Assembly: GCA_029883265.1 (NCBI GenBank) | Contig: JAOUJM010000014.1 | Span: 1 to 42,762, forward strand | DNA: 42,762 nt | Direction: 5' to 3' | DNA from: Gammaproteobacteria bacterium | GTDB lineage: Bacteria; Pseudomonadota; Gammaproteobacteria; S012-40 | Shown here: in pieces, positions 1 through 42,762 of the stretch | Layout: the number at the start of each line of letters is the position of its first letter | How positions within the stretch are numbered: the stretch's first letter is position 1 | Made by a program: the position numbers and the translations under genes | Notes under the pieces: model-generated | Databases searched by the model: none | Seen by the model: the letters and a program-made list of their open reading frames with translations, nothing else | Told to the model about the DNA's origin: nothing

Positions 1-227
1 TGCTTGGCGGCGAAAAAGTTTATATTCCGAAACGTCCTGGAGAGCCTGATATTACGTTTGCAGATACAAGGCTAATTCATGAGAAATTGAACTGGCTGCC
101 GCAGGTGGATTTTAAAGCCGGTGTGCAACAGATGTTAAATAGTATTAATGATTGGAAAGATGCGCCCTTATGGGAGCCAAAATCAATTGAACAAGCCACT
201 CAGGCTTGGTTCGAATATTTGGGGTGA
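1..227 (+). CDS. NAD-dependent nucleotide-sugar epimerase/dehydratase, C-terminal part only
   Basis: The left edge cuts this gene; only the last 74 codons are present, read from base 3 to the TGA at 225-227. The fragment includes PGEPDITFADTRLIHEKLNW, the pattern found near the C-terminus of extended short-chain dehydrogenases such as UDP-glucose 4-epimerase and related sugar epimerases or dehydratases (PGE, a strand ending in AD, then a helix and L-x-W-x-P). The Rossmann NAD site and the YxxxK active site lie outside the window, so the substrate cannot be stated. It ends 4 bases before the ATG of the next gene, so it belongs to the same sugar operon. Family assignment is from the C-terminal pattern only. 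Confidence 0.72.
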   Translation, partial: LGGEKVYIPKRPGEPDITFADTRLIHEKLNWLPQVDFKAGVQQMLNSINDWKDAPLWEPKSIEQATQAWFEYLG

Positions 228-231
228 AGCC

Positions 232-813
232 ATGGATGCGGTTTACAAAAAAGCAGTCTCTCGATTTGATTCCATTCTTAACAAAGTTGCTGTAACCGAT
301 CAGGCTGGGCGACACTTAGAGTTGAGTCGTGCCATTGAGAAAATACATTTTCAATTGTCCATGGTTAGTCAAAGCGAAGGCACGATATGGATAATTGGCA
401 ATGGTGGCAGTGCAGCGATTGCATCCCATATACAAACCGACTTAGTTAATCAATGTAAATTGCGAGCACAAGTGGTGCATGAGCCGTCGCTGATGACTTG
501 TCATGCGAATGATTATGGTTATGAGAATGCATATGCGCGCATGCTCAAACAATTTATTCGCACCGGGGATTTGGTATTTGTGGTTTCATCCTCGGGGCAG
601 TCGAAGAATCTACTTAATGCTGTCGATGTGGCTTTAGGTATGCAAGTGCCAGTGATTAGTTTTACCGGGTTTTCCAGCAATAATCTGTTGCGACAAAAAG
701 GTGACTTGAATTTATGGATTCCTAGCAAGGACTATGGTGAAGTAGAGGTTGCTCATTTATTTTTATTACATTTTTTAGCAGATGCCTATGTGCAAGTTGA
801 GGTGATGGCTTGA
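232..813 (+). CDS. SIS-domain sugar-phosphate isomerase, GmhA-like
   Basis: This is a 193-residue SIS-domain protein of the phosphoheptose isomerase (GmhA) type, the usual length for that family. GmhA turns sedoheptulose 7-phosphate into D-glycero-heptose 7-phosphate in the cytoplasm. The sequence shows IIGNGGSAAIASHIQTDL for the phosphate-binding loop, a second loop VVSSSGQSKN, and a closing helix GEVEVAHLFLLHFLADAY. I chose the ATG at 232 because it follows directly after the preceding stop; the frame is open further upstream but that part overlaps the previous gene. The stop overlaps the TTG start of the next gene by four bases. With a HldE-like partner next door, a heptose or other sedoheptulose-derived sugar is likely. 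The true substrate could differ, since many surface-sugar loci carry diverged GmhA copies. Confidence 0.82.
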   Translation: MDAVYKKAVSRFDSILNKVAVTDQAGRHLELSRAIEKIHFQLSMVSQSEGTIWIIGNGGSAAIASHIQTDLVNQCKLRAQVVHEPSLMTCHANDYGYENAYARMLKQFIRTGDLVFVVSSSGQSKNLLNAVDVALGMQVPVISFTGFSSNNLLRQKGDLNLWIPSKDYGEVEVAHLFLLHFLADAYVQVEVMA

Positions 814-2330
814 AGGAAAAAATTCGAAGCCTAGATGAATTAGCACAGATTCTTGATCAACGCGGTGAGGAGACTGTTGTTTTAGCGCATGGCACATTTG
901 ATTTAATGCATCTTGGCCATATTCGTTACTTGAAACGCGCTGCTGAGCAAGGTCAATGTTTAGTGGTAACCTTAACCGCCGATGCATTTGTCAATCGTGG
1001 CCCAGGTCGCCCGGTATTTAATGAGACTCAACGCGCTGAAGCCTTGGCAGCACTGGATTGCGTGAATTTTGTTGCCATCAATTCCAGTGCAACTGCAATT
1101 GAGGCGATCGAGTTACTCAAGCCTGATTTTTATGCTAAAGGCTCGGAGTATCAAGATGAGTCCAAAGATGTTACAGGAAATATTCGCTTAGAACGCGAAG
1201 CTGTCGAAGCCTGTGGTGGGCAAATGTTTTTTAGCCATGAGCCGACGTTTAGTTCTAGTCGTTTGTTGAATGCTTATTTTGATGTGTTTTCCCCGGCTGT
1301 GCAATCCTATCTTAATGAATTCAAATCTTTTTGTCCTAGCGCTGAAGCTGTTGATGCCGCTATCAATAATGCTTGCGGCAACATGAATGTATTAGTGGTG
1401 GGTGACGCGATTATTGATGAGTATATTACGACGTCGCCGCTAGGTATGACAGGAAAAAGCAATATGCTTGCATTTTCTTATTGCGACAAAGAACGTCATG
1501 CCGGAGGCGTGTTTTCAGTTGCGAATCATATTGCAGGTTTTGTATCGTCGGTCACGATTGCCACGGGCTTGGGTGAGCGTGAAAGTTGTGAAGCAATTAT
1601 ACGGGAGAAACTCGCAAAAAATGTTGAGCCTGTTTTTTTCAAAGCCAAAGACCGCGATACCTTAATCAAAACTCGATACATTAGTGGCGACTACAGCAAA
1701 CTTTTCGAAGTGTATAACCAGGCACAGTTTGTCCTAGATGATGAGTCTCAACAAGCCATGCTTCACTGGTTGCGCGAGAAAGTGGCAGATTATGATTTGG
1801 TGATTGTTCCTGATTATGGTAATGGTTTAATTAATGATGAGATGGTGCAAGTATTGAGCGATAATGCAAAATACTTAGCCGTGAACACGCAAATCAATAG
1901 CGGCAATCGCGGTTATCATGTCATAACTCGCTACCCTCGTGCCGATTTCATATCCCTAAACGAACCTGAGTTACGTTTAGCAAAACACGATAATCGAAAT
2001 TCCATCGATTTGGTCGCCTCTCAATTAAGCAAAGATATGGGTGCCCAAGTGGTGGCAGTTACTCGTGGTAAACATGGGGTTTGTTATTGTGACATGAGCG
2101 AAGGCCGTATTCATGAGGCACCAGCGCTTTCAACCAATGTGGTCGATCGCATTGGTGCTGGTGATATTTTTTTGGCACTCGCGAGTTTAGCTGCCGCGGC
2201 AAAACTTGATGCGCGTTTAGTGGTGTTTATTGCCAGTGCTGCGGCTGCCATTGGTGTACAAATCGTTGGTAATCGGGAATTCATTAATCCTGCTAGCCTG
2301 TCAAAATATTTCTCAAGCTTAATGAAGTAA
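810..2330 (+). CDS. Bifunctional nucleotidyltransferase / PfkB sugar kinase, HldE-like with reversed domain order
   Basis: This 506-residue protein fuses the two activities of HldE in the opposite order. Residues about 20-160 are a cytidylyltransferase-type domain: HGTFDLMHLGHIRYLK (the GTFD..H.GH motif), NRGPGRPVFNETQR and the YAKGSEY loop. Residues about 190-500 are a PfkB/ribokinase domain: VVGDAIIDEY, HAGGVFSVANHIA, VPDYGNGL, VTRGKHGV and the catalytic RIGAGDIF. In E. coli HldE the kinase comes first. The likely role is phosphorylation of the sugar 7-phosphate made by the isomerase next door and its nucleotidyl activation, giving an NDP-heptose-like donor. The start is TTG at 810, overlapping the preceding stop (TTGA), with GAGGTGA just upstream; the next in-frame ATG falls inside the nucleotide-binding motif. 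The sugar and the nucleotide are not determined by the sequence. Confidence 0.85.
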   Translation: MKEKIRSLDELAQILDQRGEETVVLAHGTFDLMHLGHIRYLKRAAEQGQCLVVTLTADAFVNRGPGRPVFNETQRAEALAALDCVNFVAINSSATAIEAIELLKPDFYAKGSEYQDESKDVTGNIRLEREAVEACGGQMFFSHEPTFSSSRLLNAYFDVFSPAVQSYLNEFKSFCPSAEAVDAAINNACGNMNVLVVGDAIIDEYITTSPLGMTGKSNMLAFSYCDKERHAGGVFSVANHIAGFVSSVTIATGLGERESCEAIIREKLAKNVEPVFFKAKDRDTLIKTRYISGDYSKLFEVYNQAQFVLDDESQQAMLHWLREKVADYDLVIVPDYGNGLINDEMVQVLSDNAKYLAVNTQINSGNRGYHVITRYPRADFISLNEPELRLAKHDNRNSIDLVASQLSKDMGAQVVAVTRGKHGVCYCDMSEGRIHEAPALSTNVVDRIGAGDIFLALASLAAAAKLDARLVVFIASAAAAIGVQIVGNREFINPASLSKYFSSLMK

Positions 2331-2331
2331 T

Positions 2332-3300
2332 ATGACAATTGTTGTTGAAAAATTATTAGACTTATATTCACAAATTCATTTAATTCGGCGTATCGAGGAG
2401 AAAATTGCTGAGGAGTATCATCAGCAAACCATGCGTTGTCCGGTGCATTTGAGCATTGGTCAGGAAGCGGTTGCAGTTGGTGTGAGCGCCCATCTCAATT
2501 CCAATGATCGAGTCTATTCCAATCATCGCGCACATGCTCATTATTTAGCATTAAACGCAAATCTTGAATCACTAATTGCAGAGTTGCATGGTTTGGAGAA
2601 CGGTTGCTGTGGTGGACGAGGCGGTTCCATGCATTTAATCGATTTAGAAAAAGGATTTGCCGGTTCCACACCTATTGTAGGTGCAACAGTTCCCATTGCG
2701 ATGGGTGCCGCGTTTGCATTTAAGCAGCAAAAGCGCTCTCACATTGCGGTCAGTTATTTGGGTGATGGCTGTTTCGAAGAGGGAGTGGTTTACGAAAGTC
2801 TAAATTTTGCGGCCTTGCATCGCTTACCTATATTGTTCGTCTTGGAAAATAATCAGTATTCCGTCTATACCCGACTCAAGCAACGGCAACCAGAAGGACG
2901 AAGTATTTCAAAACTCGCTGCTGCCATGGGTGTGTCTGTATTACATGGCGATGGAAATTGCATTGATGATGTCTATGGTTTGGCAGCGCAAGCTATTGCT
3001 CAAATACGTGCAGGCAAAGGTCCCTATTTTATTGAACTCGACACCTATCGTTGGCCTGAGCATTGCGGCCCGAGTGATGATGATCATTTGGGTTATCGAC
3101 CCCAAGGGGAATTAGCTGCATGGAAAGCACGTTGCCCACTGCAATATGCTAAGACTTTGCTAGTTCAAGCAGGTGTAGCGCTGAATCACATTCAACAGTT
3201 AGAACAAAAAAATAGCAAAAAAATCGAAAGCGCATGGGTTAAAGCTTTAAATGGTTTAACGCCGAATCCGAAAAAAGCGGCGGAGGGCGTGTATGTCTGA
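2332..3300 (+). CDS. Thiamine-diphosphate dehydrogenase E1 alpha subunit-like protein
   Basis: This 322-residue protein belongs to the alpha subunit family of 2-oxo acid and acetoin dehydrogenases. The thiamine-diphosphate motif is clear: LGDGCFEEGVVYESLNFAAL ending a few residues later in ENNQYSVYT. Upstream are NHRAHAHYLALN and GGRGGSMHLID, which resemble the cofactor and substrate region of the family. It starts one base after the kinase fusion stop and overlaps the beta subunit by 8 bases, so alpha and beta are translationally coupled. No lipoyl E2 or dihydrolipoamide dehydrogenase gene follows: the next gene is a tRNA. The company of sugar-nucleotide genes suggests that the pair acts on a sugar or a C2/C3 donor for a surface glycan and not in central metabolism. 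This is inference; the reaction is unknown. Confidence 0.85.
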   Translation: MTIVVEKLLDLYSQIHLIRRIEEKIAEEYHQQTMRCPVHLSIGQEAVAVGVSAHLNSNDRVYSNHRAHAHYLALNANLESLIAELHGLENGCCGGRGGSMHLIDLEKGFAGSTPIVGATVPIAMGAAFAFKQQKRSHIAVSYLGDGCFEEGVVYESLNFAALHRLPILFVLENNQYSVYTRLKQRQPEGRSISKLAAAMGVSVLHGDGNCIDDVYGLAAQAIAQIRAGKGPYFIELDTYRWPEHCGPSDDDHLGYRPQGELAAWKARCPLQYAKTLLVQAGVALNHIQQLEQKNSKKIESAWVKALNGLTPNPKKAAEGVYV

Positions 3301-4372
3301 TATTGTCATTGAGCAACAAACACTAAATTATATCGATGCGATTCGCGAAGGCATCAGTGAAGCCATGCAAGCTGATGAAACAATTTTTGTTATCGGTGAA
3401 GGTGTGCCTGATCCCAAAGCAATTTTTGGTTCAACTCAAGGTTTGCGACAACAATTCGGTGAGCATCGCGTTTTAGATATGCCTTTAAGTGAAAATGCCA
3501 TGACTGGCATGTGTATTGGTGCTTCGCTTAATGGTTTAAAGCCGCTGTTGATTCATCAGCGTATCGATTTTTCTTTATTGTCCGCCGATCAACTAATCAA
3601 TCAAGCCGCTAAATGGCATTACTTGTTCCATCAAGCGGTACCGTTGGTTGTCCGCATGATTATTGGTAAGGGTTGGGGGCAAGGCCCGCAACATTCACAA
3701 GCGCTATGGGGCTTGTATGCGCAAGTGCCGGGTTTAAAAATATTTTTACCTGCCACTGCCAATGACGCCAAGCAAATGATGAAAGCGGCGCTGAACGATC
3801 CTAATCCTGTGTTATTCATTGAACATCGTTGGTTACACCACACGGAAAGCTTAATTGAAGACAATGAGGCGACAATCAATGAATTATCAAAAGCGATGGT
3901 GTTGCGTCAAGGTGATGCAGCAACAATTGTTGCGAGTTCGTATATGGTTCACGAAGCCTTAAATGCTGCGCAAGCTTGTGCCCAATTTGGGATGGAGATT
4001 GAGGTGATTGATTTGCGTGTAGGCCATGAATTTGATTACGCAACGATTGCAGCTTCAGTTAACAAAACTAAAAATTTAATTGTTGCTGATTTACATCCGA
4101 TGCATTTGAGTCCGGGTCATGCGATTATTTCCCAGTTAATGCAAAATGGTATTCAACTACAAACGCCCCCGCGACTGGTTGCGCAACCCAATCATCCCGT
4201 ACCGACGAGTTGGTATTTAGCAGAAAACAGTTATCAAGCGGCGGAAGCAATCGCCGAGGCTATTGCCCAGAGTCAAAACCTAACCGCCCTGCAACTTAAA
4301 AAAATATTGGCAGCCTTATCTCAACCGCCGAGAACAGATGTGCCTAATCGCAGTTTTTGTGGCCCATTCTAA
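3293..4372 (+). CDS. Thiamine-diphosphate dehydrogenase E1 beta subunit-like protein
   Basis: This 359-residue protein is the beta partner of the preceding gene, with a transketolase-type pyrimidine-binding domain (about residues 10-185) and a C-terminal transketolase domain (about 200-330). MPLSENAMTGMCIGASLNG holds the Glu that in this family activates the aminopyrimidine ring of thiamine diphosphate. GKGWGQGPQHSQAL and PGLKIFLPATANDAKQMM match the conserved core, and VIDLRVGHEFD resembles the usual LIDLR segment of the C-terminal domain. The last roughly 30 residues, ending in RSFCGPF, are not typical and may be an add-on. Its start lies inside the alpha gene, so expression is coupled. It closes the sugar operon. 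Substrate unknown. Confidence 0.85.
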   Translation: MSDIVIEQQTLNYIDAIREGISEAMQADETIFVIGEGVPDPKAIFGSTQGLRQQFGEHRVLDMPLSENAMTGMCIGASLNGLKPLLIHQRIDFSLLSADQLINQAAKWHYLFHQAVPLVVRMIIGKGWGQGPQHSQALWGLYAQVPGLKIFLPATANDAKQMMKAALNDPNPVLFIEHRWLHHTESLIEDNEATINELSKAMVLRQGDAATIVASSYMVHEALNAAQACAQFGMEIEVIDLRVGHEFDYATIAASVNKTKNLIVADLHPMHLSPGHAIISQLMQNGIQLQTPPRLVAQPNHPVPTSWYLAENSYQAAEAIAEAIAQSQNLTALQLKKILAALSQPPRTDVPNRSFCGPF

Positions 4373-4471
4373 ATAACAAATAGATCTAACTAATTGTTTA
4401 AAAAGGAATAATATCATTTGCACTGGTTTCCATCCCAAGCCTTTGGCAAACTGATTACCACACTTTAATAC

Positions 4472-4500
4472 TTGACAGCTTGCAGTCTCATCAGGATAAT
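4472..4500 (+). promoter_or_regulatory. Sigma-70 promoter of the tRNA-Arg gene
   Basis: A perfect -35 box TTGACA (4472-4477), a 17-base spacer and GATAAT (4495-4500, five of six matches to TATAAT) lie just before the tRNA. Transcription would start near 4507, a few bases ahead of the mature tRNA. The short GC-containing stretch after the -10 box resembles the discriminator of stable-RNA promoters under stringent control. Confidence 0.75.
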
Positions 4501-4513
4501 ACGCACCTCTTTT

Positions 4514-4590
4514 GCGCCCGTAGCTCAGTTGGATAGAGTACCTGGCTACGAACCAGGCGGTCGGGCGTTCGAATCGCTCCGGGCGCGCCA
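4514..4590 (+). tRNA. tRNA-Arg (anticodon ACG)
   Basis: The 77-base sequence folds into a complete cloverleaf. The acceptor stem GCGCCCG (4514-4520) pairs with CGGGCGC (4580-4586), followed by discriminator G and an encoded CCA. The D arm contains AGCTCAGTTGGATAGAGT. The anticodon stem CCTGG/CCAGG encloses the loop CTACGAA with anticodon ACG, which is read as ICG after deamination of A34 and decodes CGU, CGC and CGA. The T arm is GGGCG, TTCGAAT, CGCTC. No base is missing, so the gene should be functional. Confidence 0.97.
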
Positions 4591-4597
4591 TACGACC

Positions 4598-4630
4598 AAA
4601 AACCTCTGTAGAATCTACAGAGGTTTTTTT
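4598..4630 (+). terminator. Intrinsic terminator after tRNA-Arg
   Basis: An 11-base-pair perfect hairpin (AACCTCTGTAG 4601-4611, loop AAT, CTACAGAGGTT 4615-4625) runs into a T tract ending at 4630. The AAA before the stem can extend the pairing. It ends transcription of the single-tRNA unit. Confidence 0.9.
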
Positions 4631-4690
4631 GTATGTGCCTGTGCTTTTGTTAAACTGCCCACTATTTCAGAAATAATGATGTAAGATCGT

Positions 4691-5119
4691 ATGATTGCTT
4701 CGCCAGACATACTTTTTCCTGCACTCGCGCTCATGGGGTTGACGGCGTGTGTTTGGTTGTGGATGCTTATTAGTCGAAAAAAAGCATTGCAACAGTCCCC
4801 GCAGTCCATGCAAGTTTTTGCAACTCAACAACAAACCCAAACGTTTTTGCAACAGGCGAATTTACCCGCCGAAAACTTTTCAAATTTGTTTGAATTGCCC
4901 GTAATTTTTTATGTGATGTGTCTGATGCTTTTTGTGACACAACACAGTTCATTCGTATTTTTAGTTTTAGCCTGGAGTTTTGTAATTCTAAGAACTGGCC
5001 ATAGCCTGGTTCATATTTTTTTCAATCATGTAATTATTCGTTTTGTTTTATATTTGTTAAGCAGCGTAATGCTTTGGCTTATTGTTATATTATTTGCGAT
5101 GGAATTGTTTGATTATTGA
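4691..5119 (+). CDS. MAPEG family integral membrane protein
   Basis: This is a 142-residue membrane protein with the size and pattern of the MAPEG family (membrane-associated proteins in eicosanoid and glutathione metabolism). There are four hydrophobic segments at about residues 7-27, 68-84, 89-103 and 114-138. Between the first and second is a polar loop rich in Gln, followed by the conserved NLFELPVIFY. RTGHSLVHIFFNHVIIRF matches the family's R-x-x-H-x-x-x-N/H region. Bacterial members are glutathione transferase-like enzymes or uncharacterised proteins of the inner membrane; nothing in the sequence fixes the substrate. It stands alone between the tRNA terminator and a signalling gene. Confidence 0.85.
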   Translation: MIASPDILFPALALMGLTACVWLWMLISRKKALQQSPQSMQVFATQQQTQTFLQQANLPAENFSNLFELPVIFYVMCLMLFVTQHSSFVFLVLAWSFVILRTGHSLVHIFFNHVIIRFVLYLLSSVMLWLIVILFAMELFDY

Positions 5120-5303
5120 TAATGGCTTGGTTTTCGTTGAACCGGGAGTCTTGGAAAAATGGCGACTAACCCCATTTCTTTTCCATTAATGCTTAATATT
5201 TAAGGCCGATGAATGAATTAGTATTGATATATGGAGTGATGCATCCTACCATAAGGTTGACGAGGGAATTGATTCATTTATTAAAACGACGATTGGTGCT
5301 ACT

Positions 5304-7586
5304 TTGAATGCCGGACAGTTACAACAGAAGTTAGTTGAGCTCAAATTAAAGTTTAAACAATCCTTGCCGGATCGTCTGACTCAAATTCAACAATTGTGGG
5401 AACGTGTATTGGCAGATGCCTCTGCTGATGCTGACTTAAATGAATTATTGCGAGTCGTGCATAGTTTGGTTGGCGCAGGAGGGACTTATGGCGCTGACGC
5501 AATTTCCAAGACGGCAAGAGTGGCAGAGAATACCTTGCGCCCTTTAGTTGATCAAGCATCCATTCAACTAGATGCGCACACGCAGTCACAAATTAATCAT
5601 TTAGTACTGAAACTGGCTGAAGAAATTGATGATTGGCATCCTGAGTTAGATCACAATGAATTTATTGAAGCAGAGTCTGGGTTTGCAATTCAATCACTGA
5701 CGCTGTTTGTTCCGAAAGACTGTAAGGACTATGAAGAATTCAGCCGAGAAATTCACTTAAAACATTTGCGGCTCAATTATGTACACCAAGACCCATTGAG
5801 TGTACCTGAAGATTTGCTCAACTCGAATTCGATCGTTATTGTTGATGATGCAGTGCTTGCAGATAAAAATAAAAGTGAGCATTTGCTTGATTACTTAAGC
5901 CAGCTCAAACAAAAATGTCCCAATTTAATTGTCTTGTCGGACAGCCAGGATCTTGCTTTGCGGTTAGCCGTGGTTCGTGCGGAAATCAATGAGTTTTTTT
6001 TAAAGCCAGTGAATAATACTCGTTTGTTAAAGGTCGTAGAGCGTTTAATCGAGGAACAAGTTGAACAAATCTACCATGTTTTAATTGTCGACGATGATCA
6101 AGATCTGGCGCAATATTATCACGCAGTAATGCAATCCAATCAAATACGCAGTACCTTGGTGTCCGACCCGCTCAATGCTTTTGAAGTTTTGCAACAAACC
6201 CATGTCGATTTGATTTTGCTCGATATTTCCATGCCGAATTGCAACGGTTTTGAAGTTGCGCGCATGATTCGACAAGACGAGCGTTTAGCCGAGGTGCCTA
6301 TTATTTTTCATTCCGTAGAACGGGTGCCTGAGAAACAAATTACGGCCTTAAACGTTGGCGCTGACGATTTTATTGAGAAACCGTGCAATATTGAATATTT
6401 AATAAAGTCCATCAAAGCACGGATTCGTCGTGCAGACTCGGTGCGTCGTTTACATCGTGAACTGGAAATTGCTTTTGCAGAAATTGGTCGGCGTGATTAT
6501 GCCATGAATAAGCATAGCATTGTTAGCGTTGCAGACACGGCGGGCAATATTATCTATGCAAACGATAAATTTGTTTCTATTAGTGGATATGCCTACGAGG
6601 AGTTAATTGGCAATAACCATCGTTTAGTCAAGTCCGGTGTTCATGACCGTTCGTTTTACGAAAACATGTGGACTACAATATCCCAAGGTGAAACTTGGCA
6701 AGGCATTATTTGTAATCGAGCAAAAAGTGGTGAGTGTTATTGGGTGGAGTCGACTATCGTTCCATTTATCGACGGCGATGGGCTGCCCTATCAGTATGTG
6801 TCGGTACGTACGGATATTACGGCGTTTATTTTATCACAACAGAATCTAAAGCTGGCCAAACACCAGGCAGAAAATGCCAATAAAGCTAAATCAGAATTTC
6901 TTTCGCGCATGAGTCATGAGTTGCGTACTCCGCTCAATGCAATCCTAGGGTTTTCTCAGCTCCTAGGATTAGATGAAGAGAATCCGATATCACAAAATCA
7001 GCGGGATAGTGTAGGTGAAATTGTTAATGCTGGCAGTCATTTATTATCGTTAATCAATGATGTTTTGGATTTGTCAAAAATTGAAGCGGGTTATGTGCAT
7101 GTGAATTTGCAGCCCATTAATGCAACACAGGTATTGAAGGAATGTGTGGCTACTGTACAAACTCAAGCAGCCCAGCAGAGCATCAATATTGAGTATGTGC
7201 AAATTGACGATGCGGCAACGGTCATGGCTGATCGGGTGCGATTAAAGCAAGTGTTACTCAATTTATTGTCAAATGCGATCAAATATAATAAACCTCATGG
7301 AAAAATTATGCTGACGGTGCGCAATAGTAGTGACACTCAAGTAGACATGCTGGTTGCTGATACGGGGATTGGTATTGCTGAGGACAAACAAAAGGAAATG
7401 TTTCAGTCGTTCCATCGTCTCGGTGCTGAGCATAGTGATATTGAAGGTACAGGCATCGGCTTAGTGATTACAAAAAATATTGTTGAGCTGATGAATGCCA
7501 AGTTGAGTTTTGACAGCAAGCTCGGTGAGGGTACTTGTTTCACTGTAAGTTTGCCATGTGCGAAACGTCAGGCAAGTATAATATAG
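5304..7586 (+). CDS. Hybrid sensor histidine kinase (HPt-REC-like-REC-PAS-HisKA-HATPase)
   Basis: This 760-residue cytoplasmic protein has no evident membrane segment. Residues 1-115 look like an HPt domain with VVHSLVGAGGTYG, phosphoacceptor candidate His53. Residues about 120-250 form a degenerate receiver. Residues about 257-375 are a full receiver: VLIVDDDQ, LILLDISMPNCNGF with Asp307, and the Lys of FIEKP. A PAS domain follows at about 400-510, then the dimerisation helix MSHELRTPLNAILGFS with phosphoacceptor His538, and the ATPase domain with NLLSNAIKYN, DTGIGI and GTGIGL. The kinase core is at the C-terminus and the relay domains at the N-terminus, the reverse of the common hybrid kinase. 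The start is a TTG; an upstream ATG in this frame was not found. No partner regulator is adjacent; a PilZ protein is the next gene. Confidence 0.88.
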   Translation: MNAGQLQQKLVELKLKFKQSLPDRLTQIQQLWERVLADASADADLNELLRVVHSLVGAGGTYGADAISKTARVAENTLRPLVDQASIQLDAHTQSQINHLVLKLAEEIDDWHPELDHNEFIEAESGFAIQSLTLFVPKDCKDYEEFSREIHLKHLRLNYVHQDPLSVPEDLLNSNSIVIVDDAVLADKNKSEHLLDYLSQLKQKCPNLIVLSDSQDLALRLAVVRAEINEFFLKPVNNTRLLKVVERLIEEQVEQIYHVLIVDDDQDLAQYYHAVMQSNQIRSTLVSDPLNAFEVLQQTHVDLILLDISMPNCNGFEVARMIRQDERLAEVPIIFHSVERVPEKQITALNVGADDFIEKPCNIEYLIKSIKARIRRADSVRRLHRELEIAFAEIGRRDYAMNKHSIVSVADTAGNIIYANDKFVSISGYAYEELIGNNHRLVKSGVHDRSFYENMWTTISQGETWQGIICNRAKSGECYWVESTIVPFIDGDGLPYQYVSVRTDITAFILSQQNLKLAKHQAENANKAKSEFLSRMSHELRTPLNAILGFSQLLGLDEENPISQNQRDSVGEIVNAGSHLLSLINDVLDLSKIEAGYVHVNLQPINATQVLKECVATVQTQAAQQSINIEYVQIDDAATVMADRVRLKQVLLNLLSNAIKYNKPHGKIMLTVRNSSDTQVDMLVADTGIGIAEDKQKEMFQSFHRLGAEHSDIEGTGIGLVITKNIVELMNAKLSFDSKLGEGTCFTVSLPCAKRQASII

Positions 7587-7610
7587 GCGCTGTCGAATTA
7601 TTTTCAGACA

Positions 7611-7637
7611 TAAAAAAAGGGGCTGAAAATCAGCCCC
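7611..7637 (-). terminator. Intrinsic terminator acting on the minus strand
   Basis: An 8-base-pair perfect stem (GGGGCTGA 7619-7626, loop of 3, TCAGCCCC 7630-7637) has a run of seven A on its left side, which is a U tract for minus-strand transcripts. On the plus strand it is followed by TGTAAAAAAG, so it is a poor terminator for the kinase gene upstream. Confidence 0.68.
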
Positions 7638-7726
7638 TGTAAAAAAGGGAGGATGAGAGAAGAAAGTCAATTCTTCTTGCCTCTAGGAGGCAGTTTGTAT
7701 AATGCAGTAGCTATGCCAGGAAAATT
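7611..7726 (-). ncRNA. Candidate small RNA, about 115 nt, ending in a strong terminator
   Basis: On the minus strand a TTGACA (7754-7759) and a TACAAT (7733-7738) with a 15-base spacer could start a transcript near 7726. Reading leftward it would form TGCCTC/GAGGCA (7678-7692), then AGAAGAA/TTCTTCT (7658-7677), then an unpaired stretch TCATCCTCCC, then GGGGCTGA/TCAGCCCC followed by seven T. Two CCTCC segments could pair with ribosome-binding sites, a feature of several known small regulatory RNAs. The 15-base spacer is shorter than ideal. I do not recognise the RNA family. It lies between two plus-strand genes and has no minus-strand gene to terminate, which is why I favour an independent RNA. 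Confidence 0.42.
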
Positions 7727-7864
7727 TATTAAATTGTAACCGTTTCTTTTTTTTGTCAACTGACATGTTCACCAGAAATTCTATTTACAGTACTAAGTGG
7801 TTAAAGGATGAGTGCCTATGGTCGATACTTTTCTAAGCCATTGTTTTCTATTAAGAGGGCTAAC

Positions 7865-8227
7865 ATGGACAAAAATCGGCGATCTCATGAACGACGTAGC
7901 ATTGACCCTAGTGATAAAATGCCCGGTCGTTTTATTATTCAAGTTGGTGAAAACGAGTATGAGTTTTCCCAAGTCTCCGATGTGTCAGTCTCTGGAATGG
8001 GACTTAGTTTAGCGGTTGCGATAGAAAAAGATACGGAAGTGGTGTTGCGTTATGAGTCTGATGATATGGGATTAGCCTTACATGGCAAGATTATGTGGCA
8101 AAGTAATGCCGAAACCGATACTCATTTCCGATATGGAGTTCAATTCGCTCCTGAAGATGCAGATACCAACGTCATGTTTTTCATGGCGCTTAGAGAATAT
8201 ATTGATCCATTTGACGAAGCGATCTAA
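7865..8227 (+). CDS. PilZ domain protein, probable cyclic di-GMP receptor
   Basis: This 120-residue single-domain PilZ protein carries the two cyclic di-GMP binding motifs: an Arg-rich RRSHERR at the N-terminus (RxxxR type) and DVSVSG (DxSxxG). The rest gives the expected beta barrel, ending near RYGVQFAPED. I chose the ATG at 7865 because AGAGGG lies about seven bases before it and the motif begins soon after. The frame is open to an ATG at 7808, but that start has its AAGG only one base away and adds a 19-residue tail without family support. Single-domain PilZ proteins act by binding a partner; the partner is not evident. The gene follows the hybrid kinase and the candidate small RNA. Confidence 0.87.
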   Translation: MDKNRRSHERRSIDPSDKMPGRFIIQVGENEYEFSQVSDVSVSGMGLSLAVAIEKDTEVVLRYESDDMGLALHGKIMWQSNAETDTHFRYGVQFAPEDADTNVMFFMALREYIDPFDEAI

Positions 8228-8310
8228 TCATCACTGTTCCAAACCCCCAACCATTGACTTTATAACGAAAAAGTCCGGAATTTCGACGCTAGGCGTTGAG
8301 AATATGTCGG

Positions 8311-8319
8311 TGCTATAAT
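8311..8319 (+). promoter_or_regulatory. Extended -10 promoter ahead of argJ
   Basis: TGC directly followed by TATAAT (8314-8319) is a perfect extended -10 element, 30 bases before the argJ ATG. The -35 region is poor, which is common when the TGN extension is present. Transcription would start near 8326 and cover argJ, fkpB and ispH. Confidence 0.6.
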
Positions 8320-8349
8320 ACGCGCTTTCCGCATAATCAGGTTGTAGTA

Positions 8350-9576
8350 ATGGCTGTAGGTTTACAAGCTCCCCACAATATTCTTTCCATTCCCGGTGTT
8401 CGGCTCGCTGCGGTGAAAGCAGGTATTAAATACGCAGATCGTTATGATTTAGTCATGCTCGAATTGCATGAGCAAGCCACAAGCGTGGGTGTGTTTACGC
8501 GTAATGCATTCTGCGCGGCGCCCGTGCAAGTCGCAAAACAACATTTGACTGCAGTTGAGTATAAGGCCCGTGCTTTTCTCATCAACACCGGTTATGCCAA
8601 TGCCGGTACAGGTGAGGCTGGACTGGATGTAGCCAAACAATGTTGCCAGGCATTGGCCAATGCGCTTGAGCTTAATGAACAAGCAATTCTGCCGTTTTCA
8701 ACCGGTGTTATCGGTGAAGCCATACCGTTAGATAGAGTCACCCAGTCCTTGCCCGCGCTGGTTAATGCTTTGCATGAAAATAATTGGCCACTCGCTGCTC
8801 AAGGCATAATGACCACGGACACTATCGCCAAGGCTTTTTCACTTCAAGGCCAATGGCAAGGAGAGAGCTTTCGTTTGACGGGTATGGTTAAAGGCTCGGG
8901 CATGATTCGTCCTAATATGGCAACCATGTTAGCCTTTATCGCGACAGATTTATCGATTAGTGCGCCGGTATTGGATCAAGCCTTACACCAAGCGGTTGAG
9001 CAGTCTTTTAATCGGGTCACGGTGGACGGCGATACCTCTACCAATGATGCGTGCATGTTAACTGCCACAGGTCATAGCACTATCGCCACACTACAATCCA
9101 GTGATAATGAGTTTTATGCTTATTTTCTTGATAAATTAACCGAGCTATGTCATTTGCTTTCACAAGCACTGGTGCGTGATGGTGAAGGTGCGACTAAGTT
9201 TATCACCATCCAAGTGAAGCAAGGCGCAAGCGTGCAGGAATGTGAAGATGTTGCATTTACTATCGCGCATTCTCCGTTGGTTAAAAGTGCGTTTTTTGCA
9301 TCCGATCCAAATTGGGGTCGTATTCTTGCGGCTGTGGGTCGGGCGCCGCTAGCGCAATTAGATTTAAATGGCGTGAGCTTATACTTAAACCAACGTTGTT
9401 TGGTGAAAAATGGCCAACCGGATTCAGCCTACCACGAACAACTCGGTGCCAGTGAAATGCAAAAAGATGAAATAACCGTGACAGTTGAGCTGGGGCGGGG
9501 TGATGATGAAGCCACTGTGTGGACTTCAGATTTATCTTATGACTATGTGCGCATTAATGCCGAGTATCGAAGCTAA
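8350..9576 (+). CDS. argJ: Glutamate N-acetyltransferase / amino-acid acetyltransferase ArgJ
   Basis: This 408-residue protein is bifunctional-type ArgJ of arginine biosynthesis, which moves acetyl from N-acetylornithine to glutamate. The self-cleavage and active-site segment MVKGSGMIRPNMATMLAF is intact, with Thr192 as the expected nucleophile that becomes the N-terminus of the beta chain. Other family segments are TGVIGE, VDGDTSTNDA and SDPNWGRILAAVGR. I chose the ATG at 8350 because it starts MAVGLQAP, the usual N-terminus; the frame runs open to 8296, but the extra part contains the promoter. It overlaps the next gene by one base. Sequence alone does not show whether it also accepts acetyl-CoA. 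Confidence 0.95.
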   Translation: MAVGLQAPHNILSIPGVRLAAVKAGIKYADRYDLVMLELHEQATSVGVFTRNAFCAAPVQVAKQHLTAVEYKARAFLINTGYANAGTGEAGLDVAKQCCQALANALELNEQAILPFSTGVIGEAIPLDRVTQSLPALVNALHENNWPLAAQGIMTTDTIAKAFSLQGQWQGESFRLTGMVKGSGMIRPNMATMLAFIATDLSISAPVLDQALHQAVEQSFNRVTVDGDTSTNDACMLTATGHSTIATLQSSDNEFYAYFLDKLTELCHLLSQALVRDGEGATKFITIQVKQGASVQECEDVAFTIAHSPLVKSAFFASDPNWGRILAAVGRAPLAQLDLNGVSLYLNQRCLVKNGQPDSAYHEQLGASEMQKDEITVTVELGRGDDEATVWTSDLSYDYVRINAEYRS

Positions 9577-9995
9577 TGAATCATCAACACTGGATCTTGA
9601 GCTGGACGATTCGCGATGAAAACGGCGATGTTTTACATCAACAACCTGCGACACAGGTTTCAGCAGACAATCTTAAATTTCCAGCACCGGTTTGTTCTGC
9701 GTTACAACAGGCAACGGTAAGTGATGAATTGAATATTGTTTGTTCGGCAGCCGATGCCTATGGCGAATTTGAACAAGCAAAAATCCAAGCGCTTGCGCGT
9801 AGCGAGTTTCCATCGGATATGACACTAGTACCAGGTACAATTGTTAGTTTCACGGCGCAAAGTGGAATGGAGCTTGCGGCAACAGTGGTTGATTTGAATG
9901 ATGATTTTGTTGAAGTGGATTTTAATCACCCCTGGGCTGGGAAAATATTAACGTATCAACTACAAATCCAAGCGATTGGACAAGGCGAAAATTGA
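9576..9995 (+). CDS. fkpB: FKBP-type peptidyl-prolyl isomerase, SlpA/FkpB-like
   Basis: This 139-residue protein resembles SlpA/FkpB, a small cytoplasmic FKBP-type prolyl isomerase. The most diagnostic part is VDFNHPWAGKILTYQLQI, the SlyD/SlpA signature, after LVPGTIVSFTAQSGMELAATV, the insert-in-flap region. The N-terminal FKBP half is diverged. The gene sits directly before ispH, with stop and start touching, as fkpB does in E. coli and other gammaproteobacteria; this supports the name. There is no signal peptide. Confidence 0.85.
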   Translation: MNHQHWILSWTIRDENGDVLHQQPATQVSADNLKFPAPVCSALQQATVSDELNIVCSAADAYGEFEQAKIQALARSEFPSDMTLVPGTIVSFTAQSGMELAATVVDLNDDFVEVDFNHPWAGKILTYQLQIQAIGQGEN

Positions 9996-10964
9996 ATGAC
10001 TGAAAAACAAATTATTTTAGCAAAACCCCGTGGATTTTGTGCTGGGGTTGATCGTGCCATTGAGATTGTGGAAAAGGCATTGGAAATTTATGGTGCGCCT
10101 ATCTATGTGCGTCATGAAGTGGTGCATAATCGATTTGTGGTAGATGATTTACGTGACAAAGGTGCTATTTTCGTCGATGAGGTGGATGACGTGCCCAATG
10201 GACAGACGGTTATTTTTAGTGCCCATGGGGTTGCTCCTTATGTGCGTCAGGAAGCAGAACAACGTGGTTTGAATATTTTTGACGCGACCTGTCCTTTGGT
10301 GACCAAAGTTCATATGGAAGTTGTGCGCCATCAAAAATCAGGACGCGAAGTTATTTTAATTGGACATGCCGGTCATCCCGAAGTTGAAGGTACTTTAGGG
10401 CAATATGAAACCAGTGAAAACGGTCAAATTTATTTGGTTGAAAATGCAGAGGACGTCGCCATGTTACAGGTAAAAAATGGAGATGATCTTGCGTTTGTCA
10501 CACAAACAACGCTTTCAATGGATGATACTGCCGGGGTAATTGAAGCCTTGCGTGCTCGCTTTCCAAAAATTCAGGGCCCGAAAAAAGATGATATTTGTTA
10601 TGCCACACAAAACCGGCAAGAAGCGGTCAAAACTTTAGCCGCGCAATGCGATTTGGTTTTAGTCGTTGGTTCACCTAGCAGCTCCAATTCCAATCGTTTA
10701 CGCGAAGTCTCACAAAAATTGGGTACGCCAGCATTTTTAATTGATAACGAAAATGAGATTAATGCAGAATGGTTGCAAGATAAAGTAAGAGTTGGAGTCA
10801 CTGCAGGTGCTTCAGCACCTGAAATTCTAGTTCGGCGTGTGGTGCAACATCTTTCCAATCATGGTTTTGCCCATGAGGCTGAGTTGCTCGGTCAGGATGA
10901 AACCATTGTTTTTCCCATTCCCAAAATCCTGCAAACCAGCAAACCTGCAACCGATAAAGCATAA
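9996..10964 (+). CDS. ispH: 4-hydroxy-3-methylbut-2-enyl diphosphate reductase IspH
   Basis: IspH (LytB) makes isopentenyl and dimethylallyl diphosphate in the last step of the non-mevalonate isoprenoid pathway, using a [4Fe-4S] cluster. The 322 residues match the usual length. The three cluster cysteines are visible in [18 protein letters not shown], in [12 protein letters not shown] and in [12 protein letters not shown] preceded by [20 protein letters not shown] and [11 protein letters not shown] carry the substrate-binding histidines, and VTAGASAPE is the C-terminal signature. It is the last gene of the argJ-fkpB-ispH unit, starting on the base after the fkpB stop. Confidence 0.97.
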
Positions 10965-10996
10965 CGCAACAATCCGTTACTTTTTCAATCAACAAG

Positions 10997-11017
10997 TCCG
11001 GGGGTGATTGCCCCGGA
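10997..11017 (+). terminator. Probable terminator after ispH
   Basis: A 7-base-pair GC-rich hairpin (TCCGGGG 10997-11003, loop of 7, CCCCGGA 11011-11017) lies 33 bases after the ispH stop. The sequence behind it, TTAGTGCCTTCTTTCC, is only moderately T-rich, so termination may be partial. Confidence 0.5.
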
Positions 11018-11082
11018 TTAGTGCCTTCTTTCCTTGAAAAACATCAAAATATCAATTCATAGCTTAAATATTTAGTCACGTT

Positions 11083-11109
11083 TAAGAATTCAGAATAGCT
11101 TGCCGATAC
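11083..11109 (+). promoter_or_regulatory. Sigma-28 (FliA) type promoter of the chemosensory operon
   Basis: TAAGAATT (11083-11090), an 11-base spacer and GCCGATAC (11102-11109) match the flagellar sigma-28 consensus TAAAGTTT-N11-GCCGATAA, with seven of eight matches in the -10 half and correct spacing. Transcription would start near 11116, about 70 bases before the first gene. No comparable sigma-70 promoter is seen in this gap. Confidence 0.68.
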
Positions 11110-11121
11110 GGGCGTTAGGGT

Positions 11122-11147
11122 ATGCCTGAGTGGTTTAGCTCGGGCAT
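11122..11147 (+). other. Hairpin in the 5' leader of the chemosensory operon
   Basis: ATGCCTGAG (11122-11130) pairs with CTCGGGCAT (11139-11147) around an 8-base loop, with one T-G pair, just after the predicted sigma-28 start. A run of T at 11155-11161 follows eight bases later. It could stabilise the 5' end of the mRNA or act as a weak attenuator. No known riboswitch is recognised. Confidence 0.45.
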
Positions 11148-11186
11148 GGGCACACTTTTTTCAGGAAGAAAAACAAGGTTTGTCCA

Positions 11187-11480
11187 ATGAGCAAAACAAG
11201 TGGTAATGCGATGACCGTTATTAAATGTGAACCAGTATTAGATATTAACGATGTAGCAGATTTAAAGGCGCATTTGCTTGAGGCACTGCAAAGTTCAAAA
11301 AGCATAGAAATTAATGCTGGAGAGGTTGATCGTATTGATGCGGCTGCATTGCAATTGTTTTTTGCATTTGTGCGAGAAGCTAAACAAGCAGACATTCAAG
11401 TGAATTGGGTGTCGTGTTCAACAGCATTCGAGCAATCAGCTTCGCTATTAGGTATGCGAGAGCAGATGGGTTTAAGTTAG
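11187..11480 (+). CDS. STAS domain protein of the chemosensory operon
   Basis: This 97-residue protein is a lone STAS domain, the fold of anti-sigma factor antagonists and MlaB. It contains the central strand-turn-helix EVDRIDAAALQLFFAFVREA, followed by IQVNWVSCSTAF. In classical antagonists the turn holds a Ser or Thr that is phosphorylated (D-S-x-G-L); here the turn reads DAAAL, so regulation by phosphorylation at that site is not possible. It opens the operon, 32 bases before cheY. STAS genes occur at this place in several chemosensory clusters, but their role there is not established. Confidence 0.82.
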   Translation: MSKTSGNAMTVIKCEPVLDINDVADLKAHLLEALQSSKSIEINAGEVDRIDAAALQLFFAFVREAKQADIQVNWVSCSTAFEQSASLLGMREQMGLS

Positions 11481-11512
11481 TTTGGTTTTTTATTTCAAGC
11501 CAGGAGGCTGAC

Positions 11513-11875
11513 ATGGCAAAGATATTAGCAGTCGATGACTCGGCGTCAATGCGGCAAATGGTTGCCTTTACCTTGAAAGGCGCTGGGTACGATGTGGTCG
11601 AGGCAACGGATGGGGCAGAAGCATTAGAGGCAGCAAAAAATGGGCAGGTGGATTTGGTTTTAACAGATATCAATATGCCAAATATGGATGGTATCGCTTT
11701 AATAAAAGAATTGCGTGCATTACCGAATTATAAATTCACGCCCATTCTTACATTAACAACCGAGTCAGGATCAGACAAAAAAATAGAAGGAAAGTCTGCC
11801 GGCGCCACGGGTTGGATTGTTAAACCATTTAGTCCAGATCAATTATTAGCAACGATAAAAAAAGTATTAGGATAG
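11513..11875 (+). CDS. cheY: Chemotaxis response regulator CheY
   Basis: A 120-residue single receiver domain of the CheY type. It has the acidic pair in ILAVDDSASMRQMV, phosphoacceptor Asp52 in LTDINMPNMDG, the Thr of LTLTTESG and the Lys of GWIVKPFSP. The ATG at 11513 follows CAGGAGGC at good spacing; an upstream extension of the frame overlaps the STAS gene and adds no family sequence. It lies four bases before cheA, so CheA phosphorylates it. Whether it binds the flagellar motor or only acts as a phosphate sink cannot be told. Confidence 0.93.
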   Translation: MAKILAVDDSASMRQMVAFTLKGAGYDVVEATDGAEALEAAKNGQVDLVLTDINMPNMDGIALIKELRALPNYKFTPILTLTTESGSDKKIEGKSAGATGWIVKPFSPDQLLATIKKVLG

Positions 11876-11879
11876 TTTT

Positions 11880-14477
11880 ATGACCGTTGATATGTCGCAG
11901 TTCTACCAAACATTTCTCGAAGAAAGCTTTGAGGGTTTGGATACGATGGAATCATGCTTGCTCAATTTAGATGTGGGTGATGCGGATATTGAGGCGGTAA
12001 ATACTATTTTTCGCGCTGCGCATTCGATCAAGGGCGGTGCTGCTACGTTTGGTTTCGATGAAGTTGCAGAGTTTACTCATGTGGTTGAAACGCTTTTGGA
12101 TCAAATTCGATCCGGTGAGCGTCCTGTCGAGCAGAACTTGGTCGACTATTTTCTGCAATCGGTAGACTGCTTGCGCACGATGTTGCACGCCGTGCAGTCA
12201 GAGGCACCCGTCATGACAGACGATGTGCGTGCTTTAATGCAGGCATTAGAAGCGGCTTTGGGCGGCGAGCATGTCGCGACTGTCGAGTCATCAACATCAG
12301 ACGCGCAGACCACGAATAGTGATGGATCCGGTGGCCAATGGAGCATCCAGTTTTCGCCACATGCCACGTTAATGAAAACAGGAAATGATCCTGTCAGAAT
12401 TCTAAGAGAGTTAAGCAGTTTAGGTGATATGACTGCTATGCTCGATGTCACATCTTTACCGGTCTTGAGTGAAATCGATCCCGAAGTGTGTTATCTCAAG
12501 TGGACGATTGATTTGAATACAGATGCTGCAGAAGCCGATATAGCGGAGGTTTTCGAATGGGTTAGCGATGATTGTGACCTGCAAATTAATTCAAGTATGG
12601 TGCAGCAGTCAAGTGAGCAAAGTACCGCTCCAGTGTCCCATGAGAAAAAAATAACCCCAGATGCGGAGGCACCGGAAAATGGCTTGGACATCGTCAGCCT
12701 CGAAACCAGTTTTAAATTGTTACAGCCTCAGGCCAATGAATTGGCGAAACGTTTTTATGAAACCTTGTTTTTGCGTTACCCACAAGTAAAAGAATTATTT
12801 AAGAATACAAGCATTGAACAGCAGCAAGGAAAATTGATTGCTGCTTTGCAGACGGTAATGCAACAAATACGTGAGCCAGAAAAACTTGCGGATACCGTCT
12901 TTGCCTTAGGCCAACGGCATCAGAACTACGGTGCTGAAAAAGATCACTATGCATTGGTGGGCGAAACCTTAATTTATGTTATGGCTGATATGGCGGGTGA
13001 ACATTGGACAAGTAAAATAGAACAAGCCTGGCGTCAAGCGTTGAGCATGATTGCTGAAATCATGTTAAGCGCCTACTCAACTAAAACGCCCGTTGCCTCT
13101 GATAAAGTGACAGATGCAAAACCTAGTGGAGCAGCTCCAGCGCCAGCAAAACCCAGTGTCACCAGCGACAAAAACACGGCTAGCACGGCTCCCAAAATGG
13201 CGAGTGGTGAAAGTGGTTCCATCCGTGTAAGTACTGACAAGATTGATGGTTTAATTAATATGGTAGGTGAGTTGGTCATTACTCAATCCATGTTGGGTCA
13301 GCTTGGTGAAGATATGGATATGAGCAAAATCGAAAAATTGCGTGACGGTTTGGCTCAGCTTGAGCGCAATACACGTGAATTACAAGAAAGTGTTATGCAG
13401 ATTCGTATGCTACCTATTAGTTTTGCATTTCAACGTTTCCCTCGCATGGTGCGTGACTTACAGACTAAGTTGGGCAAGCAAATCGAATTGAAATTATCAG
13501 GTGAACAAACCGAACTTGATAAAACAGTCATGGAAAAAATTGGTGATCCATTGGTTCATTTGGTGCGTAACTCAGTGGATCATGGTATTGAATTGCCTGC
13601 AGAGCGCGTTAAAGCAGGTAAACCTGAAAAAGGTGTAGTGCATCTGGATGCATATCACCAGGGTGGAAATATAGTTATCGAAATTAATGATGATGGCGCC
13701 GGTTTAAACAAGGAACGTATTCTAGAAAAAGCACGGAGCCAAGGCGTGGTAGGTGCAGATGAAGAGCTCACTGATGAACGAATTTATGATTTGATTTTTC
13801 AGCCTGGATTCTCAACTGCCGCTGAAGTGAGCGATGTCTCTGGGCGTGGCGTAGGCATGGATGTGGTTAAGCGGAATATCCGAGAACTCGGCGGCAGTAT
13901 TGAAGTATCGAGTCAACCAGGGGTTGGTAGCAGTTTCAAGATTCGTTTACCGTTGACTCTGGCTATTCTTGATGGTCAATTGGTCCGTGTTGGTAATGAA
14001 ACCTACATTATTCCGTTGGTTTCAATTATTGAATCGCTGCAAGTGAAAAATGAAAACGTAAATGCAATTGCGGGTCAAGCAGAATTATACAAGCTGCGTG
14101 AAGAATATATTCCGATTATGCGATTGTATGAAGTGTTTGATGTTGACCCAGATTCTGAAGATTTAACAAAAGGTTTATTAGTTGTGGTTGAAGGTGATGG
14201 CCAACGCGCCGGCGTCTTTGTTGATGATCTGCTGGGCCAACAACAAGTGGTAATAAAAAGTTTGGAAACAAATTTTAAGCGCATTGAAGGAATATCAGGT
14301 GCAACGATATTGGGCGATGGAACGGTTGCGTTAATCCTGGATGTCGGTGGCATTGTCAAAGTTTCACAAAACACCAAAGGCCGACCTAAACGATCAAAAT
14401 CAGCAGTGGATAAATCCAAAAAGGACCTCGATGAAAAACTGCTTGAAATAAGTGATGGTGCGAATAAGGCGGCATAG
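11880..14477 (+). CDS. cheA: Chemotaxis histidine kinase CheA with an inserted globin domain
   Basis: This CheA has 865 residues, longer than most. Domains in order: P1 HPt (about 1-110, FRAAHSIKGGAATFGF with His48); a P2-like region (about 150-245, with FSPHATLMKTGNDPVRILRE); a globin domain (about 270-400); a Pro/Ala-rich linker; dimerisation P3 (about 440-510); ATPase P4 (LVHLVRNSVDHGIE, INDDGAGL, GRGVGMDVVK); and P5 (about 695-830). The globin part shows RFYETLF with Tyr293 (B10), EQQQGKL with Gln315 (E7) and Leu319 (E11), LGQRHQNYG with His347 (F8) and DHYALVGETL with the G5 Tyr, as in flavohaemoglobins. An extra domain at this point is absent from standard CheA. It may let haem ligands act directly on the kinase; haem binding is inferred. 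Confidence 0.93.
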   Translation: MTVDMSQFYQTFLEESFEGLDTMESCLLNLDVGDADIEAVNTIFRAAHSIKGGAATFGFDEVAEFTHVVETLLDQIRSGERPVEQNLVDYFLQSVDCLRTMLHAVQSEAPVMTDDVRALMQALEAALGGEHVATVESSTSDAQTTNSDGSGGQWSIQFSPHATLMKTGNDPVRILRELSSLGDMTAMLDVTSLPVLSEIDPEVCYLKWTIDLNTDAAEADIAEVFEWVSDDCDLQINSSMVQQSSEQSTAPVSHEKKITPDAEAPENGLDIVSLETSFKLLQPQANELAKRFYETLFLRYPQVKELFKNTSIEQQQGKLIAALQTVMQQIREPEKLADTVFALGQRHQNYGAEKDHYALVGETLIYVMADMAGEHWTSKIEQAWRQALSMIAEIMLSAYSTKTPVASDKVTDAKPSGAAPAPAKPSVTSDKNTASTAPKMASGESGSIRVSTDKIDGLINMVGELVITQSMLGQLGEDMDMSKIEKLRDGLAQLERNTRELQESVMQIRMLPISFAFQRFPRMVRDLQTKLGKQIELKLSGEQTELDKTVMEKIGDPLVHLVRNSVDHGIELPAERVKAGKPEKGVVHLDAYHQGGNIVIEINDDGAGLNKERILEKARSQGVVGADEELTDERIYDLIFQPGFSTAAEVSDVSGRGVGMDVVKRNIRELGGSIEVSSQPGVGSSFKIRLPLTLAILDGQLVRVGNETYIIPLVSIIESLQVKNENVNAIAGQAELYKLREEYIPIMRLYEVFDVDPDSEDLTKGLLVVVEGDGQRAGVFVDDLLGQQQVVIKSLETNFKRIEGISGATILGDGTVALILDVGGIVKVSQNTKGRPKRSKSAVDKSKKDLDEKLLEISDGANKAA

Positions 14478-14495
14478 TTGAAGTGGGAGATGTAA

Positions 14496-15023
14496 ATGAA
14501 CGAAGTTGCACAACAACAAATAGATAATGAGCATGAACTCAATGCTGCATCAGATGCGGATGTCGACCAGTATCTGACATTTATTCTCGCTGATGAGGAA
14601 TATGGGGTTGATATTTTGCGCGTACAGGAAATTCGAGGCTGGGATACTGCCACTCCAATTCCCAATACGCCGGATTATATTCGTGGTGTTATTAATCTTC
14701 GCGGCACAATTGTCCCTATTATCGATTTGCGTCAACGTTTTAGTTTGGATGTTGTTGAATATGGCGCGACCACAGTGGTGGTGGTGTTGCGAGTCGTTAG
14801 TGAGTCAGGTGATCGTATTATGGGTATCGTGGTTGATGCGGTATCGGATGTGTATAACGTTGCCAGCGCGGATGTAAAAGCACCGCCGGATTTTGGCAGT
14901 GCTGTCAGTATTGATTTTGTGAAAGGACTTGTAACGGTGAATGACAAAATGGTCATAATTCTGGAAATTGATCGCATGATGAATAGTGATGAATTGGCAA
15001 CACTGGCGGCGATGAGTCGTTAA
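14496..15023 (+). CDS. cheW: Chemotaxis coupling protein CheW
   Basis: CheW links the receptor tip to the P5 domain of CheA in signalling arrays. The 175-residue protein has the family pattern: QYLTFILADEEYGVDILRVQ, the receptor-contact segment IPNTPDYIRGVINLRG, VPIIDLRQRF, and VDAVSDVYNV. About 25 residues before the domain are acidic and probably disordered. It follows cheA by 18 bases with AGTGGGAGA as ribosome-binding site. Confidence 0.95.
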   Translation: MNEVAQQQIDNEHELNAASDADVDQYLTFILADEEYGVDILRVQEIRGWDTATPIPNTPDYIRGVINLRGTIVPIIDLRQRFSLDVVEYGATTVVVVLRVVSESGDRIMGIVVDAVSDVYNVASADVKAPPDFGSAVSIDFVKGLVTVNDKMVIILEIDRMMNSDELATLAAMSR

Positions 15024-15034
15024 AGGGATCCGGT

Positions 15035-15823
15035 ATGCGAATTATTGCGGTAATTAATCAAAAAGGTGGGGTTGGTAAGACCACGACAACGCTTAATCTG
15101 GCGCATGCGCTATCGCTGATGGATAAGCATGTGATTGCGTTGGATATGGATCCGCAAGGGCATTTGACATCAGGTTTTGGCATACAACAAAATGGTTTGC
15201 ACGGCATGGATGAGGTGTTACTGGAAAATAAAAGTTTGTCTAGTTTAGGGTTCAAAGTCAGACCCAATCTTTCATTGGTTCCTGCTGGCGAACGTTTAGG
15301 TGAATTGGAATTTGTGAATCGTGGTGGACTTGATAAAGGTTATCGATTACGTGATGCAATTGCCAATGAAACTGCGGCTGATATTGTATTGGTGGACTGC
15401 CCACCGTCATCAGGTTTGTTAACCATGAATTGTTTACTCGCTGCGACTGAGTTGCTTATTCCAGTATCCAGTGATTTTCTCGCACTCCATGGATTGTCGC
15501 GGCTCATTCGTATTGTAAATGATGTGGAAACACGCTTGCAAAAGAAATCAAAAAAGTGGATTGCGGTGACGCGGTTTCAACGCAAACGATTATTGTCTCG
15601 CCAAGTTCGTGACAAATTAATAACAGTGTTCCCTGGACGTGTGCTTGCAACACCTATCAATGAAGCTGTTGTGTTGGCGGAAAGTCCAGGCCACGGGCAA
15701 ACTATTTTTGACTATAAGAACACATGTCAAAGTGCTGTTGATTACAAGCAGTTAGCGGAAGATTTGTTAGTCGGTCGTACTTGTAAAGAGGCCGATAGTG
15801 AAAGGCTCGCAGATGTTGGATAG
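15035..15823 (+). CDS. ParA-like ATPase of the chemosensory operon
   Basis: A 262-residue ParA/MinD-family ATPase. It has the deviant Walker A INQKGGVGKTTTTLNLAHAL, a DMDPQGHLTSGF segment and the Walker B strand VLVDCPPS. In vibrios and Rhodobacter, ParA homologues within chemotaxis clusters place arrays in the cell or divide them between daughters, and the position between cheW and the receptor gene suggests the same job. No ParB partner gene is present. The receptor of this operon is soluble, which fits a need for active placement of a cytoplasmic cluster. Plasmid partition is unlikely in this setting. Confidence 0.88.
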   Translation: MRIIAVINQKGGVGKTTTTLNLAHALSLMDKHVIALDMDPQGHLTSGFGIQQNGLHGMDEVLLENKSLSSLGFKVRPNLSLVPAGERLGELEFVNRGGLDKGYRLRDAIANETAADIVLVDCPPSSGLLTMNCLLAATELLIPVSSDFLALHGLSRLIRIVNDVETRLQKKSKKWIAVTRFQRKRLLSRQVRDKLITVFPGRVLATPINEAVVLAESPGHGQTIFDYKNTCQSAVDYKQLAEDLLVGRTCKEADSERLADVG

Positions 15824-15832
15824 GGAATATCA

Positions 15833-18649
15833 ATGACAGATAAAAAAAATGATTTAGGTTTTGACCCATTGGCATGGGCCGATGATGGGAGTAATAACTC
15901 ATTGAATATTGAGTTGCTAGAGCAAAGCTTTGCCGCACTCGCGCCAAGAGCAGGGGAGTTGGTGAAACGGTTCTATGATGATTTGTACTCGCGTTATCCT
16001 GCGGTAAGGCCACTATTTAAAAATACTACATCAGAAGCACAACAGACTAAACTTGTGGCCGCTTTACAATTGGTTATTAAACAATTGCGGGATCCTTCGC
16101 AATTGACAAACACATTACAACAACTTGGCAAGAAGCATCAGCAATATGGAGCGATTGAGGCTCACTATTCAGCAGTGGCGGAAACTTTGTTGGCGGTAAT
16201 GGCGGATATGGCAGGTGACTTATGGACACCTGAAGTCGCTAATGCTTGGAGCCAAGCATTAACAAAAATTGCAGAAATAATGCTTGGAGCTTATGAATCG
16301 AATGAGGGGGTCACTATGTCCACGTCAAGCTCAGATAACTCAAATGTCCTTGGTGATTTAAAAATTATCACTGATATCATGGATAATGCGCCGGTCAATA
16401 TTATGATCGCGGATGATGATGAAAATGTGATTTATGTAAATAATCGCGCCAAGGCAGTTTTGACGGAACTCGAGTCAGAGCTACAAAAATATTTACCTCA
16501 GTTTAGTGTTGCGACTGTGGTGGGGGGAAGTATTCATCGCTATCATAAAGATCCACAAGCGATTAAGAATATCATTCAAGGTTTACGGCCGGGAGAGTCG
16601 CGCAAAGGCGAAATTAAACCCGGTCCGTTTGTGTTTGAACATGAAACACGACCTTTAATGAACGCTAATGGTCAACGCCTTGGTTGGGTGGTGCAATGGC
16701 ATGATGTAACCGAGCGTCGCAAAAAAGAAGAGGAGGCTTTCCGTCTATTTCGTGCGGTGGATAGTGCGCAAACTGCGATGATGATGATTGATCGTGATTT
16801 AACTATCACTTACATCAATAAATCGACGGAGGAGCTGCTCAAACGAAACCAGGAGGATTTGGCAAAAATTTATCCTGGTTTTAACGCAAATAATATTATT
16901 GGCACCTGTATCGATATATTCCATAAAAACCCAGCGCATCAACGCAAAATATTAGGTGATGCGGCCAATCTACCATTTGAAACCGATATTCAAGTCGGTC
17001 CATTGATTTTTCATATCCGTGTGGGTGCAATGAATGATCTGGATGGAAATTATATTGGCTGTACCCTAGAGTGGTCCGATGTGACCGATCTGCGTGCAAA
17101 AGAAATTGAAGTTGCACGTCTCAAGTCAGCGGTTGATGGCGCAGCGACCAACTTAATGCTGTGTAATGAAAATTTTGAGATTACTTATGTGAATCCATCA
17201 GTACAGAAAATGATGCAAGCACGTCAGGCTGATTTGAGGCAAGTGTTTCCAGGATTTGATGCGAGTAATCTAATTGGTCAAAATATTGATCAGTTTCACA
17301 AAAATCCGGCGCATCAACGTTCATTATTAAGTGATGTAAATCGCTTGCCAGCACGCGCGCCGATTCATGTGGCTGACTTGGATTTTGAAGTTAACGCTAC
17401 CGCTATTTTGAGTCCATCGGGTGAATGGATGGGTAATATGGTGGAATGGAAAGATATTACCGAGCAAAAAAATGCGGAACGACAAATTGAACAACTCATT
17501 ATTGCTGCATCCAGTGGAGATTTGAATACGCGTATTGATGTGAGCAAATTCGATGGATTTTTACGTGAACTTGGCCAACAAATCAATGCTTTGTTGGAGG
17601 CTGTGGTCAGTCCAATCCGTGAAAGTACGCGTGTGGTAAAAGCCTTGTCTGTGGGCGATTTGCGTGAACTAATGACGGGTGAGTTTGAGGGTGAGTTTGC
17701 AGTTATGCGCGATTCCTTGAATCAATCCATGAACAATTTGAAAGACATGGTGAGTAAAATCAATAGTTCGACCACAAATATGTCTTCGGCGGCGGCAGAA
17801 ATTGCACAAGGTAATGCGGATTTATCACAACGCACAGAAGAGCAAGCATCCTCACTCGAAGAAACGGCATCGAGCATGGAAGAATTAACCAGTACAGTTA
17901 AACAAAATGCTGACAATGCTCGCCAAGCAAATCAACTGGCCTCAGGTGCTCGTGAGCAAGCGGAAAAAGGCGGCGATGTGGTGCAGCGTGCGGTGTCAGC
18001 CATGAGCGAGATTAATAGTAGTAGTAAAAAGATTTCAGACATTATCGGTGTTATTGATGAGATTGCATTCCAAACCAATTTGTTAGCACTTAATGCCGCA
18101 GTTGAAGCCGCCCGTGCGGGTGAACAAGGGCGTGGTTTTGCGGTGGTGGCTGGTGAAGTTCGTAATCTGGCGCAACGCAGTGCCGGTGCCGCAAAAGAAA
18201 TTAAATCTTTGATTCAGGACAGTGTTGAAAAAGTGGATGACGGAACCAAGCTGGTTGATCAATCGGGACAAACCTTGACGGAGATTGTTGCCGCCGTTAA
18301 AAAAGTAAGCGATATTATTGCTGAAATCGCGGCTGCAAGTCAGGAGCAATCCTCGGGTATTGAGCAAGTCAATAAAGCCGTCACACAAATGGACGAAGTG
18401 ACTCAACAGAATGCGGCACTAGTTGAAGAGGCAGCTGCAGCCAGTGAGTCCATGGACGAGCAAGCGAAAGGTTTACAAACCTTAATGCAGTTTTTCAAAT
18501 TGGATGAATCACATAGTTCTGGGATTGGGATTCCGCCGGCGCCACAAATGTCATCTGCTCCACGAGCAACCGCACCTAGCGCACCAAGTCGTCCAATGCG
18601 AGGCAATGCGGCGCCATCAACTGATGATGATGAATGGCAGGAATTCTAA
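15833..18649 (+). CDS. Soluble chemoreceptor with globin, three PAS and two HAMP-like units
   Basis: This 938-residue methyl-accepting protein has no membrane segment. Residues about 26-157 are a globin domain with RFYDDLY (Tyr48), the AQQTKL stretch for E7/E11 and LGKKHQQYG (proximal His102). Three PAS domains follow, with repeated HKDP/HKNP motifs (His238, His364, His489) and a Trp in the last strand (Trp289, Trp414, Trp539), each pair 50-51 apart. Two HAMP-like units lie at about 560-650. The signalling domain ends in the standard tip [20 protein letters not shown], and the C-terminus EWQEF resembles the CheR/CheB-binding pentapeptide. The PAS pattern recalls Aer2 of Pseudomonas, whose PAS binds haem b through a comparable His and Trp. 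It is probably a multi-haem gas or redox receptor; ligand not shown. Confidence 0.92.
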
Positions 18650-18663
18650 TAGGATAATGAACT

Positions 18664-19515
18664 ATGAGCGCCGAACCCAATTTCTTGCATGAAAGAGAGT
18701 TCTCGTTCTCAGATAAAGATTTTAAACTTATCCGAGAATATGTGATGGAGCATACGGGCATTAGTTTGTCCGACGCAAAAAAGAACATGGTCTACAGCCG
18801 TTTGTCGCGGCGTTTGCGCCAACTAAATATTGACAAGTTCTCTGATTACTTGAAAATTGTTCAATCTGATAATTCTGACGAACTTGGAAATTTTATCAAT
18901 GCGATTACAACCAATCTAACATCGTTTTTTCGTGAACCTCATCATTTTGATTATCTAGCGAAGACCATTATTCCAGAGTTACTGCAGGCCAATGCACGAA
19001 CCCATCGAATACGGATATGGTCAGCCGGTTGCTCAACAGGTGAAGAGCCTTATTCCATTGCGGTTACTCTGCGCGAAGCGATTCCGAATTTCCAAAATTG
19101 GGATGTGAAAATTTTAGCAACGGATTTGGATACGAATGTGGTCGCTCATGCTAAGGCTGGTGTTTATGATGTCGAACGTTTGAAGGGTATGAGTGAGAAT
19201 CGTCGTCGTTGGTTTAAGCGAGGTAAGGGTGAGCATGAAGGTTCAGCAAAAGCATCGAGTGAATTGCAGTCAATGATAACCTTTAAACAATTAAATTTAA
19301 TGAATGCGTGGCCTATGAAAGGGCCGTTTGATGTAATTTTTTGTCGCAATGTGGTGATCTATTTTGACAAAGATACACAGCGACAACTGTTTGCTCGTTA
19401 TGCAGAATTGTTGCGTAGTGATGGACATATTTTTCTAGGGCACTCTGAATCATTATTCAAAGTGAGTGACCGTTTTCGACTGATAGGGAATACCATGTAT
19501 CAGCGGACTAAATAG
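18664..19515 (+). CDS. cheR: Chemoreceptor methyltransferase CheR
   Basis: CheR methylates glutamates of the receptor with S-adenosylmethionine. The 283 residues contain the N-terminal helical domain (YSRLSRRLRQLN), TTNLTSFFREPHHFD with the catalytic-site Arg, the SAM loop IWSAGCSTGEEPYSIA, ILATDLDTNVV, and FCRNVVIYF. It begins 14 bases after the receptor gene, whose EWQEF end would bind the CheR beta subdomain. Confidence 0.95.
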   Translation: MSAEPNFLHEREFSFSDKDFKLIREYVMEHTGISLSDAKKNMVYSRLSRRLRQLNIDKFSDYLKIVQSDNSDELGNFINAITTNLTSFFREPHHFDYLAKTIIPELLQANARTHRIRIWSAGCSTGEEPYSIAVTLREAIPNFQNWDVKILATDLDTNVVAHAKAGVYDVERLKGMSENRRRWFKRGKGEHEGSAKASSELQSMITFKQLNLMNAWPMKGPFDVIFCRNVVIYFDKDTQRQLFARYAELLRSDGHIFLGHSESLFKVSDRFRLIGNTMYQRTK

Positions 19516-19516
19516 C

Positions 19517-20155
19517 ATGGGTATTAGTCATAAAAACGATAAAAGTCTTGGTAGAGTATTGCGTGGCTTCGAACACATTACTCGTTATTGGGACAAGGAT
19601 CGGGACTCCGTGGGTGCAAAGATATTGCCCGGCGAATACTATGTGACGATTACTGACGAATATATTACGACGGTTCTCGGTTCATGCGTATCAGCCTGTA
19701 TTCGCGATCGGGTGTTAGGAATCGGTGGCATGAATCATTTTATGTTGCCCGAAGGCAGTGGCACAACAAAAAATACCGGTGCAAGTAGCGATGCCGAACG
19801 ATATGGAAATTATGCAATGGAGCATATGATCAATGATATTTTAAAAAATGGTGCGCGCCGTGAAAACCTAGAAGTTAAAATATTTGGTGGCGGTAAAATT
19901 TTGAGAAACATGTCTGATATCGGGCTGAAGAATATCGAATTTGTTAGACACTATATTCAAACTGAGGGGATGAATCTAATATCTGAAGATGTTGGTGAAG
20001 AATTTCCGCGGAAAGTCGTTTTTTTTCCGGCGACAGGAAAAGCGCTAGTCAAGCGATTGCGCTCATTGCATAACGATACCTTGATAAAACGCGAGCGCAG
20101 TTACTTGAACGATATTCAGTCGAAACCAATTGATGGTGACATTGAGTTGTTTTAG
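19517..20155 (+). CDS. cheD: Chemoreceptor glutamine deamidase CheD
   Basis: CheD deamidates receptor glutamines to glutamates, creating methylation sites. The catalytic Cys57 (VLGSCVSACIRD) and His74 (GGMNHFMLP) are in place, and the third site residue is expected in the IFGGGKIL region. The 212 residues are within the usual range; the first 30 residues are longer than in small CheD proteins. It starts one base after the cheR stop. Confidence 0.94.
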   Translation: MGISHKNDKSLGRVLRGFEHITRYWDKDRDSVGAKILPGEYYVTITDEYITTVLGSCVSACIRDRVLGIGGMNHFMLPEGSGTTKNTGASSDAERYGNYAMEHMINDILKNGARRENLEVKIFGGGKILRNMSDIGLKNIEFVRHYIQTEGMNLISEDVGEEFPRKVVFFPATGKALVKRLRSLHNDTLIKRERSYLNDIQSKPIDGDIELF

Positions 20156-20167
20156 TCGGGAGGGACC

Positions 20168-21250
20168 ATGAGCAGAATAAAAGTTTTAGTTGTTGATGAT
20201 TCAGCACTGATTCGGCAAATGCTAACAGAGTTATTGTCATCTGACCCCAATATAGAAGTTGTTGGTTCCGCCAGTGACCCTTATGCGGCGCGGGAAAAAA
20301 TTAAAAAACTAAAACCCGATGTGCTTACCCTTGATGTTGAAATGCCTAAAATGGATGGTATTACCTTTTTAAATAACTTGATGCGCTTACATCCCATGCC
20401 CGTCATTATGGTATCCACATTAACAGAAAAAGGGGCCGACGTGACCCTACAAGCGCTTGAGCTTGGGGCGATCGACTTTGTGACCAAACCCAAACTTGAT
20501 GTAGCTCACGAGTTGGACAAGTATGGCGAAGAAATTGTGCATAAAGTCAAAATTGCCGCGGGTGCTAATGTGTTGGCAAACGCTGGCACCGTAGGTGAAG
20601 CCAAAGATGGTGTGAAGCAGAAGCTGTCCGCTGACGCGGTAATAAAAAAAGTTAGTTTCAAAAAGAATTTCAAAACTACAGACAAAATTATTGCGATTGG
20701 TGCATCCACTGGAGGTACGGAAGCCATTAAAGCGGTGTTGCAACAACTTCCAGCAGATTGCCCCGGTGTGGTCATCACGCAGCATATCCCTGCTTTGTTC
20801 AGTAAACCGTTTGCTGAGCGTATGGACAAGAACAGCGCCATGAAAGTTTATGAAGCAGAAGATGGACAACAAATTTTACCGGGGCATGTGTATATTGCGC
20901 CGGGTGATAAACATTTAGTCGTTGAGCGCGATGGTGCACGTTATATTTGCCGTTTAAATGATGGGCCGCCGGTTAATCGCCATAAACCCGCCGTCGATGT
21001 CATGTTCCGTTCAGTGGCGCAGAATGCCGGGCCAAATAGTATTGCGGTGTTATTAACCGGCATGGGAGCTGATGGCGCGGCGGGAATGAAAGAAATGTTG
21101 GAGGCCGGTGCCGATACCATTGTTCAAGACGAACGCACCAGCGTGGTATGGGGTATGCCTGGTGAAGCTGTGCGCATAGGTGTGGCGCAACACATATTGC
21201 CCTTGGATAAAGTTGCCACCGAAGTTTGCAAATTGGCAGAAAAAGAATAG
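20168..21250 (+). CDS. cheB: Receptor methylesterase/response regulator CheB
   Basis: CheB removes receptor methyl groups when phosphorylated by CheA. The 360 residues hold a receiver ([12 protein letters not shown], Asp56 in [12 protein letters not shown], Lys in FVTKP) and a C-terminal esterase with the catalytic triad: Ser180 in [10 protein letters not shown], the His of [13 protein letters not shown] and the Asp of [11 protein letters not shown]. The linker of about 45 residues is Lys/Ala-rich. It follows cheD by 12 bases with GGGAGGG as ribosome-binding site. Confidence 0.96.
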
Positions 21251-21263
21251 GTGGAAACTTAAT

Positions 21264-21596
21264 ATGGCCATATTGGATAATGAAACGATTGAAACACTCA
21301 AGGATGTGTTAGCCGATGATTTTGCACTGCTGATCGATACCTTCTTAAGTGACGCACCCAAACGCATTGAGGAAATAAAAAATGCGATTGCAAGTACTGA
21401 TATTGCTGCGATTGAAGCACCGGTTCATACCTTGAAGGGTTCCAGTGGAAATATTGGTGGAAATGACTTATTTGCCGCTTGTGAGGCATTATTAGTACAG
21501 GTCCGTGAAAACCAAGTACTGGACCCCGTCGCAATGTTAGGGGCAATTGAAGCAGAATATGCTAGACTAAAGCCCGAGTTGGAATCCATGTTATAG
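21264..21596 (+). CDS. Stand-alone HPt phosphotransfer protein
   Basis: A 110-residue histidine phosphotransfer domain. PVHTLKGSSGNIGG is the family motif with phosphoacceptor His55, and the remaining sequence is helical as expected for a four-helix bundle. I chose the ATG at 21264 because the frame upstream overlaps cheB. It is the last gene of the chemosensory operon, 13 bases after cheB. It could take phosphate from a hybrid kinase (one lies at 5304-7586) and pass it to CheY, or be a second acceptor; this is inference. Confidence 0.88.
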   Translation: MAILDNETIETLKDVLADDFALLIDTFLSDAPKRIEEIKNAIASTDIAAIEAPVHTLKGSSGNIGGNDLFAACEALLVQVRENQVLDPVAMLGAIEAEYARLKPELESML

Positions 21597-21674
21597 TCGT
21601 TAGACCCCTCGCCGTGTTCATGGATGCTTATGAAAATTGGAAAAGTTGGAATTTAGAGTTTCTCAATCTTGAAC

Positions 21675-22958
21675 ATGCAAAACCCTGCGACGACTCAAAT
21701 ACCTCGTGCAGAGCATTCTATATCCCGTGCCGATATTAGTGAGAATGCACTCAAAGTATTATACCGATTAAAAAATGCCGGCTATGAGGCTTATCTGGTC
21801 GGTGGCGGAGTGCGTGACTTATTGCTTGGGCGTAAACCCAAAGACTTTGATATTTCTACTGATGCCACACCTGAAGACGTTCGAAAATTATTTCGTAATT
21901 GCCGATTAATCGGCCGGCGCTTCCGTTTGGCTCATGTGCACTTTGGTCCGGAGATAATTGAAGTTGCCACGTTTCGTGGACAGCACGATGGTGATCAAGG
22001 TGATGAAGGTCAAATTGTTAATGGCATGATTGTGCGTGATAATGTTTATGGCACGCTGGAAGAAGATGCTTGGCGACGTGATTTCAGTATTAACTCCCTG
22101 TACTACAATATTGCTGATTTCGCTGTCATCGATTTTGTTGGAGGCGTGCAAGATCTAAAGGCCAGGCAGCTCCGACTGATCGGTGATCCGGTGCAGCGGT
22201 ATCGCGAAGACCCGGTACGTATGTTGCGAGCAGTGCGGTTTGCAGCAAAGCTCGATTTCAATATTGAAGAAAAAACTGAAGTGCCGCTGACCGAGTTAGG
22301 TTACTTGCTAGAAGATGTACCTCCCGCACGATTATTCGAAGAAATTTTGAAATTATTTTTATCGGGTGCCGGTGCCCAAGCACTTGAATTATTACGTCGC
22401 TATAACTTGTTTGGCTATTTATTTCCGCAAACCGAAAGTGAATTCAACGAAGATAATGGCCCCGTATTTCTCGCTTTGGTCGAGCATGTGCTGAGAAATA
22501 CGGATCAACGAATTGCCGAAGATAAGTCGATCACCCCCGCATTTTTACTTTCAGCATTTTTATGGGGGCCGGTGAGTGCTTTACGTTGTGCCTACGCCAA
22601 GCGCGGCATGAGTGAGCAACAAACACTAGCAGCAGCTGCCGATAAGGTGATTTCTGGACAGAATCAACGCGTCTCAATGCCTCGTCGGTTTCATCCCGCC
22701 ATCCGTGAAATATGGAACTTACAAGATCGTTTTGCCAAACGCGCACCCAAGCGTTCATTGCGTTTGTTAAAACACCCACGTTTTCGTGCCGCATACGACT
22801 TTTTATTACTTCGTGCGGAAGTGGGGGAGGTTGAAACTGAGTTGGCGCAATGGTGGACGGATCTATATGAAGCTGATGAAGATAAACAAAAGGATTTACT
22901 CAATCAACTTGGTCAGGGACAGCGCCGTCGGCGTCGGCGTAAACGCAAACCGGAATGA
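21675..22958 (+). CDS. pcnB: Poly(A) polymerase I
   Basis: PcnB adds poly(A) tails to RNA 3' ends and so speeds RNA decay. The nucleotidyltransferase core has YLVGGGVRDLLLG and the catalytic pair in KPKDFDISTDA. GRRFRLAHVHFGPEIIEVAT is typical of poly(A) polymerase and not of CCA-adding enzyme. The C-terminus is a basic tail (GQRRRRRRKRKPE), also usual in PcnB. A TTG two codons upstream (21669) is an alternative start. Its stop overlaps folK by four bases (ATGA), and pcnB-folK-panBC is a common gammaproteobacterial order. Confidence 0.94.
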   Translation: MQNPATTQIPRAEHSISRADISENALKVLYRLKNAGYEAYLVGGGVRDLLLGRKPKDFDISTDATPEDVRKLFRNCRLIGRRFRLAHVHFGPEIIEVATFRGQHDGDQGDEGQIVNGMIVRDNVYGTLEEDAWRRDFSINSLYYNIADFAVIDFVGGVQDLKARQLRLIGDPVQRYREDPVRMLRAVRFAAKLDFNIEEKTEVPLTELGYLLEDVPPARLFEEILKLFLSGAGAQALELLRRYNLFGYLFPQTESEFNEDNGPVFLALVEHVLRNTDQRIAEDKSITPAFLLSAFLWGPVSALRCAYAKRGMSEQQTLAAAADKVISGQNQRVSMPRRFHPAIREIWNLQDRFAKRAPKRSLRLLKHPRFRAAYDFLLLRAEVGEVETELAQWWTDLYEADEDKQKDLLNQLGQGQRRRRRRKRKPE

Positions 22959-23470
22959 AGATTGTTGAAGCGTACTTGGGTTTAGGTTGTAACCTAGGCG
23001 AATGTGAGGCCAATCTTTGTTCTGCATTGCAGCAAATTAATGAGCTTACAAGTGTCACGGTCAACAGTATTTCCTCGTTTTATCGCAGTAAACCTCTGGA
23101 TAATATGCCACAAGCGGATTATTTGAATGCAGTGGTGCAAATTGAAACCGGGCTACTACCAATTCCCCTATTAGATAAACTGCAAGCGATTGAGTACCAG
23201 CACGGACGTCGACGTCATCAAGAGCGATGGGGGCCACGAAGCTTAGATATCGATATTTTGCTCTATGGCGATCAAGTGATTAATCACTCACGATTGCGTA
23301 TTCCCCACCCAGGTATTAGTCAAAGGGATTTTGTTCTGATTCCTTTGGTGGAAATAAATCCCCAGATTCGCATTCCTGGCCTGGGGAAAATCTCAGAAGT
23401 TGTTGCCTTATGCCCTGATCGCGGCTTGAGCAAATTGCCCACGCCCTGCCTGTCAAAAAAACACCGCTAA
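22955..23470 (+). CDS. folK: 2-amino-4-hydroxy-6-hydroxymethyldihydropteridine pyrophosphokinase
   Basis: FolK transfers diphosphate from ATP to 6-hydroxymethyl-7,8-dihydropterin in folate synthesis. The 171-residue protein has AYLGLGCNLGECEANL at the N-terminus, YRSKPLDNMPQADYLNAV, and the signature RWGPRSLDIDILLYGDQV with the two metal-binding Asp residues, followed by IPHPGISQRDFVL. The start overlaps the pcnB stop. Confidence 0.96.
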   Translation: MKIVEAYLGLGCNLGECEANLCSALQQINELTSVTVNSISSFYRSKPLDNMPQADYLNAVVQIETGLLPIPLLDKLQAIEYQHGRRRHQERWGPRSLDIDILLYGDQVINHSRLRIPHPGISQRDFVLIPLVEINPQIRIPGLGKISEVVALCPDRGLSKLPTPCLSKKHR

Positions 23471-23504
23471 GCTTAATTGATTGATAGTAAAAGAAAATAA
23501 TCGG

Positions 23505-23533
23505 TTCACGTAATCAAGCTAAGAGGTTACAAT
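23505..23533 (+). promoter_or_regulatory. Probable promoter of panBCD
   Basis: TTCACG (23505-23510), a 17-base spacer and TACAAT (23528-23533) form a reasonable sigma-70 promoter. The start would be near 23540, leaving a leader of about 45 bases before panB. No leader structure is recognised. Confidence 0.45.
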
Positions 23534-23586
23534 GATCCCCTGTTTTAAGCATATTAATCTCACGACCCAGCAATCAGGATAAGCGC

Positions 23587-24372
23587 ATGAATATTCACCA
23601 TTTCAAACAAATGAAACAGCAGGGTGAAAAGATTAGCTGTTTAACTGCCTACGATGCTAGCTTCGCCAGGGTATTAAGTGAAAATGGTGTTGAAGTCCTA
23701 TTGGTTGGCGACACCTTAGGCATGGTCATCCAAGGACAGGCAACAACACTACCTGTTCGCGTTGAAGATATGATTTACCATGCGCAGGCCGTGCGTCGAG
23801 GCGCCCCTGATGCTTTTATTATAGTTGACTTGCCTTTTGCCAGTGATCTTTCGCTAGAGCTGGCACTTACTAACGCTGCGTCTATTCTAAAACAGTCAGG
23901 CGCGCAAATGGTTAAACTTGAGGGCGGTGAACGGCGTCTAGAAACAATCCGCCAGCTCACTACCAATGGCATCCCTGTCTGTGGCCATCTGGGTTTAACG
24001 CCGCAGTCCGTTCACAAACTTGGTGGTTATAAAGTCCAAGGTCGTGAAAGTGATCAGGCACAAACACTATTACAGGAAGCCAAGGCGATTGAACAAGCGG
24101 GAGCCGACTTGCTTGTGCTTGAATGTGTGCCCCGAGGTCTTGGTGCGGATATTAGTGGTGCGCTAAGCATTCCCACTATCGGCATTGGTGCCGGTCCCGA
24201 ATGTGATGGCCAGGTTTTGGTACTTCAAGATATGTTGGGCATTAGTCCTGGGCCAGGTGCAAAATTCAATAAAGTGTTTTTACAAAACAATAGTATTGCC
24301 GAAGCCATATCGTCATTTGTGCAGGCGGTTAAAAACGGTACTTACCCAGCAAACGAACACTGCTATAACTAA
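23587..24372 (+). CDS. panB: 3-methyl-2-oxobutanoate hydroxymethyltransferase
   Basis: PanB makes ketopantoate from 2-oxoisovalerate and methylene-tetrahydrofolate, the first committed step to pantothenate. The 261 residues show LTAYDASFARVL, VLLVGDTLGMVIQGQ and IIVDLPFASD, which hold the metal-binding Asp residues, KLEGGERR, GHLGLTPQSVHKLGGYKVQG and TIGIGAGPECDGQVLV. It is followed six bases later by panC. Confidence 0.97.
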   Translation: MNIHHFKQMKQQGEKISCLTAYDASFARVLSENGVEVLLVGDTLGMVIQGQATTLPVRVEDMIYHAQAVRRGAPDAFIIVDLPFASDLSLELALTNAASILKQSGAQMVKLEGGERRLETIRQLTTNGIPVCGHLGLTPQSVHKLGGYKVQGRESDQAQTLLQEAKAIEQAGADLLVLECVPRGLGADISGALSIPTIGIGAGPECDGQVLVLQDMLGISPGPGAKFNKVFLQNNSIAEAISSFVQAVKNGTYPANEHCYN

Positions 24373-24378
24373 AAAACG

Positions 24379-25242
24379 ATGATAACTGCAAAAAATCCCA
24401 CTGAGATACGTTCCTGGATCAAACGCTGGCATGCGGGTAGTCAGCGTATTGCATTTGTGCCGACCATGGGGAATTTACATGAAGGTCATTTGGCCTTATG
24501 TCAGCATGCTAAGACATTGGCTGAGCGAGTGGTTGTGAGCATTTACGTCAATCCCATGCAGTTTGGTCCAAACGAAGACTTTGCGGCTTACCCCCGCACT
24601 TTGGAGGCAGATCAAAAGGCTTTGACCCGTGCGGGTGTGGACTTGTTATTTAATCCTGATGACAAGGTTATGTATCCTCGTGGTAAAGAGGCATCAGCGC
24701 AAATTATAGTGCCGGAATTGTCCGATATATTATGCGGACAGTCGCGGCCAGGCCATTTCGCCGGCGTTGCTACCGTTGTTGCCAAGTTTTTTAATATTGT
24801 TCAGGCGGATTTGGCAATATTTGGCGAAAAAGATTTTCAGCAATTACAAATTATTCGTCGCATGGTGGCTGACTTGTTCATTCCTATGCAAATAGAAGGG
24901 TTTGAGACTCAACGACAGGATGATGGATTAGCATTAAGTTCTCGCAATAGTTATCTTTCAGACTCAGAGCAGCAAATTGCGCCTCTTTTGTACCAGACTT
25001 TGCTCATGACTCGAGATAAAATCATTGCAGGAACAAGGGAGTATAGTCGCCTAGAAGTGGAAGCCATGCGACAACTAGGAGCGGCGGGATTTGAGCCAGA
25101 ATACTTTTCCATTCGAAACGTGGGTGATCTTAAGTCAGCACAGGCCGATGTCGATACGGACTTGGTGATATTAGTCGCAGCACGTTTGGGAAAAACCCGC
25201 TTAATAGATAATATACGCCTCGAATTGCAGAACGTGTCTTAA
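24379..25242 (+). CDS. panC: Pantoate-beta-alanine ligase (pantothenate synthetase)
   Basis: PanC joins pantoate and beta-alanine through a pantoyl-adenylate. The 287-residue protein has FVPTMGNLHEGHLALCQ (HxGH nucleotidyl-transfer motif), SIYVNPMQFGPNEDF, FGEKDFQQLQIIRRMV and the KMSKS-equivalent LALSSRNSYLS. It lies between panB and panD, so one unit covers three of the four pantothenate steps; panE is not here. Confidence 0.97.
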   Translation: MITAKNPTEIRSWIKRWHAGSQRIAFVPTMGNLHEGHLALCQHAKTLAERVVVSIYVNPMQFGPNEDFAAYPRTLEADQKALTRAGVDLLFNPDDKVMYPRGKEASAQIIVPELSDILCGQSRPGHFAGVATVVAKFFNIVQADLAIFGEKDFQQLQIIRRMVADLFIPMQIEGFETQRQDDGLALSSRNSYLSDSEQQIAPLLYQTLLMTRDKIIAGTREYSRLEVEAMRQLGAAGFEPEYFSIRNVGDLKSAQADVDTDLVILVAARLGKTRLIDNIRLELQNVS

Positions 25243-25285
25243 CACGGCATAATTAGTGGTTTGATTAGAATTTGATTGGGTGCTT

Positions 25286-25666
25286 ATGCAGCTAACCATG
25301 TTAAAAGCGAAACTTCACCGGGCCTGTGTGACCCATGCGGAGTTGGATTACGAAGGTTCCTGTGCCATTGACAGTCAGTTGTTAGACTTGTCCGGTATAC
25401 GGGAGTACGAGCAAATCCATATCTACAACGTCACTAATGGCGAGCGTTTTATCACCTATGCAATTCGTGCAGAAGCGAATTCGCGGGTGGTTTCAGTTAA
25501 TGGCGCCGCTGCGCATAAAGCGCAACCGGGGGATCGTTTGATTATTTGCAGTTATGCCCAGCTTGATCAACAGGAGTTGGCGCGTTTTAAACCGCAATTA
25601 GTCTATTTAGACGAACACAACGAGATTATCGGTCAACGTAACCAGATTCCGGTCCAAGTCGCCTAA
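25286..25666 (+). CDS. panD: Aspartate 1-decarboxylase
   Basis: PanD makes beta-alanine from aspartate for PanC. It is made as an inactive chain that cleaves itself between Gly24 and Ser25 to form a pyruvoyl group; the site is visible in [11 protein letters not shown] chose the ATG at 25286 because it gives [13 protein letters not shown], the family N-terminus, and 126 residues, the standard length. GTG at 25280 and ATG at 25298 are other in-frame starts. [10 protein letters not shown] and NGAAAH are also conserved. Confidence 0.96.
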
Positions 25667-25731
25667 AACTGACGCATAAGCCCATAATCACCATCACTAA
25701 CAAGTAATAAGCAGCAGGGGGGCTTGTGCTT

Positions 25732-26151
25732 ATGAAATATTGTGTTGTTGCCTGTCTATTATTGGGCCTTAGTCTGCCGATTTTCGCCGATACACAAGTG
25801 CGATTGAAGAGTGACTATAACCTCAAGCAAACCGTTATTCGTTACATTCAAGCGCTGAAACAAGATGGCGTACCTGTATTAGCACAGAAAGTTATGAAAA
25901 ATGCCCAGGGACAGAAAATTGTTTTTACCAATCCTTTGTTCGGTACCACGCTCGGGCGTTGCAATAAAAGTGTTCGTAAAGACCAACCCTTAATCGCCAC
26001 TGTGGAACGCGATGCCAATGGTTTTATTTGGCTCAGCTATGACGAACCAGAAGCTCAGATCAATGATTTTGGTGTAATACAATGTGGTCATGAAACCGAC
26101 AATATGCGTCGAGCTTTGCAAAAATACGCCGATCGCGCCACCAGCCATTAA
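25732..26151 (+). CDS. Secreted DUF302-like protein
   Basis: This 139-residue protein has a clear signal peptide (MKYCVVACLLLGLSLPIFA, cleavage before DTQV), so it is probably periplasmic. The mature part has the DUF302 pattern: a strand VFTNPLFGTTLGRCNK, then a Pro, PLIATVERDANGFIWLSYDE and a final helix MRRALQKYADRA. There are two Cys, in GRCNKS and in IQCGHE, which may form a disulfide. The ATG at 25732 begins the signal peptide; a GTG two codons upstream is also possible. DUF302 has no established function. It follows panD by 65 bases and is probably separate from the pantothenate genes. Confidence 0.7.
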   Translation: MKYCVVACLLLGLSLPIFADTQVRLKSDYNLKQTVIRYIQALKQDGVPVLAQKVMKNAQGQKIVFTNPLFGTTLGRCNKSVRKDQPLIATVERDANGFIWLSYDEPEAQINDFGVIQCGHETDNMRRALQKYADRATSH

Positions 26152-26164
26152 ACTTTAGCTTACT

Positions 26165-26189
26165 CACTGCCGAAGCTATATCGGCAGTG
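26165..26189 (+). terminator. Hairpin after the DUF302-like gene
   Basis: CACTGCCGA (26165-26173) pairs perfectly with TCGGCAGTG (26181-26189) around a 7-base loop, 13 bases after the stop. No T tract follows directly, so it may protect the mRNA end instead of terminating. The rest of this gap up to 26300 holds only the AAGGAG site of the next gene. Confidence 0.38.
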
Positions 26190-26300
26190 CTACTCTAGCG
26201 GTCTTTTGATAAATCAAACTTACCAAAGTCCTTAAAATTTGCTTTACTTGGATTCCAACATCGCTTGATCGATGGAATAAGCATCTAAGGAGTGGAAATC

Positions 26301-28163
26301 ATGCCAAGCTTGCCTCTGATATTAGCGGGTCCTTTATTACGCCGTAGTAGTGAACGTCGCGTGTGTGTTTGGTTTGCTACCCGCGAAGCGGTAGAGTTTC
26401 GCTTGGAAATCGTAAACACACAACAACAAGTGCTGGGACAAAGCCATGCATGGCAAAGTCAGTCCATTCAATTAGGCAAGCATTTATGGGTGTGTTTATT
26501 ACAAGCGTCAAGTATCGACGACACTTTTTACCCTAAAGATGAATTATTATTTTATCGAGTATTTAATCAAGCCGAATCAAAATATCTCGATTTGAGTTCG
26601 TCGCTGCTTGATGGATTTGAAATGCCCTCATTTTTTATTCCAAGTGAATTACAAGTTTTTGCTCAAGGTTCCTGTCGCAAGCCTCATGGCCTGGCTGCGA
26701 CTGAAGAGGGTGATAAGCCGGGAATCGATACCTTGAGTTTGTTGGCCGGTGAGCTTAATCGTACGGCGAACGATTTAAAAAAACGTCCCTCCATACTGAC
26801 ACTGACAGGTGACCAAATTTATGCCGATGATGTGCATGAATCGGTTTTAGCCATGGTACAACAACAAGCGCGTGAACTAATGGGTGAAGATTTGGGTGTG
26901 CCACAAATTGATCGGCCTTGTGATATCCCACTAAATCAACGCAAACGTGTGATCGATCAATTGCGCTCGGGAATAAGTTCGAGTGCGCGTGACAACCATT
27001 TAATTACCTTTGGTGAATTTGCGGCCATGTATGTTTATGTGTTTGGCAATCAAACCCAATGGCATGTTACAGACAACGATGACGTGCGTGGTTTCCATCA
27101 GAACTTGCACAAAATTCAAAAAGTGTTTGCCAATATTCCCACGTACATGATTTTTGATGATCATGAAATCACCGATGATTGGAATCTTACTCGATCATGG
27201 TATGAAAGTGTGCGTTATAGCCCTTGTGGTCGCCGCATAATCTCCAACGGCTTAGCCGCATATTGGGCGTTTCAAGGCTGGGGTAATAACCCAGAGCGTT
27301 TTGATAATGAGTTTGTTGAAACCGTGCAAACCCATTTGCGCCAGCCAAAAGATGAGGCTTGTGGTGAGCGTTTTGATCTGCAAATGTGGAAGCATCGTGG
27401 TTGGGGTTATAGCATTCCGAGTTCACCGCCGGTCATCGTTATGGATACACGCACACAACGGGATTTTGATGGGCGTGATACGCCGGCGATTTTAATGGAT
27501 CGTTATGCCCTGGACTGGTTGCGCATGGAATGGATGAAACTCAAAGCGCGAGGTGCAACAAGGCAACCGATTATTGTTTCGCCTAAACCTGTATTTGCGT
27601 TTGATCCCATGGTCAAAGTTAAACTTACGGCTCGTTTTTTTCGTGTTAAATGTGAAGACTTGGACTTAGAGGCCTGGATAGGCAATCGAAAGGGTTATAC
27701 TTATTTACTCGATACCTTGTTATTGCGCATGAAGTTAAGCAAGTTGACGATCTTGTCCGGTGATGTGCATTATTCCTATGCGAATCAGGCGAGTTATTTT
27801 TCTGCTGGCAAACGACTGGACTGTTTACAACTGACTTGCAGCCCGATCAAGAACACACCCAATGTGAAAAAATTTCTAAATTGGTTAGCCTTGCTCACGG
27901 ATCATAAAGAACACAAAAAAGGTTGGCGTGTAACCCAGCGCACGCCTTGGTATAAACTGGCGTGGTTACGCCTGATAAATAATGATGCGTTGCATCCCAT
28001 TTGGCGTGCACAAATTCAAGGTGTTCGCGCAAAAGGTAAAAATCGTTTGGTTACGCCTCAATCAAATTTTGGCTTAGTGGAATTGGAGCAAGGCCAAACC
28101 AAGCGTTTTGTGTTGGTGCATAGCGACAGTATGAATCAGCGAACGGTCTTTGAGTTTGACTGA
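26301..28163 (+). CDS. PhoD-like metallophosphatase
   Basis: This 620-residue protein belongs to the PhoD-like phosphatase/phosphodiesterase group. The metal-binding segments are visible: FAQGSCRKP, TLTGDQIYADDVHE, MIFDDHEITDDWN, and LSGDVHYSYANQ near the end, plus VMDTRTQRDF in the middle. There is no signal peptide or Tat motif, unlike secreted PhoD, so it is probably cytoplasmic. The N-terminal about 110 residues look like the beta domain that precedes the catalytic part in this family. I chose the ATG at 26301 because AAGGAG lies nine bases upstream; a GTG at 26292 is too close to that site. Substrate unknown. Confidence 0.82.
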   Translation: MPSLPLILAGPLLRRSSERRVCVWFATREAVEFRLEIVNTQQQVLGQSHAWQSQSIQLGKHLWVCLLQASSIDDTFYPKDELLFYRVFNQAESKYLDLSSSLLDGFEMPSFFIPSELQVFAQGSCRKPHGLAATEEGDKPGIDTLSLLAGELNRTANDLKKRPSILTLTGDQIYADDVHESVLAMVQQQARELMGEDLGVPQIDRPCDIPLNQRKRVIDQLRSGISSSARDNHLITFGEFAAMYVYVFGNQTQWHVTDNDDVRGFHQNLHKIQKVFANIPTYMIFDDHEITDDWNLTRSWYESVRYSPCGRRIISNGLAAYWAFQGWGNNPERFDNEFVETVQTHLRQPKDEACGERFDLQMWKHRGWGYSIPSSPPVIVMDTRTQRDFDGRDTPAILMDRYALDWLRMEWMKLKARGATRQPIIVSPKPVFAFDPMVKVKLTARFFRVKCEDLDLEAWIGNRKGYTYLLDTLLLRMKLSKLTILSGDVHYSYANQASYFSAGKRLDCLQLTCSPIKNTPNVKKFLNWLALLTDHKEHKKGWRVTQRTPWYKLAWLRLINNDALHPIWRAQIQGVRAKGKNRLVTPQSNFGLVELEQGQTKRFVLVHSDSMNQRTVFEFD

Positions 28164-28168
28164 AATGA

Positions 28169-28200
28169 AAATGCCGATAGTGTTTAGGCTATCGGCATTT
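28169..28200. terminator. Convergent hairpin terminator
   Basis: A perfect 12-base-pair stem (AAATGCCGATAG 28169-28180, CTATCGGCATTT 28189-28200) with an 8-base loop lies five bases after the PhoD-like gene and 23 bases from the end of the opposing small gene. It has short A and T ends on both sides and can serve both directions. Confidence 0.6.
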
Positions 28201-28222
28201 GAAAGATACGACCTCGTTAAAC

Positions 28223-28483
28223 TTATTGTTCGCGAGGCGCGTTTTCCATGCTGGCAGACTCCATGCTTTCACTGGATTCTGTATTGTTTGCGGTATTAGC
28301 GCCGGTTTCTTGTTCCATTTGTTCGACACATTCAGCAACGTAAGCGCGAATTTCATTTTCACTTTCGATGCCGGAATCCATGGCCTCTGAGCGACAATAT
28401 TCAGCAGCTGATTCTGCTTGTGCGATCAACGGGGCTGCAAGAATCAGCGCCGATAATGTCATTAAATAAAGACGTTTTTTCAT
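28223..28483 (-). CDS. Small secreted protein of unknown function
   Basis: An 86-residue protein with a signal peptide (MKKRLYLMTLSALILAAPLI followed by AQA, cleaved before ESAAEYC). The mature part has one helical segment with two Cys (AEYCRSEAMDSGIES and YVAECVEQME) and then an acidic, Ser/Asn-rich tail that is probably disordered. The ATG is preceded by TAGGAG on the minus strand at good spacing, which supports a real gene. I do not recognise a family. It faces the PhoD-like gene across a shared terminator and is divergent from the LysR gene. Confidence 0.7.
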   Translation of the reverse strand: MKKRLYLMTLSALILAAPLIAQAESAAEYCRSEAMDSGIESENEIRAYVAECVEQMEQETGANTANNTESSESMESASMENAPREQ

Positions 28484-28551
28484 GTTGCCGTTCTCCTAAA
28501 AAGATGGCGTTATAATCGAAACTTGACGATCCAGTCGATAGAAGTGACTAG

Positions 28552-28564
28552 CGCCTAGCGATCG
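28552..28564 (+). repeat. 13-base motif, copy upstream of the LysR gene
   Basis: CGCCTAGCGATCG at 28552-28564 matches CGCCTAGTGATCG at 29571-29583 in 12 of 13 bases. This copy lies about 95 bases before the LysR start in the divergent gap and overlaps the near-palindrome CGATCGCG. It could be an operator for the regulator. Confidence 0.3.
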
Positions 28565-28656
28565 CGAAGTATGCTTATATAACGCCTAAACTTTAGTGGA
28601 GTAAAACAAGATTTTTTGATAGTTTTGATCGAAGGAATTGTTTAAACAGGTGTTCA

Positions 28657-29514
28657 ATGGCTGATATTTCATTACTCAAAACCTTTTTGGAACTAAGTCG
28701 CAGTCGACATTTTGGTAAAACGGCTAAAAACCTTTTTTTAACCCAGTCGGCGGTGAGTGCGAGAATTAAAATCCTAGAAGATACCCTGGGTGTGAGATTA
28801 GTTACACGGGATCGAAATAATATTCAGCTAACACCGGCCGGAATGCGCTTTTTGCCCTATGCAGAAAGTGTGTTGACCACTTGGAATCGGGCGCGGCAGG
28901 AAGTGGGTTTAGATGATGAAAACATGCAACTCCTGACAATGGGTGCTGTTTCTAGTTTATGGGAAACTAATCTGCAACCAACCTTGATTAAGTTGCGACA
29001 AGAAAAACAGCAGCTCGCATTGAATATTGAAGTTCATGGCAGCGACAATTTATTGCGTTTAATCAATGAAGATATGCTCGATCTCGCCTTCTTATTTGAA
29101 TCGCCGCAGCTCAAAGGTATGCACAGTGAGTCGATTGGTTCCTTAGAATTAGTTATGGTTTCAACCCAAGATGGTTTGTCCGCCGAAGAAGCCGTGAACC
29201 AATCGGATTATATTATGGTTGACTGGGGTTCAAGTTTTGCTGTGAACCATGCTCATTTATTTCCTGATATGCGTCCACCCATGATGCGAGTTAGTCACGG
29301 TCATTTATTAATAAATTACTTAACACAAAATAGTGGTTCGGCGTATATGCCTCGTACAATGGTCCATGAGTTGATTGAGAATCGACGATTATTTTTGGTA
29401 AGTGATGCTGACCTTATTTATCGATCATTTTATGCGGTTCATAGCGAAAGCTGTACACGCCAAGCACTGGTCGATGAAGTGATTGAAATTGCAAAAAACT
29501 ACTCAGCCAACTAA
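28657..29514 (+). CDS. LysR-family transcriptional regulator, HdfR-like
   Basis: A 285-residue LysR regulator. The N-terminal winged helix LLKTFLELSRSRHFGKTAKN, LTQSAVSARIKILEDTLGV and RDRNNIQLTPAGMRFLPYAE follow E. coli HdfR closely, including the LSR-RHFG and RNNI segments. HdfR represses flhDC in enteric bacteria. The effector-binding half (about 90-285) is less similar, so the signal and targets may differ. It is divergent from a small secreted protein gene, a common LysR arrangement. A chemotaxis operon elsewhere in the window makes a motility link attractive but unproven. Confidence 0.87.
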   Translation: MADISLLKTFLELSRSRHFGKTAKNLFLTQSAVSARIKILEDTLGVRLVTRDRNNIQLTPAGMRFLPYAESVLTTWNRARQEVGLDDENMQLLTMGAVSSLWETNLQPTLIKLRQEKQQLALNIEVHGSDNLLRLINEDMLDLAFLFESPQLKGMHSESIGSLELVMVSTQDGLSAEEAVNQSDYIMVDWGSSFAVNHAHLFPDMRPPMMRVSHGHLLINYLTQNSGSAYMPRTMVHELIENRRLFLVSDADLIYRSFYAVHSESCTRQALVDEVIEIAKNYSAN

Positions 29515-29526
29515 AGCATGCTAGAT

Positions 29527-30024
29527 TTAGCGAGATATAAACAGACTATTTGCAATAAAATATTCAGCTACGCCTAGTGATCGAATCGACAAATGGTTTC
29601 TGCGCGACCTATATTCCCATTCAAATGGAAGCAAGCGACGCTGATGGTTGTTTGCGTCACCCTTTGCCAGTCTCAAATCCCTTGTTTTAAAATCAATTGC
29701 GGCCGGTGTGGGTCTTGAACATTTTTCATGCTTCAAATGTGCTTCGCGATCCTTGGTGACGCAGGGGCTAGGTGGAACACGGAAACGTGTTTCCTGTTGA
29801 GCTTTGATTGCGGTATTTAATAGGGATAAGGGCCCTAATTTATAACGAACGCAGCGTGCTGAATTATTTATAGGGCTATGTAATGCGCAGGAATCTTTGT
29901 CGGTAGAAGTATGGCAAATAAGTAAACCGCCTGATGAGTTGCTTCAGGGTTTAATGGGAACATTCTCAATGTTGAGATACATTTTAGTTCGCTTGAGGGC
30001 TGTGAAAAGTGAGTCAAAAGCCAT
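29527..30024 (-). pseudogene. Probable broken gene, unknown product
   Basis: On the minus strand, an ATG at 30022-30024 opens a frame of 26 codons (MAFDSLFTALKRTKMYLNIE and six more), stopped by TGA at 29944-29946. The same frame then runs open for another 138 codons to a TAA at 29527-29529. The second part has no ATG, GTG or TTG until 29734-29736, so it could not be translated whole on its own. This looks like a gene of about 165 residues with a premature stop. I recognise no family, the composition (rich in Arg, Ser, Pro) is not distinctive, and a chance open frame cannot be excluded. The plus strand of this 628-base gap holds nothing I can support apart from one copy of the 13-base motif and a hairpin at 29776-29791 (AACACG, GAAA loop, CGTGTT). 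Confidence 0.3.
29571..29583 (+). repeat. 13-base motif, copy downstream of the LysR gene
   Basis: CGCCTAGTGATCG, 57 bases after the LysR stop, is the second copy of the motif at 28552-28564. Here the continuation is AATCGAC, so the palindromic extension seen in the first copy is lost. Confidence 0.28.
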
Positions 30025-30142
30025 CTAGGCAGAATAAAGCGAGTCAGTCACAAAGCCTTGAATAAAAAAATGCTTGCCAAGCTGGCGTGTTGGTAAATTA
30101 TAGTTTGCGTAAGAATTAATAAAACTTACAGCATTCTATTTT

Positions 30143-30445
30143 CTACGATTCAAAATCAATCACACGACGTTCGGCACATATGGATTTCATAAATGGTATA
30201 ATTTTTACGTGTTCGGGGTGATGTTGGTAGTGTTCTAAATCGTCTAGAGATGCAAATTCCGAATATAAAGCAATATCAGCCGACTGTTCGCTATGGAGTA
30301 AATCTATACCCACTTCGAGCTTGATCAAGCCCTGAATTTTACCGTTTAAGGCTTCCAACACTTGTTTAGCTTGCTGCGCATTTTCCTGTTTTGTGTTGTT
30401 ATTCGCTTGTTCGTACAGTTTCCATAAAACAATATGTCTAATCAT
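30143..30445 (-). CDS. Dabb (stress-responsive dimeric alpha/beta barrel) protein
   Basis: A 100-residue protein of the Dabb family, marked by MIRHIVLWKL at the N-terminus, GLIKLEVGIDLL in the middle and LYSEFASLDDLEHYQHHPEH with the conserved YQxHPxH at the C-terminal end. Members form small dimeric ferredoxin-like barrels; some are enzymes, most are uncharacterised. It is the last gene of a three-gene minus-strand unit, 16 bases after the GlcG-like gene. Confidence 0.87.
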   Translation of the reverse strand: MIRHIVLWKLYEQANNNTKQENAQQAKQVLEALNGKIQGLIKLEVGIDLLHSEQSADIALYSEFASLDDLEHYQHHPEHVKIIPFMKSICAERRVIDFES

Positions 30446-30461
30446 TCAGAGCTTCCTAATG

Positions 30462-30962
30462 TTATTCGATGGCGAATTCAATTCGTTCGTTTAGTTTTTC
30501 CAAAGCCTTTTTAGCGCAAGCTTCATCTTTGTCGCCGCCGGGTGCGCCGCTGACGCCTATCGCACCTAGATTAAAACCACCGGCAACAATTTTTACGCCA
30601 CCTTGCATGACGATTAAGCCATCAATGTGGTTTAATTCTTGTTGAATATCTTTGCGAGCTTGGCGAAAACGACCGGTATCTGTCCAAGCGAGTATGCTAA
30701 GATTGGCTTTACGTTCGGCAATTTCTAATGTGAAACGTGAAGCAAAATCGTCACGTAAACTGGCGCGTGAAATACCGTGCCGATCAACCACGACAACACT
30801 AACGTGATAACCCTGTTTGCGACAGGCTAGTACTGCTTCGTTGCTTATGTCTCGCGCCAGGTCCATGCCGATATTTTTGTCATTAATCACATCAGCGGCG
30901 CTGGTTGATTGAGCAGAGATTAATAGTGCGATAAGAAAAAAAAGATTTTTATGCAGTTTCAT
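30462..30962 (-). CDS. Exported GlcG/HbpS-family protein
   Basis: A 166-residue protein of the GlcG/HbpS family, which includes a haem-binding extracellular sensor protein in Streptomyces and proteins of unknown function in glycolate loci. The core shows ARDISNEAVLACRKQGYHVS, VVVVDRHGISRASLRDD, the helix with AERKANLSILAWTDTG, and the glycine-rich AGGFNLGAIGVSGAPGGDKD. A signal peptide (MKLHKNLFFLIALLISAQST then SAA) sends it to the periplasm. I chose the ATG at 30960-30962, preceded by AAGGA; the frame extends upstream to 31025 but that part lacks signal-peptide character. It overlaps the end of the acetyltransferase gene by 14 bases. Confidence 0.85.
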   Translation of the reverse strand: MKLHKNLFFLIALLISAQSTSAADVINDKNIGMDLARDISNEAVLACRKQGYHVSVVVVDRHGISRASLRDDFASRFTLEIAERKANLSILAWTDTGRFRQARKDIQQELNHIDGLIVMQGGVKIVAGGFNLGAIGVSGAPGGDKDEACAKKALEKLNERIEFAIE

Positions 30963-31500
30963 TATGAAGTTCCTTGCTGCTAATTTCATAAAAATACACA
31001 GGTTCATTTTCATGGCGATAGCCACAATCTAGTTTTCCTTCGCCACAACACTGCATGCCGGCCTTTGTCAGAACACGCCCTGAGGCAGGGTTGCGTTGTA
31101 AATAATTGGCGCTAAGACGTTTAAGCCGTAACTGTTTAAATGCAAATTTAATGATTGTTTGCAACGCTTCGGTGGCATAGCCCTTACCCCAAAACGGAAC
31201 GCCAATCCAATAGCCAATTTCTGCTTGCTGTTGGTGAATGCGGATTATGCTAATAGCGCCAATCAATGTTTGGCCTGCGTTTAATATGATGGCATAGACC
31301 ACAGCTTCTCCTGTCTGCCATGCATTGGCGTGGGTGCTAATCCAATTGATGGCTGCGTCAGCTGGGTATGGGTGGGGAATGTGTGCGGTGGTGTCGGCAA
31401 TGCGTTCATCACCAGCAAGTGCTTGCACCTGTGCAGCATCATTTGTATTGAATGCTCGGAGTATTAAGCGTGGGCTATGTAATTCAGGTTGTGCTTCCAT
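30949..31500 (-). CDS. GNAT-family N-acetyltransferase, RimJ/RimL-like
   Basis: A 183-residue acetyltransferase of the GNAT superfamily, closest in pattern to ribosomal-protein or amino-acid N-acetyltransferases. LHSPRLILRAFNTNDAAQVQ is the usual N-terminus, IGYWIGVPFWGKGYATEALQ carries the acetyl-CoA loop (Q/RxxGxG/A type, here WGKGYA), and NPASGRVLTKAGM is the C-terminal signature. It heads the minus-strand unit with the GlcG-like and Dabb genes. Substrate unknown. Confidence 0.9.
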   Translation of the reverse strand: MEAQPELHSPRLILRAFNTNDAAQVQALAGDERIADTTAHIPHPYPADAAINWISTHANAWQTGEAVVYAIILNAGQTLIGAISIIRIHQQQAEIGYWIGVPFWGKGYATEALQTIIKFAFKQLRLKRLSANYLQRNPASGRVLTKAGMQCCGEGKLDCGYRHENEPVYFYEISSKELHNETA

Positions 31501-31589
31501 GTTAAAAACGCTTCCCTTTTGCGTGCGAATTTAACCAAAACCTATAGCATAAACCTGTCGAGTAAACCAGTAACTCCGTTTATTTTTAA

Positions 31590-32090
31590 CTAGGTGCGAA
31601 CTGATTGTTGCGCCATGTTGCGTGATTTGATGCGAGCAGTAATAAATAAAACAACGCCGAGTAGAATAAAAACGTCTGCCATATTAAATATGCCTGTGCG
31701 CAAACTACCAATACCCATGTTGAGAAAATCGACAACAGCTCCTTGGTTGGTCACCCGATCAATAAGATTGCTTAAGCCACCACCAAGAACTAAGCAAACG
31801 CCATAAAAATGTAAGGGGCTGAGTTGTCGGTTAATAAGTAGATAACAAAACATGGAAATTAGAACCATAGATACAATGACAACAAAAATCCAGAAGCGGT
31901 ATTGTTCAGGCAAGCTACCACCGAGACTGAGAAAGCCTCCATGATTTTCTGCATAAGTCAGACGCAAACTATCGTTGAGGAAGGTGATCATACTTGAGTT
32001 TGCCAACCATTCACTCGCCAGATATTTACTCGATTGATCGCAACCCACGCTGCTGGTTAGGACAAATATAATCAAGAGCAACCGATTCAT
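31590..32090 (-). CDS. lspA: Lipoprotein signal peptidase LspA
   Basis: LspA cuts prolipoproteins before the lipid-modified Cys in the inner membrane. The 166 residues have four hydrophobic segments and the catalytic aspartates Asp121 (VVDFLN) and Asp139 (FNMADVFILLG). GGGLSNLIDRV and CDQSSKYLA near the N-terminus are also conserved. It is not next to ileS, its common partner, which suggests it may be a second or relocated copy; this cannot be settled from the window. Confidence 0.9.
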   Translation of the reverse strand: MNRLLLIIFVLTSSVGCDQSSKYLASEWLANSSMITFLNDSLRLTYAENHGGFLSLGGSLPEQYRFWIFVVIVSMVLISMFCYLLINRQLSPLHFYGVCLVLGGGLSNLIDRVTNQGAVVDFLNMGIGSLRTGIFNMADVFILLGVVLFITARIKSRNMAQQSVRT

Positions 32091-32195
32091 TATTTTTATA
32101 CCTCACGATGTCTACTTATTCTATTCTATTCTTTCTTCATCGGGTTTGCCAAACCATATAAAACCGATAATAAACGGCTCGTCTTAAGCCCAGGT

Positions 32196-35003
32196 TTAGC
32201 CTGTATTCCTCATCCCTGTGGCAACGGCATTAATGCTGCGCAAAAGTGGTACCAACCATGCCTCCCGTTCAGGGTCGTCCTCAGCTAGGTTGCGGTATCG
32301 TTTTAGCAAGGTTACTTGGATATGGTTTAAAGGATCGAGATAGGGTTCTCGCCGCGCTAAAGATAAGGCCAAACTTGGCGTATCTTCAAGCAAAGTGCTA
32401 ATGCCCGCAATATGAGTAATTTGTGTTACCGTGCGACGGTACTCATCCAAAATAATATTGTAGACCCGTAAACCCACTTCATGGTTTTCACAAAGTTCGC
32501 TGTATTGTTTGGCAATATCCATTTCTGCTTTGAATAACGCCATTTGGGTATTACTGATTAAGCTACGAAAGAATGGCCAATGCTGATACATGGATTGCAA
32601 TTTAGCTAAATGAGTTGGATCGTTGTTGCGCCAGCTTTCTAGTGCTGTACCGATACCAAACCATGCGGGCAAAGTGTGACGCGATTGCGCCCAGCCAAAA
32701 ACCCAGGAAATCGCGCGTACGGAGCCTTTGGTGCGGTCACCTTTTTTACGATGGGATGGGCGTGAACCAATATTCATTAAGCCGATTTCAGTGACCGGTG
32801 TGGCTTCATAGAAATAATCTAAAAAACCATGCGTGTGTTCAGTGAGCTGACGATAAGCTTGTTCACCTTTAGCGGCGACTTGGTCCATCACGCCTAAATA
32901 ATCTTTGCGATCACTTTGGGGCGGCTCGATAATGCAACGACTAGCGCGAATTAATCCAGTTGCCCCCATGGTGAGTTCGTAAACGGCCGTATCGATATTG
33001 CCATATTTAAATGATAAGACTTCGCCTTGTTCAGTGAATTTTATTTGACCATGCACGGTGCCTACGGGTTGCGACATGATGGCTTCATGAGTCGGGCCAC
33101 CGCCCCGTCCAATGGTGCCGCCACGACCATGGAATAAACGAAAATCCACATGATGAGTCGCTGCTAAGCGAGTAATTTTTTTCTGTGCTTCATATAAATT
33201 CCAAACCGATGCGAGTATGCCACCGTCTTTACAGGAATCGGAGTAACCCAGCATGATTTCCTGAAGATTTCCCGACGCTTTTAATAATCGAGCATAGGTT
33301 GAATTCTGGAATAAGCGCGACATTACCGGTTCGATATGCGCTAAGTCTTCAATGGTTTCGAATAAGGGGCTGATTTGAATATGGCAGAAAAATTCACCTT
33401 GTTCATCTTTGCCGACTAAGCCCGCAAGGCGCGCCAGTAACATAACTTCCAATACGTGACTGGCTTCATGAGTCATCGAAATAACATAATTACCAAAGGT
33501 ATCAGGGCTTAAGTCATCACGCATACAACGCATGACGTTAAATACATCCAATACTTCTTTGCTTTGATCGGATAAAGCATCTGCCGCAATACGCGGTAAT
33601 TGTTTTTCCTCTATGGTAGCCGCCAATAATTGACAACGTGCGATTTCATCGAGTTGGGAATAATCATCGCGGCTTAAAAAGTTTTTAAAAATTTCGTCAA
33701 CCGTGTTGCTGTGCAAGGTGGATTCTTGACGTATATCCAACTTAAATAAATAAAAACCAAAGGTTTCGATTAGGCGAATCACGTCGAGTATGCGTCCGTT
33801 GGCAGCGCCGCGATCACCATGGGATAATAACGAATCACGGATGATATATAAATCCGCTAATAATTCTTTTTCATTGGGAAATGCTAACTCGGCATCTTTT
33901 TTATTTTTGCCATTGAGTTCATTTTTAATATTGACAATATTCGCTTCAATACGGCGACGCATAATTGCGAGTTTGCGACGATAAGGTTCGGCGCGAAAAC
34001 GTTCGGGTTTTTCACCAAATACTTTTGTCGAAAAGCGCTGATCATCGTGATCCAGTGATCGCGAAAATGCTTCACTGGGTTGGCAAAAGCGTGTGCTATG
34101 GGTGAGTTCTTTTGACAAGTGACGTAAGTGCACCACGTATTCGATAAGCACTACTTGCGCTTGTAGATACAGCGCCAACACCGTGGTATGGGGTTTAACA
34201 TTGGGGTTACCGTCGCGATCACCGCCAATCCATGAGCCAAAACGTAAAAAACTGGGGACTTTTACTTGTGCGTTGCCTGAGGCATCAACCCCATAGACTT
34301 CGTTAACGGCTTTTTCCATTTGCCGATACACTTGGGGTACTGCTTTGAAAAATGTTTCTTGGGCATAATACAAACCGAGTTTGATCTCATCTGAGACTTG
34401 TGGGCGCTCGCTACGCACTTCATCGGTCAACCATAAAATTTGAACTTGAGTTTCCAAACGTTGCTGGATCTCCTCGCGTTCTTCTTTGTTTAACCGCGGG
34501 TCGTCAAGCTCAACACAGGTTTGATAGATGCGGCGTAAACTCTCCATGACACTGCGGCGTTTGGATTCTGTTGGATGTGCAGTGATGACCGGGATGTAAG
34601 CGAGGTTATCGAACAATTGCTGCAGTTGCTCGACACTGATTTCATCTTGTTTAAATCCGGCGATAGTGTCAGGAAAACTTCCAACCCAGTTAGTTTTGGC
34701 TCGTTTTGCTTTAAAACGATGCTGTTGCTGAAAATCTTCCTCTGCAATATTTACTAAATTGAAATAAATATTGAATGCGCGCACCACATCGGTGAGTGTA
34801 TTGGGCTCTAGACGACTAATCAGACGGATTAAACGCCTGCGTCGTGTAGGGTTATCTGCTTTACGTAAGCTAATATATCCCTTTCTTAGTGCCTCAACAG
34901 CTACAAATACCCCGTTGCCCGCTTGAGAACGCAAAACGTTTCCTAGCAGGTTTCCAAGTAACTTGACGCGACTGCGTAGCGCCTTGTCCCCGGCCTGTTC
35001 CAT
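32196..35003 (-). CDS. ppc: Phosphoenolpyruvate carboxylase
   Basis: Ppc makes oxaloacetate from phosphoenolpyruvate and bicarbonate and refills the TCA cycle. The 935 residues are slightly longer than the E. coli enzyme. Active-site segments are VITAHPTESKRRSVM (catalytic His), WIGGDRDGNPNV, and FHGRGGTIGRGGGPTHEAIM. The C-terminus ends SINAVATGMRNTG, with the family's final Asn-Thr-Gly. It is divergent from gnd-zwf across a 322-base gap. Confidence 0.97.
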   Translation of the reverse strand: MEQAGDKALRSRVKLLGNLLGNVLRSQAGNGVFVAVEALRKGYISLRKADNPTRRRRLIRLISRLEPNTLTDVVRAFNIYFNLVNIAEEDFQQQHRFKAKRAKTNWVGSFPDTIAGFKQDEISVEQLQQLFDNLAYIPVITAHPTESKRRSVMESLRRIYQTCVELDDPRLNKEEREEIQQRLETQVQILWLTDEVRSERPQVSDEIKLGLYYAQETFFKAVPQVYRQMEKAVNEVYGVDASGNAQVKVPSFLRFGSWIGGDRDGNPNVKPHTTVLALYLQAQVVLIEYVVHLRHLSKELTHSTRFCQPSEAFSRSLDHDDQRFSTKVFGEKPERFRAEPYRRKLAIMRRRIEANIVNIKNELNGKNKKDAELAFPNEKELLADLYIIRDSLLSHGDRGAANGRILDVIRLIETFGFYLFKLDIRQESTLHSNTVDEIFKNFLSRDDYSQLDEIARCQLLAATIEEKQLPRIAADALSDQSKEVLDVFNVMRCMRDDLSPDTFGNYVISMTHEASHVLEVMLLARLAGLVGKDEQGEFFCHIQISPLFETIEDLAHIEPVMSRLFQNSTYARLLKASGNLQEIMLGYSDSCKDGGILASVWNLYEAQKKITRLAATHHVDFRLFHGRGGTIGRGGGPTHEAIMSQPVGTVHGQIKFTEQGEVLSFKYGNIDTAVYELTMGATGLIRASRCIIEPPQSDRKDYLGVMDQVAAKGEQAYRQLTEHTHGFLDYFYEATPVTEIGLMNIGSRPSHRKKGDRTKGSVRAISWVFGWAQSRHTLPAWFGIGTALESWRNNDPTHLAKLQSMYQHWPFFRSLISNTQMALFKAEMDIAKQYSELCENHEVGLRVYNIILDEYRRTVTQITHIAGISTLLEDTPSLALSLARREPYLDPLNHIQVTLLKRYRNLAEDDPEREAWLVPLLRSINAVATGMRNTG

Positions 35004-35325
35004 TTTATTACCTATTTCAATATGTTATGTTAGTTTGATGTAAAGTCCCGCGGCCCTTGTTCGGTGGGTGCGGCATACCCTTTATTGCCGTGTGGTTTAA
35101 AAACGACATATTATAGCCTGATTCCGTTAATTTTGCAGTTCTAGCTATCTCTATAGGAATAGATTCAAAAATAGCAGGTATTGCTTTTGCAGAAAGCTAT
35201 TTATTTCCAGGGTCAATATATAAGGATTCCTGTCGATCAAACAAGTGCGGTTTGCAAGGATCGAATTAAAAATATCTTCCTAATTGGAAACATTGGCAAT
35301 CCAGCCTACAAGGATGAGAGTTATT
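35004..35325. other. Divergent intergenic region between ppc and gnd
   Basis: This 322-base gap holds no gene. For ppc, a TATAAT on the minus strand (plus 35110-35115) is a good -10 box, about 105 bases before the start, though its -35 is weak. On the gnd side I see AT-rich elements (such as TATATAAGG near 35217-35226) but no convincing -35/-10 pair. AAGGATGAG at 35310-35318 serves as the gnd ribosome-binding site. TTCC-TAATT-GGAA is a short inverted repeat near 35278-35290. Confidence 0.4.
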
Positions 35326-36765
35326 ATGCAAAAAGCGGATATTGGGCTTATTGGCTTAGCCGTCATGGGGCAGAATCTAGTTCTGAATATGCTCGATCAC
35401 AATATTCGGGTATCGGTTTATAACCGCTCTTCACAAAAAGTTGATGATTTACTAGAACGAAGCACTACTCAGCAGCAATTGTTGTTAACGCCTAATTACG
35501 ATATTGCCAGTTTTTGTGCCAGCCTTAGCTCACCGAAAAAAATCATGTTAATGGTTAAAGCCGGTGAAGTAGTCGATGACTTAATTCAGCAACTACTACC
35601 ATTTCTGGAGGCTGGAGATGTCATTATTGATGGCGGAAATTCACTATATAGTGATACACAGCGCCGCGCCGATGTGCTGGCGGCACAACATATTCTATTT
35701 CTTGGTTTGGGTGTTTCTGGCGGTGAAGAAGGTGCTCGCTTTGGGCCATCCCTAATGCCCGGCGGGCATGCACAAGCCTGGGCTTTAGTTAAAGATATTT
35801 ACCAAGTGATTGCAGCTAAAGTGGATGGCCAAATCTGTTGTCAGTGGGTAGGTGAGGGTGGTGCCGGTCATTATGTGAAAATGGTTCACAACGGTATCGA
35901 ATATGGCGATATGCAGCTGATTTGTGAAGCCTACCAACTCATGCGTGATGGTCTGGGTTTGTCGGTGGATCAGATAGCAGAGATTTTTCAGCAATGGAAT
36001 CAAGGCTTGCTTGACTCTTATCTCATCGAAATTACGCATGATGTTTTATGTGTAAAAGAAAATTCAGCACCGTTAGTCGACAAAATTCTTGATAGTGCCG
36101 GACAAAAAGGCACGGGTAAATGGACGGCTATCGATGCTTTGGAGCAAGGTATTCCTTTGACGCTGATTGGTGAAGCCGTGTTTGCGCGTTTTTTATCGAG
36201 TTTAAAAGGCGAACGTTTACATGCATCACAACACTTATGCGGGCCAGAAAAACCATTGGTGGAAAATACGCAAGCCTGGATTGGCGTTATTCATGATGCA
36301 TTATATGCTGCTAAGATCATTTCATATGCACAAGGTTTTATGCTCATGCGTCAAGCAGCTAAAACCTATGCGTGGAAATTAGCGTACGGCGATATTGCGT
36401 TAATGTGGCGCGGTGGCTGCATTATTCGCAGTCGCTTTTTAAGTGATATCAAACAAGCCTTCGAAGACAATCCGCAGTTGAATAATTTATTGCTGGATGA
36501 TTTTTTTAAACAAGCCATTAAACAAGCTCAAACCGGTTGGCGAAAAGCGATTGTGCTTGGTGTTGAACAAGGTATTCCATTACCCGCGATGTCCTCGGCT
36601 TTGGCATTTTATGATGGCTACCGCAGTGAAAATTTGCCCGCCAACTTATTACAAGCACAACGGGATTATTTTGGCGCACATACCTATGAGCGTGTGGATC
36701 AGCCCCGTGGTCAGTTTTTTCATACGGATTGGATAATTCAAAAAAATAAAGTCAAACAGGGATAG
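35326..36765 (+). CDS. gnd: 6-phosphogluconate dehydrogenase (decarboxylating)
   Basis: Gnd oxidises 6-phosphogluconate to ribulose 5-phosphate with NADP. The 479-residue length is normal. The Rossmann start [17 protein letters not shown], the YNRSSQKVD turn, [32 protein letters not shown], the catalytic [20 protein letters not shown] and [13 protein letters not shown] are all intact. I chose the ATG at 35326, which gives [13 protein letters not shown]; 14 more residues upstream are open but untypical. It lies five bases before zwf, so both oxidative pentose-phosphate dehydrogenases are co-transcribed. Confidence 0.96.
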
Positions 36766-36770
36766 TTGTT

Positions 36771-38264
36771 ATGAGTGAAATTGAACCTTGCACCTATGTG
36801 ATTTTTGGCGCCACAGGCAATCTGGCTCGGCGTAAATTAATGCCTGCACTTTATCACCTTGAGGTTGCCGGTCGTTTGCCAAAAAATACGGTGATTTTAT
36901 CGATTTCACGTCAAGCTCGTTCGCGTGACGAATGGATAAAAGCCGTGCATAAAATGATTAAAACGCAAGCGCGTGGCGGTATTAGCGAAGCAAAGTTCAA
37001 AAACTTCGCGCAACGTTTGCATTATTTACAAGGTGATCTGGGCGATCAAAAACTATATTCGGAAATGTCGCGCCTATTGGATAAGTCAGACGAGTTCCCA
37101 GTCAATGCTGCATTTTATATGGCCTTGCGCCCGGCCGAGTTTGGCGTCGTCGCCGAGCATTTAAAATCCAGTGGTTTAAGCAAAGAAGAACACGGTTGGC
37201 GTCGCATTGTTATTGAAAAACCGTTTGGATACGATTTGGAAAGCGCACAATTATTACAACGTCGATTACATAAATGTTTAGATGAGCATCAAGTGTATCG
37301 AATTGATCATTATTTGGGAAAAGGCACGGTGCAAAACATTTTAGTATTTCGTTTTGCCAATGTGATGATGGAGCCGTTATGGAATCGAAATTATGTTGAT
37401 CATGTGCAAATTACCCATTCAGAAACTTTTGGTATCGAAGGCCGTGCCGACTATTATGATCAAGCCGGTGCCTTGCGCGATATGATTCAAAGTCACTTAA
37501 TGCAATTATTAACACTTGTCGCCATGGAGCCACCCGCATCCATGGATGCGGAATCCCTACGCGATGAAAAAGTTAAAGTATTAAAATCTATTCGACCGAT
37601 TACGCCGGGTGCAGTACACGCCCATGCTTATCGTGCGCAATACGCGGGAGGCATGGTCGAAGGAGAAAAAGTCAATTCCTATTTAGAAGAGCAAGGCGTG
37701 CCGCATGATAGTAGTACCGAAACCTATGCCGCGTTAAAACTATACATAGATAACTGGCGTTGGCGTGATGTGCCATTTTATATACGAACCGGCAAACGTA
37801 TGGCGGAAAGTAAATCAGCTGTGAGTATTCGATTTAAATTACCGCCACAACATTTATTTCGTAATACAGCCGTGGAAAAATTACAACCCGACTGGTTATT
37901 GTTAGGCATACAACCTTATGAATGTTTGCGTTTAGAAATGCAAGTCAAGGAACCCGGTTTGGAAATGCGTTCGCGTACCACCAGTTTGGATGCCAGTTTT
38001 CGTGATGAATACGATGAACTCACGGATGCTTATGAAGACTTATTGCTGGATGTGATTGAAGGTGATCGAACCCTGTTTTTACGTTATGACGAAGTTGAAT
38101 GGGCATGGCGAGTAGTTGATCCAGTGTTACGAGTATGGGCGATGGAGCGTGACTATATTCAAACCTATCCAGCGGGTACCTGGGGGCCACAGGAAACCCG
38201 TCGCCTATTCGAAAAAGAAGATCAGTTCTGGCGACATTCACTTATTCCTAATGACGAAGACTGA
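36771..38264 (+). CDS. zwf: Glucose-6-phosphate 1-dehydrogenase
   Basis: Zwf oxidises glucose 6-phosphate to 6-phosphogluconolactone. The 497 residues contain the N-terminal NADP site [20 protein letters not shown], the EKPFG segment and the active site [38 protein letters not shown] is also conserved. The phosphogluconolactonase that would complete the pathway is not in this unit. Confidence 0.97.
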
Positions 38265-38330
38265 ATGATTCCTGAGGCATAGTTCCTGCTACAGCCATAA
38301 GACTTAATATTTTTTCATTGTTGAGACTGA

Positions 38331-39020
38331 ATGATTCCTTATCTTGCTGATTTATTGCGAATATCTATCTGCACCTTGGTTTTAGCAGGCGTCATTAGTT
38401 CGTCAGTATTGGCTGAAGAAAATCTATTTAAACTCGAACCCAGTGACGAAAGTGAGCGCGACCAAAGTTTTCTTGAATTTCGTAATCAATTTCAACAGGC
38501 AGTTAGTTTTCGTGAACCTGAGCGTTTAGTCACCATGGTAGATTTTGCAGTGCTTAATGGTGTGTTAGCACCCAATGGCATGAAAGCATTTGCAGAACGC
38601 TGGAATATTGATTCAATCGAAAGCCCCATTTGGGAGGTATTGGATTCTATTATGAAACTAGGTGGAGGCTTTGTGCGCTCAAATCGTGGCGTGCAGTATT
38701 GTGCGCCTTATGTGTTTACGCATTTTCCATCGGAGCTCGATCCGAAAAAATACGTGGCCATAATCGATAAACAAGTGCCACTGAAAGCGGAAGCTGATTT
38801 CACTTCGGATACCAAAGAAATTCTGTCTTATGACATTGTTGAGTTACTCAACTCTGAGGATATAAAAAATCCTCAAATCGAATGGTTGCAAGTGAAACTA
38901 CACGATGGTCTTAATGGTTTTGTCAGTCGTTCGGCTGTTCGTAGTCCGAGGGATTATCAGGCCTGCTTTTTATTGCGCAAACAGAAATGGCGCATGATTT
39001 CTTTGTTTAGCCAGTTTTAA
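38331..39020 (+). CDS. Exported protein with SH3-like C-terminal domain
   Basis: A 229-residue protein. The first about 28 residues (ISICTLVLAGVISSSVLA before EENLF) form a signal peptide, so it is periplasmic. Residues about 40-130 are helical with no family I recognise. Residues about 140-215 resemble a bacterial SH3-like domain: VAIIDKQVPLKAEADFTSD, then IEWLQVKLHDGLNGFVSRSA, the pattern in which the last strand carries GFV..S. Such domains often bind peptidoglycan or proteins of the envelope. It ends four bases from the opposing lytic transglycosylase gene. Confidence 0.68.
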   Translation: MIPYLADLLRISICTLVLAGVISSSVLAEENLFKLEPSDESERDQSFLEFRNQFQQAVSFREPERLVTMVDFAVLNGVLAPNGMKAFAERWNIDSIESPIWEVLDSIMKLGGGFVRSNRGVQYCAPYVFTHFPSELDPKKYVAIIDKQVPLKAEADFTSDTKEILSYDIVELLNSEDIKNPQIEWLQVKLHDGLNGFVSRSAVRSPRDYQACFLLRKQKWRMISLFSQF

Positions 39021-39024
39021 TCAT

Positions 39025-39612
39025 CTAAGGACGATACCAGCGCTCACGCAAGGCAGTTAGGACTAAGTCAGGATAACGAAAACTGCCAAGGCTGCCGTTA
39101 TAACGACCCAAGGCGCGAATCAAGTTGCCATTTTCTTTATCCAGGTAGTGACGCAAAATCGTACAACCCATGCGTAAGTTGGTTTGCAAAGTGAATAAAT
39201 CATCACCGGGGCGACCAATCTCTTTTAACCAAAAAGGCATAATTTGCATCAAACCGCGTGCACCGACGCGTGAGATAGCCCATTGATTAAAATTACTCTC
39301 CACTTCGATAATCGCCAAAACCAACTCTGGTGGAAGGCTGGCGCGCTGAGCCTCGCCGTGGACATATTTGAGAAATAGAAAGCGATCTTTAGGTTTAGGA
39401 AAACGTTTTTTCAAGCGCTGTGACATATCAGCAAGCCACACTTCAGCCTCATAACGATCGCCAAAACTAGTAGTGTCAGCGATTGCTCGCTTTAGTTGTT
39501 TGACTAGTTCAGGATCACGCTCTTGTGCTGCGGCTAAAGCCGTGGCTTGCCCAAGTAAAGCCCACAGGCAAATGACTATTGTTAGTTTTATGCTCCCCTT
39601 CATGACTGCCAT
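39025..39612 (-). CDS. Lytic transglycosylase, SLT domain
   Basis: A 195-residue murein lytic transglycosylase. A signal peptide (about residues 1-27, IKLTIVICLWALLGQATALA) leads to a short helical part and the SLT domain: LAIIEVESNFNQWAISRVGA with the catalytic Glu, then ARGLMQIMPFW, NLRMGCTILRHYL and ALGRYNGS. It cuts peptidoglycan glycan strands with formation of 1,6-anhydro ends. Start ATG at 39610-39612; an ATG three codons downstream is also possible. It is downstream of proS on the same strand, 31 bases away. Confidence 0.9.
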   Translation of the reverse strand: MAVMKGSIKLTIVICLWALLGQATALAAAQERDPELVKQLKRAIADTTSFGDRYEAEVWLADMSQRLKKRFPKPKDRFLFLKYVHGEAQRASLPPELVLAIIEVESNFNQWAISRVGARGLMQIMPFWLKEIGRPGDDLFTLQTNLRMGCTILRHYLDKENGNLIRALGRYNGSLGSFRYPDLVLTALRERWYRP

Positions 39613-39643
39613 AGTAGTTTTTGTGTCTTAGGTTTTTCTTAAA

Positions 39644-41350
39644 TTATTTAATTCGTTGAGCCAATTGCTCAACTAATGACACTATTTGCAAATGTTGAGT
39701 TTGCATATCGCGACGGTAAACATATTCAACCAGCCCTTGGTCTAGGCTTTTATCGCCAATAGTAATACGGTGGGGTATTCCAATTAGCTCCATATCGGCG
39801 AACATGACGCCAGGGCGTTCGCCACGATCATCAAGCAAGACTTCAAACCCTGCGGTTGTTAAATCCTGATAAAGTTTTTCGGCCGTCTTTCTGACGCGTT
39901 CGGACTTTTTAGCGTTCATGGGTAGAATTGCAATTTGATAGGGGGCCAATGCTTCTGGCCAGATAATACCTTTATTATCATGGTTCTGTTCGATAGCCGC
40001 TGCCACAATTCTTGAAACACCAATACCGTAGCACCCCATGGTCATGGTGACGGATTTGCCATTTTCGTCCAATACATTCGCTTTCATGGCCGTTGAATAT
40101 TTTTGCCCAAGTTGGAAAATATGCCCCACTTCGACTCCGCGACGAATATTCAGTATGCCTTTACCATCTGGACTGGGGTCACCAGCAATCACTTTACGAA
40201 TATCGTGAATTTCCGGTTCAGGTAAATCACGACCCCAGTTAACATTTAACAAATGTTGACCTTCTTGGTTTGCACCACAGACAAAATTAGCCAAATGTGC
40301 TGCGGTACGGTCGGCAATCACTCGAATAGATAGGCCTCGTGGACCGACAGATCCGGGTGCACAACCGGCTGCCGCTTTAACCTCATCTTCGCTGGCAAAA
40401 CATAGCGGCGAAGCGATACCCTCGATTTTTTCGGCTTTGATTTCGTTGAGTGTGTGGTCGCCGCGTAAAACCAAGGCCACGACACTATCATCGTCGGCTT
40501 TGACCAATAGGGTTTTGGCGCATTGACTGGCATCTATGTTTAAGAACTGGCTGACTTCTTCGATGCTATGTTGATTAGGCGTATCAACCACTGCTAGCAC
40601 TGCCCCGGCTGAGCCCCGTTCGCCACCGGGTGCCAGCGCCTCAGCCAGTTCGACATTAGCGGCGTAGTCACTGTCAGAGCTAAAGGCAATATCATCCTCA
40701 CCCGAGTCTGCCAAGACGTGAAACTCATGCGAAGTTGAACCGCCAATGCTGCCTGTGTCGGCGAGCACGGGACGATAATCCAAACCGGCGCGTTCAAAAA
40801 TATTACAATAGGTTTGGTGCATGAGATCATAGGTTTGTTGCAGACTAGCTTGGTCCGCATGGAATGAATAAGCATCTTTCATGATAAATTCACGGGCGCG
40901 CATAACACCAAAACGTGGACGTACTTCATCACGGAACTTGGTTTGAATTTGATAGAAGTTAGCAGGCAACTGACGATAACTGCGAATTTCTTTGCGTATT
41001 AAATCAGTGATAATTTCCTCATGGGTGGGACCGTAGCAGAATTCCCGTTGATGGCGGTCATTCATGCGCAATAGTTCAGGGCCATAAGCCTCCCAGCGAC
41101 CGGATTCCTGCCATAGTTCGGCGGGCTGCACTGAAGGCATTAAGACCTCCTGGGCGCCAGCTTTATCCATTTCTTCGCGCACAATGTTTTCGACTTTTTT
41201 TAGCACACGCAAACCCATAGGTAACCAGGAGTAAAGACCCGCCGCCAATTTGCGAATAAGCCCGGCGCGGAGCATGAGTTGATGGCTAATGACCTCTGCA
41301 TCGGCGGGTGTTTCTTTGACAGTGGCAATCAAAAAGCGGGATGCGCGCAT
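39644..41350 (-). CDS. proS: Prolyl-tRNA synthetase
   Basis: A 568-residue class II synthetase of the bacterial type. Motif 2 and its neighbours are seen in [20 protein letters not shown] and [11 protein letters not shown]. The editing (INS) domain occupies the middle, about residues 225-400. Motif 3 lies in [16 protein letters not shown]. The anticodon-binding domain follows (about 470-565). AAGAAAGG precedes the ATG on the minus strand. It charges tRNA-Pro and is essential. Confidence 0.97.
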
Positions 41351-41459
41351 GGTGAACCTTTCTTAGCTGCTAGTAGTGAATCAGGGCGCAGTATATCGTA
41401 AACCGCTTGTTACACGGTAGATGTGAGCGAATTGAGCTAAAGAGCTTTGGTTTAATTGA

Positions 41460-41975
<516 letters not shown>

Positions 41976-42013
41976 TATATCCGGTTCATGATTGTCATAT
42001 CAGTAGTATTTAG

Positions 42014-42283
<270 letters not shown>

Positions 42284-42320
42284 TGCAATTTTATCGTCAA
42301 ATTAAACCTTTGAGGGCTTA

Positions 42321-42762
42321 ATGATGTTGCGTCATGTCGTTCTATTTTTATTACTTAGTTTTGCATTACACGTGGACGCTGCATCAGCCTCCAAGCCCCC
42401 GCAGACTGCCATTGCCAGTGCGCATCCGATGGCGACATTGGCAGGTCAAACAATTCTGCAGCAAGGTGGAAATGCATTCGACGCTGCTGTTGCGGTAACT
42501 GCGGCACTGGCAGTGGTTGAACCTTATAGCTCAGGATTGGGCGGTGGCGGCTTCTGGCTGATTCATCGGGCGAAAGATGGTTTTGAAACTATGATTGATG
42601 GGCGCGAGACCACACCAGCCGCCGGTCACCGTGATATGTATTTGGATAAAAAAGGTGATGTCGTGCCTGGCTTGTCCATGAATGGGGCTTTAGCGGCAGG
42701 TATTCCTGGCGTGCCAGCAGCAATAGTGCATATGGCGAAAAAATATGGTCGTTTGCAATTAG
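42321..42762 (+). CDS. ggt: Gamma-glutamyltransferase, N-terminal part
   Basis: The right edge cuts this gene; 147 codons are present. A signal peptide (LRHVVLFLLLSFALHVDAAS) leads to IASAHPMATLAGQTILQQGG, NAFDAAVAVTAALAVVEPYS and SGLGGGGFWLIH, the unmistakable N-terminus of gamma-glutamyltransferase, followed by IDGRETTPAA with the substrate-binding Arg. The catalytic Thr of the small subunit is outside the window. Either of two adjacent ATG codons (42321, 42324) may be the start; GAGGG is just upstream. It would break down glutathione in the periplasm. Confidence 0.92.
   Translation, partial: MMLRHVVLFLLLSFALHVDAASASKPPQTAIASAHPMATLAGQTILQQGGNAFDAAVAVTAALAVVEPYSSGLGGGGFWLIHRAKDGFETMIDGRETTPAAGHRDMYLDKKGDVVPGLSMNGALAAGIPGVPAAIVHMAKKYGRLQL

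Follow-up and report, generated by a model that had tools for sequence, protein, structure and literature searches.

A candidate sigma54-dependent small RNA gene with a predicted anti-ribosome-binding-site core, divergent from a PilZ gene in a family of Gammaproteobacteria

The window analyzed here is a stretch of 42,762 nucleotides of contig JAOUJM010000014.1 from Gammaproteobacteria bacterium, a host lineage known mainly through metagenome assemblies. A hybrid histidine kinase gene (positions 5304-7586, plus strand; Hpt, REC, PAS, HisKA and HATPase domains) and a PilZ-domain gene (7865-8227, plus strand; PF07238, 2.5e-11) are separated by a gap whose minus strand probably holds, judging from its sequence features, a conserved and previously uncatalogued small regulatory RNA (sRNA) gene that is divergent from the PilZ gene. 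An sRNA gene on the minus strand of this gap had been proposed in the original prediction; its conservation supports the gene, but the promoter and the length assigned to it do not hold. The PilZ gene is followed by argJ (7865-9576), an arrangement also seen in genomes G001, G003, G011 and G012.

The gap contains a Rho-independent terminator with a 9-bp stem and a run of seven T (7612-7638, minus strand). This GC-rich hairpin, already recognized in the original prediction, is the best result of the terminator scan. The T run is present on the minus strand only, indicating that the hairpin is not a terminator for the kinase, and the earlier observation that there is no minus-strand gene for it to serve is borne out on the sequence. 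Terminator-like hairpins are common (6 were found in the region versus 5.4 expected), and it could be argued that the locus is not a gene, the hairpin having arisen by chance or marking the end of the plus-strand kinase transcript. This explanation is highly improbable, as the strand of the T run speaks against it and the promoter, core and spacing are conserved across genera.

The element is carried by 8 of the 13 genomes of the family (window genome included), across genera, and in seven of these eight members it shares a contig with a PilZ gene from which it is divergent. The copies in G001, G005 and G009 were recognized by reading the sequence upstream of PilZ in relatives. Those in G003 and G004, where the PilZ gene is on the same contig, came from a search with the core only, in which up to 3 mismatches were allowed and no promoter was required, and the copies in G002 and G006 were added by a covariance model. 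The G002 copy is identical to L046, from an uncultured Ectothiorhodospiraceae MAG. The five remaining family genomes gave no credible match; some are incomplete, and the G011 contig stops beside PilZ. A direct DNA (BLAST) search of 56 relatives and plasmids returned only the self-match because the element is too diverged, and a PilZ-based search for related loci across genome contigs returned none. Of the 71 stretches picked out by a pattern scan of genome contigs, just four (L046, L087, L090 and L097) are genuine. A cluster of look-alikes in Idiomarina, Marinobacter and Modicisalibacter was rejected, as it consists of one shared, coding-looking sequence that has no terminator.

The feature that positions the RNA is a sigma54 (-24/-12) promoter, TGGCATAGCTACTGC (7704-7718, minus strand). 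It follows the pattern TGGCAY-N6-TGC, which is the GG-N10-GC sigma54 element and is found only once in the whole window on both strands (0.25 expected per strand). The promoter is present at constant spacing in all eight family members. Its mean pairwise identity is 73% in an alignment anchored on the promoter itself, so that its invariance there is partly conditional on the anchor, while the upstream flank in the same alignment shows 25-28%, which is the level of random sequence. A fair test is provided by the core-only search, in which the promoter was not demanded and was nevertheless found in 6/6 matches. The distance from the TGC to the first stem-loop (SL1) is 11 nt in every member (seven measured together, plus G006), and SL1 begins with an invariant UG (+1/+2) in all eight. 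Since sigma54 initiates approximately 12 nt past the -12 element, this spacing places +1 at the start of SL1. The sequence thus predicts transcription initiation at 7692 and an RNA of 81 nt (7612-7692, minus strand), the 3' end of which falls in the T run of the terminator. Genes for sigma54 itself (rpoN) were found in 13/13 family genomes. Inspection by eye of the sequence upstream of the promoter in the members showed no conserved activator (UAS) motif. In the window, a perfect 12-nt palindrome, TGTCAGTTGACA (7754-7765), lies upstream of the sigma54 promoter and is a possible activator site; a similar sequence, TCAGTTAACA, occurs at a similar place in G003 only.

The original prediction had instead placed a TTGACA-15-TACAAT promoter further upstream and an RNA of about 115 nt, and the corresponding alternative is a sigma70-driven sRNA of that length starting after TACAAT. 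Both hexamers do exist on the minus strand (TTGACA at 7759-7754, TACAAT at 7738-7733), but their role as a promoter is not sustained. The 15-nt spacer falls outside the 16-18 nt accepted by the promoter scan, identity across this region in relatives is that of random sequence, and the conserved promoter sits downstream of it; furthermore, TTGACA is one half of the palindrome (7765-7754). Consequently, a sigma70-driven RNA is considered distinctly unlikely, and the length suggested by the sigma54 promoter spacing is about 81 nt rather than 115.

The predicted RNA is strongly structured, with a folding energy of -31.2 kcal/mol versus -16.6 for shuffled sequences (z = -5.1, 0/200). At its 5' end, SL1 (7678-7692, minus strand; UGCCUC CUA GAGGCA) has a 6-bp stem that forms in 8/8 members, with changes on both sides. 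Similarly, the terminator stem in relatives is rebuilt through compensatory changes. Covariation over these two stems is 0.874 versus 0.227 in shuffles; manual trimming and fitting of the alignment make the 100% stem pairing partly a matter of construction, while the stem sequences themselves are real. A second hairpin is predicted in the window (7658-7677, minus strand), where it pairs with the 5' part of the core. It is missing from G001, G002, G003, G005 and G009, and G004 has an unrelated hairpin. Thus, both hairpins of the original prediction (7692-7678 and 7677-7658, minus strand) are present in the window sequence, and the conservation of stems that it had asked for was found, with paired changes, for SL1 and the terminator in the hand-trimmed alignment. 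The second hairpin does not share this conservation, and a function for it is not supported; it has no counterpart in most relatives.

Between SL1 and the terminator hairpin lies the conserved core, UUUCUUCUCUCAUCCUCCCU (7646-7665, minus strand), a predicted anti-Shine-Dalgarno/anti-start segment. The core, UUCUCUCAUCCUCCCU when read from 7665 to 7646, has a mean pairwise identity of 74% over 23 nt, in contrast to the 25-28% of the flank. Within it, CUCAUCCUCCC has an unpaired probability of 1.00, and the unpaired CTCATCCTCCC reported earlier at 7657-7647 is confirmed. Two CCUCC segments had been proposed as anti-ribosome-binding sites. The second is unpaired and shows the highest conservation in the RNA, but the first is mostly paired inside SL1. 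In 6/8 members, additional exposed C-rich loops are found in SL1 and/or the terminator. Conservation strongly supports reading the element as an uncatalogued regulatory RNA that exposes an anti-ribosome-binding-site segment.

The reading that we favor, with a probability of about 0.68, is that of a stand-alone sigma54-driven gene for a trans-acting sRNA that would repress its targets by pairing with their ribosome-binding sites. First, a predicted enhancer-binding activator would drive RNA polymerase with sigma54 at the promoter. Next, transcription from 7692 on the minus strand would proceed to the terminator near 7612, yielding an 81-nt RNA with, from 5' to 3', a stem-loop, a single-stranded C/U-rich core and a terminator hairpin. 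Finally, the core would pair in trans with the ribosome-binding sites of target mRNAs and block their translation, probably with the assistance of Hfq, the gene for which is present in 13/13 family genomes. Pairing of this kind is the most likely mode of action because the core, 5'-CUCAU-CCUCCC-3', is complementary to GGGAGG, a strong Shine-Dalgarno sequence, followed by AUGAG; the CAU adjoining CCUCCC would match start codon and Shine-Dalgarno together. The masking of part of the core by the second hairpin in the window counts against the favored reading. We infer that the gene is transcribed and is sigma54-dependent in vivo, that its RNA binds Hfq and that it has targets.

The search for targets gave a weak prediction. 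When the 27 gene starts of the window were compared, cheB gave the best pairing (GGGAGGGACCAUGAG; -19.7 kcal/mol, P = 0.017 versus shuffled cores). This result is only suggestive of cheB as a target. Within the window's genome, the exact 11-mer GGGAGGATGAG has no occurrence other than the sRNA, and consequently any target there must pair imperfectly. In other genomes, the exact 11-mer search gave a few ribosome-binding-site matches, none of them recurrent. The che cluster that contains cheB also includes cheA, cheR and cheD. The CheA-type kinase of the window (11880-14474, plus strand; Hpt, H-kinase_dim, HATPase and CheW domains) also contains a globin domain (residues 291-393, 7e-14), which looks unusual, and a chemotaxis receptor (15833-18646, plus strand) combines an N-terminal globin with several PAS domains, HAMP and an MCP signal domain.

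An RNA of this layout might also be the sigma54-driven 5' leader and attenuator of a downstream gene on the same strand, the free RNA being an aborted product. Pairs of Lcl_C (PF07603) genes do lie directly downstream on the same strand in G003 (L020, 4504-6111) and G004 (L024, 278-2463), and G006 is similar in appearance, but its reading frame has no Pfam match. Such a gene is absent from the window, G001, G002, G005 and G009, where the promoter, core and terminator are retained. Downstream, the window has the kinase in antisense, whereas G005 has a convergent gene and G009 a distant, unrelated one. Because the downstream gene differs among genomes, the element is not the leader of one gene, and the attenuator explanation is considered unlikely.

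The element was also compared with known RNAs. Only a tRNA reaches its gathering score in the window among Rfam 15 families, and no family does so in 20 related loci. At the locus itself, cmscan scores for RsaE (RF01820; 19.6 bits) and LhrC (RF00616; 20.8 bits) are far from the gathering values of 79 and 110, as is the score of the alphaproteobacterial ar14 (RF02344; 13.3 bits versus 58.8). RsaE/RoxS and LhrC likewise have an unpaired UCAUCC or CUCCC motif before the terminator, but they are Gram-positive families. In Xanthomonas, according to passages of its description, the sRNA sX13 of about 115 nt uses exposed C-rich motifs to repress mRNAs with G-rich start-proximal motifs (PMC3771888). 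These passages describe three C-rich loops, a constant position downstream of polA and confinement to Xanthomonadaceae, whereas the RNA here has one single-stranded core with one or two exposed C-rich segments and lies beside PilZ; they give no sigma54 promoter for sX13, in contrast to the sigma54-type promoter found here (PMC3771888). FlmE/CJnc230 of Campylobacter is RpoN-dependent, has a putative single-stranded anti-Shine-Dalgarno motif and represses flgM, but it is processed from the flgE mRNA, unlike the present gammaproteobacterial RNA with its own promoter and terminator (PMC11187230). The Pseudomonas RNAs NrsZ and CrcZ have RpoN promoters with a response-regulator activator (PMC8395346). 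Both are longer than the approximately 81 nt predicted here: NrsZ (226 nt, processed) lies next to ntrC and activates rhlA, and CrcZ (407 nt) lies next to cbrB and is an Hfq decoy (PMC8395346).

The example of CrcZ raises the possibility that the RNA is real and sigma54-dependent but acts by titrating a protein, for example Hfq, and not by pairing with mRNA. This is improbable, to about the same degree as the attenuator, given that CrcZ is so much longer, that the conserved core here has a C-rich sequence with complementarity to ribosome-binding sites, and that no repeated protein-binding motif is visible. No description of the RNA was found in the open-licence literature, and on its sequence it would be best filed as a new family among known kinds of sRNA. 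Stand-alone sigma54-dependent sRNAs are few, and this one, read as a trans-acting repressor, would give the regulon of an alternative sigma factor a post-transcriptional repressor arm. As the promoter, start site and seed are precisely predicted, the proposal is directly testable.

Candidates outside the family were sought in 369 genomes sampled across the class. A covariance model that includes the promoter (R1) scored 28.1-43.7 bits in nine genomes that do not belong to the family; the best outside score of a decoy model in which the 17 promoter bases were reversed (R3) was 27.7 bits. One of the nine, L127, looks like chance. The RNA-only model (R2) gave nothing convincing or significant outside the family in the same 369 genomes, and wider homology is therefore not proven; a single core-like match with R2 was noted in L173 (G252). 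The look-alikes may possibly reflect convergence on sigma54 plus a C-rich RNA. A bolder and rather doubtful reading is that the element represents a class of sRNAs, undescribed so far and widespread in Gammaproteobacteria, with a sigma54 promoter, 5' stem-loop, CAU-CCUCCC anti-ribosome-binding-site core and terminator, which would relocate between sites, be duplicated in some genomes and allow sigma54 signals to silence many mRNAs, cheB among the possible targets. If so, these signals would be motility-, nitrogen- or c-di-GMP-linked, and the candidates, if homologous, would fill a gap in sigma54 regulation across the class.

The stronger outside matches recur within taxa. Three are from species of one genus (L120, L121 and L126), in which the element lies beside phoB, two from another single genus (L123 and L130) and two from within one family (L124 and L125). 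L128 counts among the outside candidates as well. In the three phoB-linked loci, the sequence around 1501-1609 resembles a sigma54-promoter RNA with a C-rich loop and a AACCUCCCAC segment. L122 contains two tandem sRNA-like, C-rich copies with sigma54 promoters (1501-1607 and 1678-1789) downstream of ctpA. A location near ctpA is shared by L141, whose core is found again in L159, from the same family. Cores resembling that of the window (TCATYTCTTC...ACYCTCCYT and similar) occur in L122, L141, L159 and L136.
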